A DNA stretch of 51,889 bases from Thermoplasmata archaeon (GTDB taxonomy: Archaea; Thermoplasmatota; Thermoplasmata; Lutacidiplasmatales; UBA184): assembly GCA_027315455.1 (NCBI GenBank), contig DAHUXZ010000014.1, positions 1-51,889 of the forward strand, read 5' to 3'. Shown here piece after piece: positions 1 through 51,889 of this stretch (positions are counted from its first letter, which is position 1; each line of letters starts with the position of its first letter). Below the pieces are notes generated by a model. It was given only the letters and a program-made list of their open reading frames with translations, had not been told where the DNA came from and did not search any database. Both the position numbers and the translations under genes were made by a program.

Positions 1-405
1 CGACGGACAAGCCAGGGCCGAGCGCCCCTCCCCGAACCCCACCCTCAGGTGTACAAACGAGAAGGGAGCACGTCAGGTAGTGACCGCTCCGCATCCGTCC
101 ATCTCGCAGCCAACCCTGATTGTCAGGGGTCCCGCGCGCGTCGGGGGACGGGGCAGATTCTTCCGAGAGGGCATGGGAACCTCGGGAAGCGCATAGCCTC
201 GTGAACTTGAACACGACTCCAGGTAGAACGCAGAGTACAGGAACCGCGGACCGAAGGCGACCGGCCCCTCCTAATGGGAGTGGTTCGGGTCGCCAGGAAT
301 ATTGAGTCGATCACGTGGACTCCGAAGTTCGTGAATCTGGACGGGAAGGCGGCGGAGGAGGGGCGGAGCGCGTTGACACCGGCGCGCTCCGGAGTCATTA
401 CCGCA
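1..405. other. No recognisable gene
   Basis: Several short reading frames exist on both strands, but none has a recognisable domain, a plausible start with a ribosome site, or the amino-acid make-up of the confident genes further on. Base composition is less GC-rich than the rest of the window. It lies just downstream of the broken AbiE-like toxin and may be remnant accessory DNA. Confidence 0.4.
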
Positions 406-1104
406 CTACGGGTCGGGAATCATCTCTCGAACTCTCTCCCTGTACGCCTTCCAAGATGCCTGCACCGATCCCGAATCCTTGAGCATCAGCCGCGACCTGC
501 TGTCTTTGTAGAGCTTGGGACTCCCAACCTTATCTAGAACTTTGGCGAGCTTAGAAATGAGCTCGGGAGTCCTGAGGCTCTCGAATAGGCTTCGGACCTC
601 AAGGGGCTTGACCGGCTCCTTCGACAGTGCGAACAGGTCCGCTAGATCTTGGTCCCGGCCGGCTTGTAGCTTCAAAGCCCACAGCGCCTCTGGCCGAGCG
701 ACATGGACCTGGTTGCGGACTGTGCCTGAAAGTAAGTCAAGTCGCGTGCGCCGGGAACGCCTAGCGATCCACGACTCGGGGATGTCGACTCGCGCTTCGC
801 GGTCCCTAACGAATCCGGAAAGTAGATCGATCGTGACCTCGCCCCGGGCCAGTCGTCTTGCCGCATCAAACGTCCGCTCGGACTTTGCTCTCGCTCCCTT
901 CGCCGCGGCGAATCCCCTTTTGTGGAGCCAAGTTTCGATCTGGGCGTTCGACTATATTGGGAGTACGAAGTCTATGTCGCTTGAGTATCTGGCCACGCCA
1001 CAGGCGGCGAGGGCGTAGCCACCAATCAGGGTGGTCCGAAGCTCCCACGGCCATTCCTCCAGCAGGGCTATCAGTGCCCGTTCGCGGTTCGCAGGGTCAA
1101 TCAA
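406..1104 (-). pseudogene. AbiEii-like nucleotidyltransferase toxin, in-frame amber codon
   Basis: Read through, this frame gives about 231 residues resembling the nucleotidyltransferase-fold toxins of AbiE-type (type IV) toxin-antitoxin pairs. It has the N-terminal motif IGGYALAACGVARYSSDIDF, where the GG and the D-x-D would bind nucleotide and metal, and a later segment ALWALKLQAGRDQDLADL typical of the family. The frame starts at a TTG preceded by GGAGG about 9 nt upstream and overlaps the antitoxin stop by 8 bases. A single TAG at 952-954 interrupts the frame about 50 codons in; both sides stay in the same frame and both are family-like. TAG ends many intact genes here, so it is probably a true nonsense mutation or a sequence error. 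The catalytic DxD lies before the stop and the C-terminal helical part after it. Confidence 0.6.
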
Positions 1105-1660
1105 GCAAGAGCTCCTCCGCGCCCGCGTAAATCCCAGGATGCCCCCGGATCAACTCCACGACTCGTCCGCGGGAAATGACCGGCTCTCCGTTGAGTTCGA
1201 CGGGATGAAGACGGGCCTCTTCCTTCAACTCAACTCGAGGTCCAACCCGCTTCCGAGAGCGAAGGGAGATCCCTCGAGATGAGAGATGGGCCTCCCACGA
1301 AGGAATGCTGCCAGTGGGGACCACCACGCTGAACACGGTCGAGTAAACGCTGGGTGCTACCCGGTATCGGCCTCCGGTCCAGGCTTCGACCGCGGAGGGT
1401 CCGTCCCAGGCCTTGGGACCCGGGCCATTGAGGATTGCGCTTCGCACACGGGCCCACTCAACGTGCCGAAGGTCCGGCCTTTCAGATGGGCGAAGGAAGC
1501 GATAGCGGCCCCGCCGCTTGCGCGCTACGACTCCTCGGATCAAGAGTTCGCTAAGGACCTTCGCTGCCCGGGGATTCCCGGTGCGCCGGCCAAACTCAGC
1601 GGCGGCAAACTCACGTTCCCCGAAGATGTGCGCGCCGACGTCAGCATACGTGAGCGCCAT
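1097..1660 (-). CDS. AbiEi-like winged-helix antitoxin / autoregulator
   Basis: A 187-residue protein lying directly upstream of, and overlapping, the AbiEii-like nucleotidyltransferase. Residues 15-60 (around FAAAEFGRRTGNPRAAKVL and the following RKRRGRYRF) look like a winged helix-turn-helix, and the C-terminal half is a basic domain. In the AbiE family the upstream gene is a DNA-binding antitoxin that represses its own operon and counteracts the toxin; that role is inferred from gene order and the partner rather than from a clear signature. The ATG at 1658-1660 was chosen because a strongly AT-rich promoter lies immediately upstream. Codon use is less GC-rich than in the core genes, suggesting horizontal transfer. 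Confidence 0.6.
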   Translation of the reverse strand: MALTYADVGAHIFGEREFAAAEFGRRTGNPRAAKVLSELLIRGVVARKRRGRYRFLRPSERPDLRHVEWARVRSAILNGPGPKAWDGPSAVEAWTGGRYRVAPSVYSTVFSVVVPTGSIPSWEAHLSSRGISLRSRKRVGPRVELKEEARLHPVELNGEPVISRGRVVELIRGHPGIYAGAEELLLD

Positions 1661-1661
1661 G

Positions 1662-1700
1662 TTCCTATAATAGCGGAATATGTATTTAATTATATCTAAT
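1662..1700 (-). promoter_or_regulatory. AT-rich promoter of the AbiE-like operon
   Basis: This is the most AT-rich stretch seen in the first part of the window. On the minus strand it reads TTAAATACATA-like sequence about 25-35 nt before the antitoxin ATG, suitable for an archaeal TATA box. It also marks the junction with the truncated transposase, so the insertion or deletion stopped just outside the promoter. Confidence 0.5.
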
Positions 1701-2587
1701 TCACCGGTCGAGGAAGACGCACCGGCCGCCGACCGCGTCTGTCGCCCGCCGTGGTGCAACGGATCGTCCGCACCACCACCTCCGATAAGCCTCGAGGTGA
1801 GACCCACTGGTCGACCCGAACGCTCGCCCGACACCTCGATGTGAGCCACATCACGGTCCAGCGGATCTGGACCGAGCACGGACTCCAACCCCTTCGGACC
1901 CGGTCGTTCACGCCGAGCAAGGACCCGCGGTTCGTGGAGAGACTCATCGACGTGAGGGGGCTCTACATGAACCCGCCCGAAAGGGCGGTCCTCTTCAGTG
2001 TGGACGAGAAGCCCCAGGTGCAGGCGCTCGAGCGGACCCAAGCAGTCCTCCCGATGGCGGAGCAGTGGCCGGAGGGCCGACCCCACGACCATCGACGCCA
2101 CGGGACGGTCGACCTGTACACGGCGTTGAGTATCCTCGATGGCAAGATCACCCACGCGTTCTACCCCCGCCACCGTCACCAGGAGTTCCTTGCGTTCCTG
2201 CGGATCTTGGACTGCCCGGTCCCCGGCGGACTATCGGTCGAGGTGGTGCTCGACAACCTGAGCGCTCACAAGACCAAGGAGGTCGAGCGGTGGCTGCGAC
2301 GGCACCGAAGCTTCCACGTCCACCTCGTACCGACCGGGTCGTCGTGGGTGAACATCGTCGAAGGCTGGTTCGCCCAGCTGGAGGAGAAGGCAATCTACCG
2401 AGGGAGCTTCCCGAGCGTCCCGGCGCTTAAGGTGGCGATCAAGGGGTTTGTCACCGCGAGCGATGGCCACGCCGAGCCCTGGGTCTGGACGAAGGACGTG
2501 AACGCCATCCTCAGGAAAGTCGCGCGAATCCGCCAGCGGATGGGCCTCCCACCGTCAATATCGCATCCGTCAGTTACGGCGCGCTAG
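1700..2587 (+). pseudogene. IS630-family transposase, 5'-truncated
   Basis: The frame is open from 1700 and gives about 295 residues of an IS630-type DDE transposase. It begins in the linker that normally follows the N-terminal helix-turn-helix region (TGRRPRLSPAVVQRIVR), so roughly the first hundred residues of a normal protein are missing. The catalytic region is intact: first Asp in LFSVDEKPQV, second in VVLDNLSAHK, and the acidic third residue in NIVEGWFAQLEEKAI. A GTG at 1751 is the first usable start but lacks the DNA-binding domain. A TAA at 1697-1699 precedes the homologous part. It is best read as the remnant of an insertion sequence; I could not identify terminal inverted repeats. 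Confidence 0.85.
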
Positions 2588-2774
2588 ATCGCCTTGCCGG
2601 GACTCCGGGATCGATGCCCCCTCCGAGGGAAACCCTCAGCGGCCACCCCCTACGCGAGCGGCACCCGTCGGGGCCCCAGGGTTCCGACCGGGCCCTGGGC
2701 CGAAGGGTACCCTTTCCCCACGTGCGGCCGCCCGGACCCGTGCGGATGCGCGGGAACGACCGAGCAGTGTTGCC

Positions 2775-3371
2775 TTACCCGGGAGCGGCCTGTCCAGGAG
2801 GCCGCGTGACCCGGGGCCCGCGTCGGAACTCCGCGAGGGTGGCCCAGCCCGCCCACCGCTTCTCGATGTGGTAGTCGAGGCTCCAGCGGCTCGTCCCGTA
2901 CGTTGCGTTGATGACGATCAGCATCAGGAAGGTCATCGCGTAGACGATGCCGCCACCGATGTCGGTAGAACCGATCCCATAGGGTCCGCCGAACCCCTCG
3001 GGGACCGCCCAGATGAACAGCGAGAGGACCGCGCCGCCGAGGTAAGCGATCTTGCGCAGGAAGCCCAGGGTCAACCCAAGGCCGACCGCCACCTCGAGCA
3101 CACCGGTCGTGTAGACCCAGAACGCGGCGTTCGCCGACGCCTGGTCGGCCCAGAACGTGAACCACGGCTGGAGCCACGAGGGTTGTCCGGCGCCGGCATC
3201 GCTGACCATTCCGGGGAACGCGGCCACGAGGCCGGGAGCGAACTTGAACGCCCCGTCGATGAGCCAGATGAGGCCAAAGATCACTCGGAACGCCGTCTTC
3301 AGCACCGGGGCGTTGCGGCCCCACCAGTTCAACTCCTCGAGGCCGGGGGTAGGCTCCTCGCCGCTGCGCAT
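2775..3371 (-). CDS. DoxX-family membrane protein
   Basis: A protein of about 198 residues with four hydrophobic segments (first around TAFRVIFGLIWLIDGAFKF, then AFWVYTTGVLEVAVGLGLTL, IAYLGGAVLSLFIWAVP and VYAMTFLMLIVINATYG). This spacing and the IDGAFKF...GxxE pattern fit the DoxX family, which includes the small subunit of archaeal thiosulfate:quinone oxidoreductase and uncharacterised redox-associated proteins. No DoxA/DoxD partner is adjacent, so the specific reaction is not known. The ATG at 3369-3371 was preferred over a GTG six codons upstream because a TATA-like box is centred about 25 nt before the ATG. Confidence 0.8.
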   Translation of the reverse strand: MRSGEEPTPGLEELNWWGRNAPVLKTAFRVIFGLIWLIDGAFKFAPGLVAAFPGMVSDAGAGQPSWLQPWFTFWADQASANAAFWVYTTGVLEVAVGLGLTLGFLRKIAYLGGAVLSLFIWAVPEGFGGPYGIGSTDIGGGIVYAMTFLMLIVINATYGTSRWSLDYHIEKRWAGWATLAEFRRGPRVTRPPGQAAPG

Positions 3372-3392
3372 GCTCCCTCCGCGACGCACGGG

Positions 3393-3399
3393 GATATAG
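3393..3399 (-). promoter_or_regulatory. TATA-like box of the DoxX gene
   Basis: The minus strand reads CTATATC here, centred about 25 nt upstream of the ATG at 3371. The spacing predicts a leaderless or near-leaderless transcript. Confidence 0.5.
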
Positions 3400-3708
3400 T
3401 GCCTTCGTCAGAGGCGACTGACCGACACGAGGCACGTCCGGCACGATCGCGCGGAGATACCTGCTGAGACGCCGCCGTAACGGACGACGAGGGGTTCCTG
3501 CGCACGGCCCTATGGTACCTCAACGGGAGAGGGTCGCCCCCCGCTCTGTGCTCGGTTCGTCCGCCGCGACCACAAGGGTCAGGGCCCACGCGGTGCGCCT
3601 TCGACCGTTGCGCCCTCGATAGAGCCCAAAGGCCCGCCCGGTGCCGCCAGCATCTTCCCGCGGAGGAAACGGACCCGCCGCCCGGAGCCGGGGAGGGTCC
3701 TACCTACT
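3400..3708. other. Intergenic region without a recognisable gene
   Basis: About 310 bases between the DoxX promoter and the 3' end of the VOC-family gene. Frames here are rich in Arg, Pro and Ser without domain signatures. I see no RNA gene or repeat. Confidence 0.5.
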
Positions 3709-4104
3709 CTACTTCGGGAAGTGGGAGATCTCCCAGAGGTTGCCCTCGGGGTCCTCGAAGAAGGCGAACCGCTGGCCGGACGGGCGGGTCGTGGGGGGCG
3801 TCACGAAATGGACGCCCTTGCGGCGGAGCTCCTCGTACTCCCGGTCCGCATCCTCCAGGAAGATGGCGAGGTAGCTGCGGGAGAGCCCATCGAGGACGAG
3901 GCGCTTGTCCTTGTTGGCCAGTTCGGGCTCGAGCCCCGGCGCCGCGACGAGCGCGAGGCCCGCGGTCCCTTTGGGTCCGAACGTCAGGTACGCAAAGCCG
4001 TCCGAGAGCTCCTTTTCCTGGAACCCCAGCGTGTCCCGATAGAAGGCCGCGCACGCGCGCACGTCGCGGACCGCGATAGCGTAGGCGTTCACGTGGTCGA
4101 TCAT
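3709..4104 (-). CDS. VOC superfamily (glyoxalase/bleomycin-resistance-like) protein
   Basis: A 131-residue single-module vicinal oxygen chelate protein. Seen directly: an N-terminal strand starting MIDHVNAYAIAVRDV with a His at position 4, the AAFYRDTLGF helix typical of the fold, and the C-terminal FAFFEDPEGNLWEISHF, where Glu126 is the usual metal ligand. The family includes glyoxalase I, bleomycin-binding proteins and dioxygenases; sequence alone does not fix the substrate. It is monocistronic, with a TATA-like box about 27 nt upstream of the ATG. Confidence 0.85.
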   Translation of the reverse strand: MIDHVNAYAIAVRDVRACAAFYRDTLGFQEKELSDGFAYLTFGPKGTAGLALVAAPGLEPELANKDKRLVLDGLSRSYLAIFLEDADREYEELRRKGVHFVTPPTTRPSGQRFAFFEDPEGNLWEISHFPK

Positions 4105-4127
4105 CTCGTGCCGACAGGCGGCTCGAC

Positions 4128-4135
4128 TACTAAAT
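4128..4135 (-). promoter_or_regulatory. TATA-like box of the VOC gene
   Basis: Minus-strand ATTTAGTA centred about 27 nt before the ATG at 4104, consistent with a leaderless archaeal transcript. Confidence 0.5.
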
Positions 4136-4257
4136 CCTTGAAACGCTCCGACGATCCGCCCGCTTCCGGCCCATGGGACGCCGTTCGCCAGCGGAGTCGA
4201 TGACGCTCGACGGAGGCGCCTAATAGTCTCGGGCGCCGGGGCCGCTGGGAGCGGCCC

Positions 4258-4686
4258 ATGATGGACTGGTTCCGCAAGGTCGCCGCCGGACCGGCCCCGT
4301 CGGCCGAAATGGAAGAGCCGGTGACGGCTGCCGAGCGGCCCCGGAACCGAGGCGGCTCGCCCCAGCGCCTCACCGGGCTCAACCTCTCGGAGTTCCTCGC
4401 GGAGCATCCCCGCGCGATCGTCGATGTCTGGGCACCCTGGTGCGGTCCGTGCCGGGCCTTCGCGCCGGTCTTCGCGGCCGCCGCCAAGGACTGGGGCGAC
4501 CAGGTCGGCTTTGGCAAGATCCACGCCGACCACGAGCCTTCGCTCGTCGCTCGGTTCGGCGTGCGTTCCATCCCGTCGCTGCTCTTCTTCCGCGACCAGA
4601 AGCTCGTCCGGGTCGAGGTCGGCGCGAACCCGCCGGATCGGCTCGCGAAGCTCCTGCGGAAGACGTTCCGCGATCTCCGGGAGTGA
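4258..4686 (+). CDS. Thioredoxin with N-terminal extension
   Basis: A 142-residue thioredoxin-fold protein. The active site VWAPWCGPCRAF has its cysteines at residues 62 and 65, and the cis-proline loop is SIPSLLFF. About 40 residues of charged, Pro-rich sequence precede the thioredoxin domain, which is longer than a typical 105-110-residue thioredoxin. There is no hydrophobic signal, so it should be cytosolic and reduce disulfides or act as electron donor. A second, similarly extended thioredoxin lies at 25652-26137. Two ATG codons in tandem open the gene; either may be used. Confidence 0.9.
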   Translation: MMDWFRKVAAGPAPSAEMEEPVTAAERPRNRGGSPQRLTGLNLSEFLAEHPRAIVDVWAPWCGPCRAFAPVFAAAAKDWGDQVGFGKIHADHEPSLVARFGVRSIPSLLFFRDQKLVRVEVGANPPDRLAKLLRKTFRDLRE

Positions 4687-4778
4687 TCGTCGACCCACCC
4701 CGGTGGACAGTCGGGGGGAACCGGCCGGCGACCCCGCACGGCCTGGGCCGGGCGCGGCGGGAGGCCGACGTCCGGGCT

Positions 4779-5717
4779 ATGTGGCCCACGCGCTTCGACC
4801 GGGCACCGCCCAACGCGTCGGCGCCCGAGGGTCTCGTGAAGATCGACTACCGGTCCGGTTCGCTCCGGGTCCTCGGTCATCGGCTGTACTACGAGACTCT
4901 CGGGAACGGCAGTCGCGGCACCGTGCTCGGCCTGCACGGCGGGCCGGGGGGCACGCACACGTCGCTCCACCCCCTCCTGGACCTCGCGCAGTCCGGCTAT
5001 CGCGTCGTCCTCTACGACCAGCTCGGCTGCGGTCGGTCGGAGCGTCCGCGCAGCTACCGCGGCCTCACCATCGAGCGGCTGGCGGACGAGGCGGACGCCC
5101 TTCGCCGGACGCTCGGGCTCGGCCGGTGCCACCTCTTTGGCTACAGCTTCGGGGGGGCGCTGGCCCTCCAGACGATCCTCCGCCACCCGCGGGGATTCCG
5201 CAGCCTCGTCGTGGGAAGCGGCTACGCGAGCGAACGACAGATGGAGGCCGAGACGCGACGTCTCGTCGCTCTCCTCCCGGAGGCCGACCGGTCGGTGATC
5301 CGATCCACGGAGGCCCAGGACCGGGTGCGGGGCCGTCGGTACCAGAGGGCGGTCGCGGTGTTCCTGCGTCGCCATGTCTCTGACCTGTCCGTCCCGCCGG
5401 TCGACCTCTTCCTCACTCTCGCGAACATGAACCCGGCGATCACGAGAGCCCTGGTGGGCGGCGATGACCTCACGCGGCCGGCGACGGGGTCGATCGCGGA
5501 CTGGGACGTCCGCTCCGAGCTCCACCGCATCCGCGTGCCGGCCCTGATCACCGTCGGCCGACGGGATCACGTCTCTCCGAGGTGCGCCCGAACGATCGCG
5601 AGGGGGATCCGCGGGGCGCGCCTCGTGGTGTTCGGTCAGAGCGGTCACGACGCGATGTTCAAGGAGAGGGACCGCTACATCGGCACCGTCCGAGACTTCC
5701 TGGCCCGCGTCCGATAG
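4779..5717 (+). CDS. Proline iminopeptidase-like alpha/beta hydrolase (S33)
   Basis: A 312-residue alpha/beta hydrolase of the proline iminopeptidase / tricorn-interacting factor F1 type. It removes N-terminal residues, often proline, from peptides in the cytosol. Visible features: the HGGPGG oxyanion motif at 53-58, DQLGCGRS, nucleophile Ser123 in GYSFGG, the acid Asp263 in VGRRDHVSP, and His290 in GQSGHDAMF. A cap region lies between about 150 and 240. I chose the ATG at 4779; a GTG at 4836, just before the first beta strand, would give 293 residues, which matches the usual length, and is a real alternative. It follows the thioredoxin gene by about 90 bases. Confidence 0.85.
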   Translation: MWPTRFDRAPPNASAPEGLVKIDYRSGSLRVLGHRLYYETLGNGSRGTVLGLHGGPGGTHTSLHPLLDLAQSGYRVVLYDQLGCGRSERPRSYRGLTIERLADEADALRRTLGLGRCHLFGYSFGGALALQTILRHPRGFRSLVVGSGYASERQMEAETRRLVALLPEADRSVIRSTEAQDRVRGRRYQRAVAVFLRRHVSDLSVPPVDLFLTLANMNPAITRALVGGDDLTRPATGSIADWDVRSELHRIRVPALITVGRRDHVSPRCARTIARGIRGARLVVFGQSGHDAMFKERDRYIGTVRDFLARVR

Positions 5718-5770
5718 TGGGACCGGGGCCGAGCCGGCCCGGGGGGCGCGGTGGCCGCCGCGCGCTTCCC

Positions 5771-7063
5771 CTACTCCGTTTCCAGAGGGGTCGCTTCGCG
5801 GTACGGGTCGCGCCCTCCCACCCCGGGGTAGCCCAGGTTCCACAGCGACCGGGGCACGAGGAATGCGAGGCCGCTCAGGAGCCAGAAGACGGCCACGGCC
5901 TGGTACGCCGCCCCCACTCCCACGCCGGAGATCAGCAACGCGCCCCCGATCTGCGCGAGGGGGAGGATCGCGATGCTGCCGAGGTTGTCGACCCCGAAGT
6001 ACCGGCCCTGCATCTCGGTCGGCACGAGGAGCTGGGCGGCGGTGAGCCACGCCGTTCCCGCATAGCCGGCGAGCAGGCCGAACGCGAAGAACGCCGCGAG
6101 GGCGAGCGGCACGCTCGGGAAGAACGCGAGCAGGATCGCGACGGCCCCCGACGCGGCGCCGTACGGCACGACCCACGCCCGGCCCGCGCGCCGAAGGGCG
6201 TGGGTGGGCCCGACCAGGAGGGAACCGAGACCGGCGCCGACCACCTCGGCGGCGAGGAGGAACGCGAAGACGAGCGCGTTGCCGTGCAGGACAAGGGTCG
6301 CGAAGACGACCGCGAAGGTGCCGATGAGGCTGGAGCAGAAGTTGAAGAACGTCGCCGAGACGGTGAGCTGGAAGAACCCCCGGGCCTTCCAGAGCCACCC
6401 GAACCCGTCCCGGACGTCCTTGAGGTAGCTGCGGGAACGAGCGGCAGGGCGCGCGCGCCGGGTCTCCGGGACGGACAGACCGACCAGGAGCGCCGCCGAG
6501 ACGAGGAACGTAAGCGCGTTGAGGGCCACCCCGGCCGTGGCTCCCACCGTCACGATGAACCCTCCCGCGATCGAGGCTCCGACGAAGCGCAGCGCCGACC
6601 GGCTCGAGCTGACCAGCCCGTTCGCGTCCGGGATCTGGGCCGGCGGGACCAGGGCCGGGAGGAGGGACTGCTCGGCGGGGGAGAAGACGGTGGTGAACGC
6701 CCCCACGACGAAGTTCGCCGCGAAGAGGACGGGGAGGTTCAGCCCCCCGAGAAGGAGGGTCACGACGACGACGGTCAGGGCCGCCGCCCTCGCCAGGTCG
6801 GCTCCGATCATGAGGCGGCGCCGGTCGAAACGGTCGACCCAGGTCCCCCCGAAGACGCTGAAGGCGATCGAGGCCACGACGAACGAGGTGGCCAGCGCGC
6901 CGACGTCGAGGGCGGAACGCGTCCCCTCGTAGACGATCCAGACGAGGCAGACCGTGGAGATGGACGAGCCCATCACCGAGCCGAGACCGGCCGAAAGCAC
7001 CCGGAGGTAGGGCCGGTTCCCGAGGAGGACCCGGTAGCGGCCGGGAGGGGCGCCGGTCGGCAT
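5771..7063 (-). CDS. MFS transporter, DHA3-like exporter
   Basis: A 430-residue polytopic protein with about 12 hydrophobic segments. The segment GGTWVDRFDRRRLMIGADLA between helices 2 and 3 is the major facilitator motif A. The segment TVFSPAEQSLLPALVPPAQI resembles the MefA/DHA3 group of drug or macrolide exporters. Substrate cannot be deduced. It converges with the iminopeptidase gene, leaving about 50 GC-rich bases between the stops, and has no obvious operon partner. Confidence 0.85.
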   Translation of the reverse strand: MPTGAPPGRYRVLLGNRPYLRVLSAGLGSVMGSSISTVCLVWIVYEGTRSALDVGALATSFVVASIAFSVFGGTWVDRFDRRRLMIGADLARAAALTVVVVTLLLGGLNLPVLFAANFVVGAFTTVFSPAEQSLLPALVPPAQIPDANGLVSSSRSALRFVGASIAGGFIVTVGATAGVALNALTFLVSAALLVGLSVPETRRARPAARSRSYLKDVRDGFGWLWKARGFFQLTVSATFFNFCSSLIGTFAVVFATLVLHGNALVFAFLLAAEVVGAGLGSLLVGPTHALRRAGRAWVVPYGAASGAVAILLAFFPSVPLALAAFFAFGLLAGYAGTAWLTAAQLLVPTEMQGRYFGVDNLGSIAILPLAQIGGALLISGVGVGAAYQAVAVFWLLSGLAFLVPRSLWNLGYPGVGGRDPYREATPLETE

Positions 7064-7097
7064 GGCCGGGGCGGGAGGCGGGCTGGGGGCTAACTGC

Positions 7098-7474
7098 CTA
7101 TCGGATGAGCGCCGCCGACGCGAGGAGAAGGGCTATCGAACGGGGCGACGAGGCCCGGGCCCAACGCCCCGGCTGCGGGTTCGGGACCAAGACCGTCGGC
7201 CGCACGGTCGGTGAGGTGGAGAAGCCCCACGGGACCTGCCCACGGGACCACGCGAGGATGTCCGTCGGGGAGAACTGCGCGATGGGGCGAATCCGGCCGG
7301 GCGGAACTCCGCGTGGGAGAGCCGCCAGCCGTCGACCGAGGAACGGAACGGGATCACCGTCGGGGTGGGGCTCGCGGCCCCGGAGGTCCCGCCGGCGTCC
7401 GTGGGTGAGGGTAGCCAGGGTACCGCGGGCCAGCGGACGGCGATGAGCGCGACGACCCCCAGGAGACGGCGCAC
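7098..7474 (-). pseudogene. Remnant of a secreted esterase paralogue with large internal deletion
   Basis: This short region matches both ends of the intact esterase at 8434-9555. The 5' part (from the GTG at 7474) has a signal peptide-like start and then SSVDGWRLSHAEFRPAGF, matching SSVDGWPLSFAEFLPSGF of the intact gene. The 3' part, in another frame, reads IAQFSPTDILAWSRGQVPWG, matching IAQFSPSDIFAWFRGQVPWG. About 270 codons holding all three catalytic residues are missing, and the join shifts the frame. This is a dead copy from duplication followed by deletion. The last 121 bases are an evident direct repeat of the intact gene's 3' end. Confidence 0.75.
7165..7285. repeat. Direct repeat, copy 1 (esterase 3' ends)
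   Basis: Aligns without gaps to 8438-8558, with 8 mismatches by my count over 121 bases. It corresponds to the 3' coding ends of the pseudogene and the intact esterase. Confidence 0.85.
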
Positions 7475-7577
7475 GGTCGGCCCCTCGCGAAGGACCCACG
7501 CTCGGGTTAGGATGCGGCCGTACGCCCGGTTTCGCCCGCGAGCGGCGAATGAGACTTCACCCCTCGATGCGCCCTCA

Positions 7578-7593
7578 GTCAAGACGGCTTGAC
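7578..7593. promoter_or_regulatory. Palindrome GTCAA-N6-TTGAC upstream of the cupredoxin-like gene
   Basis: The sequence GTCAAGACGGCTTGAC is a 16-base imperfect palindrome just upstream of the TATA-like box at 7601. The same half-sites and spacing occur at 27067-27084 before a P-type ATPase gene. The position suits a repressor or activator site. Confidence 0.4.
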
Positions 7594-7600
7594 GGCCCGC

Positions 7601-7607
7601 CCTTATC
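7601..7607 (+). promoter_or_regulatory. TATA-like box of the cupredoxin-like gene
   Basis: CTTATCC in a GC-rich context, centred 26 nt before the ATG at 7630. Confidence 0.4.
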
Positions 7608-7629
7608 CCGCCCCGACGACCCGGGGCCG

Positions 7630-8193
7630 ATGATGGCGAAGCCGAGGCCCCCCACCCGCATCGCCCTCGCGCTCGTGCTGGTCGCTGTCGGCGCGGTCGC
7701 ATCGGTCTCCGTCTACCTCCTCCTTCCTTCCTCGGTTGCGGTCTCCTCCAACGTCACGCTCACGATCGTGCGCGCCCCGGGCGCCTCGACGTACGGGTTC
7801 GCCCAGCCGACGATCACGGTCCCCGCCGGGACGCTTGTCCACTTCACGATCGTCAACTACGACCCGTCGGCCCATGGGACCTCGACCGCGATGGCCGGGA
7901 CGATGGGCACCTGGATGGGCCGCGAGATGGTCGACTACGGGAACGGGACGTGGTGGAACGTCTCGGGCATGCCGGCCGGGGCGGTCAGCCACACCTTCTC
8001 GGTCACGTCGGGCGGCTACGACCTCAACGTCGTCGTCCCGCCGGCGGCCAGCGCGGGGCACCCGTCCGAGGTCCAGTTCTGGCTGCCGACCCACGGCGCC
8101 GCGGACCTCGGCTGGACGTGCGACGCGGACGGCATGAACGGGATGATGGGCGGCTACGGCGGCATGATGTCGGGCCGCTTCGACATCGCCTGA
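7630..8193 (+). CDS. Membrane-anchored cupredoxin-like protein with Met-rich tail
   Basis: A 187-residue protein with an N-terminal hydrophobic anchor or signal (about residues 10-33), then an extracellular beta-rich domain. The segment PTITVPAGTLVHFTIVNYDP resembles the first strands of blue-copper (cupredoxin) domains. Possible metal ligands are His71, His82, His121, His155 and Cys164, followed by a tail with five methionines (169, 172, 173, 179, 180). The usual Cys-x(n)-His-x(n)-Met order of a type 1 copper site is not complete because no His lies between Cys164 and the methionines, so a blue-copper role is uncertain. Methionine clusters could bind Cu(I). Several N-x-T/S sequons fit surface exposure. 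It could equally be a structural domain with the same fold. Confidence 0.6.
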   Translation: MMAKPRPPTRIALALVLVAVGAVASVSVYLLLPSSVAVSSNVTLTIVRAPGASTYGFAQPTITVPAGTLVHFTIVNYDPSAHGTSTAMAGTMGTWMGREMVDYGNGTWWNVSGMPAGAVSHTFSVTSGGYDLNVVVPPAASAGHPSEVQFWLPTHGAADLGWTCDADGMNGMMGGYGGMMSGRFDIA

Positions 8194-8433
8194 GTCGGGG
8201 GCCACCCCCCCACGGCGACGCCGACGAACCCCGCGCCGACCCGGCGACAGCGATCCCCATCGCGATCCCGGGCGAACGGTTCCGCCGACAGGAACGGGCC
8301 CAACGGGGCGCCGGTCCCCGGCCGGGAGAAGGTCGGCCGGGCCGTGGCGACCGGCGGGCCGGGGGCTGCCTTTCCTTCGGATGATCGCGGGCGATGCGAG
8401 GTGCCGGGCTCCCGCATCGCGGGGACCGTGGGC

Positions 8434-9555
8434 CTACCGCCCCGGATGCGGGTTCGGGACGAAGACCGTCGGCGGCACGGTCGGTGAGGTGTAGAAGCCC
8501 CACGGGACCTGCCCGCGGAACCACGCGAAGATGTCCGACGGGGAGAACTGCGCGATGGAGTGGCCGGCCGTCCGCTCGTAGACGTAGCGGAAGGCGTACG
8601 CGCCGGGATGCTGGGTGTGGAGGCTCCAGAACGTGGTGGTGCAGTTGGCGGGCTCGGAGTAGAACGTGAGGCAGGTCGAGTTGACGAAGGTGTTGTTGAC
8701 CTGGAGGAACGCGAACGTCCTCGCGTTGTTCGGTACCCGGTTGTCGTACCCCCCGGCGGCGACCCAGATGCGGGTCCCCGCGAGCGCTTGCGGGTGGAGT
8801 CGGGCGACGCTCTGCGCGACGAAGATGGCGTCCACCGTTGCGTTGCCCTGACCCGGGCCGATGCCGCAGGTCGACTGGAGCGACACCGCGATCGACGGGG
8901 CGGCCCACGAGGCGCCGAGGGAGGCCGCGTACTCGCGCCAGGCGTGGCCGGCGAAGCGGTCCGTGTTGGTCCCGGCGATGGCGATGCCGCGGAACGTTCC
9001 GGGATGCTCGGCGGCCAGGCTCAGCGCCCCGATCGAGCCCATGCTGAACCCGATGAGGAAGACCGGGCCGACATGCCGGACCGCCCGCTCGAGGGCGATG
9101 GCGTCCATGACGTCCTGGGCCTGGGGGCCTCCGCACGGGGTGTTGGCATAGAACCCGGCCCCGGTCCGGGTATTGAGCACGATGAGGATGAACCCGGAAG
9201 CCGAGGCGTTCGCCACGAGGCCGCGCGCCACCGCCCCCTGGCTGTCGGGCCGGGACATCATCCCGAGAAGATCGCTGGGCACGCCACCCTCCGCCCAGCG
9301 GGCCCCGGTCGCCATCATCCCGTGAAGATAGACCGCGAGAGGGTAGGTGCGCGCCGGCTGGAACCCCGACGGCAGGAACTCCGCGAAGGAGAGGGGCCAC
9401 CCGTCGACCGATGACGGGTAGGAGACGGTCGTAAAGGTCGGAGGGGCCGCGGCGGGGGACGGGACGGCGCCGAACACTCCGGGGCTCACGGGGATCACGA
9501 GCACGGCCGTCACGATCCAGAGAAGGGTCCAGCGGGCCGGCGGCAGCCGCGTCAT
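8434..9555 (-). CDS. Secreted esterase / depolymerase-like alpha/beta hydrolase
   Basis: A 373-residue protein with an N-terminal signal sequence (about residues 8-30, hydrophobic and then Ala/Pro-rich). The alpha/beta hydrolase core has YLHGMM as the oxyanion strand, nucleophile Ser171 in IGFSMGS, a likely acid at Asp271 in AAGGYDNRVP, and His332 in TAGHSIAQF. It resembles feruloyl-esterase or polyhydroxyalkanoate-depolymerase-type secreted hydrolases; substrate unknown. Many N-x-S/T sites fit an S-layer-exposed glycoprotein. A deleted paralogue sits 1 kb away at 7098-7474. Confidence 0.75.
   Translation of the reverse strand: MTRLPPARWTLLWIVTAVLVIPVSPGVFGAVPSPAAAPPTFTTVSYPSSVDGWPLSFAEFLPSGFQPARTYPLAVYLHGMMATGARWAEGGVPSDLLGMMSRPDSQGAVARGLVANASASGFILIVLNTRTGAGFYANTPCGGPQAQDVMDAIALERAVRHVGPVFLIGFSMGSIGALSLAAEHPGTFRGIAIAGTNTDRFAGHAWREYAASLGASWAAPSIAVSLQSTCGIGPGQGNATVDAIFVAQSVARLHPQALAGTRIWVAAGGYDNRVPNNARTFAFLQVNNTFVNSTCLTFYSEPANCTTTFWSLHTQHPGAYAFRYVYERTAGHSIAQFSPSDIFAWFRGQVPWGFYTSPTVPPTVFVPNPHPGR
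8438..8558. repeat. Direct repeat, copy 2 (esterase 3' end)
   Basis: Partner of 7165-7285; about 93 percent identical by eye. It encodes the C-terminal residues of the intact esterase. Confidence 0.85.
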
Positions 9556-9578
9556 GGGCTAAGCACGGCCGCGGAGCG

Positions 9579-10619
9579 CTAAGGGCGGGCCGTCGGGTCG
9601 TACTGACCCACGCCGGCCGCGGGCCGCTCCGCGGGGGGGGTGCCGGGGCCCATTCGACCCGACCGGCCCCGGGCCTCCGCCGCCTCCCCCACGCGGCCGC
9701 GTCCGGCGGAGACCCCCTTCCGTATCGGCCCTCGGCCGTTTCGGGCTCCGCGGGGTCGCTGCAGGAGGCCGAGCGCGATGAGCGCCGTGGCGACCCCGAC
9801 GCCGACCACGAGGTAGACGAACGACGGAGCGACCTCGGCGACCGCGATGACCACGGCCAGCCCTGCCGCGGCGCCGAGGACCGGCACGACCCCGGCGCCG
9901 GGCGACGCGACGGCCGGCGTGGGCGCACCCTCGCGCACGGCGAGGACCGGCGGAGGGAGGGTCCGGCTCGCCGGCACGATCGGGCGCCGGCGCTCCGGGC
10001 GGGGAAGGGCGAGGTCGCGCTCGGGGGAGCGGAGCATGGGAAGGAGCAGCCCGGCGACGGCGAGGAGGGCGAGGCCGATGAAGACCGGGTCGAGGACCCC
10101 TTCGAGCGGCGGGTTCGGGAGGAGGCCGTGGCCCAAGGTCAACGCGAGGGCGTGGACCTGGGCCCCGTCGGTGCGGTACCACGCCGGCAGGAGCGCCGAC
10201 GCTGGCGCGGGCCCGCCGAGCGAGTCGACGGCCGCCCGGGTCATCACGACCCCGAGGAGCCCCCCCTCGAGGACGAGGAACGACAGGCCGAAGCGGTCGA
10301 CCGCTGCCGCCGCCACGCCGGCGAACCAGAGCGGAAGGCCGAGGAGGAGGCCCTCCCCGAGCGCGCCGACGGCGCCGGTCGGGACGCTCTGGGTCAGCCA
10401 CGCCGACGCGCTCACTGCCGCGGCGATTAGCGCCGACGGAACGACCGTGGCGAGGAGGAAGCGGGGCCGGACCACCGCGAGAAGCGGGAGCGCGACGACA
10501 ACCGCCGCGAGGAGGGCGAGCGGGGGGAACGGACCGACCCGAAGGACGGTCGTCGCGACCCCGTAGAGGAAGACGGGGAGGACGGCGACGGCGGCGACCC
10601 AGCGGGGGGTTCCGGTCAC
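9579..10619 (-). CDS. Polytopic membrane protein, last gene of MoxR/DUF58 operon
   Basis: A 346-residue protein starting at a GTG that overlaps the DUF58 stop (GTGA). The first 230 residues contain about six to seven hydrophobic segments. A Pro/Arg-rich cytoplasmic-looking linker follows (about 245-285), then two more membrane segments (PVLGAAAGLAVVIAVAEVA and YLVVGVGVATALIALGLL), ending in an Arg/Gly-rich tail. I recognise no family. Position as the distal gene of a MoxR-DUF58-DUF4129 unit suggests an accessory membrane component of that system, a place often taken by transglutaminase-like or other DUF4129 membrane proteins in related operons. Confidence 0.7.
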   Translation of the reverse strand: MTGTPRWVAAVAVLPVFLYGVATTVLRVGPFPPLALLAAVVVALPLLAVVRPRFLLATVVPSALIAAAVSASAWLTQSVPTGAVGALGEGLLLGLPLWFAGVAAAAVDRFGLSFLVLEGGLLGVVMTRAAVDSLGGPAPASALLPAWYRTDGAQVHALALTLGHGLLPNPPLEGVLDPVFIGLALLAVAGLLLPMLRSPERDLALPRPERRRPIVPASRTLPPPVLAVREGAPTPAVASPGAGVVPVLGAAAGLAVVIAVAEVAPSFVYLVVGVGVATALIALGLLQRPRGARNGRGPIRKGVSAGRGRVGEAAEARGRSGRMGPGTPPAERPAAGVGQYDPTARP

Positions 10620-11932
10620 CGGGCCCACCCCCAGGCGCGGATCTGCGTGTAGGCGTAGAGGACCCGGTCCCCGGCACCTCGGCGGTCGAACGTGAACGAC
10701 GGCAGCCCCTCCCCCCGCGTCACCGCGAGCGCCGAGCGCAGACGGCCGCGCTCGCTCTCGAGCGCCCACTCCATCGCCTGGGTCCGGGGCGCCTCCTCGG
10801 GGGCCGGGTAGAAGCCGCCGCGGTTCGCGACGAAGAGGTAGGGGTGGTGGCCGTGCGCGCGGAGGTTCGCGCTCGCGGCCCGGAGGCCGGCGAGGTTCCC
10901 GTCGAGCGCCGTGAAGACGAACAGGTGCGTGGGGCCGCGCAGGCGCCGGGAGGCCTGGAGGAGGAGGTCGGGAAGGGAGAACGCCCCGGGCCGGTGGTCG
11001 GCGAGCGCGAGATTGTCGACGACCCGCCGGAAATGGCCGGGGCCGCGGCCCGGTCCGAGGAACTGGAAGACGCCCCCGGCGTAGGAGAGGAATCCCATCC
11101 GGTCCTCGCCGCCGCGCGCGATCAGGTTGGTGAGGAGGGCGGCCGCCTCGACCGAGGTGTCGAGGGCGCTGCGGCCCCACAGGCCGGCCCGCATGCCGCC
11201 GGAGAGGTCGAGGGCGACCACGAAGTCCTGGCGGCTCTCCTGGTCGAACTCCCGCACGACAAGCTGGCGGAGCGTCGAGCGCTTCCACGCGACGTGGCGG
11301 ATGTCGTCGGACGGCTGGTACGGACGGAGGCCCCGGAACTCGGTCCCGAAGCCGCGACGGCGGACCGAGAGCCCGGCCTGGAAGCGGGTGAAGAGGGCGA
11401 CCCCGAGCCGGCCGAGGCGGCCGGCGATGCTCGGCGGCACGACGGTCACCGCACGGTCGGTCCGGAGCGCGGTGGTCCGCACGCAGAAGCCGAAGGCGTC
11501 GCGCGCGACGACCATCGTCGGGCCGACCACGTAGGCGCCGCGGACGCGCGGGCGGTAGGAGTACGCGAGCGTGAGCGTGGCGCCCGGGACGAGCCAGGTG
11601 AGCGCCCGCGAACTCCCGTGGGTCGGGTCGAAGGCGTCCGGGAGGACGTCGTAGACCTCGGCGCGGAACGGCGCGCGGCCGCGGTAGGCGATATCGACGG
11701 TCGTCGGGACCTCGCCGTCCGCCGGCACGCGGCGGGGGCCGGGGTCGCGGCGGGCCGTGAACCGCGACGGTCCCATCCCCCGATGGGCCGACTCGAAGGC
11801 GATCATCTCGGCGAGGACGAAGGAGAACGCCGCGACGGCGACGAGCTCGAGGACGAGGTTGAGCGAGTAGAGCGCGATGAGGAGGGCGGCGAGGGTGCCG
11901 GCGACGGCCTCCCAGCCGCGCCGCGTGATCAC
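10616..11932 (-). CDS. DUF58 domain protein
   Basis: A 438-residue protein with two N-terminal membrane helices (about residues 8-40), a beta-rich middle, and the DUF58 signature near residues 190-230 (FRGLRPYQPSDDIRHVAWK). This is followed by a von Willebrand A-like domain starting VVALDLSGGM, a partial MIDAS motif. DUF58 proteins occur with MoxR ATPases and are thought to be their membrane-linked partners in assembling or activating complexes. It lies 15 bases after moxR and overlaps the next gene by 4 bases, so it is clearly cotranscribed. Confidence 0.9.
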   Translation of the reverse strand: MITRRGWEAVAGTLAALLIALYSLNLVLELVAVAAFSFVLAEMIAFESAHRGMGPSRFTARRDPGPRRVPADGEVPTTVDIAYRGRAPFRAEVYDVLPDAFDPTHGSSRALTWLVPGATLTLAYSYRPRVRGAYVVGPTMVVARDAFGFCVRTTALRTDRAVTVVPPSIAGRLGRLGVALFTRFQAGLSVRRRGFGTEFRGLRPYQPSDDIRHVAWKRSTLRQLVVREFDQESRQDFVVALDLSGGMRAGLWGRSALDTSVEAAALLTNLIARGGEDRMGFLSYAGGVFQFLGPGRGPGHFRRVVDNLALADHRPGAFSLPDLLLQASRRLRGPTHLFVFTALDGNLAGLRAASANLRAHGHHPYLFVANRGGFYPAPEEAPRTQAMEWALESERGRLRSALAVTRGEGLPSFTFDRRGAGDRVLYAYTQIRAWGWAR

Positions 11933-11947
11933 GGTCCCGTCCGCCGC

Positions 11948-12978
<1,031 letters not shown>

Positions 12979-12982
<4 letters not shown>

Positions 12983-13509
12983 GGTTCGGGCTCCAGTTCC
13001 CGGCAGAGGGCGCGGGCGCGGCCCAGGGCCGCATCGACCCGCGCCAGGTACCGGCGCTCGTCCTCCTCGGGGGGGATCCAGAAGCGCCAGCGGACGAAGA
13101 AGCGGCCCTCGCGCTCGAGGGCGCGGGCGTGGACGTGGGAGAGCTCGCGGGCGATCCGGCGGACCCGTCCCAGGGGGAAGGCGGCGGCCGGACCGATCGG
13201 CCGCCACCGCCACGGGAGGTGGAACACCGACCGGCCGATGCGCCGCAGGGTGACCCCGTCGAGCTCCTCGGCGGCCACCCCCAGCACGCGCGAGTACGCG
13301 CCGTCCAGGACCGCGTGGTACATCGCCGAGACGATCTCCCCGGACGGCTCCTCGCGCGTGCCGCGGAACTTCGGGGGGATCGTCACGCCCGAGGGGCTCC
13401 ACGCGAGCCAGGCGACGAGCGCCCAGGCACCGAGGAGGAGGGGGATCGAGAACGTCGGCTCGGTGAGGAACGCGACGACGAAGGCGAGGAGGCCGCCGGG
13501 GTCCGTCAC
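12979..13509 (-). CDS. Small membrane protein of the MoxR operon
   Basis: A 176-residue protein starting at a GTG that overlaps the previous stop. There are one or two hydrophobic segments near the N terminus (LLAFVVAFL and IPLLLGAWALVAWLAW), then a soluble Arg-rich domain of about 130 residues ending in helices (ERRYLARVDAALGRARALC). I do not recognise a named family. The place between a DUF4129-like gene and moxR, with ATGA/GTGA overlaps on both sides, implies it belongs to the same membrane-associated complex. Confidence 0.7.
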
Positions 13510-13979
13510 GGGGCCTCTCCCGCCGCGACCGGCGAGGCCACCGGCGGGCTGCGGAGGATCTGCTCCGCGTAGAGCCCCCACATGCGGCGGTGACTGTAGA
13601 TGCTCACGACGAGCGGGGTCGGGTCCCCGAGGCCGGCGGACGGCGCCCCGTAGCGGACCGGTTCGTAGAGCGCGAGGAGCCGGCGCAGAAAGTCCGGTAT
13701 CGGGTCCATCTCGGGGGACATCCCCCGCGCGAGGATCTCCTCGTGGGTCCAGTGCGGCGGGAATGCCACGTCGAAGGCGCGCTCGAGGTCGGCGAGGACG
13801 GACAGGTAGGCGAACCGGACCGCCCCGGGGCGATCGCCGAGACCGTCCCGGCGCTTCGTCTCGGTCACGACCGGGACCTCGAGGGGGCGGATCGTCTCGA
13901 GCAGGACGGCCCGCCGTCGGAACCGGCGGCCCCAGAGTCCCTCGGGCGCGCGCGATCGCGCCTCCGCCGCCTGCGCCAT
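13506..13979 (-). CDS. DUF4129-like protein, first gene of MoxR operon
   Basis: A soluble protein of 157 residues. The segment FAYLSVLADLERAFDVAFPP followed by HWTHEEILARG, and later FLRRLLALYEPVRYG, matches the DUF4129 pattern, which in other operons is the C-terminal domain of transglutaminase-like membrane proteins; here it is free-standing. I chose the ATG at 13979 rather than the one at 13997 because the promoter TATA-like box at 14010-14017 is centred only 16 nt from the latter, which would place transcription start inside the codon. Transcription from that promoter covers five overlapping genes down to 9579. Confidence 0.7.
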   Translation of the reverse strand: MAQAAEARSRAPEGLWGRRFRRRAVLLETIRPLEVPVVTETKRRDGLGDRPGAVRFAYLSVLADLERAFDVAFPPHWTHEEILARGMSPEMDPIPDFLRRLLALYEPVRYGAPSAGLGDPTPLVVSIYSHRRMWGLYAEQILRSPPVASPVAAGEAP

Positions 13980-14009
13980 CGGACGAACGCCGCTCATCGC
14001 CGGCGGCGG

Positions 14010-14017
14010 TATAAACC
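14010..14017 (-). promoter_or_regulatory. TATA box of the MoxR/DUF58 operon
   Basis: The plus strand reads GTATAAAC, so the minus strand is GTTTATAC. This is a strong archaeal TATA box in an otherwise GC-rich gap of about 60 bases before a five-gene operon. Confidence 0.6.
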
Positions 14018-14061
14018 TCCCAGCGCCGCTTCCCGGCGGACGGGACCCTCGGCCCGACCCA

Positions 14062-16536
14062 TCAGCCGCCCCGTGTCCGCGCGTTCTGGCGGAGGTAGAC
14101 CGCGTAGGCCGCCCCGGCCACCGCGAGGAAGAGGGGAGCGAGGAGGATCAGGTACAGCGAGAGCCCTCCCGGCGGAAGGAGCGCGAAGGGCCCCGTGGTC
14201 CCGTTCGGTCCCCCCGGGCACGGGGCGAGCGGCGAGCAGGCGGAAAGCGGGGTGAGGTTGAGCGTCAGCCGGCTGAGGAGGGTGCGGTAGGTGAGGTCGA
14301 CCGTCGTCGAGTTGCTCAGGTAGCCGGAGGCGACGCCCGTGACCACGTAGCGACCGGGGGGCAGGATGTCGGTGAAGTTCGCCCAGCCCGCGTCGGTCGT
14401 CTGGCGCCCGGGGAGATAGCCGATCGAGACGTTGCCGCCCGGGATCGGCGCGTGGCTGCGCGCGTCGAGCAGCCGGACGCTCACGTTCGCCCCGTAGGCC
14501 AGCGTGAGGTTGAGCTGGACGACCGTGGTGTTCATCCACGAGTGGAACACCGAGCCCCGTGTCGCGTTGGGCACGAAGCTGGGGTAGCTCGCCCGTACCG
14601 AGTAGTTCGCCTGCGGCAGGGACGTGTTGAACCATCCCGTCGCTCCCGTGGTGAACGGCACCGGCCCGCCGTAGGTGTAGGCGCCGACGGGGGTGATCGT
14701 CCCGACGGCCCCGGCGACCGGGGTCCCGTCCGGGACCTCGATGACCCGGACGTCGAACGCCCCGTCCGCGAGGAGGGTGAGGGAGAAGCTGAGATCGCCG
14801 GTGTACGGGACGGCCTCCGTCACGGTCGCGTTCGAATACCCCGGCGTCTCCGCCTGGAAGGCGCCCGGCCCGCTCGCCCCGGCGAACGCCGTCAAGTTGA
14901 GCCACCCGGCGGGGTCGGTCAGCCCCAGGTTCGTGATCCCGTCGAAGGTGAGCGCGACCCAGCCGAGGGGGGCGGTCCCCGTCAGGGACGCGCCGAAGGT
15001 CCGTAGGGATAGGTTCGGCAGCGCGTCGAGGAACAGCGGCACGGAAAGGTTCGGCCCGGTGAGACGGACGACGGACGAGTTCCCGTGGTAGCCGGCGGCG
15101 GCCGCCTCCACCGTCAGCGGCCCCAGCCGCAACGCGGAGAAGTTCGCGAACCCGTGCGGGTCCGTCAGGATCGTGACGTGGCCGCAGGCTCCCGAGAGGG
15201 TGACCGTGGCGCTGGAGATCGGTCGTCCCGTGGCGTGGGAGATGACCTCGACCGACAGGTTCGCCGCCGGCGTGCAGTTCGTCGTCCCGCCCCCGCCGCC
15301 GCCTCCGACCTGGTCTCCGCCCCAGGTGTTGCACCCCGCCCCGAGGTCGGGGTTCGTGTCCAGGAACCAGCCGTCGGCGGGCGGCTGGGTGAGGACCGGA
15401 CTGCCCCCGAGGAGGAACACCCCCGGGCATTGGTTCGCCGCGAGGAACGCGGCCGCCGCGCCGTACCGGCTCGGAGGGCCCCCCGGGCTCGCGACCAGGT
15501 CCCAGCGCGCTGGCGACGGAGTGAACAGGTAGGTGTCGTTGAACGCCGCGTAGCTCGTCGCCCCGGGCTCGAGCCCCATCCCGACGAACGAGACGTTGTC
15601 CACGGGGTCCCATACAGCGCTCGCCGCCCCCCGCGCCGGGAACGAGTCCCCGCCGACCGCGAGGCGGCTCCAGTTGCCCCCCGGACGGTAGACCCAGGTC
15701 GCGTTGGTGCAGAACGAGGCACATCCGCCGAAGAGGTAGAACGCCCCCTCGGGAGGGGCGAAGACCATCGCCGAGCCGAACATCGGCGACGGCGTCCGGG
15801 CCGGCGACAGGCGCGTCCAGTTGAACGTGGTCAGGTTCAGCGACCAGGTGTCGTTCCAGGTCACGGAGGCTCCCGAGCCGTTGACCCGATAGTCCCGGTC
15901 CCGCCCTCCCTCGAGGATCGCCGTCCCCGCGGCGTCGTCGACCGACATCGCCGCGCCCTCGCGGGGCGGGGGGGCCGTTCCATGCGTCACGTTCGTCCAC
16001 GTCTGGTTGACGAACGAGTAGACCCACGTCGCGTTGTCGCTCGCACCGGTCGTGAGGTTCGTCAGCCCCCCGAACAGGACCGCGGAGCGACCGGCGTCGA
16101 ACGTCGCGAGGGTGAAGTTGGCGCGGGGGGAGGGCGCCGACGCGGTGACGACCCGCAGCCAGTTCCCGGTCGACTCGCTGACCGTCGCGGTCACGTTCGT
16201 GAGCCCGTGGTAGCCCTCGCCGCCGAAGAGCAGGACCGTCCCCGTCCGATCGCTCGTCGCCATCGCCGCGCCGAGGCCGGCGACCTCGTTCGCCGGGACG
16301 GTCAGGGGAGGGTAGAACGGCTGGGGATCCCAGTCCCATGCCCCGGTTACGTGCGGGGACGGGGAGAACGCGGCGGCCGCGCCGGTCGCCGCCGGCGCAA
16401 CGGGTGCGCGAGGCGCGAGGGCGGGCGCGGGCGCCCCACCGGGCAGCGGGGCCAGGGAGGGGAGGGAAAGGCACAGGCAGAGGGCGACCACCGCGATGCC
16501 GACGCCCATCGGACCGGACCCCCATCGGGCGCCCAT
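14062..16536 (-). CDS. Kelch-repeat cell-surface protein with carboxypeptidase-regulatory-like domains
   Basis: An 824-residue exported protein. A signal segment (about residues 10-32) is followed by at least five kelch-type repeats to about residue 390, recognisable by repeated LFGG or equivalent motifs (TVLLFGGEGY, AVLFGGLTN, FYLFGGCAS, FLLGGSPV) and W-containing strands, which should form a beta-propeller. A glycine linker then leads to several carboxypeptidase-regulatory-like beta-sandwich modules (such as SVEVISHATGRPISSATVTL and VRLLDARSHAPIPGGNVSI). A C-terminal membrane anchor, LYLILLAPLFLAVAGAAYAV, precedes a short positive tail. It is very rich in N-x-S/T sequons. It probably serves adhesion or cell-envelope architecture; no catalytic motif is visible. 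Confidence 0.85.
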   Translation of the reverse strand: MGARWGSGPMGVGIAVVALCLCLSLPSLAPLPGGAPAPALAPRAPVAPAATGAAAAFSPSPHVTGAWDWDPQPFYPPLTVPANEVAGLGAAMATSDRTGTVLLFGGEGYHGLTNVTATVSESTGNWLRVVTASAPSPRANFTLATFDAGRSAVLFGGLTNLTTGASDNATWVYSFVNQTWTNVTHGTAPPPREGAAMSVDDAAGTAILEGGRDRDYRVNGSGASVTWNDTWSLNLTTFNWTRLSPARTPSPMFGSAMVFAPPEGAFYLFGGCASFCTNATWVYRPGGNWSRLAVGGDSFPARGAASAVWDPVDNVSFVGMGLEPGATSYAAFNDTYLFTPSPARWDLVASPGGPPSRYGAAAAFLAANQCPGVFLLGGSPVLTQPPADGWFLDTNPDLGAGCNTWGGDQVGGGGGGGTTNCTPAANLSVEVISHATGRPISSATVTLSGACGHVTILTDPHGFANFSALRLGPLTVEAAAAGYHGNSSVVRLTGPNLSVPLFLDALPNLSLRTFGASLTGTAPLGWVALTFDGITNLGLTDPAGWLNLTAFAGASGPGAFQAETPGYSNATVTEAVPYTGDLSFSLTLLADGAFDVRVIEVPDGTPVAGAVGTITPVGAYTYGGPVPFTTGATGWFNTSLPQANYSVRASYPSFVPNATRGSVFHSWMNTTVVQLNLTLAYGANVSVRLLDARSHAPIPGGNVSIGYLPGRQTTDAGWANFTDILPPGRYVVTGVASGYLSNSTTVDLTYRTLLSRLTLNLTPLSACSPLAPCPGGPNGTTGPFALLPPGGLSLYLILLAPLFLAVAGAAYAVYLRQNARTRGG

Positions 16537-16560
16537 GCGCCAGCCCCAGACGCGCGCGTC

Positions 16561-16567
16561 AGATAAC
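16561..16567 (-). promoter_or_regulatory. TATA-like box of the kelch protein gene
   Basis: Minus-strand GTTATCT centred 28 nt before the ATG at 16536. Confidence 0.45.
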
Positions 16568-16581
16568 GCCGCGGAAGGTTC

Positions 16582-16881
16582 TCACCGGTGACGGGGCCGC
16601 GCGCCAGGGCGCCGGCGCAGGAGGAGCGCGACGGCGAGCGCCTCGACGGCGATCGCACCGACGAGGAGATACGGGAGGGGTTCGTCGATGCGGAGGCCAC
16701 CCGGGCCAACGGCGAGCCCCCAGCGATCCCGGCGGCGACCGGAGAGGCCGTCGAAGGCGGTCCGGCGGGGACGGAGGTGGTCGGGGGGAGCGCAGGAAGG
16801 CACCGTGCCGCGACGACCACGGCCAGACCGAGCGCGCCCCGGCACCGCCCGGCGCCAGGGCTCCGTCGCAGGGGTCGTCAT
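16582..16881 (-). pseudogene. Small secreted/membrane protein gene with two apparent frame disruptions
   Basis: The uninterrupted frame gives 99 residues whose middle is an unlikely Arg-rich stretch, but its last 35 residues form a convincing membrane anchor (PYLLVGAIAVEALAVALLL followed by Arg/Lys-type residues). If one G is removed from a GGGG run near 16835, the start MTTPATEPWRRAVPG continues into a good hydrophobic signal (ALGLAVVVAARCLPALPP) and a Pro/Ala/Ser linker. A second, compensating change at a GGGGG run near 16735 returns to the anchor frame. So the original gene probably encoded a short exported, C-terminally anchored protein. Either it is decaying or the sequence has indel errors. 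Confidence 0.4.
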
Positions 16882-16967
16882 CGGTCGCCGGTGGCATGAG
16901 GGTCACCTCTCCGCACACCGGGTATCGGACCGGCCGCGGCGGCGCGGGGTCGGGCCCCGCGCCCCGT

Positions 16968-17468
16968 CTACGCGGGGAACCAGGGGCTGGTCCACCCCTC
17001 CGGTTCCGGGGCGGCCGTGGCAACCTGGGTGGCGCGACGGGACGGGGTGCGGCCGGCCCTCCAGCGGGCGAACTGGACGGTCTTCGCGCGGTGACAGGCG
17101 CGGCAGACGGTCTGCAGGTTCGCGAACTCGAGCGGGCGTCCCCCGGCGGCGAGCTCGATGACGTGGTCGACCTCGAGCTCGCGCGCGCGGAAGCGCCGGC
17201 GGCAGATGCGGCAGGTGTAGCGGTCCCGCCGCAGGACCACGACGCGGGCCGCGTCCCAGAAGTAGTGACCGTGGAAGCTCCAGCGGCACCGGTGGGAGCA
17301 GTACGGCGACCGACCGCTCCGTAGCGCCCCCGCGCACTCCACGCACCGGCGCGCGCGCCGGGCCTCGGCCTTCCGCCGGAACGCCTCGGTGCGCCAGCCG
17401 TCCGCGTTGTTCAGCGCGACGGTCCGGGCCCGAGGGGCCGCGGCGATCGCGCGGGACGCTCGCGCCAC
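16968..17468 (-). CDS. HNH endonuclease with zinc-binding N-terminal module
   Basis: A 166-residue basic protein. Residues about 42-61 form a Cys4 zinc site (CVECAGALRSGRSPYCSHRC). The HNH nuclease core follows: YTCRICRRRF, then LEVDHVIELAAGG with the catalytic His, and ANLQTVCRACHRAKT providing the remaining zinc cysteines and the last His region. The family includes restriction McrA-like, homing and repair nucleases. No methyltransferase or other defence gene is adjacent, so its role is open. The start is a GTG; the N-terminal 25 residues are low complexity and a later start is possible. Confidence 0.85.
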   Translation of the reverse strand: MARASRAIAAAPRARTVALNNADGWRTEAFRRKAEARRARRCVECAGALRSGRSPYCSHRCRWSFHGHYFWDAARVVVLRRDRYTCRICRRRFRARELEVDHVIELAAGGRPLEFANLQTVCRACHRAKTVQFARWRAGRTPSRRATQVATAAPEPEGWTSPWFPA

Positions 17469-17571
17469 GCACGGTTCGTCCGCGGGACCGGGTCAAATGC
17501 CTCTCGCTCCACCGGCAGGGGCGCGACGGCCGGTTGAAGTAGCGCACCCTACTGCCCGGTCCGGGACCCCG

Positions 17572-18879
17572 ATGGACCTGCTGTCGCTCGGATTGCTCGT
17601 GGCGGTGTACGCGGCGGTGATCGTCCGCCAGCTCTCCGGGCGCGGACCGACGGTCTGGCTCAGCTTCGCGATCGGCGGCTTCGCAACGGTCGCCGTCGGG
17701 ATCCTTCCGCTCTCCGGGGCGGAGGGAGCGATCGCCGAGGCGGCGCCGGTGCTCGTCTTCCTCTTCGCCCTCTTCCTCTTCGCCGCGGACCTCGAGCGGG
17801 CGGGGGCGATCGACCACGTCGCCCGTTGGCTCATCGGGCGCGCCCGACGCGCCGAGGCCCTTCCGTTCTACCTGTTCGTCGGCTTCGGGCTGCTCTCGGC
17901 GTTCCTCGTGAACGACGCGCTCGCCCTTCTCGGGGTTCCCCTCCTCCTCGTCATCGCCCGCCGGCTCGAGATGGACGCGAAGCCGCTCCTCCTCACCCTG
18001 GCCTACGCCGTGACGGTGGGGAGCGTCCTCACGCCGATGGGCAATCCGCAGAACCTCCTCGTCTCCCTGTCGAGCGGGCTCGCGGCGCCGGTGGCGGTCT
18101 TCCTGCGCTACCTCCTCGTGCCGACGCTCATCAACCTGGTCCTGGGCGGGTGGTACCTCTCCCGGACCTACCGCTCCCTCCTCGCGCCCCACGCCCGCGC
18201 GTTCGCCGAGGTCCGTGCGCAGGCGCCCCCCCTCTTCCCCGAGGGAGGGTGGCGGCGCCGGCTGGCGGCGTACCCGTCCCTCTGGCTGTTCCCGGTGACG
18301 ATGGTGGTCATCGTGACCGTCTCGATCACGAGCGTCCTCGTCGGCGGCCCGTCGGTTCCCATCGAGGTGATGGCGCTCGGCGGCGCGGTGGTCCTCCTGG
18401 CCGCCTCTCCGCATCGCACGACGATCCTCGCGCGGGTCGACTGGTCGATCCTCCTCCTGTTCGCGGGCCTGTTCGTCGTCGTGAACGGGGCGATCGCCGG
18501 CGGGGTCATCGGCGCCCTCGAGGGGCTCTACCCGATCCCCGCGCCGGGGTCGGGCGGGGTCGGGCTCCTCGCGATCACCGGTACCAGTCTCGGCGGCCCC
18601 CAGCTGGTGAGCAACGTGCCGTGGGTCGCGCTCCAGATCCCCGTCCTTCACGGGCTCGGCTACGGGCCGGGGACCCCCCTCGCCTGGGTCGCCCTCGCCG
18701 CGGGCAGCACCCTCGCCGGCAACCTCACGCTCCTGGGGGCAGCGAGCAACCTCATCATCGTCGAGCGGGCGGAACGCGACCGCATCCGCATCGGCCTGGG
18801 CGAGTTCGTCCGCCACGGCCTGCCCCTGACGGCGATCACCGTCGCCGTCCTTCTGGGAACGCTCTGGCTCGGGCTCTAG
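17572..18879 (+). CDS. ArsB/NhaD-type (ion transporter superfamily) anion permease
   Basis: A 435-residue membrane protein with about 11-12 hydrophobic segments. The signatures FLVNDALALLGVPLLLVIAR and TPMGNPQNLLVSLSSGL in the first half, and NVPWVALQ plus GAASNLIIVE in the second half, are the repeated helical-hairpin motifs of the ArsB/CitM/DASS ion-transporter superfamily. Substrates in the family include arsenite, citrate, dicarboxylates and sodium/proton exchange; no arsenic genes are nearby, so substrate stays open. The ATG at 17572 begins directly at the first helix. The 3' end overlaps the convergent ABC ATPase gene by 4 bases. Confidence 0.85.
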   Translation: MDLLSLGLLVAVYAAVIVRQLSGRGPTVWLSFAIGGFATVAVGILPLSGAEGAIAEAAPVLVFLFALFLFAADLERAGAIDHVARWLIGRARRAEALPFYLFVGFGLLSAFLVNDALALLGVPLLLVIARRLEMDAKPLLLTLAYAVTVGSVLTPMGNPQNLLVSLSSGLAAPVAVFLRYLLVPTLINLVLGGWYLSRTYRSLLAPHARAFAEVRAQAPPLFPEGGWRRRLAAYPSLWLFPVTMVVIVTVSITSVLVGGPSVPIEVMALGGAVVLLAASPHRTTILARVDWSILLLFAGLFVVVNGAIAGGVIGALEGLYPIPAPGSGGVGLLAITGTSLGGPQLVSNVPWVALQIPVLHGLGYGPGTPLAWVALAAGSTLAGNLTLLGAASNLIIVERAERDRIRIGLGEFVRHGLPLTAITVAVLLGTLWLGL

Positions 18880-19832
18880 GCCGGAGGTGGAGGGGGCGGC
18901 GGGAGGCCGACCCCCGAGTTCGGGCCGCTCATCAGCTGGAGGTAGGCGTCCTCGAGGACCGAGCCGACGCTCGCGAAGTTGAGGACGGGGGCGACCTGCT
19001 GGCAGGCGGCCAGGAGGCGGGCCCGGCTGGCATCCGAGCCGTCGAACCCGAGCCGGTAGCGTCGGTCGCCCAGCGGCTGGACCGAGGCGGCGACGCCCGT
19101 CAGCGGGGCGAGCGCCGCCGGTGCGACGGGCGACGCGAACTCCACGTCGATGAAGCGGGCGCGCATCCGGTCCGAGAGCGCCGCGACGGAATCCTGGAGG
19201 ACGATCTTCCCGCCGTTGATGAAGATGACCCGGTCGCAGATCTCCGTCACCTCGTTGAGGAGGTGGGAGCTCATCAGGATCAGCCGGTCCTTCTTGAGCT
19301 CGACCAGGACGTTCCGCACCGCGACCCGCTCCGCCGGGTCGAGCCCGCTCGTCGGCTCGTCCAGGAGGAGGACCGACGGCTCGGCGAGCAACGCGCTCGC
19401 GAGCACGACGCGCTGCCGCTGGCCCTTCGAGAGCTTGCCGGTCCGGCGGTCGAGCGGGGGCAGCTCGAGCCGCTCGTTGTAGCGGCGGATCTGCTGCGCC
19501 GTCTCGCTCGCGGGCAGGCCGCGCAGCTCGGCGACGTACTCGAGCGCCTCGCGGACCGTGTGCATGGGGTACGGCTCCGGCGTCTCGATGACGCTCCCCA
19601 CGTCCCACAGCGCCCGCTTCGGGTGGGCGAGGACGTCGACCCCGTTCACCAGTGCCTGCCCGCGCGTCGGACGGAGCAGATGGGTGAACAGCTTGAGGGT
19701 CGTCGTCTTTCCCGCCCCGTTCGGCCCGAGGTAGCCGACCGCCCCCGGCCGGTCGTAGGAGAACGTGGCGTCGTCGAGCGCGACGAACGAGCCGTACGAC
19801 TTCGACAGCCCGATGGCCTGGATGCTCGGCAT
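18876..19832 (-). CDS. ABC transporter ATP-binding protein (ABC-2 type)
   Basis: A 318-residue ABC ATPase: Walker A GPNGAGKT at 36-43, signature LSKGQ at 134-138, Walker B LLLDEP at 155-160, and the H-loop SSHLLNEV. The C-terminal 90 residues form the regulatory extension common in ABC-2 exporter ATPases. It ends in a run of eight prolines before the last residue, which is unusual. It is cotranscribed with the permease gene immediately upstream (2-base gap). Likely role is export of a drug, lipid or polysaccharide. Confidence 0.92.
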   Translation of the reverse strand: MPSIQAIGLSKSYGSFVALDDATFSYDRPGAVGYLGPNGAGKTTTLKLFTHLLRPTRGQALVNGVDVLAHPKRALWDVGSVIETPEPYPMHTVREALEYVAELRGLPASETAQQIRRYNERLELPPLDRRTGKLSKGQRQRVVLASALLAEPSVLLLDEPTSGLDPAERVAVRNVLVELKKDRLILMSSHLLNEVTEICDRVIFINGGKIVLQDSVAALSDRMRARFIDVEFASPVAPAALAPLTGVAASVQPLGDRRYRLGFDGSDASRARLLAACQQVAPVLNFASVGSVLEDAYLQLMSGPNSGVGLPPPPPPPA

Positions 19833-19834
19833 GG

Positions 19835-20656
19835 CTACCCCTGGCTCTCCTTGCGGTCGTAGATGAATAGCGCGAGGACGAGGAAGAGGACGAAGTAGCC
19901 GGCCATGATCAGGGCCGCCTCCGCCGGGTAGGGATGGTAGGTGATGATCCGCAGGCGCGCGACGTGGAGGACCACGCGGTGGGAGAAGGAGGAGCCGAAG
20001 ACCTCCGAGATCGCCTGGCCGGCGTACTGGATCGAGAACCACGGCTCGATGTCGGACAGCGCGAAGACGCCGTCGACGATGGAGAACCCGAGGTACAGGA
20101 CGAGGACCGAGACGATCATTCCGACGGCCGGGCTCCGGAACAGCGCGCTGAACGAGAATGCCGCCGAGAGCGCCCCCAGGAGGAACAGCAACAGCAGCCC
20201 GATGCTCTCCCCGAGCGGCCCCAGGGGGATCGCGCCCGCGCCAAAGAAGTAGGCCGCCCCGATCAGCCCGACCGCCACGTACACGAACCCGATGGTCAGG
20301 GCCGCCACGAACGCCGCCGCGTAGCGCCCCAGGAGGAGGACCCAGCGCCGGACCGGCTGGACGAGCATGTAGTAGCCGCTCGCGCTCCCGAAGTCCATCG
20401 AGATCGCGTCGCCGCCGAGGAACGCCGCGACGAGGATCCCGTCGACCCCGAGGTTCCCGTAGAACCCCGCGAGGTAGTCGCTGGCGGAGGCCGCCCCCGA
20501 GCCGAACACGGCCACCTCGAGCAACAGGACGATCAGTGAGACCGCGAGGGTGAAGATGAGCAGCCCCGCGAACCGCCACGTCCTCAGATAGAACTGCAAC
20601 TGGCGGCGGAACGCGACCAGGAACTGCTCCCCGTCCCCGACTACGGCGCGCTCCAT
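19835..20656 (-). CDS. ABC-2 type transporter permease
   Basis: A 273-residue protein with six hydrophobic segments and a cytoplasmic N terminus. The first helix follows FLVAFRRQLQFYLRTWRFAG, the elbow-helix pattern of ABC-2 permeases. The C terminus ends with a helix and the charged tail IYDRKESQG. Its partner ATPase is the next gene. Together they form a simple homodimeric-type exporter. A TATA-like box lies at 20688-20695. Confidence 0.88.
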   Translation of the reverse strand: MERAVVGDGEQFLVAFRRQLQFYLRTWRFAGLLIFTLAVSLIVLLLEVAVFGSGAASASDYLAGFYGNLGVDGILVAAFLGGDAISMDFGSASGYYMLVQPVRRWVLLLGRYAAAFVAALTIGFVYVAVGLIGAAYFFGAGAIPLGPLGESIGLLLLFLLGALSAAFSFSALFRSPAVGMIVSVLVLYLGFSIVDGVFALSDIEPWFSIQYAGQAISEVFGSSFSHRVVLHVARLRIITYHPYPAEAALIMAGYFVLFLVLALFIYDRKESQG

Positions 20657-20687
20657 CGTGGATCTTCCCGACCACTCGCGGGACCTA

Positions 20688-20695
20688 TAAGTGGG
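20688..20695 (-). promoter_or_regulatory. TATA-like box of the ABC-2 operon
   Basis: Minus-strand CTTATAGG, about 35 nt upstream of the permease ATG, implying a short leader of under 10 nt. Confidence 0.5.
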
Positions 20696-20746
20696 CGACG
20701 GGGGGACCCCCGCGCGCGCTTAATCGCTCCGAAGGCTCGGCCCGGC

Positions 20747-21736
20747 GTGGCCTTCCCGCTCAAGGACTGGATCGAGCTCCACTCCGGCGCCCCGCACCAT
20801 CTCGCGCGCAGCGGGATGCAGGGGACCCTCCGCACGGTCGACGAGGCGCTCCGCCAGCCGGAGGCGCCGGATGCGGAAGGGCTGCGCACCGAGGTCGCGG
20901 CCGTCCTCGGGGTCGCCGCCCGGCGCGTCTTCCTGACGCACGGCGCCACCGAAGGCAACACGGCGGTCCTCTTCTTCCTCGCGGGTCGGCTTCGTCGCAC
21001 GGGCGCCCGGACGCCACGCTTCCGCGCCCCGGTGCCCGAGTACCCTCCCTTGGTGGACGCGGCCACGCTCGCCGGCTTCCGCCGCGTCTCCCCGGAAACA
21101 ACGGCCGACGTGGCGGTGTTCTCCTGCCCGAACAACCCGACCGGCCGGGTCGGCTCCCGAACCGAGCGGGAGGACCTCCTCGACGGCGTCACCGCGGCCC
21201 TCGCCGACGAGACGTTCCGCGAGTTCGGCCCGGCCGCGTCGCTGGCCCGAGCCGGGACCCCCCGCCTGTGGACCACCGGAACGTTCACGAAGGTCTACGG
21301 CGCCGACGCGCTGCGGGTAGGCTACGTGGTCGCACCGGAGGAGGCACGCCGGGAGTTCGCGGCGTTCCACGGAGTCCTGCTCGACGAGCTTCCCCCGGCC
21401 TCGGTCGCGGGCGCCCGGGCGATCCTCGCCCACCGCCGCGCGATCCTCGATGAGGTGCAGTCCCGCTTCCGACGGAACCGACAGGCCCTGGGGCGCGCCG
21501 TCCCCGGCGTGCCGTCGCTCGACGCCCCGGTATGGTTCGACCGCGGATCGGGAGGGCTCGACGGCGACCGGCTCCAGCGACGCCTCATCCGCGCGGGGAT
21601 CCTCGTCTGTTCCGGGGCGTTCTTCGGCGATCCGACCGGGGTCAGGGTCTGCCTGACCCAGCCCTCCTTCCCCGCCGACCTTGCCGCGTACCTCCACGTC
21701 CGGGACGCCGGCCCGGCCGCGCGCGCCCGCCCGTAG
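20747..21736 (+). CDS. Short class I/II aminotransferase-like PLP enzyme
   Basis: A 329-residue fold-type I PLP enzyme, shorter than the usual 370-400. Visible: the phosphate-binding start LTHGATEGNTAVLFF, the SCPNNPTGRV motif whose Asn contacts the cofactor, ADETFREF with the Asp that pairs with the pyridine nitrogen, and TGTFTKVYGADALRVGY with the Schiff-base Lys and substrate-side Arg. The N-terminal arm and part of the large domain look trimmed. It resembles aspartate or histidinol-phosphate aminotransferase-like proteins; substrate unknown. The start is a GTG with a TATA-like CTTAATC about 25 nt upstream, fitting a leaderless mRNA. Confidence 0.75.
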   Translation: MAFPLKDWIELHSGAPHHLARSGMQGTLRTVDEALRQPEAPDAEGLRTEVAAVLGVAARRVFLTHGATEGNTAVLFFLAGRLRRTGARTPRFRAPVPEYPPLVDAATLAGFRRVSPETTADVAVFSCPNNPTGRVGSRTEREDLLDGVTAALADETFREFGPAASLARAGTPRLWTTGTFTKVYGADALRVGYVVAPEEARREFAAFHGVLLDELPPASVAGARAILAHRRAILDEVQSRFRRNRQALGRAVPGVPSLDAPVWFDRGSGGLDGDRLQRRLIRAGILVCSGAFFGDPTGVRVCLTQPSFPADLAAYLHVRDAGPAARARP

Positions 21737-21737
21737 C

Positions 21738-22019
21738 TCAGGGCGATCCCGAGGCCTCGTCGTCGCGGAGCGCCGCGTCGACCCCCCGGCGCGCAGCCGG
21801 GACGAAGCGGAAGGGGATGACCCGGGTGGGGACGGGCGGGCCCTGCTGTTCGCGGAGGAACGACGCCGCGAAGCGCTTCGCGCGCTCCGGGTCGGCGTTC
21901 TGGGAGATGAGGAAGCCCCGCGCGAGCTCCGTGAGGACGGCCCGGGCGGGCACGACCTCGGCGATCGGACGGACATCCGCGGGCCCCCGCGCCCGCCAGG
22001 GCCCGTCCCGTGGCTCCAT
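21738..22019 (-). CDS. Small protein of unknown function
   Basis: A 93-residue soluble protein. The central part (VVPARAVLTELARGFLISQN, then an ERAKRFAASFLREQ-like helix) looks like a compact helical domain, followed by a beta-like stretch VPTRVIPFRFVPA. I do not recognise the family. It is supported as a gene by normal codon bias and a TATA-like box 28 nt before its ATG. It is divergent from the class III aminotransferase gene, sharing a 144-base promoter region. Confidence 0.6.
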   Translation of the reverse strand: MEPRDGPWRARGPADVRPIAEVVPARAVLTELARGFLISQNADPERAKRFAASFLREQQGPPVPTRVIPFRFVPAARRGVDAALRDDEASGSP

Positions 22020-22043
22020 GCTAGTCGTCCGACCCGGCCGCCA

Positions 22044-22051
22044 TGATAAAT
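22044..22051 (-). promoter_or_regulatory. TATA-like box of the 93-residue gene
   Basis: Minus-strand ATTTATCA centred 28 nt before the ATG at 22019. Confidence 0.5.
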
Positions 22052-22163
22052 CCGGCAGTTCCATCGGACGGGACGTCGCGCGGACGCCGCGGGCAGGCGT
22101 GCCGCGGCCCCGCACGGCGCATATCCTTTTGGGCGGGAACGCCGTCACCGGACGGGAGCGTCC

Positions 22164-23555
22164 ATGAGCCAGAGCACCCGCCGGTCCACCGCGCGCGCGC
22201 CCGCCCCTTCCGAACCCCCGTCCGCCGCGAAAGGCGTCCGGATCCGGACCCCGATCCCCGGACCGAAGGCGAAGAAGATCGTCGAGGCCGACACGCGCCT
22301 GTTGATGACCAGCACGAAGACCTCCCCCGTCACCGCGGCCCGGGCGAAGGGCGTGTGGGTCGACGACGTCGACGGCAACCGCATCCTCGACTTCACGAGC
22401 GGGGTCGGCGTCCTGAACGTCGGCCACTGCCACCCGGCCGTGGTGAAGGCGGTCCAGGACCAGGCAGCCGAACTGATGCATTTCGCCGGGACGGACTTCT
22501 ACTACGAGAACCAGACGCTTCTCGCCGACCGGCTCACCCATCTCACTCCCGGCGATTTCGGGAAGAAGGTCTTCTTCACGAACAGCGGGACCGAGAGCGC
22601 CGAGGCCGCGCTCAAGCTCGCGCGCTGGAATCGCCAGCGTCCCATCACGATCGGGCTGCTCGGGGCGTTCCACGGCCGCTCGATGGGATCGCTCACGATG
22701 ACCGCCTCGAAGACGACCCAGCGGGCCCGCTTCGACGCGTTCGCGGGGGGCGGCCATCACATCCCGCCGCCGAACTGCTTCCGCTGCCCGTACCAGCTCG
22801 AGTACCCGAGCTGCGACCTCTACTGCGCGAAGATCCTCAAGGAACTCTACTTCGAGACCTCGATCCCGCCGGACGACGTCGCCGCCTTCATCGCCGAGCC
22901 GGTGATGGGCGAGGGCGGCTACATCGTTCCGCCGAAGGGATGGCACGCCGCGATCAAGTCGATCTGCGACGAGCACGGCATCCTGTTCATCGACGACGAG
23001 GTCCAGGCCGGCATGGGCCGGACCGGCCGGTGGTTCGCGATCGAGCACCACGGCATCGTTCCCGACATGGTCACCACCGCCAAGGCGCTCGGCGGCGGAC
23101 TCCCGATCGGCGCCGTCATCTTCCGCAAGGACCTCGACTACACCTACCAGGGGGCCCACTCCAACACGTTCGGCGGCAATCTCGTCTCCGTCGCCGCCGC
23201 GCTCGCCACGCTCGACACGATCGAACGCGAGAAGCTCCTCGAGAACACCCGGGTCCAGGGCGCCCACCTCATGGAGCGCCTGCGCGAGCTCCAGACCCGA
23301 TACGAGGAGATCGGCGACGTGCGCGGGCTCGGCCTCATGGTCGCGACGGAGTTCGTCCGCAGCCGCGAGGACCGGACGCCGAACGTCCGGCTGAAGGACC
23401 GCATCATCGAGGAGGCGTACCGCCGGGGCCTCCTGCTCCTGCCGTGCGGGCGCTCCTCGATCCGCTACATCCCGCCCCTCGTGATCACCCGCGAGGAGGT
23501 CGACGAGGGCGTCGAGATCCTGGACGCGTCGATCCGCGCCGCCCGGCAGGGATGA
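22164..23555 (+). CDS. Class III aminotransferase (GABA/ornithine aminotransferase or racemase clade)
   Basis: A 463-residue PLP enzyme. Residues about 80-115 have the family start FTSGVGVLNVGHCHPAVVKA, with NSGTESAEAALKLAR as phosphate-binding loop, EPVMGEGGYIVPP, FIDDEVQAGMGRTG with the cofactor Asp, and TTAKALGGGLPIGAVIF with the Schiff-base Lys. A Cys-rich insert NCFRCPYQLEYPSCDLYC is shared with archaeal members annotated as GABA aminotransferases, some of which are ornithine aminotransferases or broad amino-acid racemases. An N-terminal 40-residue extension is low complexity. The SD-like GGGAG before the ATG suggests a leadered mRNA. The stop overlaps the next gene (ATGA), pointing to a shared catabolic pathway. 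Confidence 0.9.
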   Translation: MSQSTRRSTARAPAPSEPPSAAKGVRIRTPIPGPKAKKIVEADTRLLMTSTKTSPVTAARAKGVWVDDVDGNRILDFTSGVGVLNVGHCHPAVVKAVQDQAAELMHFAGTDFYYENQTLLADRLTHLTPGDFGKKVFFTNSGTESAEAALKLARWNRQRPITIGLLGAFHGRSMGSLTMTASKTTQRARFDAFAGGGHHIPPPNCFRCPYQLEYPSCDLYCAKILKELYFETSIPPDDVAAFIAEPVMGEGGYIVPPKGWHAAIKSICDEHGILFIDDEVQAGMGRTGRWFAIEHHGIVPDMVTTAKALGGGLPIGAVIFRKDLDYTYQGAHSNTFGGNLVSVAAALATLDTIEREKLLENTRVQGAHLMERLRELQTRYEEIGDVRGLGLMVATEFVRSREDRTPNVRLKDRIIEEAYRRGLLLLPCGRSSIRYIPPLVITREEVDEGVEILDASIRAARQG

Positions 23556-24598
23556 AGGTCGGTCGGCTCGACGGCGGCCGCGTCGTCCTCACCGAGGCGG
23601 ACCCCCCCCGCGCCGGTCCCGGCGAGGTCGTGGTCCGCCTCGCCGCGTGCGGCGTCTGCGGCACGGACCTCGAAAAGCTCCGCGGCAACTACCAGAGCGC
23701 CGGCCGGATCGGCCACGAGCCGGTCGGCGTCATCGAGGAGGTCGGGGCCGGCGTCGAGCGCCACCGGGTCGGGGAGCGCGTCTTCGTCCACCACCACGTC
23801 CCCTGCTACGCGTGCGCCGTCTGTCGACGCGGCGACTTCACGTTCTGTCCCACCTACCAGCGGACGAACATCGACCCGGGCGGCTTCGCGGAACGCTTCC
23901 GTGTCCCGGAGGAGAACGTGCGACGGGGCGCCGTCCTCCCGCTCGGCGCCTCCGTCGGGTGGGTGGAGGGTGCGCTCCTCGAGCCGGCGGGCTGCGCGCT
24001 GACCGCCCTCCGGCGCGTCGGCTTCCATGCCGGCGACTCGGTCTTCCTCGTCGGGCTCGGCCCGGTCGGCCTGCTCTACTCGCGCGTCGCCCACGCCCTC
24101 GGCGCCGGATGGGTGGGGGGCGCGGAGCTCTCGCCCCTCCGCCGCGAGGCGGCCGAGCGCGGCGGCGTCGAGGCAACGGTCGACCCGAGGTCGGACGGAG
24201 CCGCCGAGGAGCTGGTCACCCGCGCGACGCAGGGGATCGGCGTCGACCTGGCGGTCGTCGCGACCGGTGCGCCGGCCGCGGTATCGCTCGCCGCCCGCCT
24301 GCCGCGCCGCGGCGGGACGCTCAACCTCTTCGGTCTCCCCGAGGCGCAAAGCCGGCTGGACGCCGACCTCCAGGCCCTGTACCTCCACGGCACCCGCGTC
24401 ATCCCCACCTATGCGACGACCGAGCGCGACATCGCGGACGTCCACGCGCTCGTCGCCGCGGGTCGGCTGTCGGTCCGGGACCTGGTGACGCATCGGCTCC
24501 CCCTGGCGCGGATCGATGAGGCGTTCCGCCTCGCGGCCGCCCCCGCGGAGGCGCTCAAGGTCGTGGTCACCGGGCCGGCCCTCGACCCGGACGGCTAG
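23552..24598 (+). CDS. Zinc-dependent medium-chain alcohol/sorbitol/threonine dehydrogenase
   Basis: A 348-residue MDR protein. The catalytic zinc site is indicated by CGVCGTDLEK and GHEPVGVIEEVGAG; the structural zinc lobe by VPCYACAVCRRGDFTFC, which has four cysteines. The Rossmann motif is VGLGPVGLL near residue 165. Substrates in this group include L-threonine, sorbitol and other polyols. Translational coupling to the class III aminotransferase through ATGA suggests that one enzyme's product is the other's substrate, for example in amino alcohol or amino acid catabolism; that is inference. It converges with the nucleotidylyltransferase gene with a 4-base overlap. Confidence 0.88.
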   Translation: MKVGRLDGGRVVLTEADPPRAGPGEVVVRLAACGVCGTDLEKLRGNYQSAGRIGHEPVGVIEEVGAGVERHRVGERVFVHHHVPCYACAVCRRGDFTFCPTYQRTNIDPGGFAERFRVPEENVRRGAVLPLGASVGWVEGALLEPAGCALTALRRVGFHAGDSVFLVGLGPVGLLYSRVAHALGAGWVGGAELSPLRREAAERGGVEATVDPRSDGAAEELVTRATQGIGVDLAVVATGAPAAVSLAARLPRRGGTLNLFGLPEAQSRLDADLQALYLHGTRVIPTYATTERDIADVHALVAAGRLSVRDLVTHRLPLARIDEAFRLAAAPAEALKVVVTGPALDPDG

Positions 24599-25569
24599 GG
24601 CGGTGCCGTCGCGCCGAGGACGACCCGCTCGATGCGCGCGCCCGCCGGCACGGCCGCGCCGGGGCCGAGGATCGCGTGCGTGATGGTCGCCCCCGCCCCG
24701 ACGTCGGCCCCGTCCATCAGGACCGAGTTCTCGACGAACGCGCCCGCCCCGATCCTCACGTTCGCCCCGAGGCTCACGTACCGGCCGAAGCGCGCGCCCC
24801 GGGCGGTCACGGTCGGGTCGGCGGCCACCGGCCCCGTGCCGACGGCCCCGTCGGGGAGCCGCGACGGGGCCGCACGGCCCCCGTCGAAGAGGAGGCGCTG
24901 CGCGTTGAGGAGGCGATCCGGAGTCCCCGCGTCCTCCCAGAAGCCGTAGGAGCGGAAGCCGTAGACCCCGCGCGGCAGGAGCTTCGGCATGATCTCGGTC
25001 TCGAAGCTTACCGCCCGGCCCCGCGGGATCAGGTCGATGACCTCGGCGCGCCAGACCTGGCATCCCGCGTTGATCCAGTGCGATGGGGCGACCTCGGGGG
25101 CCGGCTTTTCGACGAAGCGCTCGATCCGGTCCGACTCGTCCAGCGCCGCCACGCCATACGGGCGGGTATCCGCCACCTCGGCGAGCGTCATCACGCCGAC
25201 GCCGCCGAGTCGACGCTGGTGCTCGAGCAACGCGCGGACATCGATCGCCGCGATGACGTCGGAGTTGAGGAGGAGGAACGGGTCCGACATCCCGTCGCCC
25301 GCGTTCCGCATCCCCCCGCCGGTGCCGAGGGGCTCGAGTTCCGGGACGCAGCGCACGGGGAACGGGGGCGGATGCTCGGCGATGTACCGGGCGATCACGT
25401 CCGCCTTGTATCCCGTCGCAAGGACCACCTCCTCGGTATCCGGCGGCAGCAGGTCGAGGACGTGGTAGAGCATCGGCTTGCCCGCGATCGGGATCAGCTG
25501 CTTCGGGATCTCGTAGGTGATCGGGCGGAGACGGGTGCCGAACCCTCCGATGAGGACGAGCGCTTTCAT
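24595..25569 (-). CDS. Sugar-1-phosphate nucleotidylyltransferase
   Basis: A 324-residue NDP-sugar pyrophosphorylase. The N terminus has ALVLIGGFGTRLRPITYEIP with the signature Gly-rich loop and PKQLIPIAGKPML. The nucleotide/metal region is LLLNSDVIA, and FVEKPAPEVAPSHWINAG marks the sugar-binding part. From about residue 240 a short left-handed beta-helix of hexapeptide-like repeats follows (ARFGRYVSLGANVRIGAGA). It resembles mannose-1-phosphate guanylyltransferase or glucose-1-phosphate uridylyl/thymidylyltransferases. It would supply activated sugars for glycosylating the many exported sequon-rich proteins seen here. Confidence 0.9.
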   Translation of the reverse strand: MKALVLIGGFGTRLRPITYEIPKQLIPIAGKPMLYHVLDLLPPDTEEVVLATGYKADVIARYIAEHPPPFPVRCVPELEPLGTGGGMRNAGDGMSDPFLLLNSDVIAAIDVRALLEHQRRLGGVGVMTLAEVADTRPYGVAALDESDRIERFVEKPAPEVAPSHWINAGCQVWRAEVIDLIPRGRAVSFETEIMPKLLPRGVYGFRSYGFWEDAGTPDRLLNAQRLLFDGGRAAPSRLPDGAVGTGPVAADPTVTARGARFGRYVSLGANVRIGAGAFVENSVLMDGADVGAGATITHAILGPGAAVPAGARIERVVLGATAPP

Positions 25570-25651
25570 GGGGATGGGCGGGCGCGTGTAGTCCTTCCGA
25601 CCCTTAACGGCTCGGCCGGGACGACACGCGCGCGGGCGGTCGTCGCGTGGG

Positions 25652-26137
25652 CTACGCGCTCGCGGAACTCTCCGGCCCCGGGGGGACGAGCCCGAGCGCC
25701 CGGCGTAGCCGCCCTTCGACGACCTCGCCGGGGTAGGCGCCGGCCCAGCGGTCGACGAGCCGTCCCGACCGGAAGACGAGGACCGTGGGGATCCCCTCGA
25801 CCCCAAAGCGGCTGACGATCTCCGGCTCCTCGTCGGCGTTGACCTTCCCGAAGGCGACGTGGGGGTGGAGCCGGCGTGCCAGGCCTTCCAGGATCGGCGA
25901 GAAGGCCCGGCACGGCCCGCACCAAGGGGCCCAGACGTCCACGGCGACCCGTTCGTGCGCGGTGAGGAAACTCTCGAATCCGCCCCGGCGGAGATCGACC
26001 GGGCGCCCGGCGGTCGCGGAGGGAGCGGGGGCCGGCGTCCGCTGGCCCGCCAGGATCTCCCGCCGGAGACGGGCCCGGATCTCATCGAGGTCCCCCCCTT
26101 CGCCCTCCTCCGAAGCACCGGGTCCACTCCCGACCAT
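25652..26137 (-). CDS. Second thioredoxin with long N-terminal extension
   Basis: A 161-residue protein: about 50 residues of acidic and Pro/Ala-rich sequence, then a complete thioredoxin domain with VWAPWCGPCRAF (cysteines at 73 and 76) and the cis-Pro loop GIPTVLVF. It is paralogous to the thioredoxin at 4258-4686, with the same extended architecture. No signal peptide is present. The ATG at 26137 was chosen; an upstream in-frame start at 26170 is possible. Confidence 0.88.
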   Translation of the reverse strand: MVGSGPGASEEGEGGDLDEIRARLRREILAGQRTPAPAPSATAGRPVDLRRGGFESFLTAHERVAVDVWAPWCGPCRAFSPILEGLARRLHPHVAFGKVNADEEPEIVSRFGVEGIPTVLVFRSGRLVDRWAGAYPGEVVEGRLRRALGLVPPGPESSASA

Positions 26138-26285
26138 CGAACCACCGCTGGGGAGAGCCCGCCGACGCACTTACCGTTTGGTTCGTGCGCGACCCGCGGG
26201 CGGCCGCGGTGCAGGCGGCGCACCGACCTTCGGGCCGCTGTACGAGGACGCCCGCCCCCGAGCTCGACCCCGCGCTCTACCGAGG

Positions 26286-26293
26286 GTATAAAG
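26286..26293 (+). promoter_or_regulatory. Strong TATA box upstream of DUF981
   Basis: GTATAAAG is close to the archaeal consensus. It is centred about 100 nt before the GTG start, so this gene, unlike most here, should have a leader of roughly 70-75 nt. The leader is GC-rich; an 8-base arm CCCGGCCC at 26310-26317 is complementary to 26374-26381. Confidence 0.55.
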
Positions 26294-26388
26294 CCCAGAA
26301 GACCGTCTCCCCGGCCCGTCAGGGAACCCCCCCGGGGACAGGGGGCGAACGCCCTCGGCCGGGACGGGTGGCCGGGCCGGGTGAAACC

Positions 26389-27024
26389 GTGGCGTTCATC
26401 GACAACCTGGGGTTCGAGCTCGATGCGCTGGTCTTGGTGACGGCGGTCGTCTTCTACACGGGGATCTGGATCTGGTGGAACCAGTCGCGCAAGCGGCCCA
26501 CCCAGGCGGTCCACCATCTGCGCGGCGGCGCGGTCCTCCTCGGGATCCTCGGAGGTTTCCTCACGATGCTCGGGTTCTGGGGGGAGTTCACGTGGCCGCT
26601 CCCCGCCTCGTACAACCTTCTCTTCTACGACCCGACGATCCTCGTCGGGATCCTCCTCCTCGGCTTCTGGGCGACGGTCTGGGCCGGGGTTCCGACGCAG
26701 TACGTCGGCGTCGTCGGGGTCGTCTCGGGGGCCGGGGTGATCTACTACGGAGCGCGCGCCTACATCCTGAGCCTGACCCAGGAACCCCTCGAGATGTTCC
26801 TCATGTATCTGGCCTTCGGCGCCCTCGCCGTGCTCTCCTACCCGGCGACCCTCTTCCTCGACTGGTACGTGACGCCGACCGACCCCGAGTCGACCGCCGC
26901 TCCCGTACCGACCGTCTGGAAGCTGGCCCTCGCGGTGTTCCTCGCCATGGCGGTGCTCGCGGGCGTCGCGTCGATCCTCATGGGATTCAGCACCGTCTGG
27001 AGCCATCTTGCGAAGGCCCCCTGA
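26389..27024 (+). CDS. DUF981 family membrane protein
   Basis: A 211-residue membrane protein with about six hydrophobic segments. The start FIDNLGFELDALVLVTAVVF and FYTGIWIWW, with further segments GAVLLGILGGFLTMLGFWG and ILVGILLLGFWATVWAG, match the DUF981 family, which is mostly archaeal and without known function. A GTG start is chosen because it sits exactly before the conserved N terminus. A P-type ATPase gene follows 140 bases downstream on the same strand, separated by a palindrome. Confidence 0.75.
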   Translation: MAFIDNLGFELDALVLVTAVVFYTGIWIWWNQSRKRPTQAVHHLRGGAVLLGILGGFLTMLGFWGEFTWPLPASYNLLFYDPTILVGILLLGFWATVWAGVPTQYVGVVGVVSGAGVIYYGARAYILSLTQEPLEMFLMYLAFGALAVLSYPATLFLDWYVTPTDPESTAAPVPTVWKLALAVFLAMAVLAGVASILMGFSTVWSHLAKAP

Positions 27025-27064
27025 GGGCGGAGAGAGGGCCCGCCGCCGGCGCCCCGCCCCCTGA

Positions 27065-27086
27065 TCGGTCAACCGGCGTTGACCGA
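27065..27086. promoter_or_regulatory. Palindrome TCGGTCAA-N6-TTGACCGA upstream of the P-type ATPase
   Basis: A perfect 8-base inverted repeat with 6-base spacer, 78 bases before the ATPase ATG and just upstream of a TATA-like GAATAGC. Its core GTCAA-N6-TTGAC is identical in half-sites and spacing to 7578-7593. It could be an operator or, alternatively, a short terminator hairpin after DUF981; absence of a T tract favours an operator. Confidence 0.5.
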
Positions 27087-27163
27087 GGGGGAATAGCCGA
27101 GGGGGGCCAGCGCGCCGGCGGAGACCCGTGCGACGCCGGGCCGCCCTGCGGGGAGCTTCCGAG

Positions 27164-29716
27164 ATGAGCGCGGAGTCTCCCCGGGTGGTGTCCGCTCGTC
27201 CCCCGGGATCGCCGACGGGGCTTGCCGCGCCCGCCTACCCGGGACTTACGGCCGCCGCCGCCCAGCAACGGCTCGCGGAGGTCGGGCCGAACGAGCCGTC
27301 GGCGTCCGCCCGGCGCGGCCCCCTCGAGGAGACGCTCCGGAACTTCGCGAACCCGCTCATCCTCGTCCTTCTGGGCGCCGCGCTCGTCTCGGTCTACCTC
27401 GGCATCCTGCCCGACGCCGCGATCATCCTGGCGATGATCGCGCTCAGCCTGCTCATCAGCTACCTCCAGACGCGACGCTCCCACCGCGCCGTGGAGGAGC
27501 TGCGCGGTCGCGTGGCCGTGACGGCGACGGTCTACCGGGAGGGATGGGTCGAGATCCCCCGGCGCGAGATCGTCCCCGGCGATGTCGTCCACCTCTCGGC
27601 GGGGGATCTCGTTCCCGCCGACGGCGAGCTGATCGAGGCGAAGGACCTCCACGTCCAGCAGGCCGCCCTCACCGGGGAGGCCGTGCCCGCGGAGAAGGAG
27701 GCCCGGCCCGGCCCGTTCGTTCCGAGCGGACCGGCTTTCCGCCCGGACCTTTCGGCGCGCGACCTCGTCTTCGAAGGGACGTCGGTCCTCGGCGGCACGG
27801 CGACCGCCCTCGTCCGGGTGACCGGTCGCTCGACCGTCTTCGGCGACATCGCGGAACGGCTCGCACGTCGCCGCCCCGAGACCGAGTTCGAGCGCGGGAT
27901 CCGCGCGTTCGGGACGTTCATGACCCAGACGATCTTCGTGCTCGTCTTCTTCATCGTCATCGCGGGGATCCTCCTGCGGACCGACCTCCTCGAGACCCTC
28001 CTCTTCGCGCTCGCCCTCGCCGTCGGGCTCACGCCGGAGTTCCTTCCGATGATCTCGACGATCACGCTCGCGCGCGGGGCCGTGCGGATGGCGCGCCGCC
28101 AGGTCATCGTGAAGAACCTCGCGGCGATCCAGAACTTCGGCAGCATCGACGTCCTCTGCAGCGACAAGACCGGGACCCTCACGCGCGGGGAGCTCCGCTT
28201 CGAATCGTCGGTGGACGCCGAGGGTCGGACGAGCCCACGCCCCCTCGCCCTCGCCCGCCTCAACAGCCGGTTCCAGACGGGCATCGCGAACCCCCTCGAC
28301 CGGGCGATCCTCGCCGTCCCCGGCGGGGACGACGGCGCGTTCACGAAGGTCGATGAGGTCCCCTTCGACTTCGAGCGGCGCCGGCTCTCGGTGGTCGTCG
28401 ACGGCCCGGGAGGTCGCCTCCTGCTGACCAAGGGAGCGCCCGAGGCGGTCCTCCCCCTCTGCACGGCGCGCGAGGCGTCCGAAAATGCGGTGGTCCCGTG
28501 GAGCGGGGCCGACCGCGCGAGCGCCTCCGAGGTCGTCCGCGTCCAGGGCGCCGCGGGACAGCGCACCATCGCCGTCGCATACCGCGCCGTTCCGGACCGG
28601 GCGGGCTACGGTGCCGCCGACGAGCGGGACCTCGTCCTCGCCGGGTTCCTCGCGTTCGAGGACCCACCGCTGCCGGGCATCGGTCCGACCCTCCGCGACC
28701 TCGCCCGCGACGGGGTCGAGGTCAAGATCCTGACCGGCGACAGCGAGGTCGTCGCGCGGCATGTCCTCACGGCCGTGGGGATCGACCCCGAGCCCGCGCT
28801 GCTCGGCCGCGAGGTCGACGCGCTCACGGACGCGGCGCTCGCGGCCCGGGCCCCGGCCGTCCGTCTCTTCGCCCGGGTCTCCCCGGCGCAGAAGAACCGG
28901 GTGATCCTCGCCCTCCGCGCCACCGGCCACGTCGTGGGGTTCCTCGGGGACGGGGTGAACGACGCGCCGTCGATGTACGCCGCCGACGTCGGCATCTCCG
29001 TCATGGGGGCCGTGGACGTCGCGCGGGAGGCGGCGGACATCGTCCTCACGCGGCCGGACCTCGGGGTCCTCCACGAGGGGATCCGGGAGGGGCGCGAGGC
29101 GTTCGGGAACGTCGTGAAGTACATCCTGATGGGGACGAGCTCGAACTTCGGCAACATGTTCAGCATGGCCGGGGCGTTCCTCTTCCTCCCGTTCCTGCCG
29201 ATGCTCCCGGACCAGATCCTCCTCAACAACTTCCTCTACGACCTCACCCAGGCCACCCTCCCCACGGACCGGGTCGACCCGGCGTTCATCCGCAAGCCGA
29301 GGCGCTGGGACATCCGGCTCATCCGCAACTTCATGATCGCCGCGGGGCCGGTGAGCTCGGTGTTCGACTTCGCGACGTTCTTCCTCCTTCTCGAGTTCGT
29401 CGGGCACGCGGCCGGCGGGTTCCAGACCGGTTGGTTCCTCGAGTCGCTCGCGACCCAGACGCTCGTCGTCTTCGTCATCCGGACCACGGAGAACCCGTTC
29501 GCGAGCCGGCCGAGCCCGCTCCTTCTCCTCGCGGCGGGCGGAGCCCTCGCCTTTGCCGCGATCCTTCCGTACAGCCCGCTCGCCCCCGTCCTCGGGTTCA
29601 CGCCGCTCCCGGCGCTCGTCCTCCTCCTCATCGCGGGGCTCACGGCGGCCTACCTCCTCGTCATGACGGCCGTTCGGGGCGTGGTGATGCGCCCGCTCTC
29701 CGCCGCGGAGGCGTAG
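27164..29716 (+). CDS. P-type ATPase, magnesium-transport (MgtA) subfamily
   Basis: An 850-residue P-type ATPase (subfamily P3B-like). Domain order: N-terminal cytoplasmic segment, two membrane helices (NPLILVLLGAALVSVYLG and AAIILAMIALSLLISYL), the actuator with LTGEAVPAEK, two more helices with GLTPEFLPMISTI, the phosphorylation motif CSDKTGTLT with Asp334, the nucleotide domain, and GDGVNDAPSMYAADVGISV. The C-terminal membrane helices follow, including LLNNFLYDLTQ. The pattern GLTPEFLPM plus LLNNFLYDLTQ is typical of Mg2+-importing ATPases. The ATG at 27164 has GGGAG upstream; an in-frame GTG at 27128 is an alternative. The palindrome upstream suggests regulated expression. Confidence 0.88.
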   Translation: MSAESPRVVSARPPGSPTGLAAPAYPGLTAAAAQQRLAEVGPNEPSASARRGPLEETLRNFANPLILVLLGAALVSVYLGILPDAAIILAMIALSLLISYLQTRRSHRAVEELRGRVAVTATVYREGWVEIPRREIVPGDVVHLSAGDLVPADGELIEAKDLHVQQAALTGEAVPAEKEARPGPFVPSGPAFRPDLSARDLVFEGTSVLGGTATALVRVTGRSTVFGDIAERLARRRPETEFERGIRAFGTFMTQTIFVLVFFIVIAGILLRTDLLETLLFALALAVGLTPEFLPMISTITLARGAVRMARRQVIVKNLAAIQNFGSIDVLCSDKTGTLTRGELRFESSVDAEGRTSPRPLALARLNSRFQTGIANPLDRAILAVPGGDDGAFTKVDEVPFDFERRRLSVVVDGPGGRLLLTKGAPEAVLPLCTAREASENAVVPWSGADRASASEVVRVQGAAGQRTIAVAYRAVPDRAGYGAADERDLVLAGFLAFEDPPLPGIGPTLRDLARDGVEVKILTGDSEVVARHVLTAVGIDPEPALLGREVDALTDAALAARAPAVRLFARVSPAQKNRVILALRATGHVVGFLGDGVNDAPSMYAADVGISVMGAVDVAREAADIVLTRPDLGVLHEGIREGREAFGNVVKYILMGTSSNFGNMFSMAGAFLFLPFLPMLPDQILLNNFLYDLTQATLPTDRVDPAFIRKPRRWDIRLIRNFMIAAGPVSSVFDFATFFLLLEFVGHAAGGFQTGWFLESLATQTLVVFVIRTTENPFASRPSPLLLLAAGGALAFAAILPYSPLAPVLGFTPLPALVLLLIAGLTAAYLLVMTAVRGVVMRPLSAAEA

Positions 29717-29846
29717 GCAGCGGGCCGGGGGTACCCGGCGCTCGCGCACCGCGGGCCGTCGGGGGCGAGGGGATGGGCGCGGGGACCTCGAGCTCCGGCC
29801 GGCCGATGGGCGCCCACCCGGGTTCGGCGCCGGGAGGCGCCGCGGC

Positions 29847-30776
29847 CTACCGGCGCGTGGGTTGGGCCCGCGCCGAGTTCAGCAGGATGAGCGTGACGCC
29901 GCCGAGCACGACCGCCACTCCGGCGACCTCCCAGGCCGTGAGGGGCTCGCCGAACGCCCCCGAGCCGAGGGCGACCCCGACCAACGGAACGAGATAGGCG
30001 ACGACGTTGGCGCGCACCGGCCCGACGCGATGGTGCAGCGCGAAGTAGGCGAAGTAGCCCAGGATGGAGGACAGAAGGACGAGGGCGACCAGGGACAACA
30101 GCACGCCGGGGACCGCGGGGACCGTGAGCGGGAGCCGGAGCGCGACGGCGCCTCCGCTCAGGAGCAGCGAGGCGATGCCGAACTGGATGCCGATCTGCCA
30201 CAGACCCTGCCGGCCCCGACCGACCCGGCGCAGGAGGACCGTTCCGACGGCGGTGCTGAGCATCGCGGCGAGGACGAAGACCGGCCCCTGCCAGGTCCCG
30301 ATGGGCGAGCCGGTGAGCTGGGGCAGCACGAGGATTACGGCGCCCACGAATCCGACCCCCATCCCCGCAAGGCCCAATGATCCGAGCCGCTCGGACCGAA
30401 GGAGCCCGTAGCCGAACGCGACCGTGAGGAGCGGGGCGGTGGAGGCGAGGACCGCCGCGTATCCTCCCGAGGCGTACTGTTCGCCCCAGTAGAGGAGCCC
30501 GCCGTAGAGTCCGATGATGAGGACCCCGCCGACCCCCGCGGACACGACCGCTTCCCGGCGGGCGGGGAGCCGCTCCCGGGTCGCCGCGGCGAGCGCCGCG
30601 AACCCGGCGGCGCTCAGCGCGTACCGGGCCGAGGCGAAGGCGAGCGGAGACGCGCCCAGGAGGAGGCCCTCCCGGATCATGACGTAGGCCGCGCCCCAGA
30701 CGAGGCTGACCGCCGCAAGGAGGGCGAGATCGCGCGGTGCGAACCGGGCGGGGGAGGATCCGCTCGGCTCGCTCAC
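29847..30776 (-). CDS. DMT superfamily (EamA) transporter
   Basis: A 309-residue membrane protein with ten hydrophobic segments arranged as two EamA repeats (first starting LALLAAVSLVWGAAYVMI, second TWQGPVFVLAAMLSTAVG). It ends in VLGGVTLILLNSARAQP. EamA carriers export metabolites, amino acids or drugs. The GTG at 30776 was chosen as the start just before the cytoplasmic leader. It lies 43 bases downstream of the M29-like gene on the same strand, so it is probably cotranscribed. Confidence 0.88.
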   Translation of the reverse strand: MSEPSGSSPARFAPRDLALLAAVSLVWGAAYVMIREGLLLGASPLAFASARYALSAAGFAALAAATRERLPARREAVVSAGVGGVLIIGLYGGLLYWGEQYASGGYAAVLASTAPLLTVAFGYGLLRSERLGSLGLAGMGVGFVGAVILVLPQLTGSPIGTWQGPVFVLAAMLSTAVGTVLLRRVGRGRQGLWQIGIQFGIASLLLSGGAVALRLPLTVPAVPGVLLSLVALVLLSSILGYFAYFALHHRVGPVRANVVAYLVPLVGVALGSGAFGEPLTAWEVAGVAVVLGGVTLILLNSARAQPTRR

Positions 30777-30819
30777 GGTCCCCCCACCCTCGCTTCCCGC
30801 GCCCCGGACGGCCGGGGCG

Positions 30820-31926
30820 CTACACCAGCCGTCCGCCACGGATGACGGTGGCCCCGTCGAGCGCGATCTCCGCGCCCGCGAGCGAGAACCACGTGAAGAA
30901 GCTCGAGCGGTTCGTTCCCCCGAGCCCCCGGTTCCCTCCGATCTGCAGCGTGGCGCAGCCGCGCTCCAACTTCTCCAGGTTGGGAACGTCGCGGACGGAC
31001 GGGTTCAGTCCGAAGGTGAGCGCGCTGGCCCGGTCCTTGCCGGCCGTGGCGGCCGCGTACTGGCGCGCGAACTCCTCTCCTCCTGCGTCGAAGGAGGACG
31101 CGGTGAGCTTGCCGTCCGCGAACTCGAGCGTCGCCCCGGCGTGCCAGTTCCACCAGATGTTCGTCCGGCGGTTGGCACGAAAGGTCCCCTCTGCGGTCCG
31201 GGAATCGAGGGGGAGGTCGACGACGCCGGCGGGGATGTTCGTCAGCATGCCCGACAGGGAGTCCTTCTTGGTCCACGGATGGGGTCGTCCGTCCTGAACG
31301 CGCGGAGCGGCCCCGGCGAACGCGACCTCGAGGTCGGTTCCGTTGGGGTGGGTGATCCGCGCCTTCTTGGCGCGGGAGAGCGCCCGGGAGAGCCGGGCCC
31401 CGCTCTTGGCGATCTCCTCGGGGTCGACGAGGGATGCCCGCAGGATGCTCTCCTCCCACCGCCGGAGGTCGAGGCCCCACTGGCGGGCCCGTCGCTCCGT
31501 CGCGAACCCCGTGGTCATGCGCACTCCGCGGAGTCCCGTCTTCCGGGCGACCGCGTACCACGGCCAGTTCCAGTCGAAGGCGTCGTTGGCGCGGTCCGGG
31601 AACGTCTCGAGGCGGTCGGTGTCGCCCGGACCCCAGAAGTTCACATACACGTCCGCGGCCTTCAACGCCGCCCACTCCGGCTCGCTCGACTGGCCGAGAA
31701 GTCGGCTCTGCTTGCGGTCGATCGCGCGCCACCACGCGTTCTCGTCGTTGTGAACGAGAAGGGCCTTGCCGCCGACGCGGCGTATCTCGTCGATCATCGC
31801 CGAGGCCATCGGCAGGGTGTGGTCCCACGACTCGACGATCGCGTTCTCCCCCGTGCGGACCTTGAGGTACTGGGTCACGATGTGACGCGCCGCATCGCGC
31901 TGCCGCTTCGAGGGGGTTTCCGGCAT
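30820..31926 (-). CDS. M29-like aminopeptidase, metal-ligand residues apparently lost
   Basis: A 368-residue protein with the overall layout of M29 (thermophilic, AmpS/AmpT) aminopeptidases: N-terminal alpha/beta part around RHIVTQYLKVRTGENAIVES, then SGMLTNIPAG at about 225-234, LEFADGKLT, and a C-terminal NRGLGGTNRSS...IALDG part. In active M29 enzymes two zinc or cobalt ions are held by Glu after the NIP-x-G motif, another Glu, a His in an HIALG-type strand, and a His-x-Asp pair. Here NIPAG is followed by Val, the HIALG strand reads TLQIGG, and the His-x-Asp region reads FFTWFSLAG. The family fold seems kept but the metal site does not. The promoter TATA box uses the stop codon region of the MarR-like gene. 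Confidence 0.7.
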   Translation of the reverse strand: MPETPSKRQRDAARHIVTQYLKVRTGENAIVESWDHTLPMASAMIDEIRRVGGKALLVHNDENAWWRAIDRKQSRLLGQSSEPEWAALKAADVYVNFWGPGDTDRLETFPDRANDAFDWNWPWYAVARKTGLRGVRMTTGFATERRARQWGLDLRRWEESILRASLVDPEEIAKSGARLSRALSRAKKARITHPNGTDLEVAFAGAAPRVQDGRPHPWTKKDSLSGMLTNIPAGVVDLPLDSRTAEGTFRANRRTNIWWNWHAGATLEFADGKLTASSFDAGGEEFARQYAAATAGKDRASALTFGLNPSVRDVPNLEKLERGCATLQIGGNRGLGGTNRSSFFTWFSLAGAEIALDGATVIRGGRLV

Positions 31927-31949
31927 GTCGACGGCGCACCACCGTCGGA

Positions 31950-32573
31950 CTATAAACCGACCTTTCGTCCGAGGCGAAGACCCTCGGTCCCGGCCCCCCT
32001 TCGTCGGGCGGTTCGAGCCCGACGCGAACGCCCCGTCGGCCCCGCGTACCCCGGTCGTGGCGGAAGTTCCGCGGACGGCTTCCCTCGCGGGATCGACCCG
32101 GCCCGGCTACGCCGGATGGTCGCGCCGAGATCGGGAGCGGGTCCCGCGGAAGAGCGTCGGCCCGGCGAGCCGTCGCAGGGCGACCTATCGACGATGCGCC
32201 GCAGAAGGTCGTTCCGCCGATGCAGCTCCCTGCGACTCCACGATACGAACGCCGGGGCCGACTCGGCGACGACGGCCCGCCGAAGCTCTTCCACCCGGCT
32301 TCGACCTTTCTTCGTCGCCTCCAGGTAGACTACCCGCCGGTCCGTCGTGCTCCGCTCGCGCCGGGCGAGACCTTCGGCCTCCAGCTGGTCCACGAGTCCC
32401 GTGATGTTCCCCGTCGTGACCCGCATGGACCGAGCGAGGTCCTTCGTGGTACACCGTCCGGCCCCGACGAGGCTCCGGAGGACGACGAATCGCCGCATGG
32501 AAAGCCCTCGATCGCCCAGGGCCTTGCGAAATCGCGCGTGCACCGTGAAGGAAGCACCACGGAGGTTGTGCAC
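31950..32573 (-). CDS. MarR-family transcriptional regulator with long C-terminal tail
   Basis: A 207-residue protein whose first 140 residues form a MarR winged helix: dimer helix at the N terminus, RRFVVLRSLVGAGRCTTKDL, recognition helix region RSMRVTTGNITGLVDQLEAEG, and wing DRRVVYLEATKKGRSRV. MarR proteins bind palindromic sites and respond to small ligands. The last 60 residues are Arg/Gly/Pro-rich and unlike the family, suggesting loss of the original stop or a low-complexity tail. The GTG start is supported by AAAGGAGG five bases upstream. It is divergent from the truncated reductase (18 bases apart) and lies upstream of the M29-like gene. Confidence 0.8.
   Translation of the reverse strand: MHNLRGASFTVHARFRKALGDRGLSMRRFVVLRSLVGAGRCTTKDLARSMRVTTGNITGLVDQLEAEGLARRERSTTDRRVVYLEATKKGRSRVEELRRAVVAESAPAFVSWSRRELHRRNDLLRRIVDRSPCDGSPGRRSSAGPAPDLGATIRRSRAGSIPRGKPSAELPPRPGYAGPTGRSRRARTARRRGAGTEGLRLGRKVGL
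31951..31956 (-). promoter_or_regulatory. TATA box of the M29-like gene, overlapping the MarR stop codon
   Basis: Minus-strand TTTATA(G), centred 27 nt before the ATG at 31926. The last codons and TAG stop of the upstream regulator gene supply the sequence. Confidence 0.6.
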
Positions 32574-32591
32574 CAACGCCTCCTTTAGGGG

Positions 32592-33425
32592 ATGGGGGGT
32601 CGCTTCGCGCGCGCGCTGGTCCGACCCGGCAGCGACTCGACCCGCCTCGAGGCGAAAGGGGTCGAGGTCGTTCGGGGGGACCTGACCGTTCGTGCCTCGC
32701 TGAACGGCCCGCTGGCGGGCGTGAGCGCGGTCATCACCACGGCCGCCGGCTATACGGGCCGGCGCCGGGGCGATTCGCTCGCTACCGTGGACCTCGAGGG
32801 GAATCGTAACCTCGTCGAAGCGGCCGCGGTGGCCCGCGTACCCCGGTTCGTGTTCACGAGCATCCTGAAGTGCGATCCGGCGCCCGGGGGGCCGCACTTC
32901 TGGACGAAAACGCTCATCGAAGATGCGCTGGAGTCGAGCGGCGTCCCCTTCGTCGCGCTCCGACCGGGAGCGTTCATCGTCCCGCCCGGATCCGGCGGGG
33001 ACTTCGGGTCGAAGGGCCTGAGGCGGGGACGACTGCGCTCGTCCGGACCCCGGAACGTGCCGTGGACATGGATCCACATCGATGACGTGGCGCGCGCCCT
33101 CTCGCTCGCGGTCGACGCCCCGGACGTCACCGGGAAACGGATCGACCTGGGTGCGGACCGCGCCGTGTCGATGAACGAAATGGCCTCGGCGTTCTCCCTC
33201 CTCCTGGGCCGACCGATCCGGGCGGTGGGGATGGGGGCATTCGGCGCTGGGATGGGCCTCCTTTCCGTCGTCAGCCACCGGATGAGGGACAGGAACGCGA
33301 TGGTCGCCTTCTTCGCCTCGGGCAAGTATGTGGCGGACACCACCTCGCAGGCCGCCGGGCTCGGGCCGGTCCCATCGCTCGAGGATTCGCTCCGACGCTA
33401 CGCGAAGAGCGCCGGCCTCACCTGA
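32592..33425 (+). pseudogene. NmrA-like NAD(P)-binding reductase lacking its N-terminal Rossmann motif
   Basis: A 277-residue atypical SDR/NmrA protein. Present are the second-strand region ALVRPGSDSTRLEAKGVEVV with the RGDL motif, ITTAAGY, the VPRFVFTSI strand, and a substrate domain with LRPGAFIVPPGSGG and HIDDVARALSLA. Absent is the usual start with beta strand and the Gly-x-x-Gly-x-x-Gly cofactor loop, which should precede RALVRPGSD by about 30 residues. An in-frame TAG at 32586-32588 and the regulator gene start 18 bases away leave no space for it. So the 5' end has been deleted and the product is unlikely to bind NAD(P) normally. Confidence 0.65.
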
Positions 33426-33534
33426 GCCGCCGGCCCGCTCTCGCCCGCCGGGAAGGCGGGCTCGCGCTCGAACGGATCGTCCGCGGGATGGAACCGCCCG
33501 CGGCGTCGAACCCCCCGCGCGGGCCTAGGCCGCA

Positions 33535-33607
33535 AGCCGAGGGAGGGAATCGAACCCCCAGGAAACGGATCTGCAGTCCGTCGCATTAACCATTCTGCCA
33601 CCTCGGC
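33535..33607 (-). tRNA. tRNA-Cys (GCA)
   Basis: The minus strand folds as a complete cloverleaf: acceptor stem GCCGAGG paired with CCTCGGC, a D-arm, anticodon stem ACGGA/TCCGT closing the loop CTGCAGA with anticodon GCA, a five-base variable loop, and a T-arm with TTCGATT. The discriminator base is U, as usual for tRNA-Cys. The CCA end is not encoded, which is common in archaea, and no intron is seen. Confidence 0.95.
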
Positions 33608-33656
33608 AACGGCCGGGGGAGGGAATCGGGTTCGGATTAAAGATGTGGGGGCAGGA

Positions 33657-34337
33657 CTAGATCGGGCGCAGCCCCCGGGCGACCCGGAGCAGCCCGGTGC
33701 GGAGCCCGAGGCTGACGCGGGCCAGTCCGTGGAGCGACACGCCCCGGGCCTCGCACCGGCCACGGCGCAGGCTCGCGAGGAACGCGTCGACGCCGTCCAC
33801 CTCGTCGGGAAGCTCGGTGAAGGCCCGGCCCAGCCCATGGAGGTCGTGGGCGTCGCTGCCGCCGGTCCCGGCGATCCGCCGACCGGCCGCGATCACCCCC
33901 GCGCGCGCGTTGGCGATCTCGCTGTTGTGGCCGTTGAGCGTCTCGATACCCACCACGGGGGCCGTCTCCGCCGCCCGCCGGCCCACGCCGTGGGCGAGCC
34001 GCAGCGGGTGCGCCAGGACGGCGACCGCCCCCCGGGCATGGACCCAGTCGAGGGTCTCGGAAAGCGGCCGCCGGACCGGGGGCACCTCCGACACCCCGTA
34101 GACGAGGAGATGCCCCTCGCGGGTCGACACCTCGACGCCCGGGACCATCAGGTACATCGGATTGCGACGGGCAAGGTCGGCGAGCGCCGAATGACCCGCC
34201 ACCGAGTTGTGGTCCGTCAGCGCGAAGCCCTTGAGGCCGGCGACGCCCAGTCGGTCGACGACCGTCTCGAGCGCGAGGGAGGAGTCGGGGGAGTAAAGGG
34301 AGTGGACGTGCAGGTCCAGGCGGACGAAGCCCGTCAT
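33657..34337 (-). CDS. PHP-domain phosphoesterase
   Basis: A 226-residue PHP-fold protein. Metal-binding motifs are visible: RLDLHVHSLYSPDS, FALTDHNSVAG, the Glu in VPGVEVSTREG, VLAHPLRL, and the final GSDAHDLHGLG. The family hydrolyses phosphoesters, for example 3',5'-nucleoside bisphosphates, histidinol phosphate or short oligonucleotides. Its ATG overlaps the metG stop (ATGA), so it is translated from the metG mRNA, hinting at an RNA-related or housekeeping role. Confidence 0.88.
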   Translation of the reverse strand: MTGFVRLDLHVHSLYSPDSSLALETVVDRLGVAGLKGFALTDHNSVAGHSALADLARRNPMYLMVPGVEVSTREGHLLVYGVSEVPPVRRPLSETLDWVHARGAVAVLAHPLRLAHGVGRRAAETAPVVGIETLNGHNSEIANARAGVIAAGRRIAGTGGSDAHDLHGLGRAFTELPDEVDGVDAFLASLRRGRCEARGVSLHGLARVSLGLRTGLLRVARGLRPI

Positions 34338-36610
34338 CGGACCTTCGCCCCCGGCGCCGCGCCGGTCGGCGCGGGGAGGACCGTGCCGTCGGGGAACGCG
34401 AGCACCTCGCCGGTCCCCGCCTCGGGACCGTCCAGCCGGACGATCACCTCCGTGCCCGGCGGATGCGAGCCGGGGGCTTCGACCGTCCGGCCCCCGATGT
34501 CGACCCGGAGCCGGTCCGGCCCGTGGGGTCCCTCAACCCGACCGACCACGAGCGGCGTCCGCGCGAACTCTTCGTAGGAGACCGTGGGCGACGCGGCGTC
34601 GCCGCCGACGAGGAACGTGCCGGCCGTCGTCGTCGGGGGCGGGGCGAGGAGGACCGCCCGTTCCCCGACGTCCGCCGCCAGGACCATTCCCTGGCTGGTG
34701 AAGCGACGGATCGTGCGGGGCGCCAGGTTGGCAAGGACGGCCACCCGGCGACCCGTCAGCTCCTCGGCCGTGTAGTACGGACGCAGTCCGGCGACCAGGG
34801 ACCGCGGCGTCGACCCGCCCTCGTCCACGGTGAGCAGGTAGAGCTTGTCCGCGCTCGGGTGGGGCTCGACACGCTCGACCCGGCCCACGCGGATGGCCAG
34901 CGGCGCGCGCCCGCCGGCCGCCGCGGCCGGGGCGCTCGCGCGTTCCGGGGGCGCCGACGTCGACCGGTCGGACCGCGGCTCGCGGCGCGGGAACAGGGGA
35001 TGGACCTCCCCCAGACGCTGACCCGGCTCGGGCGGCTGGATCGCCTCGTCCCAGGTGCCGGGCTCCGGCGCGAACGGATAGCCCAGCATCCGCCAGAGGT
35101 CGTCGGAGGAGAACGGGAGGAACGGAGACAGCCACACGGCGAGCGCCTTGAGCGTCCAGAGGCCCTCGTAGAGGGCGCGCGAGCGCTCCTCCGGGCTCGC
35201 CTGCCAGGGCTTGGCCTCGTGGAAGCGGCGGTTCGCCTCCCGCACCTCGGCGAGGGTCCGGTCGAACGCCTCCTTGAGACGCACCGCCTCGAACTCCCGC
35301 GTGATCTCCCGGTGGGCGAGGCGCAGGCGCTCGCCGATCCCGTCGGGCGCGTCCGGGCTCCACCCGTCGGGAGGGGAGGGGACCCGGTTCTCGGACCGCT
35401 CGCGGCACAGCACCAGGATGCGCTGCGCAAGGTTGCCGTACTGGTTGGAGAGGACCTCGTCGGCGACCTGGTGGAACTCGTCCCAGTCGAACTCGGTGTC
35501 CCGGTTCTGGGGGGCGAGGAGGGCGGCGTAGAACCGGATGAGGTCCGGCGGGTACCGCGCGAGGAGCGACGGGAGGAAGACCTTGGCGTCGGCCGGGGCC
35601 GACTTCGAGATCTTGCGGCCCCCGATCTGCATCCACTCGTTCGCCGGCACGTCGGCCGGCAGCTGTAGTCCCCCCACCCCGAGGAGGATCGCCGGCCAGA
35701 CGATGGTGTGGAAGAAGATGTTGTCCTTCCCGACGAAGTAGTAGGCCCGGGCCGGCTCGTCGGCGGCCCAGTAGCGGCGCCACGCCTCGGGCCGGCCGGC
35801 GCGCACCGCCCATTCCCGGGACGCGGAGAGGTAGCCGATCACCGCGTCGAACCAGACGTAGAACCGCTTCGAAGCGTAGCCCTCGAGCGGGATCGGGACC
35901 CCCCAGTCGAGGTCCCGCGTGATCGAGGTCGCATGGAGCCCGGCGGAGAGGAAGTTGCGTGTCACCCCGAGCACGTTCGCCCGCCAGTCGGGATGCGCGG
36001 CGACGTACTCCTCGACCCGGGGGGCCAGCTTCTCCAGGAGGAGGTAGAAGTGCTCCGAGGGGCGGAACTCGGCCGGCCCTCCATCGAGGCGGCAGCGCGG
36101 GCCGATCAGCTGGCGGACCTCGAGGATGCGGCCGCAGGCGTCGCACTCGTCGCCCCGCGCCGTGGGGGAGTGGCAGTACGGGCACTCGCCGAGGACGTAG
36201 CGGTCGGGCAGGAAGCGGCCGTGCCGTGGGCAGTAGGCGATCTCCTCCGTTCGCCGGCCGACGAGGCCGTTCTCGAGGAGCGCGAGGAACAGCTCCTGCA
36301 CGGTCCGCTCGTGCAGGACGGTGTGGGTGCTGGTGAACACGTCGAAGCTCACGCCGAGCTGGCGGAACGCCTCGCGGTTCAGCGCATCGAAGCGGGCCGC
36401 CACCGTGGACGGCACGGACCCCTCGGCCTCGGCGGTCACCAGGATCGGCGTCCCGTGGACGTCGGAACCCGAGACGAAGAGGACCTCGTTCCCCCGCAGC
36501 CGGTGGAACCGGGCGAAGGCATCCGCGGGGAGGTAGGCGCCCGCGAAGTGGCCCATGTGCACCGCCGCGTTGGCGTACGGCCAACCGGCGCCGACGAAGA
36601 TGCGCGCCAT
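34334..36610 (-). CDS. metG: Methionyl-tRNA synthetase
   Basis: A 758-residue class I synthetase that charges tRNA-Met. The HIGH-like motif is HMGH at 18-21, the KMSKS-like motif is KISKS near residue 331-335, and a zinc knuckle CPYCHSPTARGDECDACG lies in the CP domain. A helical anticodon-binding domain follows, then from about residue 575 a C-terminal Trbp111/EMAPII-like tRNA-binding OB-fold (IRVGRVERVEPHPSADKLYL), fused rather than separate. After that comes a further beta-rich extension of about 80 residues. The GGGGGAGGG before the ATG acts as a ribosome site. Confidence 0.95.
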   Translation of the reverse strand: MARIFVGAGWPYANAAVHMGHFAGAYLPADAFARFHRLRGNEVLFVSGSDVHGTPILVTAEAEGSVPSTVAARFDALNREAFRQLGVSFDVFTSTHTVLHERTVQELFLALLENGLVGRRTEEIAYCPRHGRFLPDRYVLGECPYCHSPTARGDECDACGRILEVRQLIGPRCRLDGGPAEFRPSEHFYLLLEKLAPRVEEYVAAHPDWRANVLGVTRNFLSAGLHATSITRDLDWGVPIPLEGYASKRFYVWFDAVIGYLSASREWAVRAGRPEAWRRYWAADEPARAYYFVGKDNIFFHTIVWPAILLGVGGLQLPADVPANEWMQIGGRKISKSAPADAKVFLPSLLARYPPDLIRFYAALLAPQNRDTEFDWDEFHQVADEVLSNQYGNLAQRILVLCRERSENRVPSPPDGWSPDAPDGIGERLRLAHREITREFEAVRLKEAFDRTLAEVREANRRFHEAKPWQASPEERSRALYEGLWTLKALAVWLSPFLPFSSDDLWRMLGYPFAPEPGTWDEAIQPPEPGQRLGEVHPLFPRREPRSDRSTSAPPERASAPAAAAGGRAPLAIRVGRVERVEPHPSADKLYLLTVDEGGSTPRSLVAGLRPYYTAEELTGRRVAVLANLAPRTIRRFTSQGMVLAADVGERAVLLAPPPTTTAGTFLVGGDAASPTVSYEEFARTPLVVGRVEGPHGPDRLRVDIGGRTVEAPGSHPPGTEVIVRLDGPEAGTGEVLAFPDGTVLPAPTGAAPGAKVR

Positions 36611-36696
36611 CCCTCCCCCCGGTCGTCATCAGGCGGAACCGGTGCCTAAACCCTTTTGGGCCCGGGCACGGGCCGGTTCGCGGTCCGCGGCCGAAT

Positions 36697-36704
36697 CTTT
36701 ATTC
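36697..36704 (+). promoter_or_regulatory. TATA-like box of thyX
   Basis: CTTTATTC centred 27 nt upstream of the thyX ATG; predicts a leaderless transcript. Confidence 0.55.
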
Positions 36705-36726
36705 CGCGTTGCCGTTCGCGGTCACG

Positions 36727-37653
36727 ATGACGGAGGGGGAGGCCCCGATGACCCGGCCGTCCGTCGCCGAGGCGGACCGGCTCATCGGCCTGAAGTCGCC
36801 GGTCCTCGCCCACGGATACGTCGTCCTCGTCGACTATATGGGCGACGATGCCGCGATCGTCCAGGCCGCCCGCGTCTCCTACGGCGCCGGAACGAAGAGC
36901 GTCCGGGACGACCGGGGGCTCATCCGCTACCTCATGCGCCACCGCCACACGACGCCGTTCGAGATGGTCGAGCTGAAGTTCCTCGTCCGGCTGCCGATCT
37001 ACGTCGCCCGCCAGATGATCCGGCACCGGACGGCGTCGGTGAACGAGTACAGCGCGCGCTACTCGATCGTTCCGGACGAGTTCGATCTGCCGCCGCCCGG
37101 CGCGGTCCGCCTCCAGTCCCGCACGAACCGCCAGGGGCGCGGCGAGCCGGCGCCCGCGGCCGTCGACGCGCGGTTCCGGGCCGACCTCGAGCGCGTCTCG
37201 CGCGAGGCGTACGCCGCCTACTCGGCGGCGCTCGCCGACGGGGTCGCGCGCGAGACCGCCCGCATGATCCTCCCGCTGGCCTACTACACCGAGTGGTACT
37301 GGAAGACCGACCTCCACAACTTGCTCCACTTCCTGTCGCTCCGCCTCGACCCCCACGCCCAGGAGGAGATCCGCCTCTACGCGGCCGAGATGGCGAAGGC
37401 CGCCCGGGCCGTCGCGCCGATCGCCTACGAGGCGTTCGAGGAGTTCACCCTGGAGGCGCTCTCGCTGAGCCGGCGGGAACAAATCGCCGTCCGCGCGCTG
37501 CTCGGTGGCGCGACTCCCGAATCCGCCTGCGCCACCGCGGGCCTTTCCCTCACCCGCCCCGATGGACGACCGCGGGCGTCGGGGGAGGGGGTCGAGTTCC
37601 TCCAGAAGCTCGAGCGCCTGACCGCGGCCACCCGACCCGGGTCAGAGGTATAG
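36727..37653 (+). CDS. thyX: Flavin-dependent thymidylate synthase
   Basis: A 308-residue ThyX, which makes dTMP from dUMP using methylenetetrahydrofolate and FAD. The diagnostic ThyX motif RHRTASVNEYSARYS is at residues 99-113, preceded by the RHRHTTPFEMVELKF helix; a C-terminal helical extension of about 60 residues (REQIAVRALLGGATPESACA) is longer than in the minimal enzymes. The ATG at 36727 was chosen for its position 27 nt after the TATA box. The last codons and TAG stop form the TATA box of the next gene. Confidence 0.95.
   Translation: MTEGEAPMTRPSVAEADRLIGLKSPVLAHGYVVLVDYMGDDAAIVQAARVSYGAGTKSVRDDRGLIRYLMRHRHTTPFEMVELKFLVRLPIYVARQMIRHRTASVNEYSARYSIVPDEFDLPPPGAVRLQSRTNRQGRGEPAPAAVDARFRADLERVSREAYAAYSAALADGVARETARMILPLAYYTEWYWKTDLHNLLHFLSLRLDPHAQEEIRLYAAEMAKAARAVAPIAYEAFEEFTLEALSLSRREQIAVRALLGGATPESACATAGLSLTRPDGRPRASGEGVEFLQKLERLTAATRPGSEV
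37647..37653 (+). promoter_or_regulatory. TATA box of the aldehyde dehydrogenase gene, overlapping the thyX stop
   Basis: GGTATAG contains the thyX stop TAG and is centred 25 nt before the ATG at 37675. Confidence 0.55.
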
Positions 37654-37674
37654 AGGAGGGGCCCTTGACGGGCC

Positions 37675-39168
37675 ATGGCCGCGACGCGCGCCGCCGGGCT
37701 CTTCCGGGACAACGAGACCCACCTCCCTGCCGACCGCGCGACGTTCGACATCCACGACCCGGCCGACGGGAGCCTCGTCGGGACCGCGACCCGGGCGAGC
37801 GCCGAGGACGCGCGGGCCGCGATGGACAGCGCCCACGCGGCCCAGCCGGCCTGGGAGGCGCTCGGCGGCGCGGCGCGGGCCCGCATCCTCGTCCGCGGCG
37901 CCGAGCTCCTGCGCGCCCGCCGCACCGAGCTCGCCGAACTCATCACGCGCGAGATGGGCAAGGTCCTGACCGAGTCGCTCCTCGAGGTCGACGGGGCCGC
38001 GGACAACTTCGACTACTACGCCGCCTTCGCCCGCACCCTCAACGGCGAGGAGGTCGGCCTCCTTCCCGCCGGCGAGACCCTGCGCCTCATCTGGGCGCCG
38101 CGGGGCGTCGTCGTCGGCATCACGCCGTGGAACTTCCCCGCGGCGACGGTGACCCGGAAGATCGCCCCGGCCCTCCTCGGCGGCAACACGATGGTCCTCA
38201 AGCCGTCGAGCGCGACGCCGTTCTCCTCGCTGTTCATCGCCGAGGTGCTCAAGGCGGCCGGTCTGCCCCCCGGGGTCCTCAACGTCGTCACCGGCTCGGG
38301 AGCGGAGGTCGGCCCGGCGCTCATCGGCCACCCCCGCTGCTCGACGGTGACCCTCACCGGCTCGACGGCCAGCGGCGTCGAGGTCCTCAAGATCGCTGCC
38401 CCGCGCGTGGTCAAGTGCCTCCTCGAGCTCGGCGGGAAGGCCCCCGTCCTCGTCGCCGAGGACGCCGACATCGCCTGGGCGGCCCGGGCGACGGTCTGGG
38501 GGCGGTTCTGGAACGCCGGCCAGGCCTGCATCGCCGCCGAGCGGGTCTACGTGGCCCGACCGGTCGCTGACGCGTTCCGGCGGGCCGTCGAGGAGCTGGT
38601 CGGGCGCCTGCGCGTCGGTCCGGGTCTGCGGCCGGGGATGGACGTCGGCCCCCTCTACGCCCCGGGCGCGCGCGACGCGGTGGCCCGCGACGTCACCGAG
38701 GCCGTCGGCCACGGCGCCCGGGTGCGGCTCGGCGGGCACCCGCCCAAGGAGCCCGCGCTGGCGAACGGAGCGTTCTACCTCCCCACGGTCCTCGACGGGG
38801 TCACCGAGGACAACCCGATCGCGCGCGAGGAGATCTTCGGTCCGGTCCTCCCGCTCCTCACCTTCGACGATTTCGACGAGGCGATCCGTCGGGCGAACGA
38901 CTCGCGCTACGGCCTCTCGAGCTACGTCTTCACCCGGGACCTCTCCCTCGCGGAGAAGGCGATCCGGGAGCTCCGCTTCGGCGAGACCTACGTCAACCGC
39001 GTCGGTCCCGAGAGCGCCCAAGGCTACCACGCCGGGTTCCGCGAGAGCGGGCTCGGGGGGGAAGGCTCGCGCTGGGGGGTCCAGGACTACCTCCAGCTCA
39101 AGAGCGTCTACGTCGACTGGAAGCAGCCCCACGCGGCGGGCTACTTCTTCCCCTATCGCGACGAGTGA
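37675..39168 (+). CDS. NAD(P)-dependent aldehyde dehydrogenase (possibly glyceraldehyde dehydrogenase)
   Basis: A 497-residue ALDH. Catalytic residues: Asn153 in TPWNFPAAT, Glu251 in LLELGGKAP, Cys285 in NAGQACIA; the cofactor region is LTGSTASG. The family oxidises many aldehydes. A glycerate 2-kinase gene lies convergent next to it, and in Thermoplasmata the non-phosphorylative Entner-Doudoroff route uses an ALDH-family glyceraldehyde dehydrogenase followed by glycerate 2-kinase, so glyceraldehyde (or lactaldehyde) is the most plausible substrate; this is inference. Its 3' end overlaps the kinase gene by 71 bases. Confidence 0.9.
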   Translation: MAATRAAGLFRDNETHLPADRATFDIHDPADGSLVGTATRASAEDARAAMDSAHAAQPAWEALGGAARARILVRGAELLRARRTELAELITREMGKVLTESLLEVDGAADNFDYYAAFARTLNGEEVGLLPAGETLRLIWAPRGVVVGITPWNFPAATVTRKIAPALLGGNTMVLKPSSATPFSSLFIAEVLKAAGLPPGVLNVVTGSGAEVGPALIGHPRCSTVTLTGSTASGVEVLKIAAPRVVKCLLELGGKAPVLVAEDADIAWAARATVWGRFWNAGQACIAAERVYVARPVADAFRRAVEELVGRLRVGPGLRPGMDVGPLYAPGARDAVARDVTEAVGHGARVRLGGHPPKEPALANGAFYLPTVLDGVTEDNPIAREEIFGPVLPLLTFDDFDEAIRRANDSRYGLSSYVFTRDLSLAEKAIRELRFGETYVNRVGPESAQGYHAGFRESGLGGEGSRWGVQDYLQLKSVYVDWKQPHAAGYFFPYRDE

Positions 39169-40489
39169 CCGGAGCACCGGCCAGCCCCAGGTGGAGGTCC
39201 GTCACGTTCGTCCCGGTCGGTCCGGTCCGGATCCGACCGCCCATGGCCCGCAGCGCGTCGTAGCTCGAGTGGGTCGCCAGCGCCGCCGCGAGGTCGACCT
39301 TGCGCCGTGCCGCGCGGTCCACGGTCCGACCGTCCACCCAGCCACCGGCGGCGTCGGTGGGCCCGTCGATCCCATCGGTCCCCACCGAGAGGAGGCGGAC
39401 CGCGGGGAGGCCGCGAAGAGGGCCGGCAGCGGCCAGGACGAACTCCTGGTTGCGCCCGCCGCGGCCGGCGCGGCCCGTGATCGTCACGGTCGTCTCGCCC
39501 CCCGCGACCAGGCATGCGGGCCGCGGGCCGGCGCGGGCCCTCTCGGCGAGCAGCTCTCCGAAGAGCCGTCCGATGTCCCGCGTCTCCCCCGTCATGCAAA
39601 CCGTGAGCAGCTCCGTGCGGTAGCCGCGGCGGCGGGCTTCGCCGACGGCGGCGGTCGCGGCGGTCCGGTTCGAGGCGATGACGGCGAAGGAGCCCCGGGC
39701 TAACCGAGGGTCCCCCGGCTTGATCGTCTCCGGTCGCCGGCCTCGCGACCCGGCCTTAAGGTGGCGTCGCACACGCGCCGGCAACGCCGCGTGGAACCCG
39801 AGACGGCGTGCGGTGGTCAGCGCCTCGGCATAGGTGGTCGGGTCGGCCACGGTCGGACCGGAAGCGATGTCCTCCGGTGCGTCTCCGACGACATCGGAGA
39901 TCGCGAGAGTGGCGATCGACCCGGCCGTGCACGCCCCCGCAAGGCGGCCCCCCTTGATCGCCGACAGGTGGCGACGGACGACGTTCATCGCCTGGATGGG
40001 GGCTCCGGAACGCAGGAGGACCTCCGTCGCCCGGGCGAGGTCGCGGCCCCGAAGGCCGGGGGCCGGCGCCTCGGCGATCGCCGACCCTCCTCCCGAGATG
40101 AGGAAGAGGACGGCGTCCGATGCGGGGACGCGGGAGGCGTAGGCGAGGAGGCTCCGGGCGGCCCGCTCGCTTCCCGGGCCCGGCACCGGGTGCTCCCCGC
40201 GGAGGACCTCTACGGCGACCTGCGGGGCCGGGCTCCCCTCGCGGATCACCGCCATCCCCCCGGCGAACCTCGGGCCGAGGACGGCGACGGCCGCGTCCGT
40301 CATCGCCCCGGCGGCCTTCCCGAGGGCGAGGAGGTGGACCGAGGCCCCCGGACCGAGGGGGACCCGGCGCCCCCCGGGGAGCGAGATCCCCTCCCGGCGC
40401 GTACGGAGGGCCCCACGGACCGCCCGCGCGGGGTCGACCGCGGCGAGGGCCGCGCGGACGATCCCCCGGGCGTCAGCAGCGAGGGTCAT
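39098..40489 (-). CDS. Glycerate 2-kinase, MOFRL type
   Basis: A 463-residue protein of the GckA/TtuD glycerate kinase family, which phosphorylates glycerate to 2-phosphoglycerate. Seen: LLALGKAAGAMTDAA near the start, LFLISGGGSAI, NVVRRHLSAIKGGRLA, ISDVVGDAPEDIASGPTV, and the C-terminal MOFRL domain with GGETTVTITGRAGRGGRNQE and SVGTDGIDGPTDAAGG. The family usually ends at GPTGTNVTDLHLGLAG; the extra 24 Arg/Ser-rich residues come from reading antisense through the aldehyde dehydrogenase 3' end. The start overlaps the FAD oxidoreductase stop by 17 bases, so both are cotranscribed. Confidence 0.92.
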   Translation of the reverse strand: MTLAADARGIVRAALAAVDPARAVRGALRTRREGISLPGGRRVPLGPGASVHLLALGKAAGAMTDAAVAVLGPRFAGGMAVIREGSPAPQVAVEVLRGEHPVPGPGSERAARSLLAYASRVPASDAVLFLISGGGSAIAEAPAPGLRGRDLARATEVLLRSGAPIQAMNVVRRHLSAIKGGRLAGACTAGSIATLAISDVVGDAPEDIASGPTVADPTTYAEALTTARRLGFHAALPARVRRHLKAGSRGRRPETIKPGDPRLARGSFAVIASNRTAATAAVGEARRRGYRTELLTVCMTGETRDIGRLFGELLAERARAGPRPACLVAGGETTVTITGRAGRGGRNQEFVLAAAGPLRGLPAVRLLSVGTDGIDGPTDAAGGWVDGRTVDRAARRKVDLAAALATHSSYDALRAMGGRIRTGPTGTNVTDLHLGLAGAPVTRRDRGRSSPPRGAASSRRRRS

Positions 40490-41672
40490 CTCCGGCCTCG
40501 AGGGTGAATCCCGGCCGCGGAACGAACGGCGGATGGGGAAGGGTGAACCGGCCGGGCCAGACGGGGGCGAGCGTCTCCGGTGGCCCGTCCTCCGAGGCTC
40601 CGTCGGCGAGGTGGTCGGCCAGCCGCCGCGCCACGCCGCCGGCGCGCATGATCCCGAATCCGTTGAACCCGGCCATCACGAAGAGACCGTCCACCCCGGG
40701 CACCGGACCGACGAGCGGTCGTCGGTCCGGCGTCGCGGTGCACACCCCCGCCCAGGCCCGGAGCACCTCGCTCGCGGCGAACCCGGGAAGTCGGTGGGAC
40801 AGCCCGTCGGCGAGGTGGGCGAGGAACGCGTCGTCGCCGCCCGCGACGAAGCGCTCCGGGTCGGCCTCGACCCGCTCGGTCCCGTCCCCACCCAGGATGC
40901 GGCCCATCGCCTCGGGACGGACGTAGAGGTCGGTGTCGAGGTCGTGGATCGTCGGGAACTCCTCCGCCCCCGCGCCCGGCGGTCGAAGGAGCGCTGCCTG
41001 CGTGCGGTAGGGAACGAGCGGGAGCGGGTGGCCGAGCCGAAGCAGGAGCGCCTTCGTCCACGCCCCGGCGGCGACGACGAGGGTGCGGGCCCGCAGTTCG
41101 CCCATGCCCCGACGCAGGACGAACTCCGGTCCGTCCCGTACGAGGTCCGTCATCGGCTGACCGAAGTCGAAGGCGACGCCGCGGCCGCGGGCGGCCTCGG
41201 CGTAGATGGTCGTGATGGAGCTCGGGGTCACGCAGGCGTCGTACGGCGAAAGGACCGCCCCCGCGATGTCGTCGAAGCGGCCGGCCGGAAGCCGCCGCGC
41301 GAGGGTCTCCGCCCCGATGGCATCGACGTTGACCCCGAAGGACCGCCACCGCTCGAGCGCCTCGGTAAGGATCGCCGCCACCGCGGGGTCGCGGGTGACC
41401 CGGACGAACCCGTTCTCGAAGAAGGCCGCCGGCTCCCACCGGCGGCACATCTCGGCGTACTCCCGGTGCGATTCCCGGGTCACCTCGACGTCGAAGCGGC
41501 TCCACAGCTGCTCCGTCACGACGCCGGCGGCGCGCCCGCTCGCCCCGGCGGCCGGGGGGTTGGGGTCGTAGACGGTGACCGGCGCGATCCCGCGGAGCGC
41601 CAGGTGGTGGGCGAGCGCGCAGCCGGCGACGCCCGCGCCCAGCACGAGGACCTCCGACCGACCGGAGCGCAC
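40473..41672 (-). CDS. FAD-dependent amine oxidoreductase (DAO/glycine oxidase-like)
   Basis: A 399-residue protein of the D-amino acid oxidase/sarcosine-glycine oxidase superfamily. The dinucleotide-binding start EVLVLGAGVAGCALAHHLA is followed by YDPNPPAAGASGRAAG, a FAD motif. RTLVVAAGAW lies in the middle and DGLFVMAGFNGFGIMRAGG at the C terminus contacts the flavin. It oxidises secondary or primary amines of small amino acids, or 2-hydroxyacids. Pairing with glycerate kinase suggests serine/glycerate-related metabolism, but the substrate is not fixed by sequence. Confidence 0.85.
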   Translation of the reverse strand: MRSGRSEVLVLGAGVAGCALAHHLALRGIAPVTVYDPNPPAAGASGRAAGVVTEQLWSRFDVEVTRESHREYAEMCRRWEPAAFFENGFVRVTRDPAVAAILTEALERWRSFGVNVDAIGAETLARRLPAGRFDDIAGAVLSPYDACVTPSSITTIYAEAARGRGVAFDFGQPMTDLVRDGPEFVLRRGMGELRARTLVVAAGAWTKALLLRLGHPLPLVPYRTQAALLRPPGAGAEEFPTIHDLDTDLYVRPEAMGRILGGDGTERVEADPERFVAGGDDAFLAHLADGLSHRLPGFAASEVLRAWAGVCTATPDRRPLVGPVPGVDGLFVMAGFNGFGIMRAGGVARRLADHLADGASEDGPPETLAPVWPGRFTLPHPPFVPRPGFTLEAGDDPRC

Positions 41673-41696
41673 GCCGTCGCGAAGGGGGCGGGCGGG

Positions 41697-41703
41697 TTAA
41701 TAC
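41697..41703 (-). promoter_or_regulatory. TATA box of the FAD oxidoreductase operon, overlapping the xerA stop
   Basis: Minus-strand GTATTAA contains the xerA stop TAA and is centred 28 nt before the ATG at 41672. Confidence 0.55.
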
Positions 41704-42617
41704 TGCGGCTTCGCCCGCTGGTAGGCGTCCCGCAGCGCCTGGGTGTCGACGTGGGTGTAGATCTGGGTCGTCGCGACGGAGGCGTGGCCGAGGAGCTTCT
41801 GGATGAACCGGATGTCGCACCCGCGGCTGAGGAGGGCCGTCGCGAGCGTGTGGCGGAGGACGTGGGGGGTCACGCGGCGGGGGATGCCGGCCCGCTGCGC
41901 GGCGCGGCGGACGATCCGCTCGACGGTGACCGACCCGACCGGGAAGAGGAAGGGGGACTGGATCCCCGAGAGCGTGCGCTCGGTGATGTAGCGGTCGATC
42001 GCGGCCCGGGTCCGCTCCTCGAGGACGACCTCGCGGTCCTTGTCGCCCTTCCCGGAGCGGACGTGGAGGACGTTGCGCTCGAACTCGAGGTCGTCGATGC
42101 TGAGGTGGCAGAGCTCCCCGACCCGAAGGCCGCCGAAGGCGAGGACATGGACGATCGCCGAGTCGCGGGGGGAGTCGCGGACCGCGTCGAAGAGACGGTG
42201 GGTCTCCTCCTCCGTGAGGTAGCGGGGCAGCCGCTCCGGGCGGCGGGGCGCCTCGAGGCCCTCGGCGACGTCGAGCTGGTAGGAGCGGAACAGGCACGCG
42301 AGGCCGCGGACGGTGGTGTAGAGGGAGTTCTTGGAGTAGTGGCGCTCCAGGACGAGATGCTCCCGGAACGCCTGGAGGTCCTCCTTCGTCACCTCGGCGA
42401 GCGGCTTCTGCACGAAGCCGAGGAACATCTTCGCGATGTGCCCGTACTGCTTGACCGTGCACGGGCTGCGCTCCTGGGAACGGAGGAGGTTCTGGAACCG
42501 GCCGACGACCTCCAGGACGGAGAACTCGCCGTTCGAGGGGGTGAGCGCGAGGCCCACGGGAGCGGTGCGACGGCCCGGCGGGCCCCGCGGACGCGATGCG
42601 ACGGCGGACGATGCCAT
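41697..42617 (-). CDS. xerA: XerA-type tyrosine recombinase
   Basis: A 306-residue tyrosine recombinase: SAM-like N-terminal core-binding domain (about 33-120) and catalytic domain with Arg165 (GGLRVGEL), Lys190 (SGKGDKDR), His252 and Arg255 (HVLRHTLAT), His278 (LLGHAS) and nucleophile Tyr287 (QIYTHVD). Archaeal XerA resolves chromosome dimers at a dif site. A 30-residue N-terminal tail precedes the usual start. The lack of neighbouring phage or plasmid genes favours the chromosomal role over integrase function. Confidence 0.92.
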   Translation of the reverse strand: MASSAVASRPRGPPGRRTAPVGLALTPSNGEFSVLEVVGRFQNLLRSQERSPCTVKQYGHIAKMFLGFVQKPLAEVTKEDLQAFREHLVLERHYSKNSLYTTVRGLACLFRSYQLDVAEGLEAPRRPERLPRYLTEEETHRLFDAVRDSPRDSAIVHVLAFGGLRVGELCHLSIDDLEFERNVLHVRSGKGDKDREVVLEERTRAAIDRYITERTLSGIQSPFLFPVGSVTVERIVRRAAQRAGIPRRVTPHVLRHTLATALLSRGCDIRFIQKLLGHASVATTQIYTHVDTQALRDAYQRAKPQY

Positions 42618-42641
42618 CGCTTGTCGTTTGGCCGGTTCGTC

Positions 42642-42649
42642 CCTAATTA
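42642..42649 (-). promoter_or_regulatory. TATA-like box of xerA
   Basis: Minus-strand TTAATTAG, centred 28 nt before the ATG at 42617. No other AT-rich patch is nearby. Confidence 0.55.
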
Positions 42650-42760
42650 AGGGTTGACCCGCACCGGCACCCGTGAGACGATCGCGGCCCGCCGCGACGC
42701 GGCCGTCGGCCCCGGGACGGCGCGCGGCCCCTCAAATACCGGCGGCGCGGTGGGGCCGGC

Positions 42761-43693
42761 GTGCGCTGCGACGCGTGTCCGCGCGACGCGGTGATCGACC
42801 AGCCGTACCGCGGCGCGCACCTGTGCTCGGCCCACTTCTCCGCCTCCGTCTGGGAGCGGGTCCGCCGCGAGATGCACCGCCAGCTGCCCCGGTTCCGCGG
42901 TGGGACCGTCGCCGTCGCGCTGTCGGGCGGGAAGGACTCCGCCGTCGCGCTCGCGACGGCGGTACGCTACTTCGCCCGCCGCCCGAACGTCCGGCTCGTC
43001 GCGATCAGCGTGGACGAGGGGATCGCCGGCTATCGTCCCGCGACCCTCCGCGCGGCCGCGGCGCTCACCGGGCGCCTCGGGGTCGAGCACGTGATCGTGC
43101 GCGCGAGCGCGGCGCTCGGCGTCTCGACCGACGAAGGGGTCGGCCGCCTCCCGGGGACCGTCCCGTGCTCGTTCTGCGGCGTCTGGCGCCGCCAGCTCCT
43201 CAACCGGGCGGCGCGCGACGTCGGTGCCGATGTCCTGGTCCTCGGGTTCAACCTGGACGACCTCGCCCAGACGGTCCTCATGAACCTCGCACGGGCCGAC
43301 CTCGGTCGCCTCGCGCGGATGGCCCCCCACCGGGACCGCGCCCCGGGGCTCGTCCCACGGATCGCCCCCCTCGCTCAGGTCCCGGAGCGCGAGGTGTACC
43401 TCTACGCCCGGCTTTCGGAGCTTCCGTTCGACCACGGGGAGTGCCCCCACGCCTCCGCTGCCGCCCGCAACGTCTTCCGCGAGGTCGTCTGGCGCCTCGA
43501 GGAGGAGATCCCGGGGACGCGGCACGCGCTGCTCCGCACGCAGGCCGCGCTCGCCGACCTCCTCCGTACCGGCAGCGACGCCGGCCCGGCCCGCTGCGTC
43601 GACTGCGGCGAACCCGCGACGGGGGAGCGGTGCCGCGCGTGCGACTACCTGCGCCTCGCCCGCAATCCGCTTATGGGGGCGGCCCGCTCCTGA
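42761..43693 (+). CDS. TtuA/TtcA/Ncs6-like tRNA sulfurtransferase (PP-loop)
   Basis: A 310-residue adenylating tRNA-modification enzyme. The N-terminal zinc finger begins CDACPRDA with a further Cys and His at about 22 and 25. The PP-loop is SGGKDS at 55-60. A Cys pair is at 136 and 139 (PCSFCGVWRR), which with a later Cys at GECPHA would bind an Fe-S cluster. A C-terminal zinc finger is seen as CVDCGEPATGERCRACD. This arrangement fits the TtuA/Ncs6 group that thiolates U54 or the wobble uridine. The GTG start follows a TATA-like TCAAATA about 26 nt upstream. Confidence 0.88.
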   Translation: MRCDACPRDAVIDQPYRGAHLCSAHFSASVWERVRREMHRQLPRFRGGTVAVALSGGKDSAVALATAVRYFARRPNVRLVAISVDEGIAGYRPATLRAAAALTGRLGVEHVIVRASAALGVSTDEGVGRLPGTVPCSFCGVWRRQLLNRAARDVGADVLVLGFNLDDLAQTVLMNLARADLGRLARMAPHRDRAPGLVPRIAPLAQVPEREVYLYARLSELPFDHGECPHASAAARNVFREVVWRLEEEIPGTRHALLRTQAALADLLRTGSDAGPARCVDCGEPATGERCRACDYLRLARNPLMGAARS

Positions 43694-43698
43694 CCGCG

Positions 43699-44625
43699 AT
43701 GGAGAACCCGCCGGCCCCCGCGACGGGGAGCGACCCGCGCGATTCGGTCCGCACGCGCGTCTTCGTCGTCGGCGCGGGCATCATGGGCAGCGGGATCGCG
43801 GCGCAGAGCGCCCTCGCCGGCTGCGCCGTGACCCTCGAAGACGTGAGCGAGGAGCTGGCGCGGCGTGGGCTCGAGAACGCGCGGCGCGCCCTCGACAGCG
43901 CGGTCCGCCGCGGGCGGGTCTCCCCGGCGAGCCGGGACGAGGCGCTCGCGAACATCGACACGGCGATCGGCCTCCGCCGGGCCGACGCGGCCCAGATCGT
44001 CATCGAGGCGGCGCCGGAGAACCTCGAGCTCAAACGGGCGATCTTCGCCGAGCTCGAGGGGGCCGCCCACCCCTCGGCGATCCTCGCCACGAACACCTCC
44101 TCCCTCCCGGTCACCTCGATCGCGGCGGGACTGCGCGACCCGGGCCGCGTCGTCGGGCTCCACTTCTTCAACCCCGTGCTGCAGATGGACCTCGTCGAGG
44201 TGATCCCGGGCCTGAGGACGCGGCCGGAGGTCACCGAGGCCGTCCATGCCTTCGCGCGCACCCTCGGCAAGACGGTCGTCGCCTCCCGCGACAGCCCCGG
44301 CTTCGTCACGACCCGCGCCCTCGCCGTCCTGGTCAACGAGGCGGCGTGGATGCTCTACGAGGGCACCGCGTCGCGGGACGACATCGACACCGCCTACAAG
44401 CTCGGGTTCCACCATCCGATGGGACCGTTCGAGCTCACCGACCTGGTCGGCCTCGACACCGCCCTCGCCATCCTGGACGTCCTCTGGGACGGCTTCCGGG
44501 ACAGCCGCTACCGGGCCTGCCCGCTCCTTCGCTCGATGGTCGCGGCCGGCAAGCTGGGCCGCAAGACCGGTGAGGGGTTCTATGCCTACCCGCGCGAGGC
44601 GCCCCCGCCGGGGCCGGCGCCATGA
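43699..44625 (+). CDS. 3-hydroxyacyl-CoA dehydrogenase
   Basis: A 308-residue enzyme oxidising 3-hydroxyacyl-CoA with NAD+ in beta-oxidation or related acyl-CoA pathways. Features: Rossmann GAGIMGSG at 25-32, ATNTSSLPVTSIA, the catalytic His-containing GLHFFNPVLQMDLVEVI, and the C-terminal helical domain with PGFVTTRALAVLVNEAA and GFHHPMGPFELTDLVGLD. It is a stand-alone single-domain form, without an enoyl-CoA hydratase fusion. It starts 5 bases after the sulfurtransferase gene and its stop overlaps the PrsW gene (ATGA). Confidence 0.93.
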   Translation: MENPPAPATGSDPRDSVRTRVFVVGAGIMGSGIAAQSALAGCAVTLEDVSEELARRGLENARRALDSAVRRGRVSPASRDEALANIDTAIGLRRADAAQIVIEAAPENLELKRAIFAELEGAAHPSAILATNTSSLPVTSIAAGLRDPGRVVGLHFFNPVLQMDLVEVIPGLRTRPEVTEAVHAFARTLGKTVVASRDSPGFVTTRALAVLVNEAAWMLYEGTASRDDIDTAYKLGFHHPMGPFELTDLVGLDTALAILDVLWDGFRDSRYRACPLLRSMVAAGKLGRKTGEGFYAYPREAPPPGPAP

Positions 44626-45479
44626 GCGCGCTGTCCGGCATCGAGGACCTGATCGCCCTGCTTCTGGCCGCGCTCTTTCCGGCCCTCGTCTGGCTCGCCT
44701 GGATCCGCAGCACCGAGCGCTACGGGAAGGAGCCGTGGGGACCGCTGCTCGGGTCGTTCTTCTACGGGGCGCTGTTCGCCACGATCGTCGCCGCGATCCT
44801 CGAGGCGGTCCTCGTCGCGGCGGGCACGAAGCTGTCGCAGGCGTACCCGGCCCCGGAGTTCACGTTCCTCAACGGCAGCTCCCCGCTCGGCTACTTCTTC
44901 CTCGTCCTCGTCATCGCCCCGCTCGTCGAGGAGGGCCTCAAGGCCTCCGGCGTCGTCCGCGCGCGGGCGCGGCTTTCCGTCGTCTCCGACGGCCTCGTCT
45001 TCGGGGCGGCCGTCGGGCTCGGGTTCGGCTTCTTCGAGACGTTCTTCTACGGCCTCGGCGCCTTCCTCACCGGCGGGCTCGTCGCCGGCATCCTCCTCAT
45101 CCTCGTCCGCAGCCTATCGAGCGTCCTTCTGCACGGCAGCACGACCGCCATGTTCGGCTACGGCTACGCCGAGAGCCGCCTCAACCACCGCGCCGGCTAC
45201 GCCGGCGGCTACTACCTGCTCGCCGTCGCGATGCACGCGGGGTTCAACGCCCTCGCCGGCCTCGGGGCGATCGTCGCGCTCCTCGGCTTCTCGGCCAGCA
45301 TCCAGGACTACGCCAGCCTGGTCGGTCTCCTCCTGGTCTTCGTCTACGCCTTCGTGGCGATCGAGCATGCCCGGGCCGTCATCCTGCGGACCGACTTCCC
45401 CGGTGCCGCACAGGTCCACCCGCGCTTCCGGCCCCCGTCCGTCGCGCCCCGGCCGGGACCGCCCCCGCGGTCCCGCTAG
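44622..45479 (+). CDS. PrsW-family intramembrane metalloprotease
   Basis: A 285-residue membrane protein with about eight hydrophobic segments. Motifs of PrsW proteases are clear: an APLVEEGLK segment with the paired Glu, GFGFFETFFYGL, LHGSTTAMFGY and AMHAGFNALAG with conserved His. In bacteria PrsW cleaves anti-sigma factors; the archaeal targets are unknown. The C-terminal 35 residues are Pro/Arg-rich and cytoplasmic. Three bases separate its stop from that of the convergent DUF6015-like gene. Confidence 0.88.
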   Translation: MSALSGIEDLIALLLAALFPALVWLAWIRSTERYGKEPWGPLLGSFFYGALFATIVAAILEAVLVAAGTKLSQAYPAPEFTFLNGSSPLGYFFLVLVIAPLVEEGLKASGVVRARARLSVVSDGLVFGAAVGLGFGFFETFFYGLGAFLTGGLVAGILLILVRSLSSVLLHGSTTAMFGYGYAESRLNHRAGYAGGYYLLAVAMHAGFNALAGLGAIVALLGFSASIQDYASLVGLLLVFVYAFVAIEHARAVILRTDFPGAAQVHPRFRPPSVAPRPGPPPRSR

Positions 45480-45482
45480 GGC

Positions 45483-45890
45483 TCAGGACGGCGGGGCCGG
45501 CGGGACCTCGCGCTTCTCCGACCGGTTCCACGCGCTGTCGCCGATCTCGCGGTAGAGCGCGGCGGTCTCGTCCGACGCCGGGGCGTCCCGCGTCTCGCCG
45601 ACGAGGCGGATGCGGTCCTTCTTGAGCAACCAGTAGTGGATGCGCCAGGTCTTCCCCCGCGAGACGGTCGCGTCCTCCTCCTCGCTCGTCAGGAGCCCTT
45701 CCTCCTCAAGCTGGTAGAAACGGTCCCGGTCGTCGCTGGAGAGCTTGTTGTCGAGGACGGAGTCCTCGTGGCCGAAGTAGCCGAGGACCATCCGGGCGAC
45801 GGGGCGCACGTCGGGCTCCGTCATCTTTCCCCGAAGGACGAGGGTGCGCTCGAGGGCCCGGACGAGCTCCTCCTCGGTGATCGCCGCCAC
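45483..45890 (-). CDS. DUF6015-like small protein
   Basis: A 135-residue soluble protein. ITEEELVRALERTLVLRGKM, FGHEDSVLDNKLSSDDRDRF, LEEEGLLTSEEE and TWRIHYWLLKKDRI resemble the DUF6015 family that I associate with Thermoplasmata; function unknown. The pattern of an all-helical part followed by a beta pair around WRIHYW looks like a winged-helix regulator, which is inference. The GTG start has a TATA-like GATAGTC about 32 nt upstream. It is divergent from pus10. Confidence 0.65.
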   Translation of the reverse strand: MAAITEEELVRALERTLVLRGKMTEPDVRPVARMVLGYFGHEDSVLDNKLSSDDRDRFYQLEEEGLLTSEEEDATVSRGKTWRIHYWLLKKDRIRLVGETRDAPASDETAALYREIGDSAWNRSEKREVPPAPPS

Positions 45891-46007
45891 AGTCTCACCC
45901 GGGCCACTCTTCCGGCGACTATCAAGGTGCCGGTGCGTCCGCCTCCCCGCCGTCCCGTCCGCGGGGGAGGCAAGGTCTTGAGGAAGGGCCGGGTCCGGCG
46001 GGCCCCG

Positions 46008-47261
46008 ATGACCGAGGCGGCCGCTCCCCGTCCCCCCGTCACGTTCCCCCTGGACGAGGCGACGCTGACCGCCGCCCGGCGCGCGCTCCCCCTCGGCCTC
46101 TGCCCGGAGTGCTACGGCCGGCTCTTCGGCCGCCTCGGACACGGCCTTTCGAACCCCGAGCGGTCGGCCCGGCTGGCCGCCGCGCTCGGCGAGGCGCTCC
46201 CTTCGCCCGACGGGGCCTGCCGGCTCTGCCGCGGGGCGTTCGACCGATGGGAGACGTGGACCCAGCGGGTCCGCGCGGCCGCCACGGGGCTCGAGTGGCA
46301 CCGCTTCGCGTGCGGCTCCCGCTGGGACCCGGAGATCCTCGCCCACGAAGAGACCCTCTGGGTCGAGGTCGGCAGCGCCTTCGGCGAGAGCGCCCGCGGC
46401 GCGTTCAACCGGGAGCTCGGAAAGCGCCTCGAGGTCGCGACCGGCGCCGTCGGCGGCCCGGACCGGCCCGACCTCGTCTTCCTCGCCGACCTCCCGGCGG
46501 GCCGCGTCGAGGTGACGGTGCTGCCCATCTACTTCGCCGGCCGCTACCGCAAGCTCGACCGGACCCTTCCGCAGACGCGGTGGCCCTGCCGCCGGTGCGA
46601 GGGGCGCGGCTGCGATCGGTGCGGCGGGACCGGTAAGACCTACCCGACGAGCGTCGAGGAGCTCGTGGCCGCGCCGTTCCTCGCGGCGACGGGGGGAACG
46701 GGGACCCGCTTCCACGGGATGGGACGCGAGGACATCGACGCGCGGATGCTCGGAGGAGGTCGGCCGTTCGTCCTCGAGATCGACCGGCCCCACACCCGCA
46801 CCGTCGACGTCGGGGCGACCGCCGCCGAGGTCAATCGCACCGCGGAGGGCCGGGTCGAGGTCCTCGAGATGGTCCCGGCCGTCGCGGCCGAGGTCGTCCG
46901 GGTCAAGGAGGCGGCCCCGCTCAAGAGCTACCGCGTCACCGTCCGCGGCGAGGCGCCGGAGGCAAAGATTAATGAGGCCCTGGCGTTCGTTGCGGGCCGG
47001 GCCATCGCCCAGCGGACGCCCACCCGGGTCGCCCACCGCCGAGCCGACCGCGTACGGACGCGTCGGATCGTCGCGGGGCGGCTTGTCGAGGCGGCCCAAG
47101 GGCGGTTCACGCTCGACCTGCGCGCCGAGGCCGGCACGTACATCAAGGAGTGGGTGGAAGGAGATGGAGGCCGCACCGAGCCGAGTCTCGCCCAGCTGCT
47201 CGGGGTGCCGCTGAGCGTCGAGTACCTCGACGTGCTAGAGATCCACGACCGGGAAGGTTGA
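46008..47261 (+). CDS. pus10: tRNA pseudouridine synthase Pus10
   Basis: A 417-residue archaeal Pus10, which makes pseudouridine 54 and 55 in tRNAs. The N-terminal THUMP-like part carries a zinc site built from CPECYG and CRLCRG; a further CRRCEGRGCDRCGG zinc motif lies near 190-203. The catalytic motif GREDIDARMLGGGRPF places the catalytic Asp at about 242-244, and the C-terminal part has GTYIKEWVEGDGGRT. It heads an operon with rpl21e four bases downstream. Confidence 0.94.
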   Translation: MTEAAAPRPPVTFPLDEATLTAARRALPLGLCPECYGRLFGRLGHGLSNPERSARLAAALGEALPSPDGACRLCRGAFDRWETWTQRVRAAATGLEWHRFACGSRWDPEILAHEETLWVEVGSAFGESARGAFNRELGKRLEVATGAVGGPDRPDLVFLADLPAGRVEVTVLPIYFAGRYRKLDRTLPQTRWPCRRCEGRGCDRCGGTGKTYPTSVEELVAAPFLAATGGTGTRFHGMGREDIDARMLGGGRPFVLEIDRPHTRTVDVGATAAEVNRTAEGRVEVLEMVPAVAAEVVRVKEAAPLKSYRVTVRGEAPEAKINEALAFVAGRAIAQRTPTRVAHRRADRVRTRRIVAGRLVEAAQGRFTLDLRAEAGTYIKEWVEGDGGRTEPSLAQLLGVPLSVEYLDVLEIHDREG

Positions 47262-47265
47262 ATCG

Positions 47266-47577
47266 ATGGTCAAGAGCTCGAAGGGATTCCGTTCGCGCAC
47301 CCGCGGAACGCTGACGAAGGATGTCCGCGAGCGCGGGCGCCCGCCCGTGACGCGCTACCTGCAGACGTTCGCGGTCGGCGACCAGGTCATCGTCCGTCTC
47401 GAGGCCTCCGAGCCCCGCGGCATGCCGCACCCCCGCTACCAGGGCCGCGTCTGCGTCGTCCTCGGGAAGGTCGGCCGCGCCTACCGCATCGAGTTCCGGG
47501 ACGGCCAGAAGCGCAAGGAGCTCATCGCGAACCCCGTCCACCTCATCCGGGCGAACCAGGGAGGCCCCCGTGCCTGA
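47266..47577 (+). CDS. rpl21e: 50S ribosomal protein L21e
   Basis: A 103-residue archaeal/eukaryotic-type L21e of normal length. Seen: KSSKGFRSRTRGTLTKDVRE, the SH3-like beta barrel with FAVGDQVIVRLEA and GMPHPRYQGRVCVVLGKVG, and the C-terminal PVHLIRAN. It sits in the conserved archaeal order pus10-rpl21e-rpoF-DUF655-ksgA. Its stop overlaps the rpoF start by 8 bases. Confidence 0.95.
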   Translation: MVKSSKGFRSRTRGTLTKDVRERGRPPVTRYLQTFAVGDQVIVRLEASEPRGMPHPRYQGRVCVVLGKVGRAYRIEFRDGQKRKELIANPVHLIRANQGGPRA

Positions 47578-47884
47578 ACCGGTGCCGCTCGCGCGCGTGA
47601 AAGAGCTCCTCACGGCCGAAGCCGGACGCCGCACCCTCCCCCGGGAGGCGATGCTCGCCCAGCAGCACGCCGACCTCTTCGCCCGGCTGGCCGTCGCGGA
47701 GACCGACCAGCTCGTCGCGGAGCTGCGGCAGCTCCCCGGCGTCGACGCGGCACTCGCCATCAAGCTCGCGGACACCCTCCCCCAGTATCCGGAGGAGATC
47801 CGGCTCCTGCTGTCGAAGGAGCGGGTCCTTCTGGACGAGGCGCAGCTCACCCGGCTGCTGGAGACGATCGCCCACTACCGATGA
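47570..47884 (+). CDS. rpoF: DNA-directed RNA polymerase subunit F (Rpo4/Rpb4)
   Basis: A 104-residue Rpo4, which with Rpo7 forms the polymerase stalk. Recognised by its position after rpl21e, length, and the all-helical C-terminal HRDC-like part (AIKLADTLPQYPEEIRLLLSKERVLL). The start is a GTG inside the rpl21e 3' end. The stop TGA at 47882-47884 overlaps the ATG of the DUF655 gene (ATGA). Confidence 0.92.
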   Translation: MPEPVPLARVKELLTAEAGRRTLPREAMLAQQHADLFARLAVAETDQLVAELRQLPGVDAALAIKLADTLPQYPEEIRLLLSKERVLLDEAQLTRLLETIAHYR

Positions 47885-48445
47885 GCGGGGGGAGCGGCCA
47901 CGGAGAACTACGCGTACATCCTGGACTACCTGCCGCAGGGCCGGCAGACCGAGCGCGGCTTCCACCGCGAGCCGGTCGCCCTCGGACTCGGTGAATCGGA
48001 GCTCAAGCTCCTCGAGATCCTGCCCCGCCCCGGTCAGGCGTTGAGCGTCGGCGGGCGCATCCCGCTCGTTCCCGTCGGGGGCGTCGCGCCGCCGATCGAC
48101 CACGTCCGACGCCGCCTCGCCTACGGCGACCTCACCGCGGCGGCGCGGACGGAGCTTCCCCTCGCGCTCGAGAAGCTGGTCCTCGCCGACCCGCCGCGGT
48201 TCCTGCGCTTCTTCAACGAGGCGCCGGCGGTCTCCCGTCGCTTCCACCTCCTCGAGCTTTTGCCCGGCATCGGCAAGAAGACGATGCAGGCGATCGTCGA
48301 CGAGCGCCGCCGGGGCGCGTTCACGAGCTTTGCGGACCTCGAATCGAGGGTCCATGTGAAGAACCCGGAGAGGCTCCTCGTCGGGCGGATCGAGCTGGAG
48401 CTGAGCGGTGTCGAGGACAAGTACCGCCTCTTCATCGCTCCCTGA
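47881..48445 (+). CDS. DUF655 protein, interrupted by a one-base frameshift at a G6 run
   Basis: The body of this gene (ENYAYILDYLPQGRQ, GFHREPVALG, LKLLEILPRPGQALSVGGRI, then a helix-hairpin-helix PGIGKKTMQAIVDERRRG) is a clear DUF655 protein, an archaeal RNA-binding-type family always near ksgA. Its frame opens right after the rpoF stop with no ATG, GTG or TTG. The natural start is the ATG at 47881, overlapping the rpoF stop, but it is one base out of frame. Removing one G from the run at 47887-47892 gives an intact 187-residue protein beginning MSGGAATENYAY. Either the sequence has one G too many, the mRNA slips, or the gene is damaged. Confidence 0.85.
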
Positions 48446-49310
48446 CGGCGACCGGCCGGGCGTCCCCCATCGTCCCGCCGAGATCGAGCGGACCCTCGCC
48501 GCCCTCGGGATCCGCCCCGCCCGCCCGCTCGGGCAGTCGTTCCTCACCGACCCGTTCATCGCCGACGCCGAGGCGGCGCTCGTCGGGCCCGTGGCCCCCG
48601 GCGCCCTCCTCGAGGTCGGGGGCGGGCTCGGGATCCTGACCGAGGCGCTCCTGCGCCGCGGGGTCCGCGGGCTGACGGTCGTCGAGCGGGACCCGCGGCT
48701 CGCCGCGCACCTCACGCGGGTCTTCGACGGGGAGATCCAGGTGCGCGAGGAGGACGCCCGCACGACGTCGCTCGACGGCGTCTCCCACATCGCGGGAAAC
48801 CTCCCGTTCTCGGTCGCCACGCCCCTCCTGCTGCGCTTCTTCGCCGCGCGGGTCCCGCGGATCGTGGCCCTCGTGCAGCGCGAGGTCGCGGACCGGCTCG
48901 CGGCGGGGCCGGGGTCGGGCGCCTACGGCCGGCTCACGATCGCCGCGGCGCTCTTTGGGGAGGTCGAGCTCGCCCAGGTCGTCCCCTCGGCGGCGTTCTA
49001 TCCCCCGCCCGCCGTGGACGGCCGCCTCATCGCGTTCACCGCTCGGCCCGGTCCGCTGCCGGTCCCCTCGGTCCCCCGTCTCGAGCGCATCGTCGCGACC
49101 CTCTTCTCGGCCCGGAGAAAGCAGCTCGGGAACCTGATGCCCCGCCTCGTCCCGCGGGCCGATGCGGAGCGCGTCGCCCGGGCGAGCGGCTGGCCCGCGG
49201 ACTGGGGCCATCGCCGCCCCGAGGAGCTCCCCCCGGAGGCGTTCTTCGCCCTGGCGAGGACCCTGGGCGCGGTTCGGCCCCCCGAACGACGGTCTGCGGC
49301 AGGGCCCTAG
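48408..49310 (+). CDS. ksgA: 16S rRNA dimethyladenosine transferase (Dim1/KsgA)
   Basis: A 300-residue rRNA methyltransferase that dimethylates two adjacent adenosines near the 3' end of 16S rRNA. Motifs: PLGQSFLTDPFIAD, SAM-binding LLEVGGGLGILTEALL, VVERDPRLAAHL, catalytic NLPFSVATPLLLRF (motif IV, NLPF-type), and LFSARRKQLGNL with a C-terminal helical domain. No ATG is available; the GTG at 48408 overlaps DUF655 by 38 bases and is the only start that keeps the N-terminal helix. Confidence 0.93.
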   Translation: MSRTSTASSSLPDGDRPGVPHRPAEIERTLAALGIRPARPLGQSFLTDPFIADAEAALVGPVAPGALLEVGGGLGILTEALLRRGVRGLTVVERDPRLAAHLTRVFDGEIQVREEDARTTSLDGVSHIAGNLPFSVATPLLLRFFAARVPRIVALVQREVADRLAAGPGSGAYGRLTIAAALFGEVELAQVVPSAAFYPPPAVDGRLIAFTARPGPLPVPSVPRLERIVATLFSARRKQLGNLMPRLVPRADAERVARASGWPADWGHRRPEELPPEAFFALARTLGAVRPPERRSAAGP

Positions 49311-49351
49311 GCTTAAGGCCCCCGTCGGCGAATGTACCCCCGAGGGGCCCC

Positions 49352-49645
49352 GTGATCCTCCGGCTCTACTTCGCCCGGCCGAGGGCCGGCCAGGCGGCCG
49401 AGTACGCCGAGATCCTGAAGCGGACGATCGTGCCGTCCGTCCGCCGCCAGACCGGCTGCCTCGAGGTCCGCGTCGGCCGCACCTTCTCGCCCGAGGGCCA
49501 GGTCGGGTTCGTCGTCCTGAGCCTCTGGGACTCCCTCGACCACCTCAAGGAGGCGACCGGCGGTCTCTGGCCCGACCCCATCGTCTCCGCGGAGGAGGCC
49601 CCCCTGCTCGAATCGACCTCGTGCGTCCACTTCGAGGAGCTCTGA
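49352..49645 (+). CDS. ABM-like (dimeric ferredoxin-fold monooxygenase) small protein
   Basis: A 97-residue protein with the alpha/beta pattern of antibiotic biosynthesis monooxygenase-like domains: strand MILRLYFARPRA, helix AAEYAEILKRTIVPSVR, then GCLEVRVGRT and VGFVVLSLWDSLDHLKEATGG. Members are quinol or haem-linked oxygenases or simply structural. It starts at GTG with GAGGGG upstream, 41 bases after ksgA. No specific substrate can be named. Confidence 0.7.
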   Translation: MILRLYFARPRAGQAAEYAEILKRTIVPSVRRQTGCLEVRVGRTFSPEGQVGFVVLSLWDSLDHLKEATGGLWPDPIVSAEEAPLLESTSCVHFEEL

Positions 49646-49656
49646 GGCCGCCGACC

Positions 49657-50124
49657 GTGCCGTCGTACCCCAACCCCGTCTACCGGTCCGTCCTCGCCCG
49701 GACCGCGGCGCCGTTCGTGCCGGTCTGGCTGTTCGGGTTCGTCCTCGCCCTCACGCTCGGACGCCTCGGCCTCGCCACCACGGGAGCCACGGGGCTCGAA
49801 GGGTTCGCGCTCGCGTTCAGCGTCGTCGTCCTCGGGCTGTTCGGCGTGCTCGCCGGCTGGGAGCGGCGGCGCGCCCCTCGCGCGGTCGACCTCGACGTCG
49901 ACCGCATCTCCGGCACCGCCCCCGGGGCGGGGTCGATCGACTTCGGGGCGATCACCGCGATCCGGGCGGGGGGGTTCTACGGTTGCCGGGTCGAGGCCCG
50001 TGTCCCGTCCGGCCCGGACGGCACGGCTCGCCGCCTCGATTGGCTGTATCTCACGCGGGACAACGCCGAACGTCTCTCGCTCGCCGTGGCGGCCTGGCGC
50101 GAGCGAGAGTCGGCGCCCGCCTAG
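49657..50124 (+). CDS. Two-helix membrane protein with C-terminal beta domain
   Basis: A 155-residue protein. Two hydrophobic segments (APFVPVWLFGFVLALTLG and GFALAFSVVVLGLFGVLAG) are followed by a soluble beta-rich domain of about 80 residues (RAVDLDVDRISGTA, FYGCRVEARV, LDWLYLTRDNAERLSLAVAAW) that resembles the small membrane-associated PH-like domains. No named family recognised. The GTG start is 11 bases after the preceding stop, so the two are likely cotranscribed. Confidence 0.65.
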   Translation: MPSYPNPVYRSVLARTAAPFVPVWLFGFVLALTLGRLGLATTGATGLEGFALAFSVVVLGLFGVLAGWERRRAPRAVDLDVDRISGTAPGAGSIDFGAITAIRAGGFYGCRVEARVPSGPDGTARRLDWLYLTRDNAERLSLAVAAWRERESAPA

Positions 50125-50157
50125 GCCGGGGCCCGCGGTCCCCGAGCCCCTCCCGCC

Positions 50158-50164
50158 GTTATAG
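50158..50164 (+). promoter_or_regulatory. TATA-like box of the 2-hydroxyacid dehydrogenase gene
   Basis: GTTATAG centred 26 nt before the ATG at 50187 in a GC-rich gap. Confidence 0.55.
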
Positions 50165-50186
50165 CCCCGCACCCCCTTTCCGTCCG

Positions 50187-51164
50187 ATGGCGACCGCGAC
50201 GCCCCGGCTCCTCGTGACGTTGCCGGTCTCCCCGGGCCTGCGCGCCACGATCGCCGGGCGCCTTCCCGGCGTGCCGGTAAAGTTCGCGACGCCGGCCGAC
50301 GAGGGACCCTGGCCGACCGTGGAGGCGATGCTCGTCGGGAGCCTCGCGCGCGAGCTCCCGCGCTGGCGTCGCGACCTCGCCCCGAGGCTCCGGTTCGTGC
50401 AGCAACTGTTCACCGGGCTCGATCGGTTCCCGTTCGCCGCGTTCGGGCCCGAGGTCGCGGTCGCGGGGAACGTCGGGGCGTACGCCCCGTTCGTAGCGGA
50501 GCACGCGGTCGCGCTGGTACTGGCCCTCGCCCACGAGATCGTTCCGAACTTCGAGAAAGTGCGACGGGGAACCCTGCGCCCTCCGACCCCCAACCGCTAC
50601 CTCCTCGGCGGGACCGCGCTCATCCTGGGGTTCGGCGAGATCGGCCGCGAGACGGGCGAGCGCCTTCGGGCCTTCGGCATGCGGGTGGAAGGGGTCGGAC
50701 GGACCGGGGACCCCCGGCCGGGGGCGGACCGGATGCACACGGCGGCGGAACTCGCCTCGGCGCTCGCGGGCGCGGACGTGATCGTCGACTGCCGCCCCCT
50801 CACGCGCGCGACCCGTGGGACGATCGACGCCGCGGCGCTCGCCGCGATGCGCCCGACCGCGATCTTCGTCAATGTCGGGCGGGCGGCGACGGTCGACGAG
50901 ACCGCGCTCTTCGACCACCTGCGCCGACACGCGGAGTTCCGGGCCGGGACGGACGTGTGGTGGCGGGAGGACTTCGAGGGCGGAGAGCTCGGCAGCGCCC
51001 ACCCGTTCGTCGGGCTTCCCAACTTCCTCGGGACGCCGCACGTCGCCGGGGTGGGGTCCGCCGCCCGCTCCCGCGCAGAGACGCTCGCGGTGGAGAACCT
51101 CGTCCGCTTCTTCTCCGGGATCGGCCCCCATCACGTCGCCGACCGCGCGGACTACCTCGACTGA
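50187..51164 (+). CDS. D-isomer-specific 2-hydroxyacid dehydrogenase
   Basis: A 325-residue NAD(P)-dependent dehydrogenase. The Rossmann motif LGFGEIGRETGERL has its GxGxxG at 148-153; IFVNVGRAATVDE carries the catalytic Arg; a Glu lies in the REDFEGGEL segment; and TPHVAG provides the catalytic His at about 285. Substrates in the family include hydroxypyruvate/glycerate, glyoxylate, lactate and phosphoglycerate. Glycerate metabolism is already suggested by the kinase at 39-40 kb, so hydroxypyruvate or glyoxylate reduction is plausible, but this is inference. Confidence 0.9.
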   Translation: MATATPRLLVTLPVSPGLRATIAGRLPGVPVKFATPADEGPWPTVEAMLVGSLARELPRWRRDLAPRLRFVQQLFTGLDRFPFAAFGPEVAVAGNVGAYAPFVAEHAVALVLALAHEIVPNFEKVRRGTLRPPTPNRYLLGGTALILGFGEIGRETGERLRAFGMRVEGVGRTGDPRPGADRMHTAAELASALAGADVIVDCRPLTRATRGTIDAAALAAMRPTAIFVNVGRAATVDETALFDHLRRHAEFRAGTDVWWREDFEGGELGSAHPFVGLPNFLGTPHVAGVGSAARSRAETLAVENLVRFFSGIGPHHVADRADYLD

Positions 51165-51549
51165 CGGTCCACTCCGCCCGAAGGGTATCCCCGAGGCGGG
51201 CGCCGAAAGGGAACGCCGCGTCCTTCGCGGCCGGGGAGGAGCCCGTTCCAAGAGGGGTCCCACCGCCGTGACGTTCGACCTTTCACCACGATCGCCCTGC
51301 CGCCGGTGTCGAGGGTCCTTCCGGTCAGTACCCGGCCGACCTGCGCGGTGCGAGAGCGCGACGGTCCTGGCGGGGCCAGTGGCTACCTCGGCATCGCGAT
51401 CGGACCCGCGAAGACCTTCGTCCCGATCCGCGACGCGTCGCCTGCCAAGGGGTCCCCTGGCCCCCCGGCCCTCCTCAGGACGGTCGGGTTCCCCCCGAGG
51501 GAAGCGCGGGTCTGCCGTCAGGGCCGCCCCCCCGGTCAGCCGAGTTGGC
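51165..51549. other. Intergenic region beside an insertion sequence
   Basis: About 385 bases with no recognisable gene on either strand. Frames are short or Arg/Pro-rich. Composition is similar to the core genome except near the right end, where the inverted repeat begins. Confidence 0.45.
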
Positions 51550-51574
51550 ACAGAACCCGGCTTCAGGGTTCTGT
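51550..51574. repeat. Inverted repeat at the end of a transposable element
   Basis: ACAGAACCC and GGGTTCTGT form a perfect 9-base inverted repeat with a 7-base loop, ending 3 bases from the transposase stop codon. GGGTTCTGTCCC resembles the tips of IS6-type elements, so the right arm may be the element's terminal repeat; the hairpin could also act as a terminator. Confidence 0.5.
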
Positions 51575-51577
51575 CCC

Positions 51578-51889
51578 CTAATCGGTTGACACCGTTCCCT
51601 CCGGCGCGGCCGTCACTTCTCGGTGTACGGCCATGTCGATAATCTCCCTCCACCGGAACCCCGAGATTGGGCGGAGACCTGCCGCAACTCCCGGGGTGGT
51701 CCCTAGCGCAAGGTGGTCGCGGACCAAGTTGTAGTGAACCTGCCAACCCTCGCTCAAGGCCGCCGCGCCCGAGTCGTTGTCGTACGCCCGCATGGTCTTG
51801 GTCCGGTCCTTGGACGTTCCGTTCAATCGCTCGATTCGGTTGTTCGAGTCCGGGGCGCGGATGCTCGGAACTGCCCGGTGCGGCGAGTG
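51578..51889 (-). mobile_element. DDE transposase, C-terminal part (runs off the window)
   Basis: The frame is open to the window edge and gives about 103 residues of a DDE/rve-type transposase C terminus. It contains APDSNNRIERLNGTSKDRTK with the third catalytic acidic residue (NNRIE), then MRAYDNDSGAAALSEGWQVH and YNLVRDHLALG...PGVAAGL. This tail is typical of archaeal IS6-like or related transposases. The 5' part lies beyond the window. It is unrelated to the IS630 remnant at 1.7-2.6 kb. Confidence 0.85.

Follow-up and report, generated by a model that had tools for sequence, protein, structure and literature searches.

A clade of archaeal M29-fold proteins without metal ligands and its possible turn to binding or sensing

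The window analysed here, i.e. the whole stretch of 51,889 nucleotides from contig DAHUXZ010000014.1 of a Thermoplasmata archaeon (Lutacidiplasmatales; GenBank assembly GCA_027315455.1), exhibits an ORF (P0001) whose sole Pfam match is PF02073 (Peptidase_M29). The match scores 28.3 bits, barely over the threshold of 27, and P0001 is the only one among nine window proteins scanned to give it. The archaea of the window's family are presumably inhabitants of acidic soils. Table 1 lists the gene, its neighbours and the positions within it that are discussed below. The adjoining gene for an EamA-type transporter overlaps the end of the P0001 gene, yet it stands beside no orthologue examined, and an operon of the two was rejected. 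No recurrent neighbour of the protein's own subfamily was found at the orthologue loci examined. Elsewhere in the window (1751-2587, plus strand) lies a gene for an IS630-family transposase with a DDE_3 match and intact DDE residues, the first helix-turn-helix part being absent from the ORF.

Table 1. Genes around the P0001 locus and positions of interest within the P0001 gene (window coordinates)
Feature	Position	Strand	Basis
P0001 (368 aa), ligand-less protein of M29/NicX fold	30820..31926	-	ORF/translation; PF02073; profile matches 1zjc, 4icq, 2ayi, 7cn3
EamA-type transporter, adjoining downstream gene	29847..30839	-	Pfam, orthologue-locus comparison
MarR-family regulator, upstream open frame (start position approximate)	31953..32588	-	Pfam
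NmrA-like NAD(P)-binding protein, divergent	32592..33425	+	Pfam
N-terminal domain stretch, residues 32-136, clade-conserved	31519..31833	-	Column frequencies, 119 clade versus 33 canonical sequences
V235 codon, aligned with the Glu of NIPxGE, first metal ligand in M29	31222..31224	-	MAFFT and hhalign
A302 codon, aligned with the Glu of LGE, second Glu ligand in M29, and with NicX His265	31021..31023	-	MAFFT, hhalign, NicX alignment
T326 codon, aligned with the His of the HxAxG strand, first His ligand in M29	30949..30951	-	MAFFT and hhalign
R333 codon, catalytic Tyr column, seven residues past the lost His	30928..30930	-	Counted on alignments
T345-W346-F347 codons, columns of His-x-Asp	30886..30894	-	MAFFT and hhalign

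Searched as a single sequence, P0001 gave zero matches in the PDB, and zero matches were also obtained in NCBIfam. A profile built from 24 relatives matched the aminopeptidases AmpS (PDB 1zjc, E-value = 1.9e-14), PepS (4icq/4icr, about 5e-14) and AmpT (2ayi, 1.5e-8), as well as the dioxygenase NicX (7cn3, 1.4e-7). A profile-profile comparison by hhalign with 11 canonical M29 proteins exhibited a probability of 100 (E-value = 1.4e-50) over 344 columns at 21% identity. The AlphaFold model of P0001 is poor (pLDDT 53.9, pTM 0.45, with an input alignment of 8 sequences), and Foldseek retrieved with it only eight matches at E < 0.001, all of them M29/NicX chains at a TM of about 0.3. The fold claim therefore rests on sequence profiles, according to which P0001 is a remote M29-fold protein. 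The family landmarks pointed out in a preliminary description of this DNA are present in the translation: the NIP-x-G motif (NIPAG at 230-234), the glycine/asparagine turns (GLNP and GGN...GGTN) and IALDG near the C-terminus.

According to the consulted parts of the reports on two Listeria enzymes (PMC7023490, PMC4661694), the M29 residues E, E, H, Y, H and D are each required for activity. All six are replaced in P0001: the two glutamates by V235 and A302, the two histidines by T326 and T345, the tyrosine by R333 and the aspartate by F347. For the five ligand columns, the same P0001 residues were obtained from a MAFFT alignment with 166 relatives and from hhalign. The preliminary description had noticed the Val after NIPxG, the missing His of the HIALG strand and the Thr-Trp-Phe in place of His-x-Asp, and both alignment methods agree with it on each; the losses of the second Glu and of the catalytic Tyr come in addition. 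Its proposal of a catalytically dead M29 relative that arose by substitution and not by truncation is likewise well supported as regards M29 and NicX chemistry. The same description regarded other Glu, His or Asp residues in the metal site as evidence against such a loss. No other His has taken up a place there: the two alignments fill the ligand columns otherwise and there is no conserved His around the old site, by which displaced ligands were rejected. The His residues of the C-terminal domain are all conserved at <=45% in the family, with the exception of H193 (71%), which is located before the ligand motifs. The Fe(II) ligands of NicX, given as His265, Ser302, His318 and Asp320 in the part of the NicX report consulted (PMC7910607), correspond to A302, Q328, T345 and F347 of P0001 in a mapping counted by hand on the profile alignment. 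Judging from these alignments, neither the known M29 chemistry nor that of NicX can operate in its known way in P0001.

The P0001 gene is genuine and evolves under purifying selection, with pN/pS values of 0.31-0.50 against seven intact orthologues. Another orthologue (L038:4920-6110, plus strand) exhibits one in-frame stop and is either broken or mis-sequenced. Relatives of P0001 were found in 45 of the 61 genomes searched, namely its own genome, 35 of 36 other genomes of the genus and nine of 24 more distant ones, with up to seven matches per genome, fragments among them. The sole member of these 36 without any family match is G019, a genome rated 97% complete.

The preliminary description had left it undecided whether the substitutions are peculiar to one sequence or common to close homologues. 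They are common to the whole clade, as all 121 aligned proteins of the window's archaeal family (two rows incomplete) lack the canonical ligand set. A wider alignment of 166 M29-like relatives, from which matches covering <=300 residues and 9 near-duplicates were excluded, contains 33 sequences with the full set (24 with EEHHD by column and 9 with the HWD motif alignment-shifted), 13 that keep one of the five ligands and 120 that keep none. Since the window protein served as query for the majority of the family rows, these proportions favour ligand-less relatives. The search with PF02073 is less biased. Carried out over 150 genomes of the class, it gave at most 50 bits among the 24 listed genomes of the window's family, whereas loci verified as canonical M29 score about 87 to 347 bits. 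P0001's own genome exhibits only two PF02073 matches, both ligand-less. Because of this gap in score, archaea of the window's family seem to have no working M29.

In a phylogenetic tree of 104 rows, built after the omission of 4 partial or short rows and of rows >=68% identical to a retained one, one branch splits the ligand-less from the canonical proteins. The same branch is obtained with a bootstrap/SH-aLRT support of 100/100 in a tree of 65 rows from which the ligand columns were removed, and in which 39 of the 78 rows of the window's family were retained. P0001 falls on the ligand-less side in the trees. Since bacterial and other archaeal members have the metal site, we infer that the direction of change was loss and not gain. 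Some ligand-less relatives from other families retain the first Glu (L161, L162, L163, L166, L167 and L169), which suggests that the metal site may have been lost in steps; a ligand-less relative in the window's own genus (L021) also retains it. Short M29/NicX-like proteins from other families of the phylum (L204, L207, L208, L209 and L211), left out of both trees, exhibit partial ligand loss too, so that such loss is not unique to this clade. A viral origin was also considered and set aside, a scan of viral contigs with P0001 having yielded no relative.

In 119 family sequences (L038 with its in-frame stop and one truncated row being dropped), the former ligand columns are variable, with entropy percentiles of 0.94, 0.93, 0.61, 0.73 and 0.72, and the adjoining scaffold residues P232, G234, G306, L307, N308, G330, N332 and G337 hardly vary, at percentiles of 0.02-0.12. 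A further set of conserved residues, mostly absent from canonical M29, lies in the N-terminal domain: R105 and R133 (each 100%), D61 (97%), R49 (95%), R136 (94%), W34 (92%), E62 (89%), E32 and W66 (each 87%), together with W123. No catalytic-looking His is fixed throughout the clade, H36 being conserved at 77%. The substrate contacts of NicX include Leu104 and His105, as stated in the consulted part of its report (PMC7910607). By their numbering these are N-terminal, and by analogy it is plausible that P0001 has retained a cleft with new contacts.

According to gene calling, the proteins of one paralogous subfamily are extended at the N-terminus by about 350 residues. Helix-turn-helix Pfam models exceed their cut-offs in three of the four fusions scanned, and the extension of one fusion exhibits 27-29% identity to plasmid IS630 transposases over 92-99% of length among the ten matches listed. 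The fused ORFs occur in 12 of 78 genus genomes (L220-L231), as open frames of 726-768 aa and one of 968. None of the 12 fusions has a complete DDE triad, three keeping one residue, and none has any M29 ligand left. In the genus, five stand-alone IS630 proteins have all three DDE residues, as do the window's own IS630 gene and three plasmid transposases. When one of a near-identical pair is removed, the mean identity among the 11 fused proteins is 48% for the helix-turn-helix part, 30% for the DDE part and 60% for the M29-like part; the helix-turn-helix and DDE parts of eight intact IS630 transposases give 52% and 60%, respectively. Thus both catalytic centres have disappeared from proteins that retain their DNA-binding and M29-like parts, and no other finding hints as strongly at a role of the M29-like domain as a sensing or assembly module. 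P0001 itself has no fused helix-turn-helix part, since Pfam gives PF02073 alone. Among other proteins of this kind in the genus, a stand-alone IS630-like protein (L237; contig C84 of genome G034) exhibits D-D-D with diverged motifs in a 415-aa frame without an M29-like part, and the stand-alone IS630 protein L233 is cut off by the contig end.

Sister subfamilies are found in conserved neighbourhoods, in which neighbours are named from the Pfam matches of one representative each. The second copy in the window's own genome (contig C11; L071:1300-6895) lies within a row of HEAT repeat, GNAT, unknown, M29-like and methylpurine-DNA glycosylase genes. The row of unknown, M29-like and glycosylase genes is found at 16 of the 26 loci listed, some of them from other subfamilies, and this HEAT-repeat/GNAT/DNA-glycosylase setting gives no pointer to amino acids. 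In another subfamily, the M29-like gene is at five of six loci listed (L083:3416-6269, also L081, L087, L094 and L101) directly downstream of the urocanase gene (hutU). A third subfamily lies near genes for argininosuccinate synthase, an ACT-domain protein and an MTHFR-like protein, with argininosuccinate synthase at all 14 loci listed (L113, L115, L116, L120, L124, L134, L135 and L137-L143). As two of the three conserved settings concern amino-acid metabolism, an amino-acid-like ligand is weakly suggested for the M29-like family.

The most likely reading, to which we give somewhat better than even chances, is that P0001 belongs to a dead M29/NicX-fold enzyme family turned into binding or sensor proteins. 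In an old clade, the metal site would have disappeared completely, and numerous subfamilies would subsequently have arisen within the window's family. The two-domain length and the scaffold of glycine and asparagine residues would have been kept with the ligand positions left free to vary, and E32, W34, D61, E62, R105, R133 and R136 would have become newly fixed in the N-terminal domain. A small molecule, probably an amino acid, a peptide or an amino-acid derivative, may then be bound in the inter-domain cleft without being hydrolysed, and a change upon binding might be passed on to an output. At least one sister subfamily could have DNA binding as its output, through the fused IS630-derived helix-turn-helix part, whose own triad has been lost. 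For the window protein, a sensor role is carried over from its paralogues, because P0001 has neither a DNA-binding part nor conserved neighbours. Between the two functions offered by the preliminary description, a binding role is indirectly favoured by the transposase-remnant fusion in paralogues, the expansion of paralogues and the variable pocket columns. A new activity, which draws on the new invariant charged and Trp residues of the N-terminal domain, ranks below the binding or sensor reading.

This new activity is nevertheless the main rival, and we regard it as possible if rather doubtful. The protein would then be a new enzyme with a probably metal-independent active site formed from E32, W34, D61, E62, R105, R133 and R136. 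In its favour, there are new invariant charged and Trp residues that most canonical M29 proteins do not have, three sister subfamilies occur in fixed neighbourhoods, one of them directly after urocanase, and NicX shows that this fold can switch chemistry. However, a catalytic-looking His fixed across the clade is absent, H36 and H193 both falling well short of invariance, and the clustering in space of the N-terminal residues is unsupported by a model with a pLDDT of 54. A fusion with a transposase remnant that has no catalysis of its own also fits sensing better.

A scaffold or partner role, for instance as the subunit of a hetero-oligomer, working by contact with other proteins instead of binding a small molecule, appears improbable. 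It would accord with the conservation of the glycines and the N-terminal domain residues alongside variable former ligand columns, but the search brought up no canonical M29 as a partner: the two PF02073 matches of the genome are both ligand-less, and none among the 24 listed family genomes comes near canonical scores (best 50 bits). Still less credible is an active M29-type metallopeptidase with displaced ligands missed by the alignments. The PF02073 match just above its cut-off and an otherwise enzymatic fold family would speak for it; the agreement of MAFFT with hhalign, the lack of a conserved His round the old site and the finding that any single loss among the six residues abolishes activity in characterised members (PMC7023490, PMC4661694, in the parts consulted) speak against it. 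A decaying pseudogene or assembly artefact, to which the in-frame stop in one of eight orthologues might point, is refuted for the family by the seven intact orthologues with their pN/pS values and by the relatives in nearly every other genus genome.

Returning to the reading of a dead enzyme family turned to binding or sensing, we tentatively extend it to a lineage-specific class of small-molecule sensors, in which the metal chemistry would have been erased and the pocket diversified among numerous paralogues, and at least one branch may have become a one-component transcription regulator composed of a dead peptidase and a dead IS630 transposase of which the DNA-binding part alone was retained. 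If true, this would be a new type of regulator for archaea that are known mainly through metagenomes. A large family of dead peptidases with an intact fusion of two dead domains offers a testable case of enzymes turned sensors. In practical terms, a PF02073 match alone leads to the label of aminopeptidase and thereby to inflated peptidase counts in these archaea. Searches of the open-licence literature by title and start of abstract returned nothing on inactive M29 proteins, on M29 expansion in Thermoplasmata or on domesticated IS630 in archaea, and nothing relevant on pseudoenzyme regulators, which is weak evidence of absence. In the part of the Lutacidiplasmatales genome paper covered by a term search (PMC9287336), neither M29 nor aminopeptidase is mentioned.

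Among known systems, the M29 aminopeptidases (AmpT, AmpS and PepS; PF02073) resemble P0001 in length, in the order of motifs, in NIPxG, in the GxN and GG turns and in the IxxDG end. P0001 differs from them by the replacement of all six metal and catalytic residues, and its clade by the new invariant residues of the N-terminal domain, at an identity of about 21%. With NicX (2,5-dihydroxypyridine 5,6-dioxygenase), P0001 exhibits a kinship of fold at the profile level that includes the GxNxxxGGK stretch and the C-terminal strand; in contrast, the positions of the four Fe(II) ligands carry Ala, Gln, Thr and Phe. The comparison with IS630-family transposases applies only to the fused sister subfamily and not to the window protein, and that subfamily differs from them in having lost the DDE triad in all 12 fusions and in being joined to a dead M29-like part.
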